This document shows, one piece after another, positions 1 to 62,808 of a stretch of 62,808 nt of DNA. The number at the start of each line of letters is the position of its first letter. The stretch's first letter is position 1. The translations under genes and the position numbers were made by a program. The notes below the pieces were generated by a model. It saw only the letters and a program-made list of their open reading frames with translations, made no database searches and was not told where the DNA came from. The stretch covers positions 1-62,808 of the forward strand of contig SPJM01000343.1 of the NCBI GenBank assembly GCA_006844585.1, given 5' to 3'. Source of the DNA: Methylococcaceae bacterium. GTDB taxonomy: Bacteria > Pseudomonadota > Gammaproteobacteria > Methylococcales > Methylomonadaceae.

Positions 1-1
1 T

Positions 2-3000
2 ATCGATAATCCCGGCCTTGGGTCAGTCCGCAAAGTGCGCATTGTCGCAATCGGCGGCATTTTGTTTAATGCTTTGTCGGTGATGGCTTGTTTGTGGATA
101 TGGATGGGGTTTCCGGATTTAATTCCCGCTCTGCAATTGCTTATTGTTCTTTTTTCGGCGTCGGCTTTGGCGGCCATGTTTTCAGTACCGGATGTATTGG
201 CTTTTGTGCGAGGGAATACCGTCGCTTGGGCATGCGGTCCGGCATTTGCGGTGCGTTATAAATTGTCCGCTAAGGATTTGAATGATGACAGTTTAGTTTC
301 GGAGCGGCTGCAAAATTCAATTGAAATTCTCGCTAGAGAAGCTTCTACCAGAGGCGGACAATCAGCCGGTGTTGCTTTTATGGTCAAAAAAGCGGGCGCT
401 TTATCGATTATTTTCGATAAGGTGGTTAAAGGCAAACGCGAAGATATTGTTAAAGTCCTTAAGAAAAGTATGCTGGATTTAGTCGCTAAGGCGAAGCGGG
501 AAGGGGTTAAAAAAAGCGCCGAATTCGAAGTGACAATGTTGCATTTACGTTATGCGACCGGCGGAGCGACGCATTGGCATAACGCCCAGCCGCATTGGTA
601 TGAATATTATGATTCGATGATGTTTCATAAGGTGGAAGGCGGCGAATTGATCAGTCAAGCGGGCGAGGTGTTCAATCTGATTGCGCATAATGGCGATATG
701 GATGGGGTTCATCTGGATATTTTATTGGATGAGAATATTGAACGACGGTTTTTCAGTCAGCCGGAAGCGCGGGTTATTTTTCAGACCGCGATGCCCAGTT
801 CAACTTCCGTCGGCGATTCCGATTCGCGCAGTATTGCCGAGTGGGTTGATTTACATTTAACTCGGGGGTTGGCGTATAAGGCCTTGCGATACGCTTATTT
901 GAGCAGCGCCTTGGATTTTAACGAAGATTTGGCGACCGGTCGTTTTGACTTTTCGGTCTTGTATCAATGGGCGGAACAAGTTGATTATGTATTGTTGAAT
1001 GCTAAAAACGCTGACCCTTCCAGTTACCTGAAAGAGAATGCCGAATCGATTAATGATTTGCATGATCAAGTAAAGGCGCAGGTGTTGGAAGCTTTGAGCA
1101 AGGAATGCGCTTCGGCAATTCCTAAACAGCGTTTATCGCGCTTTTTGAATGTGTTTGAGCAAGCATTTTACCGCCATGATTTAACCTGGGTAATGCGGCA
1201 GGCATCCAGAAACTTAGTGGGTGAATTTGCTTTGATGGCCTGCTCCACCACTGAAAAACGGATGGGCGTTTTTTCCTTAACCCAGGCGTTCTCCATCGGC
1301 CACAATCGCAGCACAGGTGAGATTTTCGGCAGCGCCGAGCCGCAAGGTGTGACTTCATCACTACACAGCGGCGATGCTGACGATGATGCTTTACAAATCA
1401 ATCTGCAAGACGGCCAGTATGCAACGATTGATTTCGCTGCTAAACCGGGCGTTGATCCGATAGCCATTTATGACCGGGTTCGGGAAGCCGATGATTTCTC
1501 CAAACCGGCTTTAATCGCTGAAGGTTGTGCGATTGATGATCTTCAATCGGAGTGGTTTCCGGTTAATCATAATCCGAAAATCGATAAAACGACTCGTCAG
1601 GATTTACCCGGTGAAGAAATCAATCGCGACTTGAAAGATATTCCGTATATTTTGAAGCGGGTAGTTGATTCCTTTAAACCTGGTGGCGAAAACCAGCAAA
1701 CGATGAACCATTTTAGCCGTTTATTGTTTGATAATTTAGCGGATGCAGGACGTAACCCCAAAAAGTATGATTTGGTGCTTTATGGCGTGGATTTTAACCA
1801 GGATCTTATTAACGAATTTAGTTTGGCTTTGGTGTCGGTTTTGCCGGATTTGAAGGTGAGGGCGGAAAATTCCGGTAATGTGTTGAAAGAGATGAAACGC
1901 ACTCAGCGTGAAGGAATCGGCGGTTATGGACCCAAAACCATTTTTCTGGGGGTGAGTAATTCAGCGCAGACCCAATCCACCTTGGCGGTGACCCGGAAGG
2001 CGGTTGAAATGGTCGGCGGCGAACGTTCTTTCGTATTGTCGCAAAGCTTCCTAAACTCAATGACTCAAGCCGTTAATCAGGGCTATCATCCTGAAGACCC
2101 GGTTTTGCCTAATACCTTTATCAACCTGAGCCATTTTTCGCCTGACGGCAGTTGCGGCAGACGACGTTCGGAAGCGGCGACGATTGTGCCGGTCGCCACC
2201 CAGGCGGTGTTAACCGAAATTTTAATACACTTATTAAATAATGCTTTGTTGCAAAGACCGGCGCTTTGTCATCAAGATGGCGAAGCCAAACATTTTGAAA
2301 TCCGCCATGATATACAAATGGCGGATGTGTTGGCTTTTAGGGAGTTTCAAACGGCGGTTTACGATGTGGAAATCGCCAATCGAGTGGGTTTTAATGCGGC
2401 AGGGGAGACTATTAATTCCCCTGATACCGAGACTGTTGAGAAAGAAGCACAGGCGCGCGCTGAAAATCAAATCGAATTTATTCGCTCATACGCCTTATTC
2501 GCCAGTTATATTGTGATAGCCACTTTATTCGGCATTCCTGTTTTTCATTTATTAACCGTTCCCATCCAGAATGTCGTCGGTATCAGTTTTTTCGCATCTA
2601 TATTGGATGCGGCGTTATTTTTATGTGCTTTATGGCTGATTCATATGGGCCTGCGCTATGGGCAAGGGCGGCCGGTTTTAGAACGCATCGGCGCAAGGGC
2701 GGAGTTATATATAGATCGAAAATACATTGCCCGAATGGTGGAGCGTTACAACGCCACTTTATTTTCCAATGCGCCGGCTTTTTTAACGCCTTATTTTTAT
2801 TGGGCGGATACCGTGCAGGACGCTTTGCATCGTTTCGGCATTCGCGCCCATCGCGGTGTGGTTACCATTCACCGCACTCCGGATGAGCGAATGGGGATAG
2901 AAGAGGCCAACAATGCGGCGGAAGAAAACATGGTCTTTGCCCAGATCGGCGGTATTCGCTTTAATTGCGGGCAGCCGCAATCGCGCGATAAAGTCAGGGA

Positions 3001-3784
3001 AAATTCTCATTTCATGAATCGCTGTGAACAAGACGTTCAAGCCCGCCCTTATCAATCGGTGTTGACCGACAGTTTAGAAGCGTTAAGACAAAAATATGAT
3101 CAGAAACTATCGCCCGAGACTTTGCGGTTGATTAATAGGCGTTTAATCGATTTGTCGGACGGCATCATTTTTGAATTTGTAGTCGGCGCTCAACGCCGGG
3201 ATATTATTAATCAAGCGTTGTGGAAAATGATTGACTGGGCGCCCGGCGCAGAGGCGGTTTATCGGTTGGTCGCTTATTACGGCGTCGATATGAAAAATGT
3301 TATCGGTGATGCCGATACCGCCAATCAGGCGCAAATTCAATCCACTAAACACCCGGTTTCGCCGATGGACATCAATATCGACACCTTAGCGCCCAGGCCG
3401 ACTATCGATGCGCTGATCAGTCAGGAGAAAATTGAAGAAGATCAGTCTTTTGCGGTATTGGTGTTTTTTGAACACTGTCTATGCATTAATTTAAACGAAC
3501 ATTCTTTTGCTCATCAGGGGGTTAACGCCGCTGCTGAAATATTGTTGTTTCCAGGCGTAGGCGTAGATCAAGGGAAATTGGTCAGCGCGCATGAGGGCGA
3601 AGCGAAAGAACGCTTTGTCGCAGAAATATCACGGTCGAACGGCAAGGATATGTTGAGCGTCAACAACCTGAACAGTCCTTTTCAGATCACAATTCCTTTA
3701 TCCAGTCTCCATTCCGATCAGCTTTACCATTTGCTTTATCGTTTGGAAATGGATTCGCAGAGTCATTTGTCGGTGGCTGCGTAA
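2..3784 (+). CDS. Membrane-anchored GlmS-like protein: class II glutamine amidotransferase plus SIS domain (5' end outside window)
   Basis: The frame is open to the left edge. The first usable start is a GTG at 35 without a clear ribosome site, so the true start is probably upstream. Numbering from that GTG: hydrophobic segments at about 4-25 and 30-50, then Cys67-Gly, RGGQSAG (106-112), HLRYATGG (170-177), NAQPH (183-187), AHNGD (217-221) and DSDSR (261-265). These correspond in order to the class II (Ntn) glutaminase motifs of GlmS and PurF. Residues about 579-735 resemble the first sugar-isomerase (SIS) domain, with SNSAQT (641-646) in the place of the GlmS phosphate loop SQSGET. Two more membrane segments follow (about 819-840 and 850-872), then about 375 residues I cannot assign. 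Normal GlmS is about 610 residues, soluble, and starts at the catalytic Cys. Here the Cys follows a membrane leader, so it would need processing or is inactive. First gene of a three-gene operon. Confidence 0.75.
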   Translation: MDNPGLGSVRKVRIVAIGGILFNALSVMACLWIWMGFPDLIPALQLLIVLFSASALAAMFSVPDVLAFVRGNTVAWACGPAFAVRYKLSAKDLNDDSLVSERLQNSIEILAREASTRGGQSAGVAFMVKKAGALSIIFDKVVKGKREDIVKVLKKSMLDLVAKAKREGVKKSAEFEVTMLHLRYATGGATHWHNAQPHWYEYYDSMMFHKVEGGELISQAGEVFNLIAHNGDMDGVHLDILLDENIERRFFSQPEARVIFQTAMPSSTSVGDSDSRSIAEWVDLHLTRGLAYKALRYAYLSSALDFNEDLATGRFDFSVLYQWAEQVDYVLLNAKNADPSSYLKENAESINDLHDQVKAQVLEALSKECASAIPKQRLSRFLNVFEQAFYRHDLTWVMRQASRNLVGEFALMACSTTEKRMGVFSLTQAFSIGHNRSTGEIFGSAEPQGVTSSLHSGDADDDALQINLQDGQYATIDFAAKPGVDPIAIYDRVREADDFSKPALIAEGCAIDDLQSEWFPVNHNPKIDKTTRQDLPGEEINRDLKDIPYILKRVVDSFKPGGENQQTMNHFSRLLFDNLADAGRNPKKYDLVLYGVDFNQDLINEFSLALVSVLPDLKVRAENSGNVLKEMKRTQREGIGGYGPKTIFLGVSNSAQTQSTLAVTRKAVEMVGGERSFVLSQSFLNSMTQAVNQGYHPEDPVLPNTFINLSHFSPDGSCGRRRSEAATIVPVATQAVLTEILIHLLNNALLQRPALCHQDGEAKHFEIRHDIQMADVLAFREFQTAVYDVEIANRVGFNAAGETINSPDTETVEKEAQARAENQIEFIRSYALFASYIVIATLFGIPVFHLLTVPIQNVVGISFFASILDAALFLCALWLIHMGLRYGQGRPVLERIGARAELYIDRKYIARMVERYNATLFSNAPAFLTPYFYWADTVQDALHRFGIRAHRGVVTIHRTPDERMGIEEANNAAEENMVFAQIGGIRFNCGQPQSRDKVRENSHFMNRCEQDVQARPYQSVLTDSLEALRQKYDQKLSPETLRLINRRLIDLSDGIIFEFVVGAQRRDIINQALWKMIDWAPGAEAVYRLVAYYGVDMKNVIGDADTANQAQIQSTKHPVSPMDINIDTLAPRPTIDALISQEKIEEDQSFAVLVFFEHCLCINLNEHSFAHQGVNAAAEILLFPGVGVDQGKLVSAHEGEAKERFVAEISRSNGKDMLSVNNLNSPFQITIPLSSLHSDQLYHLLYRLEMDSQSHLSVAA

Positions 3785-3800
3785 TTTGGGGTGAATCAGC

Positions 3801-6272
3801 ATGATTTTAACGATTTTTACAGTATTGGCGTTCAGCGTTTTATTGATTGTTTTTTATTATAAAAGTAAAACCAAGCAAGAATTATTTATCAGCAATTTCA
3901 TTTATTACGCTTTGCTGTTTATTTCAGCAATGGTGTTGATGTCGCAATTCGCCGGTTCCGATTGGCCGGCTACCATACAAGTCAGCGCTTTTGTTTTTAT
4001 TATGGTGTTTTGGCAATGGCAGACCTTGAAATCCTCGTTTTGGGGAGTGGTGTTTTTTCAAGCCTGCTTTATGGCGCATCTTTTTATCGGCGGTTATTTA
4101 TACAGCGCGACTCAGATTCCCTATGTCGATGAGCCTTTTCGGGAAATCTCCAATAACCAGCCGCATGAACTAGAGCCGGGCAATTTTCCTCATCATTGGG
4201 TCACCGGGCTGCCGCGTGAATCGTACAATTCTGAACTTGATTATGCGGCTGTTGATGCGTCCCATAACGATGTTAGTACGCAGCTTAATGAGGCGACGCA
4301 GCAGCAGTCTCACGCGGATTGGGCGGCAGCCTTGCGCTGGGAAAAATTAGCGCCGTTAATGAGAAAGGATTCGCAAATCAGAACCGTATTGCAAAATTTA
4401 AAAGAGGCTCAGCAACGTGAGCTATCGGATATGTTAGCGCGGTTGAATGCCGATTCGGTTGCCAGCACGCGCATGCGGCGCAAGGCTTTAAGTCGGCGTC
4501 AAATCCAAAACTTGTTGAATGAACGGGCGATTTCGCAAAGCTATTTTCGCACCATTAATGAAACCTGGCGCTTGTTGGATGTGGATGAGCGCAACTTTAG
4601 ACAACGTCAATACGAAGATCGTTTTCATGTCTTGCTGGAGTTGATGGAGGATGAAAAAATCGATGAAAGTCACCGGGTTGAATTCATTGATTTTATGGTG
4701 GCGCATTTTGCCGGCGATGTGCGTTTAATTAAGCCCTTGATTAGCCTTTACGATCATCTGGATGAGGCCTATCCCCGCCAAAAACGGCAAAACAAGGCCT
4801 TTCTGGATCTTTATGTGGCGCGCTGTAAGGCTTTATTAAACGGTTTCGCCCGTATCGGCGAGCCGGTGATGCAACCTTTATTGGATTATCGGCGGCGGAC
4901 GGTTTCGGAAATTCATTATTCCCAAGCCCGGCTGGATAAGTTTATTGAACAACAATTCGGGGTTAAGCCGCCGGTTTTGTATCAACCCGCCGAGCCGCAA
5001 TCAATTGCGGATTTCCTAAATCGCCGCAAATACCCGATTGCGGAAAAATTAACCGGCGCTTCATTTAAGCAAGATTATATTCGCCGCAATCTGATGCAGA
5101 TGATGATCAAGAATATTCCGCCCAAATTTGATCAGCCGGTGATGAACGCTTCTGAACAACTGTTTCAACAAATCAAAAGTCATTTCGAGCGGGCCGGTTT
5201 TGATGATGCGGTGGATTATTTATTAGTTGATGCTGATCCGGCGGTGCGGGGTAATTTGGCTTGGTATCTGGCGGAGCGTAAAGACCCTTATCTAGTCCCG
5301 TTAGTATTTGAATTGATGCGCGATCCGAATCCGGAAGTGCGCCGGATGGCGGCCATTGCGGCGGGTAATTTTGTGATTCGCGATACCCAAGGGGCGAGCG
5401 ACCCTAAGTTTATTGAAATCGTCAAAATGTTGCAAAATTACCGCAGTAATTCCGATGCCTTTGGACGGGCGTGGGCCTTATTCTCATTATCCAATATCGC
5501 TGATCAGCAAAAAGCGCTTTATATCGTAGATTTAATTTTAAATGACGGCGAAGGTTATCATTCCGGTTTAGGCGCTGCGGCGCCAACCTGGCGCAGCGAG
5601 GAAGAGCGGCATGTTGTTCACAGTTTAATCGAAACCTTGTCTAAAACACCGGAAGAATTGCTGGTGAAAACGTATGCGCTGAATACCTTGATTGCTTTGA
5701 ACTCGCCGGAATCCTTGGGTATTTTGCTGCAATATTTACATCATATTTATGATAAACATCATACGCGTCCGAGTATGTGGCGCTATTTCATGCCGCATAT
5801 GACGTTGCCGCAAGAGGCTGAGAACGTAGAGGACGTGGTGGTGTATTTTGCAAAAGTAAATGAAGGCAGTTCTCAAGAGACGCATACCCGGCATTTGAAA
5901 GCGATTAATGAGTTTTTGCGTAAAGCTTATGAGGCGGATAGAAGCGGTGAGTATTTTCAAATATTACGGTTTTTAAAAGTCTATAACCCTTCGGATTATG
6001 AATCTTATTTGCTGGAAAACGATGAACAAATTCGTATTATGCGGATATGGGAATATTTAACCGCCACCCATTTGTTTTGGATTTTGGCATGGCCTTTTTG
6101 CCTGGTCGGCATGTTGATTATTATTTATATTGTTTTTCCGTTTTTGAATCTATCTGCGCCGAAACGCGCCCAGAAACCGAATGACAGGTCGAACCCGGCG
6201 GCGGATTTCCGTAAACAAAAAATGACCCCCGCTTCGACCATCGTGCCGGTTAAAATAGTGAATAAGAAATAG
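3801..6272 (+). CDS. HEAT-repeat membrane protein of unknown function
   Basis: An 823-residue protein starting 16 bases after the GlmS-like gene. It has about four N-terminal membrane segments (roughly 1-20, 29-51, 58-73 and 79-101), a long helical middle and one C-terminal membrane segment near 755-782 followed by a basic tail. Around 460-640 there are HEAT-type helical repeats with the usual Pro-x-x-Arg pattern, for example DADPAVRGNLAWYL and DPNPEVRRMAAIAAG. No catalytic motif is visible. HEAT repeats usually act as protein-binding scaffolds, so this may be the adaptor between the GlmS-like protein and other envelope parts; that is inference. The ribosome site before the ATG is weak (GGGG about 10 bases upstream). 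Its place between the other two genes suggests a dedicated three-part system. Confidence 0.7.
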   Translation: MILTIFTVLAFSVLLIVFYYKSKTKQELFISNFIYYALLFISAMVLMSQFAGSDWPATIQVSAFVFIMVFWQWQTLKSSFWGVVFFQACFMAHLFIGGYLYSATQIPYVDEPFREISNNQPHELEPGNFPHHWVTGLPRESYNSELDYAAVDASHNDVSTQLNEATQQQSHADWAAALRWEKLAPLMRKDSQIRTVLQNLKEAQQRELSDMLARLNADSVASTRMRRKALSRRQIQNLLNERAISQSYFRTINETWRLLDVDERNFRQRQYEDRFHVLLELMEDEKIDESHRVEFIDFMVAHFAGDVRLIKPLISLYDHLDEAYPRQKRQNKAFLDLYVARCKALLNGFARIGEPVMQPLLDYRRRTVSEIHYSQARLDKFIEQQFGVKPPVLYQPAEPQSIADFLNRRKYPIAEKLTGASFKQDYIRRNLMQMMIKNIPPKFDQPVMNASEQLFQQIKSHFERAGFDDAVDYLLVDADPAVRGNLAWYLAERKDPYLVPLVFELMRDPNPEVRRMAAIAAGNFVIRDTQGASDPKFIEIVKMLQNYRSNSDAFGRAWALFSLSNIADQQKALYIVDLILNDGEGYHSGLGAAAPTWRSEEERHVVHSLIETLSKTPEELLVKTYALNTLIALNSPESLGILLQYLHHIYDKHHTRPSMWRYFMPHMTLPQEAENVEDVVVYFAKVNEGSSQETHTRHLKAINEFLRKAYEADRSGEYFQILRFLKVYNPSDYESYLLENDEQIRIMRIWEYLTATHLFWILAWPFCLVGMLIIIYIVFPFLNLSAPKRAQKPNDRSNPAADFRKQKMTPASTIVPVKIVNKK

Positions 6273-6277
6273 GGGGG

Positions 6278-7819
6278 ATGATGTTGTTTATCACGGCTTT
6301 AAAAACGCGGGTGAAGCTATTATTCATCGTTTTGTTCGGCTTGTTGTTGAACGCATGTACGCTTATCGGTCCGGATTTTGAGAAACCGGAACTCGGGTTG
6401 GATGAACAATGGTTAGCGGATTACCGGGAGACTTTTAAAAGCGGTGATGCGACAAAGTGGTGGGAAGTATTTAATGACCCTGTGTTAAACCAACTGATCA
6501 ATTTAGCGCATCAACAAAACCTGGATCTGCAAACGGTGGCGATTCGCATCTTGGAGGCCAGGGCGCAATTAGGCATCGCCAGAGGCAGTTTGTTTCCGCA
6601 AAGCCAAACCTTGGAAACTGGCTTGGCTTTTCATAAACTCAGCGAGCGTTCTCCTAATTTCGATCCATCGTTTGATGATCCCGATTTTGTCGCTTTTGAT
6701 ATGGGTTTCGACGCCCTCTGGGAATTGGATGTGTGGGGGCGTTTTCGCCGCGGCATAGAATCAGCCAACGCCAAATTAGCGGTTTCGGCAGCGGAATATG
6801 ACGATATGCTGGTCAGTTTAACCGCCGAGGTCGCGGTCAGCTATGTGCAAATCTGTGCTTTTAAGCAACGTTTGCAAGTGGCGCTTGAAAATGCGCAGAT
6901 TCAAAAGGACAGTGTCAGGATTACCGAAGTCAGGGTGCGGGAAGGCATCAGCACTGAACTGGATATGCAACAGGCGCGGGCTTTGTTGCATAGCACGCTG
7001 GCCTTGATTACTCGTTTGCAAACCGGGTTGCGCCACGCTAAAAACGGCTTGGCGGTATTATTAGGCCGGTTTCCAGGGCAGATTGATCGTTTCTTGGATG
7101 ATCAAATGACGATTCCGCAGGCTTCAAAAGCGATTGTATTGGATATACCTGTGAATATGTTAAGACGCCGCCCGGATGTGCGTAAAGCCGAATATAACGC
7201 CGCTGCGCAAAGCGCTTTGATCGGGGTGGCGAAGGCGGATTTACTGCCGCGTTTCACCTTGCGCGGCGCTTTGGGGTTGAATTCCAGCAGTTCCGGCGCG
7301 ATTGATATATTCGATGTGTTCGATATGAAAAGTCTGGCGGCGACTATCGGGCCGACGGTGAGTTGGCCGATTTTAAATTACGGGCGTTTGAAAAATAATG
7401 TTCGCGTTCAAGACGCCCGTTTTGAGCAGGCGTTTATGCAATACCGGCAAACTGTGTTGACCGCCGTGCGCGAAGTGGAGGACGCCATGATTGCTTTCGT
7501 TAATAGCGGTCGCCGGGTTGAGCATCTACAACGCGGAGTTCAGGCTTCCGGGCGTTCTGTGGATTTAGCGCTGGCTCAATACCGAAGCGGTTTGGAAGAT
7601 TACACCCGGGTATTGGATTCGCAGCAGTTTTTAGTTCAGCAACAAGATGCTTTAATTTCCGGACAAGGCGATTATGTGAAAAATATTATCGCCGTTTATA
7701 AGGCCTTGGGCGGCGGTTGGGAAATTCGTGAAAATCAAAATATCTTTCCGCAAAAGGCCTTGCAACGAATGCAGCAACGGGTGGATTGGGAGGACTTTGT
7801 TAATGACGAGGGTTCATGA
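6278..7819 (+). CDS. Outer-membrane efflux lipoprotein, NodT/OprM (TolC-like) family
   Basis: A 513-residue protein with a lipoprotein signal: basic start, hydrophobic stretch, then LLNAC with Cys27 as lipidation site. The mature part begins IGPDFEKP, the typical NodT/OprM opening, and contains two copies of the outer-membrane efflux domain, including ALWELDVWGRFRRG, the repeated LRRRPDVRKAE region and SWPILNYGRLKNN. The family forms trimeric outer-membrane ducts that work with an inner-membrane pump and a periplasmic adaptor. Neither partner is in the window; they could lie upstream of the left edge. A run of Gs overlaps the previous stop codon and precedes two ATGs (6278 and 6281); the second has better spacing. 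The gene ends just before a REP-like hairpin. Confidence 0.88.
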   Translation: MMLFITALKTRVKLLFIVLFGLLLNACTLIGPDFEKPELGLDEQWLADYRETFKSGDATKWWEVFNDPVLNQLINLAHQQNLDLQTVAIRILEARAQLGIARGSLFPQSQTLETGLAFHKLSERSPNFDPSFDDPDFVAFDMGFDALWELDVWGRFRRGIESANAKLAVSAAEYDDMLVSLTAEVAVSYVQICAFKQRLQVALENAQIQKDSVRITEVRVREGISTELDMQQARALLHSTLALITRLQTGLRHAKNGLAVLLGRFPGQIDRFLDDQMTIPQASKAIVLDIPVNMLRRRPDVRKAEYNAAAQSALIGVAKADLLPRFTLRGALGLNSSSSGAIDIFDVFDMKSLAATIGPTVSWPILNYGRLKNNVRVQDARFEQAFMQYRQTVLTAVREVEDAMIAFVNSGRRVEHLQRGVQASGRSVDLALAQYRSGLEDYTRVLDSQQFLVQQQDALISGQGDYVKNIIAVYKALGGGWEIRENQNIFPQKALQRMQQRVDWEDFVNDEGS

Positions 7820-7839
7820 GGGTTGCTGTTGATTTTTTT

Positions 7840-7873
7840 GTAGGATGGGCAAAGCGCAGCGCCTCCGTCCTAC
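7840..7873. repeat. REP-like palindromic repeat, copy 1
   Basis: GTAGGA (7840-7845) pairs with TCCTAC (7868-7873), and the stem continues inward with wobble pairs around AAAGCGCAGCG. The same core occurs near 24405 and 61461, so this is a member of an interspersed repeat family. It lies between two converging genes, and its right arm overlaps the stop codon of the GGDEF gene. It may work as a two-way terminator. Confidence 0.7.
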
Positions 7874-8676
7874 GTCTGTTTCAATTGTTCATTGGTAGAG
7901 GCGTTCATGGCGTGTTGAGGTTTAAATAAGGTAACTTGCGCTCGCCCGGATTTCTTGGCGGCATACATGGCGGAGTCGGCCTCTCTGATCAAGGCTTCTA
8001 TATTGCTATCTTGGGGGCGGATAATACGCACCCCGATGCTGGCGCCAACTGAAAGTGAATCATGATTGAATGTAACCGGATGGGATATTTTCTCGCGTAG
8101 TTTTTCGGCAACGATTAAGGCGGATTCCTGCGCTTTGAGTTCATCATGGGCGATGTGATTCAGCAACACGATAAACTCATCGCCGCCCAGTCTGGCGGCA
8201 ATATCAATTTGTCTTAAAACGCTTTCCAAGGTTTTGGCGACATCTTTTAAAATGACATCGCCCGCTTCATGACCATGTTCATCATTAACAGGTTTAAAAC
8301 CGTCCAGGTCGATTAGCATTAATACGCCGTAGGTTTTGTCCCTCACACAATAACTGATGGATTTATCCAGATGTTCTTCAAGTAAACGGCGGTTTGCTAA
8401 ACCGGTGAGCGGGTCGTGTAAAGCTAAATATCTGACCGATTCCTCAGCAATATCACGGTCTTTGATGAAGGGTAAAATGACCCAGAAGTATATAAACGGC
8501 GCAGAAAATACCGATAGTAGGCCAGCGTCCAAAAAGGCTTCCGAGATGGGATCTAGTTCGAGTTGTAAGGTCGCAAACAACAGCATAATGGCGAATTCAA
8601 CCAAAGAAATAACAATGATAATGCGGATCACAATGGTAATTACGGTGATATGGTGGCTGTCTTTATCTCTGAACAT
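7870..8676 (-). CDS. Membrane diguanylate cyclase (GGDEF domain)
   Basis: A 268-residue protein with two membrane segments (about 9-36 and 44-70) and a GGDEF domain from about 85. The active-site loop GGDEF is intact at 164-168. RQID at 155-158 lies exactly five residues before it, which matches the RxxD inhibitory site for c-di-GMP. The enzyme should therefore make c-di-GMP from two GTP and be product-inhibited. No periplasmic sensor domain is present, only a short loop between the two helices. It is the last gene of a minus-strand operon, 22 bases after the GGDEF-EAL gene, so one transcript encodes two c-di-GMP proteins. The stop codon lies in a REP-like hairpin. Confidence 0.9.
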   Translation of the reverse strand: MFRDKDSHHITVITIVIRIIIVISLVEFAIMLLFATLQLELDPISEAFLDAGLLSVFSAPFIYFWVILPFIKDRDIAEESVRYLALHDPLTGLANRRLLEEHLDKSISYCVRDKTYGVLMLIDLDGFKPVNDEHGHEAGDVILKDVAKTLESVLRQIDIAARLGGDEFIVLLNHIAHDELKAQESALIVAEKLREKISHPVTFNHDSLSVGASIGVRIIRPQDSNIEALIREADSAMYAAKKSGRAQVTLFKPQHAMNASTNEQLKQT

Positions 8677-8698
8677 AAGGGCTACTCTATTATTATTG

Positions 8699-11248
8699 TT
8701 ATCCGACTATTTGTTTAGCGCCGAATTGATTGGTATTGATTAAAAAGCGTTCAAAGTCCGGTAATTCGAGAGGTTTGGCGAAATAATAGCCTTGAAAGAA
8801 GTTACAGTTTTTGGCTTTTAAAAATTGTAGTTGCTCTTGAGTTTCCACGCCTTCGGCAATGGTGTTGAGCTGCATATTTTTAGCCATGACGATGATGGTT
8901 TCGACAATGGCGGCGTTTTTGGGATTGTTTAAGCATTCGCGGACAAACGATTGATCGATTTTCAAGGTATCGATGGTGAATTCATTGAGATAGGCCAGGC
9001 TGGAGTAACCGGTGCCGAAATCGTCGATGGAAATGCGGATGCCCATATGGTGCAATTGCATGATCATGGCCTTGATGATTTGGGTGTTTTGCATCAGGCA
9101 GCTTTCCGTCAGCTCCAACTCCAAACGGTTGAGATTTTTCAAGCCGCTGGCAAAGACGATTTTATCTAATTCGGCAATAAAATTTTCATGATTGAATTGT
9201 TTAGGGGAAATATTGACGGCCAGATAATGAAATGAATCATCGCTCATCAAACTGCGGCTTTCCCAGTCTTTTAAATTGGCGCAGGCGGTTTCCAAAACCC
9301 AGTTGCCGATATCGAAAATAATGCCGCTTTCTTCGGCGATGGGGATGAATTCAGCCGGTGAAATCCAGCCGCGATCTTCCCGATGCCAGCGGATTAAGCA
9401 TTCAGCGCCGATAATTAAGCCGCGATGATCCATTTGCGGTTGGAAAAAAAGACTGAACTCATCGTTGTTCAGCGCTTTTTGTAAAGCGTTTTCTATATTG
9501 AAGCGTTTGATTTCCTGGTCCAACATGGACGGTTCGAAAAAAGTGTAATTTTTTCCGCCGTTGGCTTTGGATTTTTGCATGGAAAGATTGGCGAATTTGA
9601 CTAATTCCGAAGATTGATGGGTTTGATCCGGATACAGGCTGATGCCGATGCTGCAACTTATTAATAGTTCGGTATTGCCTATTTCAATCGGTTCCGCTAA
9701 GGTTGCCAGGATTTTTTCCGCCGCTGTTTTGGCGGCGGATTCGGCCTCTTGATAATTTGGACTCAAATTGGATAATAACAGGATAAATTCGTCGCCATTC
9801 AAGCGGGCGATGGTATTGCCCGGTTCGGTCAAGGATTTTAGTTTATAGGCGACTTGATTCAGCAAGTGATCGCCGGATCGTTGGCCTAAGCTGTCATTAA
9901 TGCGTTTAAAGCGATCCAGATCAATCAGTAAAGTCGCCAGGTGATTGTGGTTTTGTTGCGATTGCTGTATCGCCAGATCCAGGTGATCAAAAAACAAAGT
10001 ACGGTTAGCGATGCCGGTCAGCTCATCAAAATAAGCTAAATGCTGGATGTATTGTTCTTGTTGTTTTTGTTTGCTGATGTCAACAAAAACGCCCATGAAC
10101 AGCGTTTTGCTGAATTGGGTGATGCGCACGATGCTTAACCATTGAGGATAGACGTGGCCGTCAAAATGCTTGTTCCAAATTTCGCCTTGCCAATGGCCTT
10201 CGCTGAGCAAGGTAGCCCACAGCGAGGCGTAAAAGGATTTTTTGTGACGCCCGGATTGAAGGATGCTCATTTTCTTTTGTAATACATCTTTTTCCTGAAA
10301 GCCGGTGATTTTAGTAAAAGCCTTGTTAATGCGTAAGATGTGGGCGTTTTCATCGGTGATAACGATGCCCTCCAAGCTATTAGCGAAGTAGCTGGCGGCT
10401 AGAAACAATTCTTGTGAAGAGGTGACTCGTTCAATGAGTTGAGAAAATTTATCGCAAACCGCTTGAAAAAACGGTTGGATTTCATCAAGGCGATCACTTT
10501 CCAGACAGATCACGCCGATTTTTTCATCGGCGACCACCAGTTCCTGATAAAACAATTGCTGTTCATCAAGATAGGCGGTGATGGAAGCGCAATCGCCAAG
10601 CGGTAAAGTGTGTTGCCAGCTTTGTGAGTCATGACTGCTGTAAACTATCACACGACATTCATCATCTTGATGTTCATTCAATAAGACGGTGAGTCTGGAA
10701 CGAGTGCTGTTGAATAAGCGGCTCTCCTGAATTCTTTGCATGGCTTTTTGTAAAATCGACTCCAGGTCATTGAAGTGCTCTTCGGCCAACTCGGCGAGTT
10801 TTAGATTCAGGGTTTGCAGATTGTGGTGTTGCTCATGTTCAATCAGCGCTCGCCCGGCTCTTAGCATATATCGCACATGGTGCGCCAGTAGCGGCCAATT
10901 GATGGGTTTAGTAATAAAATCGGTGGCTCCGGCTTGATAAGATTTGTTCACGGAATCAATATCATCCAGGCCGGTCATCATCAATATCGGCAGCATCTCC
11001 AAATCTTCTCGGGCGCGAATTTGATAGCAGGTTTCTATGCCGTCTATACCGGGCATATTAATATCCAGCAAGACGATATTAATAGGCTGCTCATTTAATA
11101 TCTGTAAAGCCTCTTCGCCGGTTGCGCAACTGTGCAGAAAAAAATCGTTTTCGCGCTCCAAACATTCCCGCACCAGTATTTGGATGGCCGGGTCGTCATC
11201 GACGACGAGAACGTTGTTTTTCTGTTGTTTGATCACCTGGCTCTCCAT
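8699..11248 (-). CDS. Response regulator with PAS, GGDEF and EAL domains
   Basis: An 849-residue cytoplasmic protein. Domains in order: receiver (about 12-130, phosphoacceptor Asp62 in LLDINMPG, conserved Lys114), a GAF-like region (about 170-270, weak), PAS (about 283-395), GGDEF (about 405-575) and EAL (about 585-845). The GGDEF loop reads NGDEF (484-488), so cyclase activity is doubtful. The EAL signature reads ECL (616-618), but other phosphodiesterase motifs are kept: ELTES, DDFGTGYSS (742-750), KIDQSFV and AEGVE. The likely role is c-di-GMP breakdown controlled by phosphorylation from the adjacent sensor kinase. Its start codon overlaps the kinase stop by one base (TAATG), which indicates translational coupling. 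Confidence 0.92.
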   Translation of the reverse strand: MESQVIKQQKNNVLVVDDDPAIQILVRECLERENDFFLHSCATGEEALQILNEQPINIVLLDINMPGIDGIETCYQIRAREDLEMLPILMMTGLDDIDSVNKSYQAGATDFITKPINWPLLAHHVRYMLRAGRALIEHEQHHNLQTLNLKLAELAEEHFNDLESILQKAMQRIQESRLFNSTRSRLTVLLNEHQDDECRVIVYSSHDSQSWQHTLPLGDCASITAYLDEQQLFYQELVVADEKIGVICLESDRLDEIQPFFQAVCDKFSQLIERVTSSQELFLAASYFANSLEGIVITDENAHILRINKAFTKITGFQEKDVLQKKMSILQSGRHKKSFYASLWATLLSEGHWQGEIWNKHFDGHVYPQWLSIVRITQFSKTLFMGVFVDISKQKQQEQYIQHLAYFDELTGIANRTLFFDHLDLAIQQSQQNHNHLATLLIDLDRFKRINDSLGQRSGDHLLNQVAYKLKSLTEPGNTIARLNGDEFILLLSNLSPNYQEAESAAKTAAEKILATLAEPIEIGNTELLISCSIGISLYPDQTHQSSELVKFANLSMQKSKANGGKNYTFFEPSMLDQEIKRFNIENALQKALNNDEFSLFFQPQMDHRGLIIGAECLIRWHREDRGWISPAEFIPIAEESGIIFDIGNWVLETACANLKDWESRSLMSDDSFHYLAVNISPKQFNHENFIAELDKIVFASGLKNLNRLELELTESCLMQNTQIIKAMIMQLHHMGIRISIDDFGTGYSSLAYLNEFTIDTLKIDQSFVRECLNNPKNAAIVETIIVMAKNMQLNTIAEGVETQEQLQFLKAKNCNFFQGYYFAKPLELPDFERFLINTNQFGAKQIVG

Positions 11249-14040
11249 TATTGCGGATCAGATAATTTTAGACGAAGTGCGGCGGAGGCCAACTGAAATT
11301 CATCAAAAATATGGCTGCTGAGGCGGGTTATTTCATCTGGACTAAGGTCTGCTGATTTAGTTTCCAGACTTTTACATAACGCCGATAATTTATGAGCGCC
11401 CAAATTGGCGCTGCTGGATTTAATGCTGTGGGCGATGGATTTGATTTGTTTTTTATCCTTGTCTTCTATAGCTTGTTCCAGTAGATTCAATTGTTCTGCG
11501 GAGTTGGTTAAAAAAATCGTAATGACTTGTTCCAGGATGTTTTCGCCGCCGGGACGTTGCAGCCGGGCAATTTTATCCAGCGCTTTATAATCCAAGGGGT
11601 AATCCATTGCCGAGCTTTCCATCACTGGCGTGAGGTTAGGTTCCGCCTGTTGTTTTTTGCCCGGCAACCAATAGGCGATCATGGTGTTTAATTCGCGTTC
11701 GCTGAACGGCTTGCTGAGATAGTCATCCATACCGGAGGCCAAGCAATGACCGCGCACCCCGGAGATGGCGTCGGCGGTTAAGGCGATAATCGGAGTTGGC
11801 GGCATATGATTGCTTTTTTCATAGCGGCGGATTTCTTCGGTGGCTCGGTAGCCGTCTTTTTTAGGCATTTGGCAGTCCATAAACAGCAGATCGAAACGTT
11901 GTTTTTGAAAGGCTTCGACCACTTCAAAGCCATCATTGCTGAGGGTGGTTTGACATTCTATGTTGCTCAGCATTTCTTTCACCAAAATGCGATTGACCGG
12001 GTTGTCTTCGGCCACTAGGATTTTGCAATCCGGGAAATGAAAGAGATTATCAACGGTTGTGTCTGAGTGGGTGAAAGCATGATTGTCGCCGACAGTAATG
12101 CACTGGAACAATTGATTAAGGGTGTAGGGTTGTTCCAAGAATAACGGGTGGTCGCTGGGTTTGCCGCCACAGCAATAAATCAGGCGAAAAGATTTTTTTT
12201 CTAGCTTGCGTTTAAGAGTTTCGTCGAACAGCTCGTTATGGATGGCTTTTTGGTCTAAAAATAATAGATTATTGTGATGCTCAGCGGCTTGCTCAACGAT
12301 TTCAAATAAGTCTTCAATATGGTCAATAATTTGGGTGTCGATTTTCAGCGCATTCAACTGTCTACTCAGGATTTCGGTTTGCAAGGCGTTTTTTGACAAA
12401 ATGGTCGCCGAGCAATCATCGTATGCAAGGAATTCCTGCGTTTGTTGGGCGTCTGTCTCGAGTTCGATAGTGAAAAAGAAACGGCTGCCGATATTGGGCG
12501 TACTTTCCAATTCCAGCTTTGAGTTCATTAACTGTAATAACTGGTTGGCAATCGTTAGGCCAAGTCCGGTGCCGCCGTATTTGCGGCTGCTGCTTTCATC
12601 CGCTTGCGAAAAGGCGGCGAAAATTTTATCTTGATCTGATTGTTCAATGCCGACGCCGCAGTCGGCGATTTCAAAATAAAGCCGACAATGGCCGTTAACG
12701 CTTTGTTGTTTGACAATAAATTTGATATGTCCGGAGTGAGTAAATTTAATTGCGTTGCCGATTAGATTGGTGATGATTTGGTTTAAGCGGGCTTCATCGC
12801 CTTTCACTTTATAATGGCAGTTCGGCATGATGTCGTAGAAAAACTGTAGATTTTTTTCTCTGGCCTGTGGGCTGAGCAATTGTACGATGTGATCCAAACT
12901 GTTTAATAAAGTAAACGGTTCGTGATGAAGTTGAAATTTACCCGCTTCAATTTTGGATAAATCCAGAATTTGATTAATCAGCACCAGCAGACTTTTTCCT
13001 GATTCCAGAGTTAAATCTAAATAGCGTTGCTGGCGTTTATTGGGCGATGTTTTACTGAGCAATTCGGTAAATCCCAGAATAGCGTTCATCGGGGTGCGGA
13101 TTTCATGACTCATATTGGCCAGGAATTGTGATTTGGCGCGATTGGCGGCTTGCGCATCTTCCGCCAGTTTATTGGCGTGGACAATGGCCTTTTTTAATTG
13201 CCGGGTTCTGTTATCAATAACCGCTTCCTGATTTCGGTGTTGCCGTTCCACTTGTTGCCGATAGATTTGTAATTGTTTGATCATATTGTTGAAATCGGCT
13301 GCGAGTTCATTAATTTCATGACAGCTCTTGATTTCAATTTGTTGATCCAGTCGGCCTGCTGCGATTTGATGCGAAATTTTCGCCAGATTGGCGATGGGGC
13401 GGGTCACCTTGCGGGTGAAATAAAGGGTTAACGCCAAGCTGATAAAAATTAACGCTACCGCTAATATCAAAGCTCTTATGCTGGTGTTGATAATGGCCTG
13501 ATAAAAGGCGTCCAGCGATAAGCCGTAAAAAATATGACCGATAATTTCCTGTTCCTGAGCTTTATCGCCTAAATCCCATAATACTGATTCGTCATGTTGA
13601 GTGGAGCCGTAAACCGGGAAATAAAAGTTCAAGGTCGGATACTTTCGGCTATTGAAAATCAATTCGCCGAGTTCCGGTTTGCGGCTGTCGTTTAATGTGG
13701 TCGGTAACTGTTGCTGTTGATCGCGAAATTGCTCGCTGAGCAGGATTTGTTTTTTCTCATCGAAAAAAATGACGAAATGTATTTGATCCATTTTCGCCAT
13801 TTTTTCGGCTAATGCCTGTATTTCAGTAATGTTTTTGGTATACAAAGCCAATTCGGAATTCATCGCCAATAATTGGGCGATGAATTGGCCGTGGTTTTTC
13901 AGTCGATTATATTCAGTTTCCAGATTGTTGTATGTGCTCAACGTGGTGGAGGTAATAATGCTGAATAATATCAATGGAATGACAAAACCGTTGAATTTAG
14001 TGGTCAGCTTGACTGAGTGTCTGCCGTCAAAAAATTTCAT
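11248..14040 (-). CDS. Hybrid sensor histidine kinase (HAMP-HisKA-HATPase-REC-Hpt)
   Basis: About 930 residues. A membrane segment follows the N-terminus, then a periplasmic sensor region, a second membrane segment, HAMP, the phosphoacceptor box NMSHEIRTPMN, the ATP-binding domain (NLIGNAIKFTHSG, GTGLGLTI), a receiver with LLFMDCQMP, and a C-terminal Hpt domain with SIAHSIKSSSANLG. The layout is like BarA/TorS phosphorelay kinases. The start is the ATG at 14040 (MKFFDGRH), which has GGAAAG seven bases upstream; a longer reading to 14073 would overlap the previous gene more. It overlaps the end of the binding-protein gene by 14 bases. The phosphorelay target is probably the next gene, the receiver-GGDEF-EAL protein. 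Confidence 0.93.
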   Translation of the reverse strand: MKFFDGRHSVKLTTKFNGFVIPLILFSIITSTTLSTYNNLETEYNRLKNHGQFIAQLLAMNSELALYTKNITEIQALAEKMAKMDQIHFVIFFDEKKQILLSEQFRDQQQQLPTTLNDSRKPELGELIFNSRKYPTLNFYFPVYGSTQHDESVLWDLGDKAQEQEIIGHIFYGLSLDAFYQAIINTSIRALILAVALIFISLALTLYFTRKVTRPIANLAKISHQIAAGRLDQQIEIKSCHEINELAADFNNMIKQLQIYRQQVERQHRNQEAVIDNRTRQLKKAIVHANKLAEDAQAANRAKSQFLANMSHEIRTPMNAILGFTELLSKTSPNKRQQRYLDLTLESGKSLLVLINQILDLSKIEAGKFQLHHEPFTLLNSLDHIVQLLSPQAREKNLQFFYDIMPNCHYKVKGDEARLNQIITNLIGNAIKFTHSGHIKFIVKQQSVNGHCRLYFEIADCGVGIEQSDQDKIFAAFSQADESSSRKYGGTGLGLTIANQLLQLMNSKLELESTPNIGSRFFFTIELETDAQQTQEFLAYDDCSATILSKNALQTEILSRQLNALKIDTQIIDHIEDLFEIVEQAAEHHNNLLFLDQKAIHNELFDETLKRKLEKKSFRLIYCCGGKPSDHPLFLEQPYTLNQLFQCITVGDNHAFTHSDTTVDNLFHFPDCKILVAEDNPVNRILVKEMLSNIECQTTLSNDGFEVVEAFQKQRFDLLFMDCQMPKKDGYRATEEIRRYEKSNHMPPTPIIALTADAISGVRGHCLASGMDDYLSKPFSERELNTMIAYWLPGKKQQAEPNLTPVMESSAMDYPLDYKALDKIARLQRPGGENILEQVITIFLTNSAEQLNLLEQAIEDKDKKQIKSIAHSIKSSSANLGAHKLSALCKSLETKSADLSPDEITRLSSHIFDEFQLASAALRLKLSDPQ

Positions 14041-14935
14041 AAGCGCTTTCCACGATGGAGGACGGCAGCTCAATTTTCATATGTCGAGCCGTTTTGCTAT
14101 TGATTGAATAAAGTATTTTGCGCGGCGTTTCCAGGATTTTTATTTTTTTTTGACTGCTCAGTAATGGCTGTATTTTTTCGCCGCACTGTCTGCCCAGGTC
14201 TGCATAATCCCTTTCTAAAGCGTATAAAGCGCCGGCTTTCACCCACTGACTGGAATGCGCGACTAAGGGAATGCGATTACGAAATGAATACAGCAAAATG
14301 TGTTTAGCGGTTTGCGCGGTAAGAATGCTGCTGTTGGTAAAACTCCACAAGGCGCTGATGCTACGCGGGAGTTGAGTCAGTAGTTCAGGTAAATTGCGGT
14401 TATTATCCACCGCGACCAAATGAATGGGGAGCTTGAGCTTTTGCGCTAAGCTTTTGATTTCCGCTATATCATGATCATTTTTTTGCGGATGATAAAGCAC
14501 GGCGACCGGGCCGCTGTCGCTGAAAACTTTTTTAAGCCATTGTAGTTGAGTGACTAATGGAAACTCCAGCATCAGCACAGCTGTATGTTCGACCTGGCTG
14601 GTTAATTGTTGATCCAGAATCATACAGGCGCATATCGGTACTTGGCTGTAATGTTTGGCGGCAAAGGTCGTAGCTTGTTTGCCTAAGGTTAAAATGACAT
14701 CGGGAGGGGAATGCGTTGTTTCTTCATACAATGCATCTTCATCATTTCGATAGACAAGGATTTGTAGATTAAAGGGTTTGCTTTGGGTGGAAAAATATTC
14801 CTTCAAGCCCGAAATAACTTGTTGATAGGGCGGTTTTTGATAACTCATTAGCACTAAAACATGAGTGATCTCATTGCCGCCGGTAGAACAGGGCAGCCAT
14901 AGTATTAAACTGAAAAAACAGTGGATCCATCTCAT
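14027..14935 (-). CDS. Periplasmic ABC-type substrate-binding protein (TrpX-like), probably sensory
   Basis: A 302-residue protein with a signal peptide (first about 20 residues) and the opening THVLVLMSYQKPPYQQVISG, typical of the ABC_sub_bind family of periplasmic binding proteins. There is also a characteristic PDVILTLGKQAT segment. No permease or ATPase gene is next to it; instead it overlaps a sensor kinase gene and follows a TonB-dependent receptor gene. The likely role is presenting a ligand in the periplasm to the kinase rather than transport. The ligand is unknown; relatives bind small organic molecules such as amino acids. Confidence 0.8.
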   Translation of the reverse strand: MRWIHCFFSLILWLPCSTGGNEITHVLVLMSYQKPPYQQVISGLKEYFSTQSKPFNLQILVYRNDEDALYEETTHSPPDVILTLGKQATTFAAKHYSQVPICACMILDQQLTSQVEHTAVLMLEFPLVTQLQWLKKVFSDSGPVAVLYHPQKNDHDIAEIKSLAQKLKLPIHLVAVDNNRNLPELLTQLPRSISALWSFTNSSILTAQTAKHILLYSFRNRIPLVAHSSQWVKAGALYALERDYADLGRQCGEKIQPLLSSQKKIKILETPRKILYSINSKTARHMKIELPSSIVESAYEIF

Positions 14936-15017
14936 TATTGTCTGATGTTGATTCGATAGATTTTCTTATTGTAAATTCACAAAATTGCTACAGCCTTAAT
15001 GTTAAAAAAATAAGAGA

Positions 15018-16970
15018 CTAAAATTCATAATTAAACTTGAAGCGAAACTGTCGACCGTTTTGTTGTATGGTGTCGGAACTCAAATCAGTGGTGGATGGAT
15101 CATGGTAAGTCCGATCCAATAAATTATATAAACTAGCCGATAATTCCAGTCCCGGCAATAAGTTTTGGCTAAATAAGGTGGCGTTAGCCATCAAGTAACC
15201 GGGAACGCTACCCAGTGTGGAATTTCTCCGGCTGGTATATTGCAATTCAATTGCGCCGAAAACTTTTTCTCGCCATAACGGCGCGATCAGATTGAACTTA
15301 GTGAGGTGAGCCGGAGAATTTAAGGGTTTTCGAGGATTGTGCTTTTCTTTAGCGTATTGATAGGCGTAACTGAAACGGGTGCGCCAGCCGCCGACCCATT
15401 GTCCGGTCAATTCCACTTCCACCCCGTAAATATCCATATCGGTCTGGTTTTGGTAAATATTCGGATTGTCCGGCAATCCTTCGCCGGTTAATTGAATAAT
15501 GTCTTTGACTTCAAAGAAGTAGGGCGAAACGCTGGTGGTCATGTTCTGGTTGATTTTTTGTATCCATTCCAATTCATAGGTATAAATGTTTTCCGGTTGC
15601 AGTCCGCTACTTTGAATCCAGGTGTCGCTGAAGGTGTAGTTTTGTTCAAATGCGCTGGGCGCTCTGAAGGCCTGAGCGTAAATGAATTTTAAAGTGGTTG
15701 TATCCCAAGGTTGATAAATCAAGGCGGCGCGCGGATTAATGGTATCGCCGACGTGGCTGTAGTCGTCATAACGAAAGCCGGCGTTAATAATTAAATTGTC
15801 GAATATCTTGTATTCATCTTGTAGAAAAAGCCCGTAAGTCCAGCTTTCCTGCTGAGTATCGCCAAACACGGTTAACGGCGGCCCTTGGAAGCTACGCATT
15901 TCCTGATGGAAATTATCGCGATATTCGCCGCCGACGGTGATTAAATGATCGCCGATTTGTTTCGATAATTGCAGTTCGGTTCCCCACCAATGACCGTTAA
16001 AATCATCTTGATACAGTACTTTCGGTTCAAAAGCGTAATCGCCGTCAAAGCGGTAATAATCGTAATAAACTCTGGCCAATAGTGCTATATCATTGTCGAA
16101 ACTGCGTTCGTACAAAATGTCAGCATAGGCGCGCTCATCTACAAAAACATTTCTTTCATCATCGATAATGGTGCCAATGATTGGGTTAGAAAGGTCTTTG
16201 CCGCGTTGTACGAAACCGCCGCTGATCGTTAAGTCTTGATAGGAGAATTTAACGAAAGCGCGTTCACTGTCTTCGCCGTCTTTTTCGCTAGCAATGCCTA
16301 AGCCGGGGATTTCCACATGGGATTTGCCGCCGCTGTTTTGATAACTGATGGAGGTGTACAATTCAGCGCCGTTGGCGAATTTATCGCCGTAACTGACTTT
16401 ACCTTTGTATGATCGATAAGAACCCGCTTCACCGGTTATACCTGCGGTTTGCATATCGCGGCCTTGTTTAGTGATGACGTTGATGACGCCGAAAAAAGCG
16501 TTACTGCCGTATAGCGATGAGGAAGGTCCCCTGACCAATTCGACCCGTTTGATGTCATCAATATCAACAATAAATTCCGTGCCGATGGCGTTGTAATCGA
16601 CCAGGTTGTCGTTAATTCGATGGCCGTCGACCAGAATCAATATGCGATAGTTGTAATCGCCCGGGCGGTTGAAACCACGAATGCCAAGGCGGTGATACAC
16701 CCGGTCGTAACTGGTATACATGCCTTTCATACTGGATAGGACTTCCGCTAGCGTTCGGTAACCGTATTTTTTAATTTCATCAGCGCTTACAATGCTGACC
16801 GAGGCGGGCGCATTAGTAACTGGCTGGTCATGCTTGGAGGCGCTGTAAACAAATGAAATTTCTTCGAATAAAGCGCTTTCATCCGTCAATAAAGCCAATT
16901 GTTCTTCGGCGTTGAGGGAAGAAATAATGGAAACAGCAGGTAATACCGCTATTAGAAAATAATTTTTCAT
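15018..16970 (-). CDS. TonB-dependent outer-membrane receptor
   Basis: A 650-residue protein with a signal peptide ending near LNA, a plug domain (VSIVSADEIKKYGYRTLAEV, LGIRGFNRPGDYNYRILILV, VELVRGPSSSLYG) and a beta-barrel ending in the expected C-terminal Phe (FNYEF). The plug resembles vitamin B12/colicin-type receptors. The substrate cannot be told from the sequence; iron complexes, cobalamin, copper or lanthanide chelates are all possible in a methanotroph. It is the first gene of a five-gene operon that continues with a binding protein, a sensor kinase and c-di-GMP enzymes, which suggests a sensory as well as an uptake role. An 18-base palindrome lies about 75 bases upstream. Confidence 0.93.
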   Translation of the reverse strand: MKNYFLIAVLPAVSIISSLNAEEQLALLTDESALFEEISFVYSASKHDQPVTNAPASVSIVSADEIKKYGYRTLAEVLSSMKGMYTSYDRVYHRLGIRGFNRPGDYNYRILILVDGHRINDNLVDYNAIGTEFIVDIDDIKRVELVRGPSSSLYGSNAFFGVINVITKQGRDMQTAGITGEAGSYRSYKGKVSYGDKFANGAELYTSISYQNSGGKSHVEIPGLGIASEKDGEDSERAFVKFSYQDLTISGGFVQRGKDLSNPIIGTIIDDERNVFVDERAYADILYERSFDNDIALLARVYYDYYRFDGDYAFEPKVLYQDDFNGHWWGTELQLSKQIGDHLITVGGEYRDNFHQEMRSFQGPPLTVFGDTQQESWTYGLFLQDEYKIFDNLIINAGFRYDDYSHVGDTINPRAALIYQPWDTTTLKFIYAQAFRAPSAFEQNYTFSDTWIQSSGLQPENIYTYELEWIQKINQNMTTSVSPYFFEVKDIIQLTGEGLPDNPNIYQNQTDMDIYGVEVELTGQWVGGWRTRFSYAYQYAKEKHNPRKPLNSPAHLTKFNLIAPLWREKVFGAIELQYTSRRNSTLGSVPGYLMANATLFSQNLLPGLELSASLYNLLDRTYHDPSTTDLSSDTIQQNGRQFRFKFNYEF

Positions 16971-17045
16971 TTTACCTAACCAGAAAGAAATTTGGTTTTA
17001 TAGGGCGAAGTATAAATAAAACCGAAAGTGTTCAGATTAACCTTG

Positions 17046-17063
17046 TGTCAGCTTATGCTGACA
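17046..17063. promoter_or_regulatory. Perfect inverted repeat upstream of the TonB receptor gene
   Basis: TGTCAGC, four bases, GCTGACA, about 75-95 bases before the receptor start and about 180 bases before hipB. It has the shape of a dimeric regulator site. The nearest divergent gene, hipB, has its own differently built operators, so this site more likely controls the receptor operon. Confidence 0.45.
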
Positions 17064-17205
17064 ATTTAGCTCTGAGTCTAGTACAAATTGAATATTTTTG
17101 TTGCTGGATGTTGAAAAAAGAAAGGTTGTAGGGGAGGGCAAAAATGCAGCAAACCGTCGTAGAGTACTGCTCGGTAATAAAAGTGGCGTCATTTTGTCGT
17201 ATGTC

Positions 17206-17227
17206 TATAATATTACCCAACGGTAAT
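17206..17227 (+). promoter_or_regulatory. hipBA promoter -10 box and operator 1
   Basis: A perfect -10 box TATAAT (17206-17211) is followed at once by the palindrome ATTACC-N4-GGTAAT (17212-17227), which would cover the transcription start. The -35 region is poor. This is the geometry of an autorepressed toxin-antitoxin promoter. Confidence 0.65.
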
Positions 17228-17244
17228 TATTTTTCAAAGTTGAC

Positions 17245-17490
17245 ATGAACGATATCGAAAAAATACCTTACGGTAAGATTAACAGCGTAGCTGATATGGG
17301 GACGTTAGTTCGACAGCATCGTAAGTCTCGACAAGTGCGCATCAAAGACTTATCCGATATGGCAATGATCAGCGCTCGATTGATTGGTGAGTTTGAGCGG
17401 GGAAAAGCAACTTGCCAAATTGGCAAGGTGCTGCAGATTCTTAAGTTCTTAGGGCTTGAAATACGGATTGTTCCGCGGGGAGCGCCATGA
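17245..17490 (+). CDS. hipB: HipB-like antitoxin, XRE-family DNA-binding protein
   Basis: An 81-residue helix-turn-helix protein. The DNA-binding region runs from about residue 18 (MGTLVRQHRKSRQ) to 60, with the recognition helix near SARLIGEFERGKA. It is similar in size and fold pattern to E. coli HipB (88 residues). It would neutralise HipA and repress the operon through two matching TACC-N4-GGTA sites, one at the promoter and one inside the first codons of this gene. No good ribosome site precedes the ATG. The stop codon overlaps the start of hipA by four bases. Confidence 0.88.
   Translation: MNDIEKIPYGKINSVADMGTLVRQHRKSRQVRIKDLSDMAMISARLIGEFERGKATCQIGKVLQILKFLGLEIRIVPRGAP
17264..17275. 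promoter_or_regulatory. hipBA operator 2, inside the start of hipB
   Basis: TACC-TTAC-GGTA, the same half-sites and the same four-base spacing as operator 1, with centres exactly 50 bases apart. Its place downstream of the start codon would let bound HipB block elongation or form a loop with operator 1. Confidence 0.55.
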
Positions 17491-18698
17491 TTGAAGACGA
17501 GCTGAACGTCTGGTGCGATGATCAAATAGTCGGTTATTTATGGCGTAATGAAGTCGGTGTGATGTCCTTTCGATATGATGATGATTGGAATCGGTTTCCG
17601 CTGTCGATCAGCCTCCCCATAGATAAAAAACCTGAGCGGCTGATAGCCCACCGTTTTTTTGCCAATTTATTACCTGAAGGTTTTGCAAGAGAACGCTTAT
17701 GTCGACGTTTACGATGCCCGGATGCCGACTTTGATTTACTGCGTGAAATTGGCGCAGAGTGTGCGGGGGCAATTTCCATTTTGCCAGTCGAGAAAGCGCC
17801 TGATCTACAGCACGCTTACCGGAAAATTGAGGAGGCCGAATTAGTAAAATTGATTGAAACGCGCGGCGCTTCAATAACGGTCGAAAATAAGCCTCGTTTG
17901 TCGCTAGCCGGTGCGCAAGATAAGATAACCGTTCATGTTGACAATGACCTTATTTATTTGCCTGTTCAGCAGACGCCTTCCACGCACATTCTGAAATTTG
18001 AAGTCAGCGATTTTAAAAATGTGCCATTGTATGAGGTTTTTACTACGAGCTTAGCGCAAGCTGTCGGCCTGAATACCATTGATATTGAGCTTAGGGTTTT
18101 AGCTTCAAAGAGTTACACGCTCTCCAAACGATATGATAGGCGGATAAAAGAGGGTGAGGTGATGCGAATACATCAAGAGGATTTTTGTCAGGCTTTAGGC
18201 TTCAAGGAAAAATATCAACGCGGCGATGAGCCGAATTTCGCACAATGCTATCACTTGATCATTGAGCATTCTGCTAATCCGCTGGAAGATGCGGAACAGC
18301 TTTTAAAGTGGCAATTATTTAATGTGATCGTCGGCAATTCCGATGCGCATATCAAAAATCTGTCTTTCCTTTATGATAATAATCAAACTCGATTAGCGCC
18401 ATTCTATGATTTAGTGAGCACTCGCGCCATTGAACACTTGGATATGACATTGGCGCTATCTGTCGGGAGTCAGAACAAACCCAATCAAATTACCGAAAAA
18501 AGTCTTATTGAAATGGCTAATCAATGTCGAATACGGCCAAGGCGACTGTTTGATATTTTGAATCAACTGATAACGGCGGTTGAAAAACAATATCAGCCAA
18601 CACGGTCAGCGATTGAGCGGCAGTATGGCGCACAACCTGCCTTGCAGCGAGTAGAGCGAATTATCGAGAAACAAATTAAGTTATTAGGGAAATTCTAG
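17487..18698 (+). CDS. hipA: HipA toxin, serine/threonine kinase
   Basis: A 403-residue protein with the HipA N-terminal region (ISLPIDKKPE, FFANLLPEG) and kinase domain. The glycine-rich loop is RLSLAGAQDKI, the catalytic motif GNSDAHIKN contains the essential Asp, and PFYDLVS carries the metal-binding Asp. All key residues are present, so the toxin looks intact. In E. coli, HipA phosphorylates glutamyl-tRNA synthetase and causes growth arrest and persistence; the target here may differ. The start overlaps hipB by four bases (ATGA), the usual arrangement for toxin-antitoxin pairs. Confidence 0.93.
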   Translation: MIEDELNVWCDDQIVGYLWRNEVGVMSFRYDDDWNRFPLSISLPIDKKPERLIAHRFFANLLPEGFARERLCRRLRCPDADFDLLREIGAECAGAISILPVEKAPDLQHAYRKIEEAELVKLIETRGASITVENKPRLSLAGAQDKITVHVDNDLIYLPVQQTPSTHILKFEVSDFKNVPLYEVFTTSLAQAVGLNTIDIELRVLASKSYTLSKRYDRRIKEGEVMRIHQEDFCQALGFKEKYQRGDEPNFAQCYHLIIEHSANPLEDAEQLLKWQLFNVIVGNSDAHIKNLSFLYDNNQTRLAPFYDLVSTRAIEHLDMTLALSVGSQNKPNQITEKSLIEMANQCRIRPRRLFDILNQLITAVEKQYQPTRSAIERQYGAQPALQRVERIIEKQIKLLGKF

Positions 18699-18717
18699 TT
18701 TTTCGTCGTAGATAGGG

Positions 18718-19131
18718 TCAACAATAAATTTGATAAAGCCCTTCCAGCACTAAAGAATTAGGGCTGATTGTGCCGAGGAGGTTGTCATCCTTGTCGATTA
18801 CCGGGGCTCGCACCAGATTATAGGTGTCGAAAAGTCTGGAACAAAGTCGGATGTCCATTTCCGGGTTTACCTTGACGACCGGGCAGGTCATGATTTCATA
18901 AACATTAACCCGGTCCGGGGAACGGTCTTTGGAGAGTACGTCGCGGGCGATGTCGGTGGAGGTGATGATGCCGTATTCGTCGTCTTCATGTCTTTTTTTG
19001 ACGATTAATACCGATGTTTTGTTGTTTTTCATGCTCATTAAGGCTTCGCGTATGGTCGCCGCGCCGTCAATTACGGTATAGCCTGCTTTCATCACATCCT
19101 TAACGCGAACAACTTTGTTTTTAGCGCTCAT
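18718..19131 (-). CDS. CBS-domain pair protein
   Basis: A 137-residue protein made almost entirely of two CBS motifs (residues about 8-60 and 70-130), with the pattern VIDGAATIREALMSM and GIITSTDIARDVL. CBS pairs bind adenine nucleotides such as AMP, ATP or SAM, and regulate partner proteins. It is the last gene of an operon with a PII-like protein and two DUF1538 membrane proteins, and overlaps the PII-like gene by four bases. The likely role is adenylate sensing for the DUF1538 proteins; this is inferred from context. Confidence 0.88.
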   Translation of the reverse strand: MSAKNKVVRVKDVMKAGYTVIDGAATIREALMSMKNNKTSVLIVKKRHEDDEYGIITSTDIARDVLSKDRSPDRVNVYEIMTCPVVKVNPEMDIRLCSRLFDTYNLVRAPVIDKDDNLLGTISPNSLVLEGLYQIYC

Positions 19132-19478
19132 ACTTCATCCTCCAATTCATTAGTCAGTTCATCTACCTGGTGCATCAGGCCGATAGCGTCTTCTACATCC
19201 ACTTGAAAGGCGATGCCGGTGCCGGGCTTGCTGTCGAATTCGCCGGCTTTGGCGATTTTTTCAAGTATGCTACGGCTTAAGTGTTCTTCAACCAGGAATA
19301 AGGCGACATCGCGCTGGGTTTCCAGAGTCAAGCCGAAAAAAGTTTTGGATTGATTGATGCCTTCGCCGCGGGCGCTGGTGATGACGGTGGCGCCTTTAGC
19401 GCCATACTCGCGCGCGGTATCCAGCACCAGATCGGTTTTAGAATCTTCTACAAATGCAATAAGTAGCTTGAAATGCAT
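19128..19478 (-). CDS. PII-like (GlnB-family) regulatory protein
   Basis: A 116-residue protein of the size of a PII signal protein. It opens with the ferredoxin-like strand MHFKLLIAFVEDSKTD and continues with GAKGATVITSARGEG, the position of the flexible T-loop in PII proteins, then a DVALFLVEEHLSRSILEKI segment. The uridylylation Tyr of GlnB is not evident. PII-like proteins of this kind usually bind nucleotides and gate a membrane protein encoded next to them. Here the partners would be the two DUF1538 proteins just upstream (8-base gap). Confidence 0.8.
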   Translation of the reverse strand: MHFKLLIAFVEDSKTDLVLDTAREYGAKGATVITSARGEGINQSKTFFGLTLETQRDVALFLVEEHLSRSILEKIAKAGEFDSKPGTGIAFQVDVEDAIGLMHQVDELTNELEDEV

Positions 19479-19486
19479 TGTTTACC

Positions 19487-20266
19487 TCAGTGTCGATTGT
19501 TGTGTTTGCTGCGCCATTCAGAGATTTGCGCATAGCCTAATACGGCGATAATAGGGAACAGGCTGGCGAAAGCGATGAGTCCGAAGCCGTCCAATAAGGG
19601 GTTGCGGCCGGGTACGGTTGAAGCCAACCCCAAACCCAGCGCGGTAACCAATGGTACGGTGACGGTCGACGTGGTAACGCCGCCGGAATCATATGCCAAC
19701 CCGATAATCAATTTTGGCGCAAAAGCAGTTTGAATAATGACGATTATATATCCGGCGATAATGTAATAATAGAGTTCGGTGCCGCTGACGATGCGGTAAG
19801 CGCCCAGCGCGATGCCGAAAGCAACGCCGATTGAAACGGAAATGCGCAGTCCCCAGGCGTTGATGGCGCCGCCGGAAATGGTTTCGGCTTTGATGGCGAC
19901 AGCCAATAACGAAGGTTCAGCCAGAGTGGTGGCGAATCCGATGCAGGCGGCGAATAGATAGACCCAGGCGTAATCTTGCCAATGCACGTTAGCGGCTTCG
20001 CTAATGCCTAAAAATTCCGGCGCGGTTAATTGTTTAGCCATTAAATCGCCGAGCGGAAATAAGGCGAGTTGCAAGCCTTCCAAAAAAAAAGCAATGCCGA
20101 ATAACACATAAACAAAGCCGAGAGAGGTTCTGATCGGATTGGGTAAGGGTTTGCGAATAACCAATAGCTGGAAGCCGATAATGATGACGACGATCGGTAA
20201 TATATCTTTAGCGGTCGCCAAGACAGTGTGTAAAAACAATTCCAGCCAATCCATTAAGGCGTTCAT
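19487..20266 (-). CDS. DUF1538 multi-spanning membrane protein, second copy
   Basis: A 259-residue polytopic membrane protein. It shares with its upstream neighbour a conserved stretch near the C-terminus: [20 protein letters not shown], then GRNP and [11 protein letters not shown]. Function unknown; the TS-rich motif between helices and the regulator genes alongside suggest a transporter or channel. It overlaps the first copy by four bases (ATGA). The two copies differ clearly over the rest of their length, so they may form a heterodimer rather than being a recent duplication. Confidence 0.85.
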
Positions 20267-20997
20267 TGCAGCATTCCATAGATCATCACGAAAATCATCG
20301 GCGTCAGCGATGCGAAAGCAATTAAGCCGAAGCCGTCTACCATCGGGTTGCGGCCTTTAATGGAGTTTGCCAAACCCACGCCCAAAGCCGTTACCAGCGG
20401 GACGGTAATGGTGGAGGTGGTGACGCCGCCGGAATCATAGGCGATGCCGATTATTTCTGCGGGAGCGAAAGGGGTGATGGCTAATACGCAACAATAACCG
20501 CTAATAATTAAATAATGTAGCGGCCAGCCTTTTAAGATGCGCAGTACGCCCATGACGATGGCGAAACCCACTGATGCGGCGACGGTAATGCGCAGACCCA
20601 GCGCATAGTTCTGTTTAGCGGTTTGACCGGCTTCTATAATGGCGGCTTTACCGGCGATGTCGGCCGCCTCGTCGGCGACGGCAATCAATGCCGGCTCTGC
20701 GATGGTGGTGCCGAACCCCAGACAAAAGGCGAACGCCATCAACCAGAATAGACTGCCTTTGCGGGCAAAAGCCTGAGCCATAGCTTCGCCGATAGGAAAT
20801 AAGCCCAGTTCCAAGCCTTGAACAAATAGCGTTAAACCCAGGATAACAAATAAACTGCCGATTATCAGATTGAGTAAATCCGGGATAGGTTGTTTGATCA
20901 CCCATAATTGGAAAATAATGACCACTATTAATATGGGTGCCAGGTCGGTAGTGCTGCGGTATATTTGTTTGATAAATGGATTATTGAATAACCACAT
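20263..20997 (-). CDS. DUF1538 multi-spanning membrane protein, first copy
   Basis: About 244 residues, with the same DUF1538 core as its partner ([37 protein letters not shown]). The start is taken as the ATG at 20997 (MWLFNN), with GGA six bases upstream; a TTG at 21015 would add six residues. First gene of the operon DUF1538 - DUF1538 - PII-like - CBS. The four genes are separated by overlaps or fewer than 10 bases, so they are almost certainly co-transcribed. A membrane pair controlled by a nucleotide-binding PII-like and a CBS protein is the simplest reading. Confidence 0.85.
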
Positions 20998-21104
20998 GAA
21001 AGATCCGGGTTGCAAAATGCATAGGTTTAAAGTCTAGCATATTTCCAATGAATTCTATTGTCGATTGTTTGATTTTTCCTTAGCGGAAGATTTAAGGATA
21101 ATCA

Positions 21105-21132
21105 TTGACATAAAGTTGTTCCGAAGTAAAAT
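21105..21132 (+). promoter_or_regulatory. Sigma-70 promoter of the mcl operon
   Basis: Perfect -35 box TTGACA (21105-21110), 16-base spacer, -10 box TAAAAT (21127-21132). It would give a leader of about 85-90 bases before the malyl-CoA lyase start. Confidence 0.6.
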
Positions 21133-21226
21133 GGTGGGTTTATTTGATTTTCTGATTTAGAAAACCGCAATCGTGGCCGTGCGAAGTATATAGCGCCGCA
21201 ACAATAATATAGAGTAGGAAAAACTG

Positions 21227-22177
21227 ATGAGTCACACATTGTTTGAAGCCAATAGCCAGCGTGTTCAGCGTTGTGAATTAGCTGTTCCGGGTTCTAATCC
21301 GGGCATGTTTGAAAAAGCATTAAAAAGTGGTGTGGATTATATTTTTCTAGATCTGGAAGATGCCGTCGCGCCGGATGATAAATTACAAGCGCGAAAAAAT
21401 GTCATCGAAGCGATTAACGATTTGGACTGGGCGGGGCACGGCATTACCGTTTCAGTGCGCATCAATGGATTGGATACTCAATATATGGTGCGCGATGTCG
21501 TCGATTTAATGGAGCAATGCGGAGAAAAGCTGAATACCATTTTAATTCCGAAAGTCGGCGTTTTTGCCGATGTCTATATGGTTGAAGCCATGGTGAGCCA
21601 GTTAGAAGTGCAGCAAGGATTGAAAAATCGCGTCGGCATCGAGTGTTTGATTGAAACGGCGCTAGGCATGGCTAATGTGGAAGATATCGCCAAACAAGGG
21701 GCGCTGGGCGGACGTCTTGAAGCTTTGCATTTCGGGGTGGCTGATTATGCCGCCAGTAACCGGGCGCGCACTGTCAATATCGGCGGTTTGAATCCGGATT
21801 ATCCGGGCGATCAATGGCATGCCGCGATCAGCCGGATGACCGTTGCTTGTCGAGCTTATGGCTTGCGGCCTATTGACGGCCCGTTCGGCGATATTCAAGA
21901 CCCGGAAGGTTTTAAAGATGCGGCTAAGCGGGCGGCGGCTTTAGGTTGTGAAGGGAAGTGGGCGATTCATCCTTCGCAAATCGCTTTGGCGAATGAAGTC
22001 TTTACCCCGCCTGCTGAAGAGATTGAAAAAGCCAAAAGGATTTTACAAGCGTTGAAAGATGCCGCCGCCCAGGGTAAAGGCGCAGCGGCGTTGGATGGTC
22101 GATTAATTGACGCGGCTTCCGAAAAAATGGCGAATAATGTGGTGAAGACGGCTGAGGCGATTGCTGCTAAGGCTTAA
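21227..22177 (+). CDS. mclA: L-malyl-CoA lyase (serine cycle)
   Basis: A 316-residue member of the HpcH/HpaI citrate-lyase-beta family. It has the N-terminal QRCELAVPGSNPGMFEKAL and the metal-binding DLEDAVAPDDK, plus VRINGLDT, IPKVG and the IETALG segment. It splits malyl-CoA into acetyl-CoA and glyoxylate. The assignment to malyl-CoA lyase rather than citramalyl-CoA lyase rests mainly on the adjacent mtkA and mtkB genes, which make its substrate. The ribosome site is weak (AGTAGG about 10 bases before the ATG). A short hairpin separates it from mtkA. Confidence 0.93.
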   Translation: MSHTLFEANSQRVQRCELAVPGSNPGMFEKALKSGVDYIFLDLEDAVAPDDKLQARKNVIEAINDLDWAGHGITVSVRINGLDTQYMVRDVVDLMEQCGEKLNTILIPKVGVFADVYMVEAMVSQLEVQQGLKNRVGIECLIETALGMANVEDIAKQGALGGRLEALHFGVADYAASNRARTVNIGGLNPDYPGDQWHAAISRMTVACRAYGLRPIDGPFGDIQDPEGFKDAAKRAAALGCEGKWAIHPSQIALANEVFTPPAEEIEKAKRILQALKDAAAQGKGAAALDGRLIDAASEKMANNVVKTAEAIAAKA

Positions 22178-22188
22178 AGTTTATGAGT

Positions 22189-22215
22189 GAAAAGGTCGCT
22201 TTATGCGGCCTTTTC
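22189..22215 (+). terminator. Hairpin between mcl and mtkA
   Basis: GAAAAGGTCGC pairs with GCGGCCTTTTC around a five-base loop. The U-tract is only four bases and lies in the stem, so this is probably a partial terminator or RNA-processing site that lowers mtkAB relative to mcl. Confidence 0.55.
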
Positions 22216-22277
22216 ATTGTTTACAGGGGGTGCTTAACCCTGACCGGCAAGATTTTTTATCGAATACAGAGGATGCT

Positions 22278-23462
22278 ATGGATATTCATGAATATCAGGC
22301 AAAACAATTATTAACAGAATATGGAATTCGTATCTCCGAGGGCGGTTTGGCTTATAGCCCTGAGGATGCGGTGCAAAGAGCGAGAGATATAGGCGGCGAT
22401 GTTTGGGCGGTAAAGGCGCAGATTCATTCCGGCGCGCGCGGCAAGGCGGGCGGCATCAAAATTTGTCAATCGTATGAAGAAGTCAGCGCAGCGGCGGAAG
22501 AGTTATTGGGTAAGAAACTGGTGACTCACCAAACAGGCCCGGCGGGTAAAACCTGTTTACGATTATATATAGAAGCGGGCACCAAAATTGCCAAAGAACT
22601 GTATTTTAGTTTGTTGGTGGATCGTGAGCATGAACGTATTGTGATGGTAGGCTCCGCTGAAGGCGGGATGGATATTGAAGATCTGGCGGCTAATCATCCG
22701 GATAAAATCACCAAAATTTATATTGAACCAGCCGTCGGCTTAAGAGATTTTCAGGCGCGTAAAATGGCGTTTGCTTTAGGTTTGGAAACCAGCCAAATCA
22801 GTCCGGCGGTAAAATTAATCAAAGGTTGTTATCGGGCGATGCGAGATCTGGATGCCAATATGATCGAAATCAATCCATTGGTTGTGACCACCAGCGGCAA
22901 ATTGACTGTGTTGGATGCGAAAATGGGCTTTGATGATAATGCTTTGTTCAGGCAGCAAAAGATTTCCGAGTTGCGCGATAAAACCCAGGAAGATCCGCGT
23001 GAGATGGCGGCGGCTGATCGTGGCTTAAGTTATGTCGGTCTGGACGGCGATATCGGTTGTATGATTAACGGCGCCGGTTTGGCGATGGCGACCATGGATA
23101 TGATTAAACTGGCGGGCGGCGAACCGGCTAACTTTTTAGACGTGGGCGGCGGCGCATCTCCTGAACGGACTGAAAAAGCCTTTCGCATGGTTTTGCAGGA
23201 TGATAATGTGAAATCGATGTTGGTGAATATCTTCGCCGGTATTAACCGTTGCGACTGGATTGCCGAAGGCGTTGTTCACGCCGTGCAGAAATTGGATATG
23301 AAAGTTCCCCTGGTGGTGCGATTGTCCGGCACCAATGTGGAAGAAGGGCGCAAAATTATCGCTGCTAGCGGATTGCCGATTATTACTGCGGATACATTGG
23401 CGGAAGCGGCGGAAAAAGCGGTTGCCGCGCGTAATGAAATTGTCGCTAAAGAGCAAGGCTAA
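22278..23462 (+). CDS. mtkA: Malate-CoA ligase, beta (ATP-grasp) subunit
   Basis: About 394 residues from the ATG at 22278, which has AGAGGA five bases upstream and gives the family start [12 protein letters not shown]. The ATP-grasp domain ([26 protein letters not shown]) precedes the CoA-ligase domain ([34 protein letters not shown]). It is homologous to SucC; MtkA is favoured over succinyl-CoA synthetase because of the mcl neighbour. With MtkB it makes malyl-CoA from malate, CoA and ATP in the serine cycle. The ligase and lyase steps together yield acetyl-CoA and glyoxylate. Confidence 0.93.
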
Positions 23463-23473
23463 GGGGAGAAGAA

Positions 23474-24361
23474 ATGGCCATTTTGATTGATGAAAATACG
23501 CGTATGATCGTGCAAGGGTTTACCGGTAAAATCGGCACCTTTCATGCAGAAGATATGATTAAGTACGGCTCCAATGTCGTCGGCGGGGTGACGCCGGGCA
23601 AAGGCGGCCAAACCCATTTGAATAGACCGGTTTTCAATACCGTTAAACAAGCGGTTGAGCAGGCGGGCGCTGAAGCCAGTATTATTTTCGTGCCGCCGGC
23701 GTTTGCGGCTGATTCGATTATGGAAGCGGCCAGCGCAGGCATTAAATATTGCGTCGCTATTACTGACGGTATCCCAACTCAGGATATGATGACGGTTAAG
23801 AATTTTCTGCGCCGTTTGCCGGAAGATGAAAGAATGGTGTTAACCGGCCCTAATTGCGCCGGTACTATTAGTCCGGGGCGCTCTATGCTGGGCATTATGC
23901 CGGGGCATATTTATAAGCAAGGTGATGTCGGCATTGTCGGTCGTTCAGGTACTTTAGGCTATGAGGCGGCGGATCAACTAAGAGATCTGGGCATCGGTAT
24001 TTCCACCTCCGTCGGGATCGGCGGCGATCCGATTAACGGCAGTTCGCATCGCGATATTCTGGAAAAATTCGAGCAAGATCCGGAAACTAAAGTCGTGGTG
24101 ATGATCGGTGAAATCGGCGGCCCGCAAGAAGTGGAGGCCGGTATGTTTGCTAAGGAAAATATGTCTAAACCGGTAGTGGCTTATATTGCCGGGTTGACTG
24201 CGCCTAAAGGTCGTAGAATGGGGCATGCCGGGGCGATTATTTCCTCCTCGGGCGAATCAGCTGCTGAAAAAGTAGAAATGTTGGAGGAATTGGGGGTAAC
24301 AATTGCGCCGACTCCTTCCGCGATGGGCGAGACGGTTGCTAAGGTGTTGGCGGGATTGTAA
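23474..24361 (+). CDS. mtkB: Malate-CoA ligase, alpha subunit
   Basis: A 295-residue SucD-like protein. It has the CoA-binding Rossmann region (GFTGKIGTFHAEDMIKYG, GGVTPGKGG), GPNCAGTISPG, and the phospho-histidine motif GRRMGHAGAII with the active His. It forms the enzyme with MtkA, encoded 11 bases upstream, and has a good ribosome site (GGGGAG). The chain is complete at about the usual 290-300 residues. Order here is mcl-mtkA-mtkB; no PEP carboxylase gene is adjacent, unlike many alphaproteobacterial serine-cycle clusters. Confidence 0.93.
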   Translation: MAILIDENTRMIVQGFTGKIGTFHAEDMIKYGSNVVGGVTPGKGGQTHLNRPVFNTVKQAVEQAGAEASIIFVPPAFAADSIMEAASAGIKYCVAITDGIPTQDMMTVKNFLRRLPEDERMVLTGPNCAGTISPGRSMLGIMPGHIYKQGDVGIVGRSGTLGYEAADQLRDLGIGISTSVGIGGDPINGSSHRDILEKFEQDPETKVVVMIGEIGGPQEVEAGMFAKENMSKPVVAYIAGLTAPKGRRMGHAGAIISSSGESAAEKVEMLEELGVTIAPTPSAMGETVAKVLAGL

Positions 24362-24401
24362 TATTTCGGTAACGACTTAGTTTGTTTTAGTAATGTAATC
24401 T

Positions 24402-24443
24402 GTAGTAGATGGGCAAAGCTCAGGGGCGGTGCGCTCATCTACA
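24402..24443. repeat. REP-like palindromic repeat, copy 2
   Basis: GTAGATG (24405-24411) pairs with CATCTAC (24436-24442) around a region containing GGGCAAAGCTCAG. It shares the GATGGGCAAAGC core with the copy at 7840. It again lies between converging genes (mtkB and the nucleotidyltransferase gene), where it may end transcription both ways. Confidence 0.65.
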
Positions 24444-24447
24444 CAAG

Positions 24448-24780
24448 CTATGAATCCTCATTAATCTTGTCGGGTACGGAATTGTAGAGGGTGATTCCCA
24501 TGCGATTGATATGGTCAATAAGGCGCGGATTTTTTAAGTCGTGGTAATTTTGTAAATCAACTGTAAAAGGGATATTCGAATCCGCCAAATCAAGTAAAAC
24601 TTCTGCAATTAAATGGCGATCAACAGAACTGCCGAGTGTGACTAAGTCTATATCGCTGTGTTCGGTATAGGTTCCTTTGGCGCGTGAGCCGTAAAGAATG
24701 ACTTGGCGAATAAGCGGATAGTGACTAAATATGTGCTTTAATTCGTCAAGTTGTGTTTCGGAAAGGCCTGTTTTTTTCAT
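24448..24780 (-). CDS. mntA: Minimal nucleotidyltransferase antitoxin (MntA-like)
   Basis: A 110-residue protein with the polymerase-beta-type active site GS-x10-DxD: GSRAKGTYTEHSDIDL. In the type VII toxin-antitoxin pair MntA-HepT, this enzyme attaches AMP to a Tyr of the HEPN toxin and so inactivates it. The gene overlaps the HEPN gene upstream by four bases (ATGA), as expected. Length and motif fit the small MNT proteins (about 100-140 residues). The catalytic Asp pair is intact, so the enzyme should be active. Confidence 0.87.
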   Translation of the reverse strand: MKKTGLSETQLDELKHIFSHYPLIRQVILYGSRAKGTYTEHSDIDLVTLGSSVDRHLIAEVLLDLADSNIPFTVDLQNYHDLKNPRLIDHINRMGITLYNSVPDKINEDS

Positions 24781-25199
24781 TGTTCGCTGATTTCTTCCAG
24801 CAGATCAAAATACCAATCATCCAGCATGGGTAAATAGCTTTCTGCAATGGATGCAATAACGGCTTCAAATTTTAAAAAATCGTAAGTGTGGCTCATTAAG
24901 TTTCTATCACCCATCATTTTTAGCCAGACTTCCGGTTGATGAATATATTTGCTGCGGAAGGCTTCCTTGATAACCATTTTAGGCGATATTTTATCCAGAA
25001 TTAATCCGTCATATTCCATTTTGTCTTTGAGGACTTTCCACGCGAGTTCAAAAGTGTATTCGAATCTTTGGATAATGCCTTCTTTCTCCAATTGACTGAG
25101 TTGTTTCAAATCATTTTCCATTGCTTCGCGTAACAGCGCAAAGGCTCGACTAAAGTTGTTGAAACGTTGGATCCAACGTATATCTTGATTATTTTTCAT
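24777..25199 (-). CDS. hepT: HEPN-domain toxin, HepT/HI0074 family
   Basis: About 140 residues starting at the ATG at 25199 (MKNNQDIRW), preceded by GGAAAA; an upstream start at 25238 is less likely because it overlaps the VanZ-like gene much more. All-helical HI0074-type protein with the HEPN motif RNLMSHTY, which fits R-x4-H-x-Y: Arg and His are the RNase residues and the Tyr is the AMPylation target in HepT. Paired with the MntA-like gene by a four-base overlap. It also overlaps the end of the VanZ-like gene by 11 bases, so all three may be co-transcribed. Confidence 0.85.
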   Translation of the reverse strand: MKNNQDIRWIQRFNNFSRAFALLREAMENDLKQLSQLEKEGIIQRFEYTFELAWKVLKDKMEYDGLILDKISPKMVIKEAFRSKYIHQPEVWLKMMGDRNLMSHTYDFLKFEAVIASIAESYLPMLDDWYFDLLEEISEQ

Positions 25200-25593
25200 G
25201 GTTTTCCGATTTGCTTGTTTTATGCAAATGAGGGGCAAGATTGATGCGGTTTAGAGACAAGCAAAAAATACCCGCCAGTAATCCGCCCAGGCTATCGGCA
25301 AGCCAGTCCAAAATATCGGCTGTTCTCCCCGGCACAAAGTATTGATGCCATTCATCCGAAAGACCATACAGGCAGCAAAAAATACTGGTGATAAAGAGGC
25401 GGGATTTTGCCGGTGGGTTTAAGTGGCCGCATGCTCGCCAGCCGAGTAAACCCATTATAAAATAAGCCCCCAAATGAAACAGTTTATCTTGCTGCGGAAA
25501 TAGCAAAGGAGTAGAGATGGCGGGCTGTGAAGAAAGATAATAGATAAAGCTGCAATAAACGCATAAAGCTGTATAATCAAACAGTTTAATCAT
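25189..25593 (-). CDS. VanZ-like membrane protein
   Basis: A 134-residue protein with about four membrane segments and the VanZ-family signature: DKLFHLGAYFIMGLLGWR, then YGLSDEWHQYFVPGR and DILDWLADSLGG. VanZ-like proteins are of uncertain function; VanZ itself lowers teicoplanin sensitivity. The start codon is only 13 bases from the divergent start of the DUF455 gene, so the two promoters must overlap each other's coding region. It is unclear whether its link to the HEPN-MNT pair below is functional. Confidence 0.85.
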   Translation of the reverse strand: MIKLFDYTALCVYCSFIYYLSSQPAISTPLLFPQQDKLFHLGAYFIMGLLGWRACGHLNPPAKSRLFITSIFCCLYGLSDEWHQYFVPGRTADILDWLADSLGGLLAGIFCLSLNRINLAPHLHKTSKSENHEK

Positions 25594-25606
25594 GGTCTTT
25601 AGTTAA

Positions 25607-26413
25607 ATGGAAAATATTTTTTCTATTGCTGAAAAGTGTTTATATGAAACCGGCGGCGCTCAGATTTTGCCGTTAACACATCAAGCTAAACATGCCTTAA
25701 ATGATGGTTATTTATCATTTCAGTCCAATGGCGCTATTAAGCCGATAGATAAGGTTGTTTTTCCTGAGAAACCCGAGTGGATGGCTCCTCATAAAATGCC
25801 GAAGCGAAGATTGAATAGCGATGTCGGCAGGGCGGCTTTTTTTCACGCTTTGGCGCATATTGAATGGGTCGCTATTTATTTAGCCTGGGACATCATTTAC
25901 CGGTTTCGCGATTTGCCCGATCAATTCTACCATGACTGGTTAACGGTTGCGGATGAAGAAGCTTCGCATTTCGAATTGTTGCGACAACATCTATTGCCGA
26001 TGGGCTGTGATTACGGTGATTTATCTGCGCATGGCGGATTGTGGGAGCATGCTGTCGACACCGCTGATGATCTGCTGGCGCGTTTGGCGATAGTGCCGCG
26101 TTATATGGAGGCGAGGGGCCTGGATGTCACTCCGGATATGATAAAAAAATTCGAAAAACTGGGCGATGCTGTTTCGGTCGATATTTTAAAGCGTATTCTT
26201 GAAGATGAGGTGGGTCATGTAGAAAGAGGCTCATATTGGTTTAAGTTTATTTGCAAGGAAAACGCATTTGATTTTGAGCAAAAATATCAACAATTGTTGA
26301 TCGAATACTTCAAAGGTTTGCCTAAAGGCCCTTTTAACCGGGAAATGCGGCTTATTGCCGGGTTCTCTCAAAATGAAATAGATTGGTTGGAAAATAGAGT
26401 CAATGTCAAATAA
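25607..26413 (+). CDS. DUF455 ferritin-like protein
   Basis: A 268-residue helical protein. Its Glu/His motifs are spaced like a di-iron four-helix bundle: HIEW (about 84-87), DEEASHF (about 121-127), YMEARGLDV (about 167-175) and EDEVGHVE (about 200-207). This matches the DUF455 family, which is related to ferritin-like oxidases; its reaction is unknown. A TATAAT at 25572-25577 could serve as -10 box with a leader of about 20 bases and no clear ribosome site. It overlaps the nnrS start by 11 bases, so the two are translated together. Confidence 0.85.
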   Translation: MENIFSIAEKCLYETGGAQILPLTHQAKHALNDGYLSFQSNGAIKPIDKVVFPEKPEWMAPHKMPKRRLNSDVGRAAFFHALAHIEWVAIYLAWDIIYRFRDLPDQFYHDWLTVADEEASHFELLRQHLLPMGCDYGDLSAHGGLWEHAVDTADDLLARLAIVPRYMEARGLDVTPDMIKKFEKLGDAVSVDILKRILEDEVGHVERGSYWFKFICKENAFDFEQKYQQLLIEYFKGLPKGPFNREMRLIAGFSQNEIDWLENRVNVK

Positions 26414-27587
26414 AGCCGCTTTAAATTACTTGTTTCTGGCGATGGGTTATCGCATCTTTTTTGCTTTGGCGGGCTTATCGGCATTAATCCTGATTGCTTT
26501 ATGGGCGTCAATCTATGATGGATCGCTGATTATGGATAATTATTTTCCGCCGCAGGTATGGCATGCCCATGAAATGTTAATGGGTTATTCAACCGCCGTG
26601 CTGGCAGGGTTTGTTTTTATCATCGCCAGGCGGTGGACGGGCGTTGAGATTTTGACTCAGGAAAAATTGCTGGCGGTGGCGGTTTTGTGGATATATGGTC
26701 GAATAGTTCCTTTTTATTCGGAACTGATACCTGACTTTATCATTGCCTTGATTGATTTTTCATTTTTACCGGTTTTGACTTACTTCATCAGTATGGCTTT
26801 ATTGAAGTCAGGGAAAACCGAGCAATTGCCTTATACCTTGTTGTTATGGCTGATGGTGATCGGCAATGCTTTGGTGCATGCCGAGATATTAAACTTGCGG
26901 CCGGAAGGGAGCGCTTGGGTTGGCTTGAATATACTTATCGGCGTAATGGTCGTGATGATCTTAATGATGGTGGGGCGCTTTTTTCCGTTGTTTACCGAAA
27001 GAGGTTTGAAGGGGGTTATCGCGATTCGGAATCCATTCTTGGATTTATTGGGTTGGGTTTCCGCTGCGGCGGTTTTCGGCTTGATCATTTTTGGCGTTGA
27101 TGGTTGGTTATTGGCGTTGACAGCTGTAACGAGCTTCTTGATCAATGCTTTCAGAGCTTTGGGTTGGTTTGATAGGCGGATTTTGTATGTGCCCTTATTA
27201 TGGGTGCTTTATGTCGGTTACGCCTGGATTATGGCGGGTTTTGTGCTGTTGGCGTTTTCCGCTAATGCAATGATTTCTGCGTCGGTAGCCATGCATGCTT
27301 TTACAATAGGCGGCATCGGCGTTTTGACCCTGGGATTAATGGCGAGAGTGGTTTTAGGTTATAGCGGTAAGGCGCTAAGAGCTTCTAATATTATTGCTTT
27401 GGCGTTTATTTTGATTAATCTAGCGGCTTTGTCGCGAGTTTTTCTACCCGCTTTGTTCGCTGAGTGGTATGGTTATATCGTTACCTTGTCCATATATTGC
27501 TGGTTGGCTGCATTCGCGTTATTTGTTGTTCATTATGGAGCGTTAATGCATGCTTTTAAGGGTGGGGATTCCGAGCTGTCGCCATAA
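26403..27587 (+). CDS. nnrS: NnrS-family membrane protein
   Basis: A 394-residue protein with about 12 membrane segments and the NnrS signature: FFPLF-like helices, WHAHEMLMGY near residue 50, RRWTG, and further His-containing helices (VAMHAFTIGGIGVLTLGLMA). NnrS is a haem- and copper-containing membrane protein linked to relief of nitric oxide stress. Here it sits with a ferritin-like gene rather than with NO reductase or denitrification genes. Its last 32 bases overlap the 3' end of the convergent secreted-protein gene. Confidence 0.88.
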   Translation: MSNKAALNYLFLAMGYRIFFALAGLSALILIALWASIYDGSLIMDNYFPPQVWHAHEMLMGYSTAVLAGFVFIIARRWTGVEILTQEKLLAVAVLWIYGRIVPFYSELIPDFIIALIDFSFLPVLTYFISMALLKSGKTEQLPYTLLLWLMVIGNALVHAEILNLRPEGSAWVGLNILIGVMVVMILMMVGRFFPLFTERGLKGVIAIRNPFLDLLGWVSAAAVFGLIIFGVDGWLLALTAVTSFLINAFRALGWFDRRILYVPLLWVLYVGYAWIMAGFVLLAFSANAMISASVAMHAFTIGGIGVLTLGLMARVVLGYSGKALRASNIIALAFILINLAALSRVFLPALFAEWYGYIVTLSIYCWLAAFALFVVHYGALMHAFKGGDSELSP

Positions 27588-28131
27588 GCCAATGATGGAT
27601 TTGATGATGATTGCCGATCGCTAATAGGCCGATATATCCTAATCCCCTGATTTTAGCAACTTCATCAGCTTGTTTGGTGGTGACGGTTATCTCATAGGAA
27701 TTGTCTTTTCGGCGTCGCCATTGCATATCCCAATTCATTTCCATTTTCAGCATTTTCGGGTGAGCGTTTAATACTCGTTTAAGCGCTTCTTCCGCTCTTT
27801 TTGTGACCGGCTTGACGCGCACTTTTACACCTTTATCAATGGCCTGTTGAGAAACAACATCTACATTGTATGAAAACTCATGCATATCGCGCAGATGTTG
27901 GCGCAAATCTTCAAGGTTCACCTGAGTCCAATCAGTATCCGGATTAGCGGATAATTGGCGTATCACTTCCTGCACGGTTGCGAAAATATCAACGCCCGCC
28001 TCATGTAACATCATCGCTTTGTGATTCGAGTGCTTCAGGTGATGAGTGTTTTGCGGAGATTCGGCCGATATTGGCTGGACAGCCAGCCCCAAAGAAAAAG
28101 CGAAACTTAATTTTAAATGGCGGTTTATCAT
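27556..28131 (-). CDS. Secreted protein of unknown function, His-rich at both ends
   Basis: A 191-residue protein with a cleavable-looking signal peptide (about 1-23, ending PISA-ES). Histidines cluster just after it (THHLKHSNHKAMMLH) and at the C-terminus (GNHHQIHHWLMATARNPHP). The clusters suggest metal binding, but this is inference. The middle is helical then strand-forming (YEITVTTKQADEVAKIRG). I recognise no family. It converges on nnrS with a 32-base tail overlap and may be transcribed on its own. Confidence 0.65.
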   Translation of the reverse strand: MINRHLKLSFAFSLGLAVQPISAESPQNTHHLKHSNHKAMMLHEAGVDIFATVQEVIRQLSANPDTDWTQVNLEDLRQHLRDMHEFSYNVDVVSQQAIDKGVKVRVKPVTKRAEEALKRVLNAHPKMLKMEMNWDMQWRRRKDNSYEITVTTKQADEVAKIRGLGYIGLLAIGNHHQIHHWLMATARNPHP

Positions 28132-28166
28132 CAGTTTGGAAAAAGAGATATGGGGGGGGCAAAAGT

Positions 28167-28194
28167 TAGGCGGATTGCCAGAGTAATCCGCCTA
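28167..28194 (-). terminator. Hairpin after ispG
   Basis: Perfect 10-base stem (TAGGCGGATT / AATCCGCCTA) with an eight-base loop, just after the ispG stop on the minus strand and followed by a short ACTTTTG tract. It overlaps the region upstream of the next minus-strand gene. Confidence 0.6.
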
Positions 28195-28213
28195 GAATAG
28201 TTTTGGGGATAGG

Positions 28214-29434
28214 CTACTGAGTACTGTAGTGACTTTCTACATACTTCTCGACCAAATCATGAAATTCTTCAGCGATTCTATCGCCTTTTAGAGTGACGGT
28301 TTTCTCGCCGTCTTCGTACACCGGCGCAACAGGCGATTCGCCGGTTCCCGGCAGGCTGATGCCGATGTTGGCGCTTTTGCTTTCGCCAGGGCCATTAACC
28401 ACGCAGCCCATGACGGCCACTTCCATTGCTTCCACACCTTTATATTTAGAGCGCCAAACCGGCATTTGATCGCGTAAATAGGCTTGGATTTCCTGCGCCA
28501 GTCTTTGGAAATAGTCGCTGGTGGTGCGTCCGCAACCAGGGCAGGCGATGACCATGGGCGTGAATGATCTAAAGCCCATTGTTTGCAATAGCTCTTGAGC
28601 GACAATCACTTCTTTGGTTCTAGCGGCGCCGGGTTCCGGCGTTAATGAAATACGGATAGTGTCGCCGATGCCTTGTTGCATCAGTACCGCCAGCGCGGCG
28701 GATGATGAGACAATGCCTTTTGAGCCCATGCCTGCTTCGGTTAAGCCTAAATGCAGAGGGTATTCGCAACGCGTCGATAAATCCTGATAGATATGAATCA
28801 GTTCCTGTACATTGCTGATTTTGCAGGAAAGAATAATTTGATCAGGTCTTAAGCCGTATTCCTGAGCTTTCGCGGCGCTTTCCAGTGCAGATAAGATAAT
28901 TGCTTCGCGGGTAATGGCGGCAAGTTCCAAAGGGTTTTCTTGTTCCCGGTTTTTATCCAGTAAACGCGTTAACACCGATTGATCCAGGCTGCCGCCGTTT
29001 ACCCCGATTCTGACCGGCTTGTTATGCAAACAGGCTAACTCCACCATTTGTTGGAATTGCGGGTCGCGGTTTTTGCCGCGGCCTACATTGCCGGGGTTGA
29101 TGCGGAATTTGCTCAATGCTTGCGCACAATCCGGATATTTTTCTAATAACTTATGACCGTTAAAGTGAAAGTCGCCAATCACCGGTACTGAACAGCCTTT
29201 TTGAATTAAGCGGTTTTTGATATCGGGAACAGCTTTGGCGGCCTCTTCCGTATTAACGGTAATTCGAACTAATTCCGAACCCGCGTCGGACAGCTCCATA
29301 ATTTGCTGGGCTGTGCTTTCAATATCGGCGGTATCGGTGTTGGTCATTGATTGTACGGCGATAGGCGCATCGCCGCCGATTTTAACATCACCGATTTGAA
29401 CTTGATGTGTCTTTTTTCTAGGACTGATAGACAT
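28214..29434 (-). CDS. ispG: 4-hydroxy-3-methylbut-2-enyl diphosphate synthase (IspG/GcpE)
   Basis: A 406-residue protein with the family start [33 protein letters not shown], and the [4Fe-4S] ligands in [11 protein letters not shown] and [10 protein letters not shown]. It performs the penultimate step of the MEP pathway to isoprenoid precursors, converting methylerythritol cyclodiphosphate to HMBPP. This pathway feeds IspB, encoded at the other end of the window, as well as carotenoids and hopanoids typical of methanotrophs. Length is slightly above E. coli IspG (372 residues). Confidence 0.96.
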
Positions 29435-29890
29435 AATGAAAAACTTTGCTGAAGTTAACGGTTTCAGAGTTGGCTTAATTGAAATAGAGTTTTTTCTGCG
29501 TCAACATGCATGAGCAGGGTGACTTCATGTAGCGCTAAATTCCGACAAAGCCTGCGTGAAAATAACAAAGTATATATTTAATTATAGGAAATATAAATCA
29601 TTTGCTGATTTAAAGTTCTTGGATAGATGAATTGCACGGCTCCAAATTTATTGACTTATTGGATAATCTGAATAAATAACTGTAAGCAAAGTGCTTAAGC
29701 ATTTGTTGTATAAGACTTTGTAAATCAATGTTGTAAGTGAATTCCGGAGGTTGTTGATTTTATGTTGCTTATGCGTCATGTGTTGACTTACATAAAAAAG
29801 AAATTAGGGCTAAACTAATAATGAGTCTCATTTATGCTGGCCCTAAAGAGTCAGCTTGCATTGATTTAAAATTGATAATTGGATTAACTG
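29435..29890. other. 456-base intergenic region with a short palindrome
   Basis: AT-rich spacer between ispG and the phosphoesterase gene. A perfect palindrome AATGAGTCTCATT (29820-29832) sits about 60 bases before the phosphoesterase start. A GGAGG (29746-29750) precedes an ATG at 29762 that opens only 18 codons (ending at 29818), which could be a leader peptide or chance. No convincing promoter, tRNA or conserved gene was seen. Confidence 0.5.
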
Positions 29891-30619
29891 GTGCGTATTA
29901 ACTATTTCTCAGATATTCATCTGGAATTCGGCGATTTGGAAAAGCCTGAAAACAATGCAGATGTCATTGTTGCCGCAGGTGATATTGGGATTTTTACCCA
30001 GGGAGTGGAATGGTTGAAGACATTGGATAAAAAAGTGATTTATGTGGCGGGCAATCACGAATTCTATGCGCACGAATATGCTTTAACGCTGAAAAGTATC
30101 CGGCAACAGTGTTTGGGCAGCAATATCTCTTTTTTAGAAAATGATGAGGTCATTTATCAAGGCGTGCGTTTTTTGGGCTGTACCTTATGGGCCGATTTAT
30201 TTGTTGAAGGCGATGATAAAGCCGAAGCGCTGGGAAAAAGCTTGAATGACTTCAATAGAATCGAATATTTGGGGCAATCCTTTAATCAAAAAGCATTTTC
30301 CGCCTTGTATGATCGGTCTAAAGCTTGGTTATTTGAAAAGCTTGCTGAACCGTTTTCGGGGCAAACTGTGGTTATTACTCACCATGCGCCTACCGAATGG
30401 AGTTGGAATGGTTCGCCGAACGCGTTAAAAAAATTAGCCTATTGCAATGAGTTGAAACCTTTGTTTCACGAATTTGATATCGCGGTCTGGTTCTACGGGC
30501 ATGTGCACAGCACCGGCGACTACCGAGTGGCCGGTTCGCGCATTTTGAGCAACCCGCGCGGATACCATGGCCGCAAGCTGGTGAAAAGTTTTGATGTCAA
30601 CAAGATGGTTGAAATTTGA
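29891..30619 (+). CDS. Calcineurin-like metallophosphoesterase
   Basis: A 242-residue protein with the metal-binding motif series of this superfamily: FSDIHLEF (D-x-H), AGDIG (GD), AGNHEFY (GNHE), ITHHAPTEWSW and YGHVHSTGDY (GHVH). All ligands are present, so it should be an active phosphoesterase of unknown substrate. The start is a GTG at 29891 with no strong ribosome site. It stands alone upstream of the Na+-NQR operon with about 240 bases between. Confidence 0.88.
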   Translation: MRINYFSDIHLEFGDLEKPENNADVIVAAGDIGIFTQGVEWLKTLDKKVIYVAGNHEFYAHEYALTLKSIRQQCLGSNISFLENDEVIYQGVRFLGCTLWADLFVEGDDKAEALGKSLNDFNRIEYLGQSFNQKAFSALYDRSKAWLFEKLAEPFSGQTVVITHHAPTEWSWNGSPNALKKLAYCNELKPLFHEFDIAVWFYGHVHSTGDYRVAGSRILSNPRGYHGRKLVKSFDVNKMVEI

Positions 30620-30674
30620 AGGTGATTAGGAAATTTATTATTTCTTGTTGGTAACTGTTTGTTTTGTACCTTAA

Positions 30675-32209
<1,535 letters not shown>

Positions 32210-32210
<1 letters not shown>

Positions 32211-33412
32211 TGTCGGCTAGAGACTTTTTAGATCGTATAGAGCCGCATTTTACAAAAGGTGGGAAGCTGGAACAGTACTACGGCCTCTATGAGATGGTGG
32301 ATACTTTTCTATACACTCCGTCTGATGTAACGCGCGGTAAAACCCATGTTCGAGATGGCAACGACCTGAAGCGAACGATGACTTTTGTGGTAATCGCAAC
32401 ATTTTTCTGTATTCTGATGGCGATGTATAACACCGGCTATCAGGCGAATTTGGCGATTGAGGCGATGGGCCTGGAAAAAACCAACGGATGGCGCAGCATT
32501 CCAATGTCGCTGTTTGGTTATAACCATTTAAATCCTCTGTCGAATCTGGTTCACGGCGCATTATTCTTTTTACCTATCTATATCGTAACCTTGGCGGTCG
32601 GCGGTGTTTGGGAAGTGTTATTCGCAACCGTGCGCGGCCATGAGGTTAACGAAGGCTTTTTGGTTTCATCAATGTTGTATACATTGATCATGCCGCCCGA
32701 TATGCCGTTATGGCAAGTTGCTTTGGGCATTTCTTTCGGCATCGTGATTGGTAAAGAAGTGTTTGGCGGAACCGGTAAAAACTTTCTGAATCCCGCTTTG
32801 ACCGGACGGGCGTTCTTATTCTTCGCTTATCCCGCCTCTATTTCAGGCGACTCGGTTTGGGTCGGGGTTGATGGTTATACCATGGCGACGCCTTTGGCTT
32901 TGGCGGCGCAAGGCGGCGTTGATGCTATTCAGGCCGGCGGCTACGGTTGGTTTCAATCGTTTATGGGATTCATGCCGGGTTCTATCGGTGAAACATCCAC
33001 ATTGGCGATTATGATAGGCGCCGCATTCCTGTTATATACCCGTATCGCATCTTATCGCATTATGGCGGGCGTACTGTTAGGCATGATTGCCACTTCCGTA
33101 TTGTTTAACATTATCGGCAGCGATACCAATCCTATGTTCTCATTGCCTTTCTATTGGCATTTGACCCTGGGCGGTTTTGCCTTTGGCATGGTTTACATGG
33201 CGACTGATCCGGTCAGCGCCGCTATGACCAATACCGGGCGTTGGATTTTCGGCGCCTTGATCGGCGTTATGGTTGTCTTGGTGCGTGTCGTTAATCCGGC
33301 TTTCCCTGAAGGAATGATGCTGTCGATATTATTCGCCAATATGTTCGCACCTGTTATTGATTACTTTGTCGTACAGGCAAACATTAGAAGAAGGATAAAG
33401 CGTCATGTCTAA
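32210..33412 (+). CDS. nqrB: Na+-NQR subunit B
   Basis: A 400-residue polytopic membrane subunit. The region [10 protein letters not shown] (Asp221 to Thr227) lies where NqrB carries its covalent FMN; the consensus for the flavin transferase site is D-x-x-(S/T)-G-A-(S/T), so the Gly is replaced by Met here. [15 protein letters not shown] and [12 protein letters not shown] are also typical. It carries FMN and the riboflavin site and forms part of the sodium channel. It overlaps nqrC by eight bases. Confidence 0.96.
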
Positions 33413-34256
33413 CGGGATTAAAGAAAAATTAAAAAATTGTAAGCAATATCAGAAGTTTGATGCTTACAAAGAAAAAGTATTGGCAATGACTAACGACAGT
33501 CTGGAAAAGACTGTTGCGGTTGCTTTGGCGGTCTGTTTCGTTTGCGCTATTTTGGTTTCATTAGCGGCGGTTGCTTTACGACCTATGCAGGTTGAAAACA
33601 AAGCCTTGGATATGAAGAAAAATATTCTGGACGTGGCCGGTTTGCTGAATGAAGGCACTGATATTAATCAAGCGTTTGCCGATCAAATTGAAGAAAAATT
33701 GGTTGATATTGCGACAGGCGATTATGTGGACGATATTGACGCCGCTGCATATGATCAACGTAAAGCAGCCAAAGATCCGGCGCAAAATATCCGTTTAACT
33801 CGCGATCAGGATATTGCCAGCATTAAGGTTAAAGCGAAAATCGCTAAGGTCTATTTGGTTAAAAAAGATAATCAGATTGAATCGATTATTTTACCGGTGC
33901 ATGGTTATGGTTTGTGGTCTACTATGTATGGCTTTTTAGCTTTACAAGCCGATGGTCAAACAGTGAAAAGCATTAATTTCTACGACCAGGCGGAAACGCC
34001 GGGATTAGGCGGTGAAGTTGTCAATCCTAACTGGCGCGCTTTATGGGCGGGCAAAAAGGTTTACGGCGAATCAGGCGAAGTTGAGTTGGCCTTAGTTAAA
34101 GGCGTCGTAGATACTGCTAAGTCTGGCGCTGAATACAAAGTTGACGGTTTGGCGGGCGCAACCTTGACCAGTTTGGGGGTCAGTAATTTGATTCAATACT
34201 GGATGAGCGCCGAAGGGTTCAAGTCTTATCTTGATAAAATCAAAAGCAATGGTTAG
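33405..34256 (+). CDS. nqrC: Na+-NQR subunit C
   Basis: A 283-residue protein with one N-terminal membrane helix (about 36-58) and a periplasmic FMN-binding domain. The flavin attachment motif is [10 protein letters not shown] (Asp247, Thr253); the usual S/T before GAT is Ala here. [14 protein letters not shown] and ETPGLGGEV are also typical. FMN would be attached to Thr253 by ApbE, encoded downstream. Both flavin sites in this operon (B and C) deviate slightly from the textbook motif. Confidence 0.96.
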
Positions 34257-34265
34257 GAGCTGATC

Positions 34266-34946
34266 ATGAGTGCTGTTATTAATAGTGAAACTAAAAAGGT
34301 ATTGACCGAACCATTGGTCAAAAATAATCCGATTACCTTACAGGTGTTGGGTATCTGTTCAGCATTGGCGGTGACTTCTCAAATGTCAACGTCATTGATC
34401 ATGGCGATTGCTTTGACCTCGGTGACGGCTTGTTCCAGCGCCGCGATCAGCGCCATTCGCAACCATATTCCGAGCAGCATCCGGATTATTGTGCAAATGA
34501 CCATTATCGCTTCATTGGTGATTGTGGTTGATCAGGTTTTGAAAGCTTTTGTTTACGACATCAGTAAGCAATTATCAGTATTCGTTGGTTTAATTATCAC
34601 CAACTGTATCGTAATGGGGCGCGCTGAAGCCTACGCCATGAAAAATCCGCCGATGGCGAGTTTTATCGACGGCATCGGTAATGGCTTAGGTTATAGTTTA
34701 ATCTTGGTTATTGTCGCCTTTTTCCGAGAATTACTGGGTTCCGGCAAATTGTTGGGCGTTGAGATTTTTTCATTGGTTAAAGACGGCGGCTGGTATGAGC
34801 CGAATGGTTTGATGTTGTTGCCGCCTAGCGCCTTTTTCTTGATTGGTTTGATTATTTGGGTTTTCCGTCAATGGAAGCCTGAGCAAGTCGAACATCCTGA
34901 TTTTCAAATCATGGATATTTCACACGGCGAAGGAGGGCACCACTAA
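34266..34946 (+). CDS. nqrD: Na+-NQR subunit D
   Basis: A 226-residue membrane protein of the NqrD/RnfE family, with about six helices. Conserved stretches include [32 protein letters not shown] (with the Cys that shares an iron site with NqrE) and [13 protein letters not shown]. It forms the membrane core with NqrE. The TAA stop overlaps the nqrE start by one base. Confidence 0.96.
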
Positions 34947-35554
34947 TGGAAGCTTATATTAGTTTATTTATCAAAGCGGTTTTCGTTGAAAACCTGGCTT
35001 TGGCTTTCTTCCTGGGGATGTGTACGTTCCTGGCGGTATCGAAACAAATATCCACAGCAATCGGCTTAGGTATGTCGGTGTTGATCGTGCAATTGATTAC
35101 CGTACCGGTTAACAATGTGATCTATCACACCTTGTTGAAAGAAGACGCATTATCCTGGATGGGCATTACCGGCGTAGATTTGAGCTTTTTGGCTTTGTTG
35201 AGCTGTATCGGTATGATCGCCGCATTGGTGCAGATTCTGGAAATGATTTTGGATAAATTCTTTCCCGCCTTGTTCCATGCCTTGGGCGTATTCCTGCCTT
35301 TGATTACGGTAAACTGCGCTATTCTGGGCGGTAGCTTGTTTATGATCGAGCGTGATTATGATTTCGGTCAAAGTGTGGTTTACGGCATCGGCAGTGGATT
35401 CGGCTGGGCCTTGGCCATCACCGTGATGGCGGGCGTTCGTGAAAAACTGAAATACAGTGATATACCGGCCGGTTTACAGGGCCTGGGAATTACTTTTATT
35501 AGCGCAGGTCTGATGTCTCTCGGCTTCATGGCTTTTTCTGGAATTCAACTGTAG
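34946..35554 (+). CDS. nqrE: Na+-NQR subunit E
   Basis: A 202-residue membrane protein of the NqrE/RnfA family, about six helices. It has [20 protein letters not shown] with the conserved Cys, [13 protein letters not shown] with the second Cys, and [18 protein letters not shown]. With NqrD it holds an inter-subunit iron-sulphur centre in the middle of the membrane. Length and motifs are standard. Confidence 0.96.
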
Positions 35555-35566
35555 GAAGGTAAGACA

Positions 35567-36787
35567 ATGCTTGAAATTGCATTAGGTGTAATTTTCTTCA
35601 CGATAATCGTGATAGCGCTGGTGTTCATTATCATCGGCGCCCGAAGTAAATTGGTTGCCTCCGGTGATGTTGAAGTTCTGATCAATAATGAGAAGAAGAT
35701 TCATGTGCCGGTAGGTTCTAAATTATTAACAGCCTTGGCGAATGAGCAATTGTTCGTTCCTTCGGCTTGCGGCGGTGGCGGTACTTGCGCGCAATGTCGG
35801 GTTAAAGTACATTCCGGCGGCGGTGAAATCCTGCCAACGGAAAAAAGCCATATCACCAAGCGTGAAGCTATAGAAGGCGAGCGTTTATCCTGCCAAGTGG
35901 CGGTTAAGCATGATATGGAAATTGAACTGGAAGACAGCGTCTTCGGGGTCAAGAAATGGGAATGTACGGTTAAGTCCAATGATAATGTAGCGACTTTTAT
36001 TAAAGAGTTGGTGCTGGAATTACCTGAAGGCGAGGCGATTGACTATCGCGCAGGCGGATATATTCAGATCGAATGTCCTGCTCATGTTTCCAAATATAAA
36101 GACATGGATATCGGCGAAGAGTATCGCGAAGACTGGGATAAATACGATTTGTGGCGCTATGTCTCAGACGTAAAAGAACCGGCCTTGCGCGCTTACTCAA
36201 TGGCTTCATATCCTGAAGAAAAAGAAATCATGTTAAACGTGCGGGTTGCTACCCCACCCCCAGGCGCACCGGACAGTGTTCCGCCGGGCATCATGTCTTC
36301 ATTTATCTTCAATCTAAAAGCAGGCGATAAAGTGTTCGTTTCCGGTCCATATGGAGAATTTTTCGCCAGAGACACCGATGCGGAAATGGTCTTCGTCGGC
36401 GGCGGCGCGGGTATGGCTCCAATGCGGTCGCATATTTTCGACCAATTACGCCGCTTGAAGTCTAAACGTAAAATGACTTTCTGGTATGGCGCGCGTAGTA
36501 AACGCGAAATGTTCTATGTAGAAGATTTCGATATGCTGGCTAAAGAGAATGATAATTTTACTTGGCATACTGCTTTATCTGACGCTTTGCCTGAAGATAA
36601 TTGGACGGGCTATACCGGTTTTATTCATAACGTGCTGTTTGAAGAGTACATTAAAAACCACCCGGCGCCGGAAGATTGTGAATATTACTTATGCGGACCT
36701 CCAATCATGAACTCCTCAGTTATTAACATGTTGTTGGAAAACGGCGTAGAGCCGGAAAACATCATGTTGGATGATTTCGGCGGTTAA
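35567..36787 (+). CDS. nqrF: Na+-NQR subunit F (NADH dehydrogenase, FAD and 2Fe-2S)
   Basis: A 406-residue protein with one N-terminal helix, then a ferredoxin domain with Cys68, Cys74, Cys77 and Cys109 as 2Fe-2S ligands, an FAD domain (RAYSMASYP) and an NADH-binding domain ([28 protein letters not shown]). It is the electron entry point of the complex. The ferredoxin ligand spacing (Cx5Cx2C...C) is intact. A GC-rich hairpin follows before apbE. Confidence 0.97.
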
Positions 36788-36812
36788 TGTAGATTTAACC
36801 ATTAAACTAATT

Positions 36813-36833
36813 CCCTGCGCGTTTCGCGTAGGG
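36813..36833 (+). other. Hairpin between nqrF and apbE
   Basis: CCCTGCGCG-TTT-CGCGTAGGG, a nine-base stem with one mismatch and no U-tract. It probably stabilises the upstream mRNA or tunes apbE expression rather than ending transcription. Confidence 0.5.
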
Positions 36834-36847
36834 AGCATTGGAATAGC

Positions 36848-37891
36848 ATGCAGTATTTTGTAAATAGACGAGGTTTAAGCATCAGCTTACTCCTCGTTTT
36901 TTTGTTATCGGCCTGTGAAAATGTAAATCGTTCCAAGCCTTATCCGTTTACTTATACGGATGGCATTATGGGAACGCAATTTACCATTAAAATATCGCAG
37001 TTGCCGCCTGCCATTGAGTCAAAACCGCTACAACAGGAAATCAAGGCGCTGTTGGATAAGATCAACGGGCAGATGTCGACCTATTTGCCGGATTCGGATT
37101 TATCGCGATTAAATCAAAGTCGATCGCCGGATTGGCAAGCCGTTCCTGCTGAGTTGTACAGCGTTTTAAAAGCGTCCGAATTGATACATCAACAGTCTCA
37201 AGAGGCCTTTGATATCAGCGTCGGCAAATTGGTTAATCTCTGGGGTTTCGGCGCTGACCCTATGACCTTTAAAGCGCCTGATTCAGCAGTCATTCAACAG
37301 GCGTTATTAAGCACCGGGGCAAGGTTTTTGAAATTAACCGAGCCTAATTTGGTCAAAAAAAATAAGCTTGATTTAAGTCTGGATTTATCCGCGATTGCCA
37401 AGGGCTATGCGGTTGATAAAGTAGCTGAATTATTGGGTGCAAAAGAAATTAAGCATTATATGGTCGAAATAGGTGGCGAAATTCGTCTTAAAGGCCATAA
37501 TATAGAAGGTAAAGCTTGGCGGATTGCGATAGAGAAACCATCGCCTCAGCAGCGAATGATACAAAAAGTATTGCCGATTTCCGATATTGCGATGGCGACA
37601 TCGGGTGATTATCGGAATTATTTTGAACAGGACGGGGTTCGTTATTCACATACCCTTGATCCGCGCACCGGTATGCCGATTAATCATCGCTTAGCTTCGG
37701 TCACGGTATTAAACAAAAGCTGTATGAATGCGGATGCCTGGGCGACTGCGTTAAGCGTATTAGGTGAAGATAAAGGTTTGATATTGGCGGAAAAGCGCCA
37801 GTTGGCGGCGTATTTTATCGTTAAAACCGATGCGGGATTTGCAGAGCTGAGCACCACGGCTTTTAAACGTTTTATTGGAGAAAGCTCATGA
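36848..37891 (+). CDS. apbE: FAD:protein FMN transferase, lipoprotein
   Basis: A 347-residue protein with a lipoprotein signal ending LLSAC (Cys23). ApbE motifs: GIMGTQFTIKI, YLPDSDLSRLN, FDISVGKLVNLWGFG, DLSAIAKGYAVDKVAELL, and YSHTLDPRTGMPI. It attaches FMN to Thr residues of NqrB and NqrC on the periplasmic side, using FAD and Mg2+. Placement directly after nqrF supports this. It overlaps nqrM by four bases. Confidence 0.95.
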   Translation: MQYFVNRRGLSISLLLVFLLSACENVNRSKPYPFTYTDGIMGTQFTIKISQLPPAIESKPLQQEIKALLDKINGQMSTYLPDSDLSRLNQSRSPDWQAVPAELYSVLKASELIHQQSQEAFDISVGKLVNLWGFGADPMTFKAPDSAVIQQALLSTGARFLKLTEPNLVKKNKLDLSLDLSAIAKGYAVDKVAELLGAKEIKHYMVEIGGEIRLKGHNIEGKAWRIAIEKPSPQQRMIQKVLPISDIAMATSGDYRNYFEQDGVRYSHTLDPRTGMPINHRLASVTVLNKSCMNADAWATALSVLGEDKGLILAEKRQLAAYFIVKTDAGFAELSTTAFKRFIGESS

Positions 37892-38073
37892 ATTATTTTA
37901 TAGTCACGTTTGTATTTATGTTGTTCGTCATTGCCATTATGGCAATCGGTGTAATCTTTGGGCGCAAAGCGATTAAAGGCTCGTGTGGCGGTGCGAATAA
38001 CGGGAATTGTGTTTGCACGGAAAAGTGTGATAAAAGGAAAAAGATGGAAGCCGAAGCATTAGAGAATGTGTAA
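37888..38073 (+). CDS. nqrM: NqrM, Na+-NQR maturation protein
   Basis: A 61-residue protein with one membrane helix (about 3-23) and four cysteines (33, 41, 43, 47) followed by a basic tail. This matches NqrM (DUF539), needed to deliver iron to the Cys site between NqrD and NqrE. The ATGA overlap with apbE shows that both maturation factors are made together with the complex. Confidence 0.93.
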   Translation: MNYFIVTFVFMLFVIAIMAIGVIFGRKAIKGSCGGANNGNCVCTEKCDKRKKMEAEALENV

Positions 38074-38116
38074 ATAATGTATAGGCGATAATAATTTATA
38101 TAATAAGGGGACAATA

Positions 38117-38512
38117 ATGCTGACCAAAATTACAATTGCAGATTATATGACGGAACATGTATTTACTTTGAAAAAAGATACAGGCGTCATGGAAGCGATA
38201 AAATCGCTGCTAAGCCACAAAGTTACCGCCGCGCCGGTAGTTGATGATAATGGAAGATTATTGGGTATTTTTTCAGAAAAAGATAGCATGAAGGTTGTAT
38301 TGGCTACTGCGTATAATCAAGGGATGAGCGGTACGGTTGGTGAATTTATGACTACCGATACCATAAGCGTTAATGCTGAAGACAGTATTGTGGATCTGGC
38401 GGAAAGATTTTTAGACACTTCAGTGAGAACTTTTCCGGTCTTTAACGATGGCGATTTTGTCGGTGTGGTGACCAAAACCGATGTATTAAGAGCATTAACG
38501 GCAATCAAATAA
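38117..38512 (+). CDS. CBS-domain pair protein
   Basis: A 131-residue protein with two CBS motifs: YMTEHVFTLKKDTGVMEAI with LLGIFSEKDSMKVVL, and EFMTTDTISVNAEDSIVDL with FVGVVTKTDVLRAL. Such pairs bind adenine nucleotides. It follows nqrM by 43 bases with its own ribosome site (AAGGGG), so it may be part of the nqr transcript and report energy state to it. Not closely similar to the CBS protein at 18718. Confidence 0.88.
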   Translation: MLTKITIADYMTEHVFTLKKDTGVMEAIKSLLSHKVTAAPVVDDNGRLLGIFSEKDSMKVVLATAYNQGMSGTVGEFMTTDTISVNAEDSIVDLAERFLDTSVRTFPVFNDGDFVGVVTKTDVLRALTAIK

Positions 38513-38518
38513 TTGACG

Positions 38519-39955
38519 ATGTCGGAAACAACTTTTTTCTGGCATGATTACGAAACCTTCGGTACGAATCCGCAAACTGATAAACCCAGTCAGTTTGCCG
38601 GTATTCGCACGGATCGCCAATTTAATATTATTGAAGAGCCGGTCACATTCTATTGCCGACCTTCTGACGATTGTCTGCCTCACCCCGAGGCCTGCATCAT
38701 TACCGGCATAACGCCGCAAACCGCCGCTGCAAAGGGCTTTTGCGAGGCTGAATTCACCCGTTTGATTCACCAGCAATTATCACATCCCGGCACCTGCGGA
38801 GTAGGCTATAACAGCATACGTTTTGATGATGAAGTCACTCGCAATTTGTTATACCGAAATTTTTATGATCCCTATGCTCGTGAATGGCAAAATCAAAACT
38901 CCCGTTGGGATTTAATCGATGTGCTTAGAGCCGCGCATGCGCTCAGGCCGCAAGGCATAGAATGGCCGATTAATGAGGAAGGAAATGTGTCGTTTCGCCT
39001 GGAATTACTGACTCAAGCGAATGAAATAGAACATTTCGCTGCTCATGACGCCCTATCTGACGTTTATGCAACCATCGCGATTGCTAAGCTATTGCAGCAA
39101 AAACAACCGCGTTTATATAGCTTTTTATTTGAGCACCGATCCAAAGCTAAAGCCCAAGACCTGTTAAAACCAGGCTCTTTTGAAGCGTTAGTACATGTTT
39201 CCGGCATGTATTCAACAACAAACAATTGTCTAGCCGTTGTGCTGCCGCTTTGCGAACATCCGCGCAATAGTAATGAAGTGATCGTATACGACCTTTCTCA
39301 AGAACCGCAGGCGCTTTTAGATTTGGATGCAGAGCAAATCAAACAACGCCTATTCACGGTGACCGAAAATCTACCGGAAGGTGCGGAGCGGATAGCCTTA
39401 AAAACAGTACATATTAATAAATGTCCGGTTTTAGCGCCGTTAAAAGTGATCAGGCCCGATGATGCGGAACGTCTGCAAATTGATCTGGCGCGTTGTCAAA
39501 AACATTTGACTCAAATAAAGGCAGCGCCGGATTTAACGAGAAAATTACAAACAGTATTCCATCGCGAATTTGCAAATGACCTTAGCGATCCGGACAAAAT
39601 GATCTACAGCGGCGGCTTTTTCAAGCCGCATGACAAAGCCTTAATGAATAAAATTCGCCAAACGCCGCCGAGCCGATTAGGCGAATTAATGCTGGATTTC
39701 GAGGATAAACGACTGGATGAAATGTTCTTCCGCTATCGAGCCAGAAATTTTCCGGAAGCCTTGGATGAATTTGAACAGCAATTATGGAAAGAATATTGCC
39801 AGGAAGTGATGACGCTTAAAGATGTCGGCCCGGAATTGACTTTGGAAGAGTTTATCAGTCGTATTCAGGCCATGGAGCAAGAAAATAACCCGAATACAAT
39901 CGTGTTAAATGAATTAAAGCGCTTTGCTGAAGAAAAGGAAGGGCAGTTAGTTTGA
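38519..39955 (+). CDS. sbcB: Exodeoxyribonuclease I
   Basis: About 478 residues from the ATG at 38519 (MSETTFFWHDYETFGTNP); a TTG two codons earlier is less likely. The N-terminal DEDDh exonuclease has HDYETFGT (metal-binding Asp and Glu), ITGITPQTA, YNSIRFDDEVTRNLLYRNF and the later HDALSDVYATI. The SH3-like and C-terminal parts follow and total length matches E. coli ExoI (475). It degrades single-stranded DNA 3' to 5' in repair and recombination. No partner gene is adjacent. Confidence 0.95.
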   Translation: MSETTFFWHDYETFGTNPQTDKPSQFAGIRTDRQFNIIEEPVTFYCRPSDDCLPHPEACIITGITPQTAAAKGFCEAEFTRLIHQQLSHPGTCGVGYNSIRFDDEVTRNLLYRNFYDPYAREWQNQNSRWDLIDVLRAAHALRPQGIEWPINEEGNVSFRLELLTQANEIEHFAAHDALSDVYATIAIAKLLQQKQPRLYSFLFEHRSKAKAQDLLKPGSFEALVHVSGMYSTTNNCLAVVLPLCEHPRNSNEVIVYDLSQEPQALLDLDAEQIKQRLFTVTENLPEGAERIALKTVHINKCPVLAPLKVIRPDDAERLQIDLARCQKHLTQIKAAPDLTRKLQTVFHREFANDLSDPDKMIYSGGFFKPHDKALMNKIRQTPPSRLGELMLDFEDKRLDEMFFRYRARNFPEALDEFEQQLWKEYCQEVMTLKDVGPELTLEEFISRIQAMEQENNPNTIVLNELKRFAEEKEGQLV

Positions 39956-40104
39956 ATGAAATCGTTAAAGGACACAGGAAGTATAAATACATCAATGTAG
40001 ACATTATCTTTGTCTTGTTGACAAAGCCTTTTTATTTTCTCTCGATTGTTAAGAAAATATTCATCCGCATTGATCGAGAATAATTCCTGATCTATTGCTC
40101 TATG

Positions 40105-40134
40105 TTGGTATTTCTGAAATGACTCGCTTATAAT
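40105..40134 (+). promoter_or_regulatory. Promoter of mxaD-like gene
   Basis: -10 box TATAAT (40129-40134), 18-base spacer, weak -35 TTGGTA (40105-40110). It lies about 40 bases before the ATG. A seven-base inverted repeat TCTCGAT/ATCGAGA (40040-40046, 40073-40079) is just upstream. Confidence 0.5.
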
Positions 40135-40172
40135 TGGCGGCACTTTAAAAAGTATTCTATAGGATTTTTAAT

Positions 40173-40775
40173 ATGAAAAAACTTTCAATTTTAATTTCAC
40201 TTTTTGCCTTGTTTTTTACAGGTTTTGCAAATGCGCATGGGCCTGTTAGAGGAAAATTGACAGCGACTATTCAGCTTGAGGCGGCTGCGGATCAAGTGTG
40301 GTCGGTGATTAAAGATTACGGTGATATGTCTTGGCATCCGGCGATTAGCGATGTAACCGTGGATAAAGGCAATAAAAAAGGGTCTGTGCGTGTTTTGACC
40401 TTGGCCAACGGCGGAAAAATCACTGAGGAATTGAAAGCTTATAAGGCGGATAAAATGTCTTATAAATATAAAATCACCGATATGACGTCAACAGGCAGCG
40501 TACACCATGCAGGTCAGGATGAAGAAATTCCTGTATTGCCGGTTGAAAACTATGCGGCTACTTTATCGGTGGGTGAAAAAGGCGGCAAAACCGAGATTAA
40601 ATGGGTCGCAACTTATTACCGCGCTTATGTGAATAACAATCCGCCGGAAGAACTCAATGAAGCAGCGGCTGATAAAGCGGTAACTGCGGTATTAACCGAT
40701 GGCTTGGTTAGCATTGCCAAAATTTATGATAGCAGCGCCAGCGCAGCGGATGTAAAAATTAATATGAAAAGATAA
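40173..40775 (+). CDS. mxaD: MxaD-like periplasmic SRPBCC protein
   Basis: A 200-residue protein with a signal peptide cleaved after ANA (about residue 21). The mature part is a START/SRPBCC fold: LTATIQLEAAADQVWSVIKD, MSWHPAISDVTVDKG, SVRVLTLANGGKI and TEIKWVATYYRAY. This pattern matches MxaD of methylotrophs, which helps electron transfer between methanol dehydrogenase and cytochrome cL. The mxa structural genes are not in the window, so it may serve the lanthanide enzyme XoxF instead; that is inference. Next gene is a secreted beta-propeller protein, beyond a strong hairpin. Confidence 0.78.
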   Translation: MKKLSILISLFALFFTGFANAHGPVRGKLTATIQLEAAADQVWSVIKDYGDMSWHPAISDVTVDKGNKKGSVRVLTLANGGKITEELKAYKADKMSYKYKITDMTSTGSVHHAGQDEEIPVLPVENYAATLSVGEKGGKTEIKWVATYYRAYVNNNPPEELNEAAADKAVTAVLTDGLVSIAKIYDSSASAADVKINMKR

Positions 40776-40785
40776 TTCTGTTTTG

Positions 40786-40821
40786 TGCTATCGTTCTTAT
40801 TTCAAAATAAGAACGATAGCA
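40786..40821 (+). terminator. Perfect 15-base-pair hairpin after the mxaD-like gene
   Basis: TGCTATCGTTCTTAT pairs perfectly with ATAAGAACGATAGCA around TTCAAA, followed by a pyrimidine-rich TTTCCTCCTTTCTC. It is only 35 bases before the next start codon. It may be a terminator or a stabilising structure between the two secreted-protein genes. Confidence 0.7.
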
Positions 40822-40855
40822 TTTCCTCCTTTCTCTTTTTAGGAGAGTCTCTCCA

Positions 40856-41809
40856 ATGACAAGCATTTTCGCGGCTCTTACCTTTCTTGCTTTATTATTC
40901 AATCAGTCTGTACAAGCAGAATCTTACGCCTTCATCACTAATCAACTTGAGGATACGGTGTCGGTGATTGACACGGCGAAATTACAGGCTATCAAAACCA
41001 TCAATGTCAACGGCAAACCGGTCGGCGTAGCCGTGAATGATGTTCAAAAACAAATTTTTATCAGTAAAGGCGAAGGCGGCGTTGCGGTTATCGATAGACA
41101 GTCCTTGGCGGTTGTTGACGATATTATCTTAAAAGACGCTGCTTCGGTCGGCATTACCGTCAATCACCAGGGTAATCGTTTATTTGTCGCTGATTGGTAT
41201 GAAAATACAGTTGACGTTTTTGATACCCGCACCTTGGAAAAACTGCGCACGCTGAAAGTGGGCAAGTCGCCGTCCGGAATGGCGGTCAGCGCAGATGATC
41301 GATGGCTGTATGTGGCCAATCGCATGGATGATACTATTTCGCAAATTGATTTGAAAACCTTGCGGACGCGGAATACCACCAAAGTCGGTTTGCATCCGTT
41401 CGGCATTGCGGTGACGGCGAGCGGTGATAAAATTTTTACCGCCAATGTAGAAAGCGATGATGTTACGGTGTTAGAGCCCGGCCATCTAAAAAGAGTGGCC
41501 AACATTAAAATAGGCGCTCGGCCTTACGCTGCCGCATTGGCGCAGAATGACAAGTTTTTGTTTGTCACCAATCAAGATGATAATACTGTTTCGGTAATCG
41601 ATACTGACGCTTTCAAGCAGATTGCGCTTATTGAAGTCGGGGAAAACCCTGAAGGCATCAGCACCCATCCGGATGACAGGCATGTTTATGTATCGAATTG
41701 GTTTGACGGTAGCGTGACGGTGATAGACAGTATTGGCTTTAAAGTCGTAAAAACCATTAAAACCGGCGACGGCAGCCGGGGATTCGGGAAATTTTTTACT
41801 CAACAATAA
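40856..41809 (+). CDS. Secreted YVTN-type beta-propeller protein
   Basis: A 317-residue protein with a signal peptide ending VQA-ES and about seven repeats of the YVTN pattern (TNQLEDTVSVIDTAKLQAIK, VANRMDDTISQIDL, TNQDDNTVSVIDTDAFKQI). Together these would form one seven-bladed propeller. Related secreted propellers occur with PQQ-dependent alcohol oxidation genes, in keeping with the neighbouring mxaD-like gene. The ribosome site is good (AGGAGA). Function unknown; binding partner or redox scaffold is possible. Confidence 0.87.
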   Translation: MTSIFAALTFLALLFNQSVQAESYAFITNQLEDTVSVIDTAKLQAIKTINVNGKPVGVAVNDVQKQIFISKGEGGVAVIDRQSLAVVDDIILKDAASVGITVNHQGNRLFVADWYENTVDVFDTRTLEKLRTLKVGKSPSGMAVSADDRWLYVANRMDDTISQIDLKTLRTRNTTKVGLHPFGIAVTASGDKIFTANVESDDVTVLEPGHLKRVANIKIGARPYAAALAQNDKFLFVTNQDDNTVSVIDTDAFKQIALIEVGENPEGISTHPDDRHVYVSNWFDGSVTVIDSIGFKVVKTIKTGDGSRGFGKFFTQQ

Positions 41810-41822
41810 ATGAGGTTGTTCT

Positions 41823-42110
41823 ATGGCGGAAACGGTAGAAGAATTAACAGTGACTTATGAAGACGGCGGCATTGAAACCGTTAAAGAACTGGATAAAAAA
41901 GTGTTAAGCAAAGGCGCTTGGGCGACTGTTATTTATCGCTATCAAGATTGGAATCGCAGCAAGGAAGAATACGGTCCAGATAAGTTTACCATCCGCCGTT
42001 ATCAGAAAAGGAACGGCGAATATCAACAGAAGTCAAAATTCAATATTTCGAGTGAAAAGCAGGCTAAGGAAATTATTGAGGCTTTGAAAGACTGGATCGG
42101 GGAGGACTGA
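41823..42110 (+). CDS. Small conserved-looking protein of unknown function
   Basis: A 95-residue acidic/basic protein with no signal peptide or membrane segment. The second half has alternating strands then a helix (KFTIRRYQKRNGEYQQKSKF, then KQAKEIIEALKDWIGED). The RRYQ-x-RNGEY part recalls PC4-like single-strand binding proteins, but the match is only by eye. It follows the beta-propeller gene by 13 bases and precedes the next unknown gene by about 45, so the three may be one transcript. Confidence 0.6.
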   Translation: MAETVEELTVTYEDGGIETVKELDKKVLSKGAWATVIYRYQDWNRSKEEYGPDKFTIRRYQKRNGEYQQKSKFNISSEKQAKEIIEALKDWIGED

Positions 42111-42156
42111 TCTCTTTTTGGACGTCTGGCGTTTAAACTTTCAGAATAGGTTAATC

Positions 42157-43191
42157 ATGGAAACGACATCTTTTAAGATATCCGAAATAAAGCCAATCGC
42201 CCGAAGAGCTTTAATGATAGCCGATTCTCATTATTTTGCCTGGAATGCTCGGCGACAAGAACTGTTCCGCGCGGGTATGGATGAAAGTCGCCGTAAAAAG
42301 ATACGACGCGCCTTGTTGGCGGCTATTGTCGATGTGAATTGTACGCTGGAAGAGGTTGATCTGGAGTGGAGCGAAATTGCTCAACCGGAAGTAAATTTCC
42401 TTAATTGGGCGGTTTTGCTGACTGAGGGTATTGGAGACGATTATATCTTTCTCAATGAAACATTCGCAGAGGGAAAAACGCTGCTTGATTTTGAAACTTT
42501 GTATGACTTTGATTATGATGATTATTTGTTTCAAGAACAAGCGCGTAGGCAAAGTTTTCCCGATTACGCGGGGATCGAGTATTTTGCCTTTAAGCATCCT
42601 TTCTGGGGTAGACTGCTGATTGATGAAAATTTTTTTTATGCGACTTTTACATCCGTTGCAACACTGTTGATTGATGATATTGAAGAGGTGGGGAGAGAAT
42701 ACATTGATCAGTTAATTCCGCATCATTTGGTGGAGGGTAAGCATCACGGCGAGCAGGAAAAAGGCGGCATGCGTTGGGATATGCGGGAAGACGCCAATGG
42801 GATGGAAGCTCAGTTGGGTGAATTGCAAATGCGCTGGGGTGATTTTTTACAAGAACGTTGGCTGCAAATGAGTCGGTTTTTCGCCCAGCAGAAGCCGACA
42901 GTCTACATCCTTGATGATTCTCTGGATGATGACCCGCACCGTTTTTTTATTTTCAACAATGAAACAACTTTAAAAAAGATTCGCTGGCGGCATTTTTTAA
43001 GCGATTGTCAGTTGTATAATGCGGATTATGTTGAGATTGAAAAACAATTGGGACAGGAAGTCAGTGAAGCCCGGCAATTTCTTGATGACAATTATCGGGA
43101 TATTATCAAGAATTTTGATCCCAAAATTGTTAAATTCCAACAAAAGAAAAAAATTATTTTGGCTGAAAGTTTTTTTGATGATTGGTTTTAA
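42157..43191 (+). CDS. Protein of unknown function, acidic, soluble
   Basis: About 344 residues from the ATG at 42157 (METTSFKISEIKP); a TTG at 42118 is the only longer option. No signal peptide or membrane segment. It is rich in aromatic and acidic residues (DFETLYDFDYDDYLF, DDSLDDDPHRFFIF), with a HHLVEGKHHGEQE stretch near the middle that could bind metal. I recognise no family. Codon use looks like that of its neighbours. Its end is about 45 bases before an inverted-repeat element. Confidence 0.7.
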   Translation: METTSFKISEIKPIARRALMIADSHYFAWNARRQELFRAGMDESRRKKIRRALLAAIVDVNCTLEEVDLEWSEIAQPEVNFLNWAVLLTEGIGDDYIFLNETFAEGKTLLDFETLYDFDYDDYLFQEQARRQSFPDYAGIEYFAFKHPFWGRLLIDENFFYATFTSVATLLIDDIEEVGREYIDQLIPHHLVEGKHHGEQEKGGMRWDMREDANGMEAQLGELQMRWGDFLQERWLQMSRFFAQQKPTVYILDDSLDDDPHRFFIFNNETTLKKIRWRHFLSDCQLYNADYVEIEKQLGQEVSEARQFLDDNYRDIIKNFDPKIVKFQQKKKIILAESFFDDWF

Positions 43192-43236
43192 AGCATTTTA
43201 GTATGTAGGGTTAAACTGCTATGGAACGGGAATAAA

Positions 43237-43446
43237 ATAACATCCGAAACTGGCGTAGGATTTCTGTCCATATTCAACGACTGCAAGGATGCAGGAGGTA
43301 GAGCAACGCATGGAGCAGTTGCCGAGGCGCGGAAACAGGCGCATAGCTGGCTATGTAACTGTTTCTGCAACGCCGAAGATGGGCAGAAAGATTAGAAAAG
43401 CTTTAGCGATTCTTATGCTTTAGTACAAGCCAGTTTCGGATGTTAT
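43237..43446. mobile_element. 210-base MITE-like element with perfect 18-base inverted ends
   Basis: ATAACATCCGAAACTGGC (43237-43254) is repeated in exact inverted form as GCCAGTTTCGGATGTTAT (43429-43446). Inside is a second structure: GAAACAG and CTGTTTC flank CATAG/CTATG arms at about 43332-43365. No gene of useful size is inside. The flanks are both A-rich, so a target duplication cannot be read with confidence. It fits a non-autonomous transposable element or a structured RNA. Transposase not seen nearby. Confidence 0.7.
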
Positions 43447-43515
43447 AAAATTCACGTTCCTAAGCTTTAATTGTTTAAAGTAACATTGTTTTTCATCACA
43501 CATAAGGCAACCAAT

Positions 43516-44196
43516 ATGCAATTTAAAATTCTCTACCCAGGCGCTTTTTCGACTTTGGAAGTCTCATTAAAACAAGGCGAAGCGATTAAAGCTGAATCCG
43601 GCGCTATGATTACCATGACCGATACGGTGGATGTGGAGTCACGTCTGGAAAAAGGTCTCTTAGGCGGCCTGACACGGAAGTTATTGACCGGCGAAACCCT
43701 GTTTTTTCAAACCCTAAGCGCGGCGCGCGGCGACGGCGAAGTGATTATGGCCTCCGCTTATCCCGGCGAAATCCATATTCTGGAATTGGATGGAGCAGAA
43801 GAATATATCCTGCAAAAAGACGGCTTTCTGGCCGCTGAGGAGTCGGTGGATATTTCCACCAAGGCGCAAAACCTCACCAAGGGCTTATTTTCCGGGGAAG
43901 GCTTTTTTATCATGCGGATCGGCGGGCAAGGTAAAATAGCCATCAGCACTTATGGCGGCATTCACAAAATTTCCCTGGCGCCGGGCGAAACCAGGGTGAT
44001 TGATAATAACCATATGGTGGCCTGGAGCGCCAACGCTAATTACAAAATTGAAAAAGCTTCTTCCGGCTGGATCTCCAGTTTTACCAGTGGCGAAGGCTTG
44101 GTCTGTAGAATTCAAGGGCCGGGCGATGTCTATATTCAAACGCGCAATTCGCCGGGCTTCGGTTCTTGGCTGCGACAATTTATTCCAACCCGATAA
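43516..44196 (+). CDS. AIM24/TIGR00266-family protein
   Basis: About 226 residues from the ATG at 43516 (MQFKILYPGAFSTLEVSLKQ); the frame extends to 43471 but only through a less likely start. The family pattern is clear: GEAIKAESGAMITMTDTVDV, FSGEGFFIMRIGGQG, and VIDNNHMVAWSAN. It forms a beta-helix-like trimer and has no known enzyme activity; the mitochondrial relative AIM24 is linked to inner-membrane organisation. It precedes an M48 protease gene by 14 bases. Confidence 0.87.
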   Translation: MQFKILYPGAFSTLEVSLKQGEAIKAESGAMITMTDTVDVESRLEKGLLGGLTRKLLTGETLFFQTLSAARGDGEVIMASAYPGEIHILELDGAEEYILQKDGFLAAEESVDISTKAQNLTKGLFSGEGFFIMRIGGQGKIAISTYGGIHKISLAPGETRVIDNNHMVAWSANANYKIEKASSGWISSFTSGEGLVCRIQGPGDVYIQTRNSPGFGSWLRQFIPTR

Positions 44197-44210
44197 ACGA
44201 ATAGTCGCTA

Positions 44211-45305
44211 ATGAATACCGATAAGCGTTTTTCGACCGTTTATTATGCAGGGAAGGATAAAACAAGCTCAGAAATTGTTGTTTCGCCTTTGGGGATCATC
44301 ACGATAAGCGAAAGCAATTTGCAAGTTTCCCTGCAGCAAACGCAATTGTCGTTGATCGGCGAAGCGCAGACAACTTTACAGATTAGTTGGCGGGAAGACG
44401 GTCAACAGCATGTCTTGCTGAGTCATGACCCTGAATTGTTGACGATGTTATCCGGTTTGAATGTTCATCCACGGACTCAGGCCGAAATTGCATCCTTAAC
44501 AGCGGCGCAGCAACGCAATCATAAAAAAGAACATCGGCGCGTTCCTTTCTATATGAGTTTGATTGCGGCGTTTTTTATCGGCGGTTATTTGTTGATCAAC
44601 CTTTCTGTGCCGTTAGTCACCCGTATGATTCCGGCTGAATGGGAAAAACAAATCGGCGAATATGCGTTTGATAATTATCTGCTGAGTAAAAAGCAAATAA
44701 ATGATGTGGTTGTTACCGGAGCGGTGGAGACTATTCTGGATAGAATTGATCGCTATGATAACGCTGATTTAACTTACCGGGTTGCGGTTGTCGATGCCGA
44801 TATGGTCAATGCTTTCGCGTTTCCCGGCGGTTATATTATCGTGACCTCCGGCATGATTGAGCAAGCGGATGCGCCGGAAGAAATAGCGGCGGTATTAAGC
44901 CATGAAATTGTCCATGTTCTGCATCGGCACGGCATGCGCAAGCTGGTTAGGCAGGCCGGGCTGGGAATTCTGGTCAGCATCGTATTCGGCGATATTTCGG
45001 CCTTATCCGAATTGATCCAACTCAGTTCGCAATTGGAAAGCTTGTCTTTTGACCGGGATTTGGAACGCGACGCCGATCAAGGCGGAGTGAAAATTTTGCA
45101 GGCCGCCGGTATTTCGCCGCAATATATGGTGTCTTTTTTTGAAAAATTGCATAAAGTGGAAGATGCTGTAAGCGGCAATATCCCAGAAATATTCCGCACG
45201 CATCCTTTAACAGAAGAGCGGATACAGCAATTAAAAAACGCCCAGGAGCCGTTGGATACGTTTGCATTTGATTTGGCTTGGGAAGGCGTGAAAAAAGCTT
45301 TATAA
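44211..45305 (+). CDS. M48-family membrane metalloprotease
   Basis: A 364-residue protein. A soluble N-terminal region (about 1-110, rich in beta strands) precedes one membrane segment (about 113-135). The protease domain has SHEIVHVLHRHG with the zinc-binding HExxH (231-235) and LERDADQGG supplying the third ligand (Glu about 285). Related to HtpX/BepA-type proteases that act in membrane or envelope protein quality control. Pairing with an AIM24-like gene suggests a membrane-stress role, by context only. Confidence 0.87.
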   Translation: MNTDKRFSTVYYAGKDKTSSEIVVSPLGIITISESNLQVSLQQTQLSLIGEAQTTLQISWREDGQQHVLLSHDPELLTMLSGLNVHPRTQAEIASLTAAQQRNHKKEHRRVPFYMSLIAAFFIGGYLLINLSVPLVTRMIPAEWEKQIGEYAFDNYLLSKKQINDVVVTGAVETILDRIDRYDNADLTYRVAVVDADMVNAFAFPGGYIIVTSGMIEQADAPEEIAAVLSHEIVHVLHRHGMRKLVRQAGLGILVSIVFGDISALSELIQLSSQLESLSFDRDLERDADQGGVKILQAAGISPQYMVSFFEKLHKVEDAVSGNIPEIFRTHPLTEERIQQLKNAQEPLDTFAFDLAWEGVKKAL

Positions 45306-45768
45306 CATGGATGGACAACGGGTGCGCATTGCACTCCGGGAGGGAGTCGATTTCGCTGTAGCTCAGACTTAACCTAGCCTTCGAAAATAGTGATCAATAT
45401 TTGATATTCTGCCTAACAAATTGAAAAATAAGGATTAAAACTCATGCCAAAACTTGCTATGTAGTGCCATAATATTTATTTTTACATGCATATCAATTGG
45501 TTATGAATTTAAAATCGAAAGCTGGGTTAAGCCCTGGCTGCCACTTTCTTGAATTATTACGCATTCTCAACAGCTGACTTTTCCTTAAGAATTGTGCTTG
45601 GGTGCTTACAAACTGTTTTGCTTTAAAGAAATAAAGAAAGCATATTGTCGTTAATACGCCTATTGATTTATTTTTCAATAACATTCATTATTAACAGTTA
45701 AATTGATGAAATGATCGGGTTATTGGGTGAAACCGGCATAACCTTTAACTTAACAAGAGAGACGATGA
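45306..45768. other. 463-base intergenic region before gcvH
   Basis: AT-rich DNA after the M48 gene. A short imperfect hairpin at about 45319-45337 (GGTGC / GCACT) may end that transcript. I saw no glycine riboswitch core, tRNA or convincing open frame. AAGAGAG before the ATG at 45769 is the gcvH ribosome site. Confidence 0.4.
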
Positions 45769-46149
45769 ATGAGTAATCAACCGGAAAACCTGAAATATGC
45801 GAAAACGCATGAATGGGCCAGGGTGGAGGATAATATCGTGCGGGTCGGTATTACCGATTTCGCCCAATCAGAATTAGGCGATTTGGTTTATATCGAACTA
45901 CCGGAAATAGGCAGACAACTGCAACAAGCGGAGCAATGCGCGGTCGTAGAGTCGGTAAAAACGGCGTCGGATTTATACAGCCCGGTAGCCGGTGAAGTTG
46001 TTGCGATCAATGAGAGCCTTGAGGATGAGCCGGAGCTGGTTAACGAGCAGGCTTTTGATACATGGTTATTTGCGATTAAAACGGATCAGCCGGAACAACT
46101 GGATGAGCTGATGAATTATCAACAATATCAACAAATGATTGAAGAGTAA
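45769..46149 (+). CDS. gcvH: Glycine cleavage system H protein
   Basis: A 126-residue lipoyl-carrier protein with the lipoylation site VVESVKTASDLYSP (Lys about 64), the start LKYAKTHEWARVEDN and the usual GITDFAQSELGDLVYIELP. It shuttles the aminomethyl group between GcvP, GcvT and GcvL. The other gcv genes are not adjacent, so it is a stand-alone copy. In a serine-cycle organism it could link to C1 balance through glycine. dgkA follows 15 bases later. Confidence 0.96.
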   Translation: MSNQPENLKYAKTHEWARVEDNIVRVGITDFAQSELGDLVYIELPEIGRQLQQAEQCAVVESVKTASDLYSPVAGEVVAINESLEDEPELVNEQAFDTWLFAIKTDQPEQLDELMNYQQYQQMIEE

Positions 46150-46164
46150 CTGAGAAACAGGCAT

Positions 46165-46524
46165 ATGGCGAACCAAAATGTAAAAGGATTTAAACGTGTT
46201 TTTAATGCGTTCTTTTTTTCAATGGCCGGGTTTAAAGCCACTTGGCAACATGAAGAAGCTTTTCGTCAGGAATTATTAATCAGCTTGGCGGCCTTACCGT
46301 TTGCAATATGGTTAGGCGAAACCACCATTGAAAAAATATTACTGATCGGTTGTTTGGTGCTGGTTTTGATTACCGAGTTACTTAATTCTGCAATCGAGGC
46401 GGTTGTCGATAGAATTGGCTTTGAACATAATGAGTTATCTGGTCGGGCGAAGGATATAGGGTCGGCGGCTGTTTTTTTATCGCTGCTTTGGACTGTGGTG
46501 ACTTGGAGTCTCATTTTACTGTGA
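46165..46524 (+). CDS. dgkA: Diacylglycerol kinase
   Basis: A 119-residue membrane enzyme with three helices and the family motifs: AFRQELLISLAALPFAIWLG, ITELLNSAIEAVVDRIG (catalytic Glu region) and HELSGRAKDIGSAAVFLSL-like segment (here HNELSGRAKDIGSAAV). It phosphorylates diacylglycerol to phosphatidic acid for lipid recycling. Size equals E. coli DgkA (122). The short spacing from gcvH suggests co-transcription with no obvious functional link. Confidence 0.95.
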   Translation: MANQNVKGFKRVFNAFFFSMAGFKATWQHEEAFRQELLISLAALPFAIWLGETTIEKILLIGCLVLVLITELLNSAIEAVVDRIGFEHNELSGRAKDIGSAAVFLSLLWTVVTWSLILL

Positions 46525-46591
46525 TTTGTACTTCAACGGTCAAATAGTTTCATTGAGTGAAAAATATCTAATTAAATCAAGAGGAAAATAA

Positions 46592-47524
46592 ATGACGGCA
46601 CTGATATGTGGATCAATGGCATACGATACTATTATGGTTTTTCATGACAAATTTAAAAACCATATTTTGCCTGAAAAGGTGCATATGCTGAACGTTTCAT
46701 TTTTAGTACCCAATATGCGCAGGGAGTTTGGCGGTTGCGCGGGAAATATCGCTTTCAATCTGAAACTGCTGGGCGAGGAGCCTTTGATCATGGCTACGGT
46801 CGGTCATGATTTCGAGCCGTATGCGCAATGGCTTAGCACGCATGGCGTTTCCACCCATTATATTAAAATGCTGGATGATAATTATACCGGCCAGGCATAT
46901 ATCACTACTGATGAAGACGATAATCAAATCACTGCTTTTCATCCGGGCGCGATGAATGCTTCGCATTTGAACAGCGTTCCCGAAAATGCCGAAATTGAAT
47001 TAGGTATTGTTTCGCCGGATGGAAAAGACGGTATGCAGGCTCATGCCCGACAATTTGCCGAACAAGGGATTCCGTTTATTTTTGACCCAGGGCAAGGCAT
47101 GCCGATGTTTAATGGCGAAGAGTTGTTGGAGTTGATGGATTTGGCGAGCTACGCAACTTTTAATGATTATGAGTTTGAATTGATGCAGGAGCGCACGGGT
47201 TTAAACATGAGTCAGTTAGCGGAAAAAGTCGATGCTTTGATTGTCACCCGCGGCGCCAAAGGCTCATTGATTTATACGGAAAGACAATGTTTGGAAATTC
47301 CATCGGCGCAAGTGAGCGCATTAAGAGACCCGACCGGTTGCGGCGATGCTTATCGCGCCGGGCTGTTGTACGGTATTCTGAATGAATTGGATTGGGAAGT
47401 GAGCGGTCGCATCGCCTCGTTAATGGGAGCGATCAAAATCGAACATAACGGCACTCAGAATCATACTTTTACCATGGAAGCTTTTAAGGAGCGTTATCAA
47501 CAGAGTTTCGGTTCAACATTTTGA
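46592..47524 (+). CDS. PfkB-family sugar/nucleoside kinase (adenosine-kinase-like)
   Basis: A 310-residue protein with the two PfkB signatures: FGGCAGNIAFNLKLLGEEP near residue 46 and DPTGCGDAYRAGLLYG near the C-terminus (catalytic Asp; the usual DTxGAGD has Cys for Ala). Substrate not certain; the length and GGxAGNIA motif resemble bacterial adenosine or ribose kinases. Good ribosome site (AAGAGG). Its stop overlaps the TTG start of mazG by four bases. Confidence 0.85.
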   Translation: MTALICGSMAYDTIMVFHDKFKNHILPEKVHMLNVSFLVPNMRREFGGCAGNIAFNLKLLGEEPLIMATVGHDFEPYAQWLSTHGVSTHYIKMLDDNYTGQAYITTDEDDNQITAFHPGAMNASHLNSVPENAEIELGIVSPDGKDGMQAHARQFAEQGIPFIFDPGQGMPMFNGEELLELMDLASYATFNDYEFELMQERTGLNMSQLAEKVDALIVTRGAKGSLIYTERQCLEIPSAQVSALRDPTGCGDAYRAGLLYGILNELDWEVSGRIASLMGAIKIEHNGTQNHTFTMEAFKERYQQSFGSTF

Positions 47525-48321
47525 ATTTAAAGAACACCCAGAAATTGCTGTCGATTATGGCCCAACTCAGGCATCCTGAAACAGGTTGTAGTTGGGATTT
47601 ACAGCAAGATTTTGCCAGTTTGGCCAGTTATACCATCGAAGAAGCTTATGAAGTGGTTGATGCTATTGAGCGCGATGATCTTGATGATTTATGTCAAGAA
47701 TTAGGTGATTTGCTGCTACAAGTGGTGTTTCATGCGCGAATGGCGGAAGAAATCGGTCGCTTTGATTTTGAAACAGTCGCCGGGGCAATATCTGAAAAGT
47801 TGATCAGGCGCCATCCGCATGTATTTGCAGATGCCGTGTTTGAAAATGACCGGGAGCGTCAAAAGGCTTGGGATGATGCTAAATTGGCCGAAAAAAGAGA
47901 GAAGCAGAGCCATTCGCCGGACAGCATATTGAAGGATGTGCCGAAAAACTTACCGGCTATGATGCAATGCGAAAAAATTCAAAACCTGGCCGCCCATCAT
48001 GGTTTCGATTGGCCGCAAACCGAGCCGGTTTTTGATAAGGTGATGGAAGAGTTGAATGAAACCCGCGAAGCTTGGCATAGCGGCGATCAACAACATACCG
48101 AAGAAGAGGTCGGCGATTTGTTTCTGGTCTGCATCAATTTGGCCAGGCATTTAAATGTTAATCCTGAACAGGCTTTAAAAAGCGCTAATCGCAAGTTTTC
48201 CAGGCGCTTTCAATATATCGAACAGCAAGTGGCGGAGCAGGGGCGCAGCGTACAACAGTGCCGATTATCCGAGCTGGATGAGCTATGGGATGAGGCTAAG
48301 CGCATGGAGAAAGCAAAATAG
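47521..48321 (+). CDS. mazG: Nucleoside triphosphate pyrophosphohydrolase MazG
   Basis: A 266-residue protein with two MazG domains. The first has CSWDLQQDFASLASYTIEEAYE and the metal-binding ELGDLLLQVVFHARMAEE; the second has EELNETREAW and EEEVGDLFLVCINLARHL. It hydrolyses NTPs to NMPs, removing abnormal nucleotides and affecting ppGpp response. The start is taken as the TTG at 47521: the N-terminus aligns with known MazG from its first residue, and an ATG at 47557 would cut into the fold. TTGA overlap with the kinase gene. Confidence 0.93.
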   Translation: MNLKNTQKLLSIMAQLRHPETGCSWDLQQDFASLASYTIEEAYEVVDAIERDDLDDLCQELGDLLLQVVFHARMAEEIGRFDFETVAGAISEKLIRRHPHVFADAVFENDRERQKAWDDAKLAEKREKQSHSPDSILKDVPKNLPAMMQCEKIQNLAAHHGFDWPQTEPVFDKVMEELNETREAWHSGDQQHTEEEVGDLFLVCINLARHLNVNPEQALKSANRKFSRRFQYIEQQVAEQGRSVQQCRLSELDELWDEAKRMEKAK

Positions 48322-48376
48322 ATTGATTGCTGTTCCTTGTGAAGCGTTCTTTATATCGTTACAAAATTATCAATAG

Positions 48377-49282
<906 letters not shown>

Positions 49283-49316
49283 GGCAGACTAAAGCCTGCG
49301 CACCTTGTTCATAAGA

Positions 49317-50309
49317 TTATTTATTCTCATTCAATCTTTCAGTGATAAATTGATTGAAAGAACGTCTGATATTGCCCACTTTTCGGCTGGCGCATAATTC
49401 ATTGCCAATGGTAGAGGCGCGGCAGCGAATATCCAGAAATATTTGTTGTTGCGTTTTAGTTTCCTGTTTGGATACCGACAAACTGATGTCGTTGTCCAAA
49501 AAAGGCGTAGAGTGCATTATCAGCTTTTTATTGTCGGTGTCCGGCGGGGTTGTGGAATGCAGAGCCAAAAATTCCCGCGCTATATTCCAGGCTTGCTCGC
49601 ATTGTTGTTGATCGGAGCAGAAAAACAGTCCGAGTTCGGTTGCCGCTTTATTGCTGGCGGTCATATTGCTTAATTGGAATGCATTGGATTTAGAAGATTG
49701 AGTTAGATACTTAAAGCGTTCTATATCTTCTTCGAATTCTCTGCGGACTTGTTCGGTTTTCAGTAAATGTCGCTTGATTTCCTGTTGAGTGATTTGAATT
49801 TGTTGCCTGGTGGAGGCGATTTCATCCTTTAGTTTTTTGCTCAGGGGGCGACCGCTGCGTTCTAAAGCGGCGGCCTTTTTTTGTCGGCCTTGTAATTGCT
49901 GGTTGAGTCGCAGCAAATTGCCGTCCATGACTTTGCGTTGCGCTCGCATCGCTTGCATTTTTCCTTTTAAAGCCATTTGCATATCATCTAAATTGCGGAA
50001 AGTGCTTAGCAATACTTTGTCATTGCTTTTTTGTTTTTCGATGATTTTTTCTTGTTCCCTGCGCAGTCTTTGCAGTCTTTTTTCCAGCGCGAATTGTTCT
50101 TTAGTTTTTGCCTTTTCCACTGTTTCAACCACGCGGGCGTTTTCGTTTAAAGCGTCTCGTTTATGTTGAGATTGATCTTGCGGAACTTTGTCGGAGAAAA
50201 AAACGCGGCCATGCTCATCCACCCAGCGATACATTTTTGCTTGGTTAAGTGGGGCGAAAAGACACAGGAGCAAGAATATACTGATTTTTTTTAAATCGGC
50301 GCTGAGCAT
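49317..50309 (-). CDS. DUF4124-domain envelope protein with coiled coil
   Basis: A 330-residue protein with an N-terminal signal segment (about 9-24) and then a DUF4124 domain, MYRWVDEHGRVFFSDKVPQ. A long charged coiled coil follows (about 65-200, rich in K, E, Q, R) and a C-terminal domain with several Cys (FFCSDQQQCEQAW, DIRCRASTIGNELCASRK). DUF4124 proteins are common in gammaproteobacteria and of unknown role. Transcribed alone, opposite to argB, whose end is 34 bases away. Confidence 0.75.
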   Translation of the reverse strand: MLSADLKKISIFLLLCLFAPLNQAKMYRWVDEHGRVFFSDKVPQDQSQHKRDALNENARVVETVEKAKTKEQFALEKRLQRLRREQEKIIEKQKSNDKVLLSTFRNLDDMQMALKGKMQAMRAQRKVMDGNLLRLNQQLQGRQKKAAALERSGRPLSKKLKDEIASTRQQIQITQQEIKRHLLKTEQVRREFEEDIERFKYLTQSSKSNAFQLSNMTASNKAATELGLFFCSDQQQCEQAWNIAREFLALHSTTPPDTDNKKLIMHSTPFLDNDISLSVSKQETKTQQQIFLDIRCRASTIGNELCASRKVGNIRRSFNQFITERLNENK

Positions 50310-50475
50310 GATAGAAGCGAAGTAAATTACACAAAAAAAGGATAAATCTTAGGGCAACCGCTCGCAGTCTGTATTGATCTAAAACAGTTGCAAGGCATTA
50401 TGGTTTATCTGTTCCTTTGATAAAGATAAGCGCTGTTCCGTTACAAACGAACGGTTGCCATGTTGCCGAAAATTA

Positions 50476-51051
50476 TCAACCAATTAGTCTCGCCAATTCA
50501 TTCAAGGGTGGTAAAAGCATCATTTTCGCCAACTGTAAGCCGAGCAAGGCGACTAACGGTGAAAGATCTATCCCGCCCAGGTCGGGTATTAAACGTCGGC
50601 AGATATTCAATACCGGTTCAGTGAGTGAATATAACACGGATGAGGCGGCATTATAATTGCCTGGGTCCAGCCAGCTTAAAATGGCGCGGGCGAACACTGC
50701 AAAGATAAAAATATTCAGCAATAAGGAAATGAGTTGCGCCAAAGAGATAATCACCAGTGCGCCTGGTCCGACCAGCAATCCTTTAATCGCTAAAATGGAG
50801 AAATCGGCGCTAATTTGCAAAATCAGCGCGAATACCAATGAGGCGGTATCAATTTTTCCCAATGACGGAATAAATCGACGTAAAAAACGAATCGGCGGAT
50901 GCGTGATTTTAACGATAAATTGTGAAATCGGGTTATAAAAATCGGCGCTGCTCCATTGCAATAAAAAGCGCAGCATGACCACCAATATATATAAAGAGAA
51001 AAGCGTATCGATGAGAAAAATCATCGGATCTGTCATATAACTGGATGTCAT
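50476..51051 (-). CDS. yggT: YggT-family membrane protein
   Basis: A 191-residue protein with two YGGT repeats, each with two membrane helices and the motif LDPGNYNAASSVLYSLTEP and FYNPISQFIVKITHPPIRFL. Function is uncertain; yggT often follows proC, as here (one base between the genes). The C-terminal part LRRFIPSLGKIDTASLV repeats as CRRLIPDLGGIDLSPLV. Likely role in membrane or osmotic balance, from the literature on E. coli yggT. Confidence 0.9.
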   Translation of the reverse strand: MTSSYMTDPMIFLIDTLFSLYILVVMLRFLLQWSSADFYNPISQFIVKITHPPIRFLRRFIPSLGKIDTASLVFALILQISADFSILAIKGLLVGPGALVIISLAQLISLLLNIFIFAVFARAILSWLDPGNYNAASSVLYSLTEPVLNICRRLIPDLGGIDLSPLVALLGLQLAKMMLLPPLNELARLIG

Positions 51052-51052
51052 C

Positions 51053-51877
51053 TTATTCTCCTAATTCTTTAGATAATTCAACTGATCGGTCGCGGGCGGC
51101 ATGCAGCGCTTTAGAAACCAGCGTGGTAAAATCGGCGTTTTGAAAGGTATTGATCGCCTGTTCAGTGGTGCCGCCCGGCGAAGTCACTTTTTCTCTTAAG
51201 CGAGTTGCGCTGTCGTCGGATTCCAAGGCAATTTTAGCAGCTCCCAAAGCCGTTTGCTGAATAAGCAATTGCGCGGTTTGATTATCCAGTCCTAATTCCA
51301 AGGCCGCTTTTTCCATGGCTTCCATCAATAAGAAGAAGTAAGCCGGTCCGCTGCCGGAAACAGCAGTGACGGCGTCCAATTCGCATTCATGTTCCACCCA
51401 CAATGCCAGGCCTACTGCTCTTAATATATTTTCGGCCAGATTTTTTTGATCGTTGCTGACTTTATCGTTGGCGTGTAACGCAGTAGCGCCGGTTAATACC
51501 AGCGCCGGGGTATTCGGCATGCAGCGGACTATGGCAATGTCATTTCCTAGCCACTGGGTCAGGCTTTGTTGACTAATGCCGGCGGCAATGGAAATGACCA
51601 AAACATCTTTGCCGTGTAAAAACTGCGCCATTTGTTGGGCGACTGATTTTAATACTTGAGGCTTGACGGCCAGGACGATGATTTCCGCTTCCACGATAAT
51701 GGTTTCATTATTGGCGGAAACATTGACATTCAACCTGTTTGACAGATGTTGCAAGGTTTCGTCATTAATATCGGAAACCCAAATTTTGGCTGCGTCATGG
51801 CCGCTCTCGATAAGTCCTGAGATTAAGCTGGCGGCCATATTGCCGCCGCCAATAAATCCGACTGATTTCGTTTTCAT
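51053..51877 (-). CDS. proC: Pyrroline-5-carboxylate reductase
   Basis: A 274-residue protein with the N-terminal NAD(P) site SVGFIGGGNMAASLISGL, VLAVKPQVL, VRCMPNTPALVLTGATAL, and the signature SGSGPAYFFLLMEAM, TSPGGTTEQAIN. It makes proline from pyrroline-5-carboxylate. Complete at standard length. It stands apart from proB (at 57170), and no proA is seen. The ATG at 51877 has only a weak ribosome site. Confidence 0.96.
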   Translation of the reverse strand: MKTKSVGFIGGGNMAASLISGLIESGHDAAKIWVSDINDETLQHLSNRLNVNVSANNETIIVEAEIIVLAVKPQVLKSVAQQMAQFLHGKDVLVISIAAGISQQSLTQWLGNDIAIVRCMPNTPALVLTGATALHANDKVSNDQKNLAENILRAVGLALWVEHECELDAVTAVSGSGPAYFFLLMEAMEKAALELGLDNQTAQLLIQQTALGAAKIALESDDSATRLREKVTSPGGTTEQAINTFQNADFTTLVSKALHAARDRSVELSKELGE

Positions 51878-52002
51878 AATAGTTATTTTTTATTGACCTG
51901 AATTAAACCGAATGTCGGCATTTTATCATTAGTATTGTGTCTCTTGCATAGTGGCTGTGTTTAGTTATGTTTAAAAAACGCAAGAGTGATTACAAAATTT
52001 GT

Positions 52003-52034
52003 TATTTTGTGTCACCTAGGTGACAGAAGCAAAA
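52003..52034. promoter_or_regulatory. Nested palindrome upstream of the Hsp20 operon
   Basis: TGTCACCTAGGTGACA (52010-52025) is a perfect 16-base palindrome. Outer arms TATTTTG and CAAAATA extend the symmetry to about 52003-52034. It lies about 60 bases before the first hsp20 start and does not match CIRCE. It is probably the operator of a heat-shock repressor, or forms an RNA hairpin in the leader. Confidence 0.6.
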
Positions 52035-52092
52035 TAAGCTATCCATTATATTATTCCCCAATGAAATAGATTAAAACCAAAAGGAGGAAGAT

Positions 52093-52527
52093 ATGATTTC
52101 CGAAATGTTGAGATTTCCCTTTTCAATGTTGGATGAAGATATTGAAAAATTGTTTTATCAAGACTCTTTTCAGAGCAGAGGACGATACGGGCGCGGAAAC
52201 TACCCGGCAATTAATATCGGCGCGACCGATAAAAGCGTTAAGGTGTATATGTTTATCCCCGGCATAAAAACGGAAGACTTGGATGTAGTGATTGAAAAAA
52301 ACATGCTGAGCGTCAGCGGCGAGCGGGTATTGCCGGAAGCGGATGAAAGGAAGGGCGCGACTTATCGGCGCGAACGTTTTAGTGGGCCATTCAAGCGAAC
52401 AATCACCTTGCCGGATTCGGTCGACGCGGATACTGCCGAAGCGATCTATAAAAACGGCGTGTTGCATATCAGTATTGCAAAACACGTTGAAAGCGAACCT
52501 CGTCAAATCAAAATTTCAGTGCAATGA
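52093..52527 (+). CDS. Small heat-shock protein, Hsp20 family (first copy)
   Basis: A 144-residue protein with a short N-terminal arm and an alpha-crystallin domain (about 35-140): AINIGATDKSVKVYMFIPG, LSVSGERVLPE and the closing AEAIYKNGVLHISIAK with the I-x-I-type tail ISVQ. It is an ATP-independent holdase that binds unfolding proteins. AAGGAGG precedes the ATG, a strong ribosome site. First gene of an hsp20-hsp20-cbpA-cbpM group. Confidence 0.95.
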   Translation: MISEMLRFPFSMLDEDIEKLFYQDSFQSRGRYGRGNYPAINIGATDKSVKVYMFIPGIKTEDLDVVIEKNMLSVSGERVLPEADERKGATYRRERFSGPFKRTITLPDSVDADTAEAIYKNGVLHISIAKHVESEPRQIKISVQ

Positions 52528-52538
52528 GGAGAAATGCC

Positions 52539-52931
52539 ATGAGAGAAGAACAAAACAACCCTGAAGCAAAGGCTTCGATTAAGCAAACATCTTCGACCAC
52601 GTCGGTCACCCAACCTCTGGCGGATATTTTTGAAACCCAAGAAGGTGCAACGTTATACATTGATTTGCCGGGTGTGGACAAAGAATCGTTGAACATTGAT
52701 GTCGATAAAGATGTGCTGAGCATCAAAGGTAAAATTGCATTAGATATACCGGATGGTCTGGAGGCGACCTATATGGATATTCGCTCGGGCCGCTATGAAC
52801 GTCATTTTACTTTGGGTGAGGAATTGGACAGCCATAATATTCAAGCCGACTTTAAACAAGGCGAATTAAAACTGTTTATTCCGCGTTCTGAGCGTCATAA
52901 ACCGCGTAAAATTGAAATTAAAACTGGATGA
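52539..52931 (+). CDS. Small heat-shock protein, Hsp20 family (second copy)
   Basis: About 130 residues from the ATG at 52539, chosen because GAGGAG lies seven bases upstream; an ATG at 52524 that overlaps the previous stop sits before that ribosome site. Alpha-crystallin domain: PLADIFETQEGATLYIDLPG, VDKDVLSIKGKI, YERHFTLGEEL and FKQGELKLFIPRSE. It differs clearly from the first copy, so the two may form mixed oligomers. Confidence 0.94.
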   Translation: MREEQNNPEAKASIKQTSSTTSVTQPLADIFETQEGATLYIDLPGVDKESLNIDVDKDVLSIKGKIALDIPDGLEATYMDIRSGRYERHFTLGEELDSHNIQADFKQGELKLFIPRSERHKPRKIEIKTG

Positions 52932-53048
52932 TTTTTTCAATAAGATATTTCCTATTGTTATTGTTCGGGTTGTCGGTCGGGGTTTAACGTCCGGCAGCCT
53001 GGTTTGCGGTTTTTTAACGATATTGGTAACAAGTGAGTTGAGGCGGCC

Positions 53049-54014
53049 GTGCAGTATAAAGATTATTATAAAATCATGGGGCTACAAAAAGACGCCTCGC
53101 AGGATGAAATAAAACGGGCATACCGTAAGTTGGCGCGCAAGTATCATCCGGATGTCAGCAAGGAGGCGGATGCGGAAACTCACTTCAAAGAAGTCGGTGA
53201 AGCTTATGAGGTATTGAAAGACCCGGAAAAAAGAGCCGCATATGATCGTTTGGGAAGTAATTGGAAGGCCGGACAAGAAGGTTTTCAGCCGCCGCCCGGC
53301 TGGAATGCAGGATTTGAATTTCACGGCGGCGGTTTTACCGACAGCGGCTTAGGCGCTGAACAATTCAGTGAATTTTTTGAAAGCTTGTTCGGTCGCGGGG
53401 CGGGCGAGTTTTACGGCGGAAATCGAGCAAGTTCTTTTCGCCAAATGCGCGGAGAAGATAGTCGTGCTATGGTGTTTATCAATTTGGAAGACGCTTATCA
53501 TGGTGCCACCCGCAGTTTTTCTCTGCAATCGACGAAGCTAAATGCGCAGGGCGAGCCGGAGTTACATAAGCGTGTGCTGAAAGTTAAAATTCCTCAAGGC
53601 GTTAAGGAAGGCCAGAATATACGTTTACACGGTCAAGGCAGTCCGGGAATGGGTGGCGCTCAAGCGGGCGACCTGTATTTGGAAGTCGCTTTTAATCCGC
53701 ATAAGCTTTATAAGGTTTCCGGGCGGGAGGTATCAATGGATTTGCCGATTACGCCTTGGGAAGCGGCGCTGGGAACTGTGGTGACGGTACCGACGCCTAA
53801 AGGTAAAGTGGATGTTAAGATACCGGCGGGCTCTTCCAGTAATAAACGACTGCGTTTGAAGGGGTACGGCATTCCAGGAAAACTGCCCGGCGATTTTTAT
53901 GTAACCCTAGAAATTGCTTTGCCGGTTGATTTATCTGAGGAAGACAAAGTTCATTATCTAGCATTGCAAAAAGCAGGGCGTCATTTTAATCCGCGCGCGC
54001 ATTTTGGGACATGA
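53049..54014 (+). CDS. cbpA: Curved-DNA-binding J-domain protein CbpA
   Basis: A 321-residue DnaJ-class protein. The J-domain (about 3-70) has [11 protein letters not shown] with the HPD motif, followed by a Gly/Phe-rich linker ([14 protein letters not shown]) and two C-terminal beta-domains ([36 protein letters not shown]). No zinc-finger cysteines, as in CbpA. It is a co-chaperone of DnaK and binds curved DNA. GTG start at 53049 gives the usual MxxKDYYxIMG opening. It overlaps cbpM by four bases. Confidence 0.95.
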
Positions 54015-54334
54015 ACATGACGACACAGATAGAAATCTATACGGGCGTTATTATTGAAGAAGAGCAAAGTCTTTCTTTGGCGGAATTGTGCCGATTTTGT
54101 GCGCTTCCAGCTGAGCAATTGCTTAATATGATTGAGCATGGAGTGTTAGAGCCGCTTAACCCTAAAGAGCCTTTGCCTCATTGGCGTTTTGCAGCGCATT
54201 ATGTTGTGCGAGTCCAGAAAGCATTGAGGCTGCAACGCGATTTGGGCGTTAATCTGGCGGGCGCTGCTTTGGCGATGGAGTTGTTGGATGAAATTACTCA
54301 GCTTAGAAAACAAGTGGAATTTTTGCAGCGATAA
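54011..54334 (+). CDS. cbpM: CbpM-like chaperone modulator
   Basis: A 107-residue protein with a MerR-like helix-turn-helix shape ([28 protein letters not shown]) and a helical C-terminus ([28 protein letters not shown]). In E. coli, CbpM binds the J-domain of CbpA and inhibits both its DNA and chaperone activity. The ATGA overlap with cbpA and family order support the name. It converges end to end with the Crp-like gene with no spacer. Confidence 0.9.
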
Positions 54335-55079
54335 TTAAAAAAAGGTTTGCGTTTTTTTAGCTTCTTTGTTTAGCGCCTCCAAGTCGTGAATAATTAACTG
54401 GTTGCGCTTTTTATTCAAGATGCCTTTGGATTTCCAATTTTGTAATTGTTTATTGATCACTTGTCGCACCGAGCCGACCATGCGCGCTAATATTTCATCG
54501 GACATGCCGGTAATTAAATGATCTTGATGGGCGTTGTTCTGTTCGCCACGGTAAAAATGAATTTTATTCAAATGTTTCAGAATAATGCGGCTTAAGCGGG
54601 TGGAGACATCATACAGAGCGATGTTGGTGAGCTGATTTTCTTGGTCGCGAATTTTTTGCGCTAAATAGGGCAGGAATTGTTTGTTGAGTTCCGGGTAGAT
54701 CCAAATCCATTGTCGCATCATCTCTATCGGCAAAGCAATCAGTTTTAAATCGCTAAGCGGTGAAATCACCATGTTATGTATCTCGCCGTCTAATAAAGTG
54801 ACAACGTCAAAGCTATCGCCTTGATAAAGCATGTCCAGCGAAATTTCCCGTCCGTTTTCCGGGTTGATGCGTTTGAATTCCAATTGCCCCTCTAAAACGA
54901 AATAAAACTGGCTGAGCAGTATTTCAGGATCGATAACTTGGTTTTTATGCCATTCCACTAGACGGAAATGATCGGCCATTTCATTCAACAACGGGCCGGG
55001 CAATGAAGAAAATAGCGGCGATTGTCTAATCAGGGCGCTGTTGGCGACCGGGGAATTTTGAATGTTCTCTACATACATA
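54335..55079 (-). CDS. Crp/Fnr-family transcription regulator
   Basis: About 247 residues from the ATG at 55079 (MYVENIQNS); a TTG at 55111 would add 11 residues. A cyclic-nucleotide-type beta-barrel (FYFVLEGQLEFKRINPENG, DSFDVVTLLDGE) precedes a winged helix (MSDEILARMVGSVRQVINKQ). The Cys ligands of Fnr and key cAMP-binding residues of Crp are not evident, so the signal is unknown. It faces the chaperone group and its gene meets cbpM end to end. Confidence 0.9.
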
Positions 55080-55141
55080 GCAAAATATAAAGAGTGTTTC
55101 AACAGTATCAATCTTACTATATTCGTAGCGCTTAGGGGATA

Positions 55142-56674
55142 TCAATTATCGGATAAATGCCTTAATCTAAACCCCGCGCTGAACAAGGCGATGAAATACA
55201 AGACTGCGCCTAGCCCGATCCAGATGACTAATTGCAAAATCCGCTCACTGGCCGGCCAGTCGCTCCACAGCGGACTGTGAACAAAATGATACAGCAGCAG
55301 CGCCATGATTTCATTGGCTAAAATAAGGCGTAAAAGGAAGATGCGCCAATGTTTACCTGGGCGGTAGACTTTTTCTTTCAATAATCTTTTCAGCAACAAT
55401 AATGCGTTGAAAAAGGCGCTTAACGAGGTGGCGAGGGCTAAACCGGCATGCGCTAAGGGGAAAAAAAAGATTAAATTCAACATCATGTTGGCGCACATGC
55501 TGTATATACCGAAGCGCACAGGCGTTTTTGTGTCTTTGCGGGCGGTAAAGCCCGGCACCAGTATTTTTACCAAAATGAAGCCCAGCAAGCCGATTGCATA
55601 AGCGCGTAAACTCAAACCGGCGGACAGGACATCGTTCCAACCGAAGGCATTGTATTGAAACAGCGTGGATAACATGGGTTCGGCCAATAAAAAGATGCCG
55701 ACGGAGCAAGGCAGGCCGATTAAGAGGACAATACGCAGCCCCCAGTCCAGAGATTTAGAAAAGGCGACCGGGTTTTCAGCCGCATGGTTTTTGGATAAAT
55801 GCGGCAGAATTACCGTGGCTAAAGCGATCCCGAATACGCCCAGTGGAAACTCCACCAAACGATCAGAATAATACAGCCAGGAAACGCTACCGGCGGTGAG
55901 TAAGGAAGCTAATAGGGTATCAAACAACAGATTGATTTGGGTGACGGAAACGCCGAAAATAGCAGGCAGCATAAGTTTCATAATGCGTTTGACGCCGGGG
56001 TCGGAAAAACCGGGTTTTAAGCGCGGCATCAAACCCAACCTGATTAATGACGGGAATTGAAATAATAATTGCACCACGCCGGCCGCAAATACGCCCCAGG
56101 CTAATGCCACGATTGGTTCAGGCATGAGTGGCGACAACCAGAGCGCGGCGGCAATCATGCAGATGTTGAGGAAAACCGGGGTGAAAGCCGGAATCGCGAA
56201 TTTGCCGTGGGAGTTCAGTATTCCGCCCGCGAAAGCGACGCAAGAAATAAAAAATAAATAGGGAAAGGTGATTTTCAGCATTTGTACGGCCAGCTCATAT
56301 TGATTGCCGTGTTGCAGAAAACCGGGAGCGAACAGGGTGATTAAAATCGGTGCGGCAATCACTCCGATAATGGTGATGGTGATCAGAACCAGCGCCAGGC
56401 TGCCGCCGGTTTTATCAATAAAGTTTTTTAAGGCCTGGCGGCTATCTTTTTCTTTATAATCGGAAAGCACCGGTACAAAGGCTTGGGCGAATGCGCCTTC
56501 GGCAAATAGGCGACGCATGAAATTGGGGATTTTAAAGGCGACAAAAAAGGCGTCGGTGGCGGCGTCTACGCCAAATATACGGGCGAATAACATGTCACGG
56601 ATGAAGCCGAGTATCCGTGATATCATGGTCATACTGCCGACCACGGCGGTAGATTTGAATAATTGCCGACTCAC
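55142..56674 (-). CDS. murJ: Lipid II flippase MurJ
   Basis: A 510-residue membrane protein with about 13-14 helices, opening TAVVGSMTMISRILGFIRDM and FKIPNFMRRLFAEGAFAQAFVPVLSDY, the hallmark of MurJ (MviN). It flips lipid-linked peptidoglycan precursor across the inner membrane and is essential. The pore residues (Arg of SRILGFIRD and Arg in RRLFAEG) are kept. Divergent from rpsT with 90 bases between, a common gene order in gammaproteobacteria. Confidence 0.96.
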   Translation of the reverse strand: MSRQLFKSTAVVGSMTMISRILGFIRDMLFARIFGVDAATDAFFVAFKIPNFMRRLFAEGAFAQAFVPVLSDYKEKDSRQALKNFIDKTGGSLALVLITITIIGVIAAPILITLFAPGFLQHGNQYELAVQMLKITFPYLFFISCVAFAGGILNSHGKFAIPAFTPVFLNICMIAAALWLSPLMPEPIVALAWGVFAAGVVQLLFQFPSLIRLGLMPRLKPGFSDPGVKRIMKLMLPAIFGVSVTQINLLFDTLLASLLTAGSVSWLYYSDRLVEFPLGVFGIALATVILPHLSKNHAAENPVAFSKSLDWGLRIVLLIGLPCSVGIFLLAEPMLSTLFQYNAFGWNDVLSAGLSLRAYAIGLLGFILVKILVPGFTARKDTKTPVRFGIYSMCANMMLNLIFFFPLAHAGLALATSLSAFFNALLLLKRLLKEKVYRPGKHWRIFLLRLILANEIMALLLYHFVHSPLWSDWPASERILQLVIWIGLGAVLYFIALFSAGFRLRHLSDN

Positions 56675-56699
56675 CTTAACTGTCCTTAAAGAATAAAAG

Positions 56700-56728
56700 T
56701 TGACAATAATACCATTTATATTGATAAT
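56700..56728 (+). promoter_or_regulatory. rpsT promoter
   Basis: TTGACA (56700-56705), 17-base spacer, GATAAT (56723-56728): a near-consensus strong promoter about 37 bases before the rpsT ATG, as expected for a ribosomal-protein gene. Confidence 0.75.
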
Positions 56729-56764
56729 ACGCGGTTCTTAAATAAACTGATTTTTTCATTACTC

Positions 56765-57028
56765 ATGGCTAATTCACCACAAGCAAGAAAAAGAGCGCGC
56801 CAAGCAGAAAAAAGACGTGCGCGTAATGCAGGACAACGCAGTAACTTGCGTACTTTCATCAAAAAAGTTATCGCCGCAGTAGAAGCGGGTGATAAAGAGC
56901 AAGCGCAATCTGCTTATCAGAGCGTTGTACCGGTAATTGACGCTGCAGTCGTCAAAGGCTTAATTCATAAAAATAAAGCGGCTCGCAATAAAAGTCGTCT
57001 GAATGCCAAGGTTCGCGCGTTAGCATAA
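56765..57028 (+). CDS. rpsT: 30S ribosomal protein S20
   Basis: An 87-residue, very basic protein with the S20 start [20 protein letters not shown] and [38 protein letters not shown]. It binds 16S rRNA in the small subunit. Exact standard length. Preceded by a near-consensus promoter and followed by a textbook terminator, so it is a single-gene unit. Confidence 0.98.
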
Positions 57029-57050
57029 AATATGCTCTTGATAGCCGAGT

Positions 57051-57079
57051 AAAAAAAGGCCGCTTTTGCGGCCTTTTTT
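57051..57079 (+). terminator. rpsT rho-independent terminator
   Basis: AAAAAAAGGCCGC, loop TTTT, GCGGCCTTTTTT: a GC-rich stem with A- and T-tracts on both sides, so it can work in both directions. Confidence 0.9.
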
Positions 57080-57169
57080 ATTTGTAAATTAATGTAGGTA
57101 GGACTTCAATTCTACTGCTTGGGCGCGTAATTTTACATATTTTCAGCTATGGAAGGAAATGTGTCTGCC

Positions 57170-59422
<2,253 letters not shown>

Positions 59423-59466
59423 AATACCTGATGCTGCCGGCCTTCTGTTAAAAGGCAGCTTATATA

Positions 59467-59727
59467 TTATTCTGCTGCTGCAATGCTAATATATTTGCGG
59501 TTCTTCGGGCCTTTAGTTTCGAAAACGACTGTGCCGCCCGCTTTAGCAAACAAGGTATGGTCTTTACCGATACCGACATTGACGCCAGGGTGGAATTGAG
59601 TTCCGCGTTGACGAATTAAAATGTTGCCGGCTTTTACGATTTGACCGCCGTAGCGTTTAACGCCCAATCTGTTGGCGTTGGAGTCGCGTCCATTTCGGGT
59701 GCTACCGCCCGCTTTTTTATGAGCCAT
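59467..59727 (-). CDS. rpmA: 50S ribosomal protein L27
   Basis: An 86-residue protein with the L27 start [20 protein letters not shown] and [39 protein letters not shown]. The N-terminal tail reaches the peptidyl-transferase centre. There is no N-terminal extension, so it is not the cleaved form seen in Firmicutes. It follows rplU by 17 bases. Confidence 0.98.
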
Positions 59728-59744
59728 TGTTTAACTCCTAAGGT

Positions 59745-60056
59745 TTAGGCAGAAATGCCGGTGATTTTAACTTCAGTAAAGTATTGACGATGACCCATTT
59801 GTTTCATATGGTGTTTACGTCTTTTAAACTTTATGATCTTAACTTTTTTGTGTCTGCCTTGGGAAACTACTTCAGCAGAGACTTTGCCGCCTTCCACAAA
59901 AGGCTGACCAATTTTAACGGCGTCGTCTGATTGCACCATTAGTACTTTATCAAACTCAACGCTGTCGCCCGTTCCCAATTCAAGTTTTTCTATTTTTAAG
60001 GTGGCGCCCTCTTGGACCCGATATTGTTTACCACCTGTTTGAATTACCGCATACAT
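59745..60056 (-). CDS. rplU: 50S ribosomal protein L21
   Basis: About 103 residues from the ATG at 60056 ([17 protein letters not shown]), which has GGAG nine bases upstream; a longer start at 60074 would add six residues. Family pattern: [32 protein letters not shown] and [16 protein letters not shown]. First gene of rplU-rpmA, behind a near-consensus promoter. Confidence 0.97.
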
Positions 60057-60103
60057 CAGCGCAAGCTCCATCAAGCAATTAATCTATTAAAAGTGAACAG
60101 ACT

Positions 60104-60132
60104 ATTCTAAATGTAAAAAAAATATTCGTCAA
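60104..60132 (-). promoter_or_regulatory. rplU promoter
   Basis: On the minus strand: TTGACG (60132-60127), 17-base spacer, TAGAAT (60109-60104), about 50 bases before the rplU start. Confidence 0.7.
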
Positions 60133-60348
60133 TAGCTGTTTTATATGAACTTCTTGTGACGGATAAGATAATCTTACAGAATCCCTCTTGGATAAGTGTT
60201 TAGACTCAACGTAGGTATAGGGCTTTAGTCCTAAAGATGAGGTAATCTCTACACTGAAATTTAATTTTTGCCGATAACGGAAAAACCAAGTCAGGCTGGG
60301 TTTGGGAGTCTGAAAATAAAAACCATAGGATAAATAAAAAAAATATTA
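60133..60348. other. Spacer between the rplU and ispB promoters
   Basis: About 215 bases of AT-rich DNA with no open frame of interest. A short inverted sequence, GGGCTTTAGTCCTAAAG at about 60221-60237, could form a small hairpin. Nothing else is supported. Confidence 0.4.
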
Positions 60349-60378
60349 TTGACAAGGTTTATATCGCTAAAACATAAT
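60349..60378 (+). promoter_or_regulatory. ispB promoter
   Basis: Perfect TTGACA (60349-60354), 18-base spacer, CATAAT (60373-60378), about 45 bases before the ispB ATG. Confidence 0.7.
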
Positions 60379-60422
60379 GACCGGTTGTTTTTGCTTCTTT
60401 GGTTTATACCATCTAAATAACA

Positions 60423-61427
60423 ATGAGCGTGACTGAATCTTCGAATACTTCTGTAAATATCGACTTTAATCAGATTAAGAATCTGACATTGGGTGAAGCC
60501 AAGGCGGTTGATCGATTAATTGTGGATGAGCTCAGCTCTGATGTGATGTTGATTAATCAAATGAGTCATTACATCATTGCCAGCGGCGGAAAACGTTTGC
60601 GGCCTATGTTATTGTTATTGGCGGGCAAGGCTTTGGGCGAGGTCAATGATAATCATTTGATTCTTGCGGCAGTGATTGAATTCATTCATACCGCGACCTT
60701 ACTGCACGATGATGTTGTTGATGAATCGGAATTAAGGCGCGGCAAGGATTCGGCGAATGCAGTTTGGGGCAATGCCGCCAGTGTGTTGGTAGGCGACTAT
60801 TTGTATTCCAGCGCTTTTGAAATGATGGTGCGCACCAATAATATGCAGGTGATGGAAATTCTGTCCAAAACAACTACGGCTATTGCGGAAGGTGAAGTAT
60901 TGCAGTTGTTAAACTGTAATAACCCGGACACCACCGAACAGAAATATTTAGAAGTCATCGCCCGTAAAACCGCTATCTTGTTCAGCGCGGCAACGCGTTT
61001 GGCGGCGGTTATCTCCGATGCCGATGAGGCAACTCAAGAGGCCTTGGCGACTTATGGTCAAGAATTAGGCGTTGCTTTTCAATTGATTGATGACGCCTTA
61101 GATTATAAAGCCAGTACCGAAGACTTAGGTAAAAACCTGGGTGATGATCTAGCGGAAGGCAAGCCCACATTGCCGTTGATTTACGCCATGCAAAAAGGCA
61201 GCGTAGAACAGGCGGCGGTGATTACCGATGCCATCAAACAAGGCAGTCGCGACGCCTTTGCGGAAATTTACGAGATTGTGAAACAAACCAACGCCATCGA
61301 ATATACCGAACGCTGCGCAGACGCCGCAGCGCAAAATGCCATCGACGCCTTGTCAGTACTGCCGGATTCCGATTACAAAGCGGCGTTGGAATTATTGGCG
61401 CGTTTTGCAGTGCAAAGAGATCATTAG
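60423..61427 (+). CDS. ispB: Octaprenyl diphosphate synthase
   Basis: A 334-residue trans-prenyltransferase with both Asp-rich motifs: LLHDDVVDESELRRGK (first) and QLIDDALDYKA (second), plus GGKRLRPMLLLLAGKAL. It builds the ubiquinone side chain from farnesyl and isopentenyl diphosphate. The residues before the first motif (ATLLHDD) are small, in keeping with a long-chain product. Divergent to rplU, as in E. coli (rplU/ispB). It fits the Na+-NQR genes, which use ubiquinone. Confidence 0.95.
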   Translation: MSVTESSNTSVNIDFNQIKNLTLGEAKAVDRLIVDELSSDVMLINQMSHYIIASGGKRLRPMLLLLAGKALGEVNDNHLILAAVIEFIHTATLLHDDVVDESELRRGKDSANAVWGNAASVLVGDYLYSSAFEMMVRTNNMQVMEILSKTTTAIAEGEVLQLLNCNNPDTTEQKYLEVIARKTAILFSAATRLAAVISDADEATQEALATYGQELGVAFQLIDDALDYKASTEDLGKNLGDDLAEGKPTLPLIYAMQKGSVEQAAVITDAIKQGSRDAFAEIYEIVKQTNAIEYTERCADAAAQNAIDALSVLPDSDYKAALELLARFAVQRDH

Positions 61428-61460
61428 GTTTGTTGAGATTAAGGGAACCCAAAAAGCATA

Positions 61461-61490
61461 GGATGGAAAAGCGCAGCGCATTCCACCATG
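61461..61490. repeat. REP-like palindromic repeat, copy 3
   Basis: GGATGGAA (61461-61468) faces TTCCACC (61481-61487) around AAGCGCAGCGCA. It shares GGATGG-x-AAAGCGCAGCG with the copy at 7840. It follows ispB by 34 bases and may be its terminator. Confidence 0.6.
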
Positions 61491-61615
61491 ATGATGCATA
61501 AACAACCAATTATACGTCAACGAAGCGTAAAGCCGGGAAAGCTACAATATTTAACGCTTGTATGCCTAATTCAGGCTTAAGCTGCAGTTTTACCAATTAG
61601 TGTTTAGATGGGGAC

Positions 61616-61780
61616 CATGGGGTCATCCAACTTGATTTGCTTTAGCTGTAATTTAGTATGAACAAAATTAGGTGAATCCGTTGATAAGTGGCAGCATGGC
61701 GGATACCCTTTTATTTCAACTTTTGAAGGTAATCCGAGCTTTTTAATGATTCACAGAAAATCAAGTTGGCCGACTCCATG
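61616..61780. mobile_element. 165-base element with 23-base inverted ends
   Basis: Bases 61616-61638 and 61758-61780 are inverted copies with 20 of 23 matches; the inner 12 bases CCAACTTGATTT are exact. No open frame is inside. It fits a second small MITE-like element, unlike the one at 43237 in sequence. It lies in gene-free DNA after ispB. Confidence 0.6.
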
Positions 61781-61834
61781 ATTTATATCAGATTGGAAAC
61801 AAAAGAAAGTCACCTTTCAATCTTTGGTTTGAAA

Positions 61835-61857
61835 CCAATAGGGTCAGACTCGATTGA
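61835..61857 (+). repeat. GGGTCAGACTCGATT repeat, forward copy
   Basis: A 23-base unit with GGGTCAGACTCGATTGA. It matches the inverted copy at 61937-61959 at 22 of 23 bases, so the two form inverted repeats around a 79-base segment that holds the 3' end of the small membrane-protein gene. Confidence 0.7.
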
Positions 61858-61898
61858 TAGTCAGTATAGCCTCTATATTTTAATCATTTTACCAGTAA

Positions 61899-62513
61899 TC
61901 AGGCTAGTTTTAGGTTGAAAGCAAAGAAAATAATATTCAATCGAGTCTGACCCCATTGGTTGATCGAGTCTGACCCCATTGGTTGAAGATCATCGTATTT
62001 AATTTGAATCTCAATACCTTTTAGTTGGGTGTCGAATTCTTTCAAAATTTGAGTTATTTTAGACTCGTTATACCCTTGCCGTCTCAACCCTTCAGCAGTG
62101 AGATTGAGTAACGGTACACTTTCTCCTGCACGCAAAAAATAATTTGAATTCGTAAAAACATAAAAATTATCCCATACTACCTTTTTCTTGAACTCAAACA
62201 GTTCTGCTAGATTAAGGACAGATTTTTCGTTTTTTGTGAAATTAATTTTTTTAACTACGGCAGTGCCAAGACCATCATTTTGCAAACTAATTAATTTTAC
62301 CCCTATGAATCCAGATGATCCTAAATCTAATAAAGGACGAATATTTGCTTTTGCAATTTCATTACTCTGTGCTAATTGCTCACGAAATCGTTCTGCACTT
62401 CTATTTTCCGTATTAAACGTGATAGTCAAAGCAACGACAGCCACAATTAACGAACCAATATTTGCTCCAATTTGAAGCCATTCAACTAAGTGATTACGAT
62501 TTTGTGGACTCAT
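61899..62513 (-). CDS. Small membrane protein of unknown function with repeat-derived C-terminus
   Basis: A 204-residue protein with one N-terminal membrane segment (about 13-32), then a helix (RFREQLAQSNEIAKANIRP) and a beta-rich domain ending IEIQIKYDDLQ. Similar single-pass proteins continue after this Y-x-D strand. Here the next 18 or so residues (PMGSDSINQWGQTRLNII) are encoded by two tandem copies of a 23-base intergenic repeat, so the natural end seems lost. AGGAAAG precedes the ATG at 62513. Family not recognised. Base use is more AT-rich than the housekeeping genes, in keeping with an accessory gene. Confidence 0.6.
   Translation of the reverse strand: MSPQNRNHLVEWLQIGANIGSLIVAVVALTITFNTENRSAERFREQLAQSNEIAKANIRPLLDLGSSGFIGVKLISLQNDGLGTAVVKKINFTKNEKSVLNLAELFEFKKKVVWDNFYVFTNSNYFLRAGESVPLLNLTAEGLRRQGYNESKITQILKEFDTQLKGIEIQIKYDDLQPMGSDSINQWGQTRLNIIFFAFNLKLA
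61937..61986 (-). repeat. Two tandem inverted copies of the GGGTCAGACTCGATT repeat
   Basis: ATCGAGTCTGACCCCATTGG occurs at 61940 and 61963, a period of 23 bases. Both copies are inverted relative to the one at 61835. They lie inside the coding sequence of the small membrane protein and are read in two different frames because 23 is not a multiple of three. Confidence 0.75.
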
Positions 62514-62585
62514 AACTTTCCTTTTCTAGCGCCAGCAATCATGGGAGAGTCGTGTTAGCGGCGAATCCCGTTAATGTACTTGTTA

Positions 62586-62617
62586 AATCGAAAGGGTCAA
62601 TCGAAAGCAATCGAAAG
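62586..62617. repeat. Three short direct repeats AATCGAAAG
   Basis: AATCGAAAG at 62586, 62599 and 62609, the first and third followed by GG. They lie between the small membrane-protein gene and the transposase fragment, where the end of the insertion sequence should be. Confidence 0.5.
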
Positions 62618-62716
62618 GGCCAGAGTTAATGATTTTTCTTGGATCTACGGTTTTTTGCCTAAATTTCAATGACTCTGACTTTAATACCGCGTCCAGTGGG
62701 GACTTATCAATTTAAA

Positions 62717-62808
62717 TCAAGCCCTTACATACTCCTCTCTTGGTTTATTCATTAATGGATATGCCTTAGGTCTTCGTTTGATAACGCGTGGCTGATTGGG
62801 GCGTATTC
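62717..62808 (-). pseudogene. C-terminus of an IS4-like transposase, cut by the window edge
   Basis: The minus strand reads 30 codons to a TGA at 62717-62719 and is open to the right edge. The peptide contains QPRVIKRRPKAYPLMNKPR, the ending typical of IS4-type transposases (R-V-x-K-R-R-P-K-x-Y-P). The rest of the gene, if present, is outside the window, so it may be a full insertion sequence or a remnant. Its terminal repeat should lie between about 62620 and 62716. Confidence 0.6.

What the first reader, a model, noticed from the sequence alone, without database searches (positions are those of the whole stretch)
2..3784. Membrane-anchored GlmS-like protein with an internal catalytic Cys
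The protein keeps the full class II glutaminase motif series (Cys67-Gly, RGGQSAG, HLRYATGG, NAQPH, AHNGD, DSDSR) and a SIS-like domain with SNSAQT, but it lies between membrane segments and has about 375 extra C-terminal residues. In GlmS the Cys must be residue 1. Here a hydrophobic leader precedes it, so either the leader is cut off to free the Cys, as with PurF and glutamate synthase propeptides, or the domain is a sensor without activity. I know of no described system with this layout.
Basis: partly seen in the sequence, partly recalled or inferred. Interest (0 to 1): 0.85.

Follow-up and report, generated by a model that had tools for sequence, protein, structure and literature searches.

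The report
Membrane-anchored GlmS-like amidotransferase of methanotrophs
A methane-eating bacterium carries a giant membrane protein that joins a relative of the sugar-amidating enzyme GlmS to a membrane part resembling a protease, beside nitrogen-control genes in its relatives; no such layout turned up in the searches made here, and how it is switched on is open.

Summary
The ORF runs off the contig edge, so roughly 100 N-terminal residues are missing. Relatives occur in 13 of 311 genomes of the order (Methylococcales), 12 of them at about 54-63% identity. Cys, Arg, Asn-Gly and Asp of class II glutaminases are invariant in 12 of 12 aligned sequences, one only 22% identical. Profile comparison places the glutaminase and first SIS domain collinearly on GlmS, beyond all of 99-100 column shuffles. 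A low-confidence model suggests a second SIS-like half after a TM hairpin. The membrane part before the Cys resembles a site-2 protease (HExxH in the distant relative, HGxGH in 12 close sequences; best structural match site-2 protease, Z only 6.6), so it is probably a pseudoprotease. In 12 of 12 close loci whose downstream side is held, a HEAT-repeat membrane protein and a NodT-type outer-membrane channel follow; PII and/or ammonium-transporter genes lie within 12 kb in 9 of 10 complete loci. Most likely: a nitrogen-linked, membrane-bound amidotransferase whose Cys is freed by self-cleavage at Ala77-Cys78, as in PurF. Cleavage, activity and acceptor are unproven.

The parts
2..3784 (+). Membrane-anchored GlmS-like amidotransferase, 5'-truncated by the contig edge (1260 aa held)
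35..208 (+). Second and third helices of the site-2-protease-like membrane domain (first helix lies off the contig); Asp64 codon 191-193 at the expected third-ligand place
233..235 (+).
350..364 (+). RGGQS motif, aligned with RGYDS of GlmS
542..565 (+). HLRYATGG motif (Arg183 invariant), followed by NAQPH; aligned with the HxRWAT / HVRYxTxG motifs of GlmS / PurF
689..697 (+). Asn230-Gly231-Asp, oxyanion-hole motif of class II glutaminases (function recalled)
821..823 (+). Asp274, invariant, at the place of the Gln-binding Asp (assignment by motif order, recalled)
1172..1477 (+). Second half of the glutaminase domain, collinear with GlmS 138-224
1763..2014 (+). First SIS domain core, collinear with GlmS 294-366; SNSAQT at 1955-1972
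2480..2656 (+). Transmembrane hairpin between the two SIS halves
   Evidence: hydrophobic segments at the aligned place in the 22%-identical relative L034 too
2657..3355 (+). Second SIS-like half (structural alignment of a low-confidence model; no sequence signal; end not fixed)
3419..3781 (+). Variable C-terminal part of unknown kind
   Evidence: no match
3801..6272 (+). HEAT-repeat protein with TM segments near both ends (cl1); in the order found strongly only in genomes with the close form of the first gene
6278..7819 (+). NodT-type outer-membrane efflux lipoprotein (cl2)

Best explanation
The gene encodes an inner-membrane, cytoplasm-facing class II (Ntn) amidotransferase built on the GlmS plan: glutaminase domain, SIS1, a TM hairpin, a second SIS-like half, and an extra C-terminal part. 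It is preceded by a three-helix membrane domain resembling a site-2 protease whose catalytic Glu is lost in the close family. Shown: order of glutaminase and SIS1, invariance of the catalytic residues, hydrophobic segments, the three-gene unit, linkage to PII/ammonium-transporter genes. Inferred: (1) the chain cleaves itself between Ala77 and Cys78, as PurF does, freeing the Cys while the TM hairpin keeps the enzyme on the membrane; (2) it hydrolyses glutamine and passes ammonia to a phosphorylated ligand in the SIS half; (3) it works with the HEAT protein (predicted periplasmic) and the NodT channel as an envelope-spanning unit whose use is tied to nitrogen status through PII/AmtB. The acceptor and any exported product are unknown.
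For: Motif residues identical in 12 of 12 homologues, one at 22% identity. Glutaminase vs GlmS (0 of 99 shuffles reach the score, 1 run failed), vs PurF (0 of 99, 1 failed; without the distant sequence 0 of 100), SIS1 vs GlmS (0 of 100); alignments collinear and in register. The only two PDB sequences matched at E<=10 are B. subtilis PurF (E 0.25 and 0.26; organism name recalled from the entry codes). Model of a complete relative: best structural matches are GFAT-1/GlmS (6svm_A Z 19.3, 393 aligned, model 169-1194; isomerase domain 1mos 286 aligned, Z 18.4, against 169 aligned, Z 13.4, for the single-SIS MurR). Unit cl0-cl1-cl2 in 12 of 12 close loci whose downstream side is held; cl1 found strongly in exactly the 12 of 311 genomes that have close cl0. 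PII within 12 kb in 8 of 10, ammonium transporter in 7 of 10, either in 9 of 10 complete loci; expected 0.25, 0.22, 0.47. Precedent: PurF enzymes with a short N-terminal propeptide lose it autocatalytically; recombinant AtGPRAT2 made in E. coli had Cys87 exposed (PMC7056826, passages read).
Against: No direct evidence of cleavage, of glutaminase activity or of any acceptor. The precedent concerns short propeptides, whereas here the leader is a membrane domain of 170-190 residues. No Pfam match, and 11.7 bits against a GlmS cut-off of 381. Profile probabilities are modest in absolute terms (18-55%). In the model, pLDDT is 28-64 (means of ten residues) over residues 171-380, 54-88 over 381-490 and 35-58 over 491-600; over the second SIS half 25-51 (981-1110) and 45-70 (1111-1190); that half shows no sequence match to GlmS. 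SIS1 has SNSAQT for SQSGET. The PII/Amt linkage is not from independent genomes (4 of 10 are one genus), its 12-kb limit was set after seeing the loci, it fails in L033, and it cannot be seen for the window gene, whose upstream side is off the contig. The HEAT and NodT roles rest on gene order and hydropathy only; the distant relative L034 lacks both genes nearby.
Confidence: 0.48

Rival explanations
1. Unprocessed glutamine sensor: the Ntn domain binds glutamine but is never cleaved; the Cys is structural or forms a reversible adduct, and the protein reports glutamine level at the membrane to PII/AmtB or to the HEAT/NodT partners.
For: The Cys follows a membrane domain and is not at a terminus; PII/ammonium-transporter linkage; SIS domains also serve as ligand sensors (MurR and glucokinase regulatory protein are among the matches; their roles recalled); the known self-cleaved PurF leaders are short.
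Against: All catalytic residues, not only the binding ones, are invariant even at 22% identity; PurF-type enzymes do self-cleave a leader before this same Cys.
Confidence: 0.24
2. Membrane-tethered GlmS paralogue making an amino-sugar phosphate for a cell-surface polymer; PII/AmtB linkage is only co-regulation, because amino sugars cost nitrogen.
For: GlmS-like domain order and fold; outer-membrane channel in the same unit; an ordinary GlmS is present as well (G000:C162).
Against: No sequence signal for the GlmS second SIS half; SIS1 loop altered; the shared neighbours that I identified (PII, ammonium transporter, BBP2 porin, Fe-S protein) include no polymer gene, though other shared ORFs (cl8-cl11) were not scanned.
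Confidence: 0.15
3. The resemblance is a chance collection of short motifs in an unrelated membrane protein.
For: No Pfam hit; low pLDDT over much of the glutaminase region.
Against: 0 of 99-100 shuffles reach the score; motifs invariant and in GlmS order across 12 homologues; GFAT/GlmS fill the top of the structural list.
Confidence: 0.04

Closest known systems
GlmS / GFAT (glutamine:fructose-6-phosphate amidotransferase)
   Same: Order of glutaminase, SIS1 and probably SIS2; RGxxS, HxRxAT and S-x-S-x-x-T motifs in register; best structural match
   Different: Two membrane regions, a 170-190-residue domain before the Cys, long inserts, extra C-terminal part, altered SIS1 loop; 11.7 bits against a cut-off of 381
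PurF (glutamine PRPP amidotransferase)
   Same: HxRYxTxG...AQP motif, the only PDB sequence match though weak (E 0.25); some members self-cleave a short propeptide to expose the Cys
   Different: PurF is soluble and has a phosphoribosyltransferase domain instead of SIS (recalled); its leader is not a membrane domain
M50 / site-2 proteases
   Same: Three-helix core, H-x-x-x-H in helix 1, A-G-x-x-x-N-like helix 2, invariant Asp in helix 3; top structural match 3b4r (Z 6.6, 129 aligned); the A1 profile hit a true M50 protein at E 0.02
   Different: Catalytic Glu replaced by Gly in 12 of 13 (HGxGH); no LDG motif; fused to an amidotransferase; close set alone not above shuffles

Membership tests
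Class II (Ntn) glutamine amidotransferases | Catalytic set Cys, Arg, Asn-Gly, Asp in order | tested here: met
   identical in 12 of 12 homologues; roles recalled
Class II (Ntn) glutamine amidotransferases | Catalytic Cys free at the mature N-terminus | not testable with these tools
   Cys78 is internal in the gene product; cleavage unknown
Class II (Ntn) glutamine amidotransferases | Ntn (alpha-beta-beta-alpha) fold | tested here: inconclusive
   GFAT/GlmS alignments reach into this region, but pLDDT is 28-64 over residues 171-380; profile match above all shuffles
GlmS (NF001484) | Score over curated cut-off (381 bits) | tested here: not met
   11.7 bits
GlmS (NF001484) | SIS1 sugar-phosphate loop | tested here: inconclusive
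   SNSAQT for SQSGET; domain match above shuffles, ligand residues partly changed
GlmS (NF001484) | Second SIS domain with catalytic residues and C-tail | tested here: inconclusive
   structural alignment of a low-confidence model cut at residue 1200; no sequence match
Peptidase M50 / site-2 protease | HExxH | tested here: not met
   HGxGH in 12 of 13 sequences holding the region; HEAGH in L034 only
Peptidase M50 / site-2 protease | Pfam PF02163 match | tested here: not met
   no match for the window protein, L023 or L034
Peptidase M50 / site-2 protease | Site-2 protease fold | tested here: inconclusive
   model pLDDT 85; 3b4r_A first of 1000 chains, Z 6.6, rmsd 3.5, 129 aligned, but under the Z 8-13 level advised for helical models and not in Foldseek's 50 listed rows; profile: L034 alone above 100 of 100 shuffles, close set not

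The most novel reading that the evidence does not exclude
A built-in intramembrane protease domain as the maturation switch of an amidotransferase: the site-2-protease-like domain, directly before the nucleophile Cys, cuts or positions the Ala77-Cys78 bond (actively in HExxH forms, as a docking pseudoprotease in HGxGH forms), so that the enzyme is a membrane zymogen switched on by nitrogen status through PII/AmtB and drives an envelope-spanning HEAT/NodT machine.
Probability: 0.12. Interest if true: 0.88.

Novelty: new variant of a known kind. Interest (0 to 1): 0.66.

Why it matters
Class II amidotransferases are known as soluble enzymes with an N-terminal Cys (established knowledge). A family that keeps the catalytic set behind a membrane domain poses a clear, testable question (is Cys78 freed, and by what?) and points to a nitrogen-linked envelope system in methanotrophs, for which ammonia can be turned into toxic hydroxylamine by methane monooxygenase (start of the abstract of PMC5623727, listing). 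One carrier, Methylococcus capsulatus Texas (L037), is a named strain.

Tried and rejected
Pfam and NCBIfam on the whole protein gave nothing over a cut-off; phmmer against the PDB nothing at E<=1; tblastn against plasmids nothing for the window protein or for L034. First genome-contig scan with the single protein found no relative; with the alignment it found 6 loci on contigs whose lengths equal those of G148, G020, G051, G085, G144 and G217, so the same records. Class sample: 1 of 369 genomes (own only). Phylum sample: 86 of 398 at E<=0.1, but apart from the own genome these are short matches to parts: frames of PurF size at the RYAT motif, frames of GlmS size at the SIS motif, one M50 protein, and one unexplained 68-position match in G582 (I checked the identity of only a few). 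A profile search of the order found the same 13 of 311 (the 12 aligned ones match by construction). Genomes outside the phylum were searched only by the two genome-contig scans.

The idea that the missing N-terminus lies on contig C284 of the same assembly was rejected: by my count of the printed ends, 10 of the 49 overlapping bases differ, so it is a second copy or a second strain. M50 profile comparison: the close-family N-terminal alignment against small M50 proteins is not above shuffles (10 of 100 score as high); the pooled set is just above all 100 but with probability only 3.4%, L034 alone clearly above (60 and 71%). Foldseek with the N-terminal model had no match under E 0.35 and listed GPCRs and ferritins first; the site-2 protease came first only on realignment by VIA. 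Second SIS half: no profile match to GlmS. Profile search of the N-terminal alignment in the PDB gave only a 24-residue piscidin at E 5.6, chance. Single-sequence GlmS gave weaker profile matches (about 3-4%) than the 18-sequence set.

Literature: 9 searches. Four returned no paper; from the others I judged by the listings and opened passages of three papers. None seen describes such a protein; only open-licence papers are held.

The confidence of the best explanation was lowered from 0.50 to 0.48, and that of the sensor rival raised from 0.22 to 0.24, on re-reading that the PurF propeptide precedent is for short leaders.
Full report
What is there. The window is contig C272, bases 1-62808, of a 3.68-Mb assembly in 376 contigs. 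Frame 2..3784 (+) is open at the 5' end, where the contig begins. Relatives show that the true protein is longer. Of 311 genomes of the order, 13 have a match (own included): 12 close, at about 54-63% identity, and one distant, G103, at 22-25%. Six of these loci were also met as named records: Methylobacter (two), Methylococcus capsulatus Texas, Crenothrix polyspora, a Methylococcaceae bacterium and an uncultured proteobacterium, so the window most likely comes from a methanotroph of the Methylococcales. None of the five other genomes of the window's own genus has it. Complete relatives have open frames of 1349-1476 residues.

Second copy. A piece of a homologous N-terminus was found on contig C284 of the same assembly, but where it overlaps the window ORF 10 of 49 bases differ by my count of the ends printed. 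It is a second copy or a second strain, not the window gene's own start.

Glutaminase domain. In alignment A1 (12 sequences) Cys78, Arg117, His181, Arg183, Asn230, Gly231 and Asp274 are invariant, including in the 22%-identical L034. Profile-profile comparison with 18 GlmS sequences from related genomes puts residues 112-206 on GlmS 21-95 (probability 36%) and 391-492 on GlmS 138-224 (18%), in the same order; a set of 10 PurF-type sequences matches the HLRYATGG...NAQPH block (55%). The best score exceeds all of 99 column shuffles for GlmS and all of 99 for PurF (one run failed in each). hmmsearch of the profile against 177,635 distinct PDB sequences returned two at E<=10, both glutamine PRPP amidotransferase (PurF; B. 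subtilis by recall of the entry codes), in register. In the phylum sample, short matches at this motif fell in frames of PurF size and matches at the SIS motif in frames of GlmS size.

SIS and the C-terminal part. SIS1 (residues 588-671) matches GlmS 294-366 (52%; 0 of 100 shuffles as good). AlphaFold2 on residues 1-1200 of a complete relative (L024) gave pLDDT 59 overall but 76-88 over residues 631-740, in SIS1. Foldseek and VIA put human GFAT-1 and E. coli GlmS at or near the top; VIA: Z 19.3 with 393 residues aligned over model 169-1194, and for the GlmS isomerase domain alone (1mos) 286 aligned, Z 18.4, over 615-1194, against 169 aligned, Z 13.4, for the single-SIS MurR. This suggests that a second SIS-like half follows the TM hairpin (window residues 827-885). 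pLDDT there is 25-70 and there is no sequence match, so I rate it likely, not shown. The last part of the protein is variable and unidentified.

The domain before the Cys. Sequences that hold it read HG(F/L/C)GH in 12 of 13 and HEAGH in the distant L034; helix 2 has an A-G-x-x-x-N-like pattern and helix 3 an invariant Asp, 14 residues before the Cys. The distant form alone matches M50 proteins with probability 60-71% (0 of 100 shuffles as good in each); the pooled set is just above shuffles (3.4%; 0 of 100), and the close set alone is not (10 of 100 as good). In the phylum sample the N-terminal part of the profile hit, outside the own genome, one protein (E 0.02), which is a genuine M50 peptidase with HEAGH and LDG. 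The separate model of this domain is good (pLDDT 85, pTM 0.80). VIA ranks the site-2 protease of M. jannaschii first of 1000 chains (Z 6.6, rmsd 3.5, 129 aligned, model 11-181 on chain 30-206), but Z is below the level that the tool advises for helical folds, the next rows are at Z 6.0 and 5.7, and Foldseek alone did not list it among its best 50. I read it as a site-2-protease-like domain that has lost the catalytic Glu in the close family: a probable pseudoprotease.

Neighbourhood. The gene is followed at distances of 16 and 5 bases by a HEAT-repeat protein with TM segments near both ends (PF13646) and a NodT-type outer-membrane efflux lipoprotein (TIGR01845). All three are together in 12 of 12 close loci whose downstream side is held. 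The HEAT protein occurs strongly in 12 of 311 genomes of the order, the same 12 that carry the close first gene; a 13th hit, in G006, is a short weak HEAT match. The distant L034 has neither partner within its 18 kb. In 10 complete loci a PII gene lies within 12 kb in 8, an ammonium transporter in 7, either in 9; from gene numbers and rounded genome sizes 0.25, 0.22 and 0.47 are expected. The 12-kb limit was set after the loci had been seen, and 4 of the 10 are one genus. The arrangement differs between genera (PII divergent upstream in L022-L024, downstream of NodT in the Methylococcus loci L026-L029), which argues for a kept link. For the window gene the upstream side is not held; the second-copy contig C284 carries two amtB genes, a BBP2 porin and a small, probably secreted protein next to its fragment.

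How it may work. Hydropathy and charge fit glutaminase, SIS and C-terminal parts in the cytoplasm and the HEAT domain in the periplasm; this is inference. Class II amidotransferases need a free N-terminal Cys (established knowledge). All eukaryotic and many microbial PurF enzymes make it by autocatalytic removal of a short propeptide; AtGPRAT2 loses its leader, exposing Cys87, even when made in E. coli (PMC7056826, passages read). The same at Ala77-Cys78 would leave the protease-like domain as a separate membrane piece and the enzyme held by its TM hairpin. I prefer this to an inactive sensor because the whole catalytic set is invariant, but the leader here is a whole membrane domain, unlike the short propeptides of the precedent. 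What ammonia is transferred to, and what the HEAT/NodT pair does, cannot be told from sequence; an ordinary GlmS, and probably PurF, are present elsewhere in the genome, so this protein need not replace them.

Novelty. Known parts, new assembly: no Pfam family matches the protein or two relatives and nine literature searches showed no description (open-licence papers only, judged mostly by listings). I call it a new variant of a known kind.

Noticed in passing
L042:1-366 (contig C284 of the window's assembly): N-terminal fragment of a second copy of the same gene, ending at a contig edge at almost the same homologous position as the window's start but with different sequence: paralogue, second strain, or mixed bin.
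   Followed up: partly
L042:5940-12000: Long array of a repeated unit with spacers (reads as tandem GSLE/LRK peptides in spurious ORFs); looks like a CRISPR array, a few kb from amtB genes.
   Followed up: no
L026-L029 (Methylococcus), PII gene downstream of NodT: PII homologues with a gap at the T-loop, the segment that carries the uridylylation site in ordinary GlnB/GlnK (site recalled).
   Followed up: partly
L042:4863-5192, L030:10779-11102 and L022, L023, L025, L032, L033: Small, probably secreted conserved protein (about 100 aa, two conserved Cys) beside amtB or the amidotransferase in 7 loci; the two copies scanned reach no Pfam cut-off.
   Followed up: partly
window 18718-21015 (-): PII-like gene (ORF 19128-19478; PF00543 match 19182-19469) between a CBS-like ORF and two membrane ORFs that look alike by eye.
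   Followed up: no
L034 (G103:C324): Distant relative with HEAGH and no HEAT/NodT partners nearby, in a genome listed as 83% complete and 6% contaminated, so the contig's true host is uncertain.
   Followed up: partly
L033:6375-10736: This homologue carries in-frame insertions at three places, two of them with similar-looking low-complexity peptides, perhaps small repeats.
   Followed up: no
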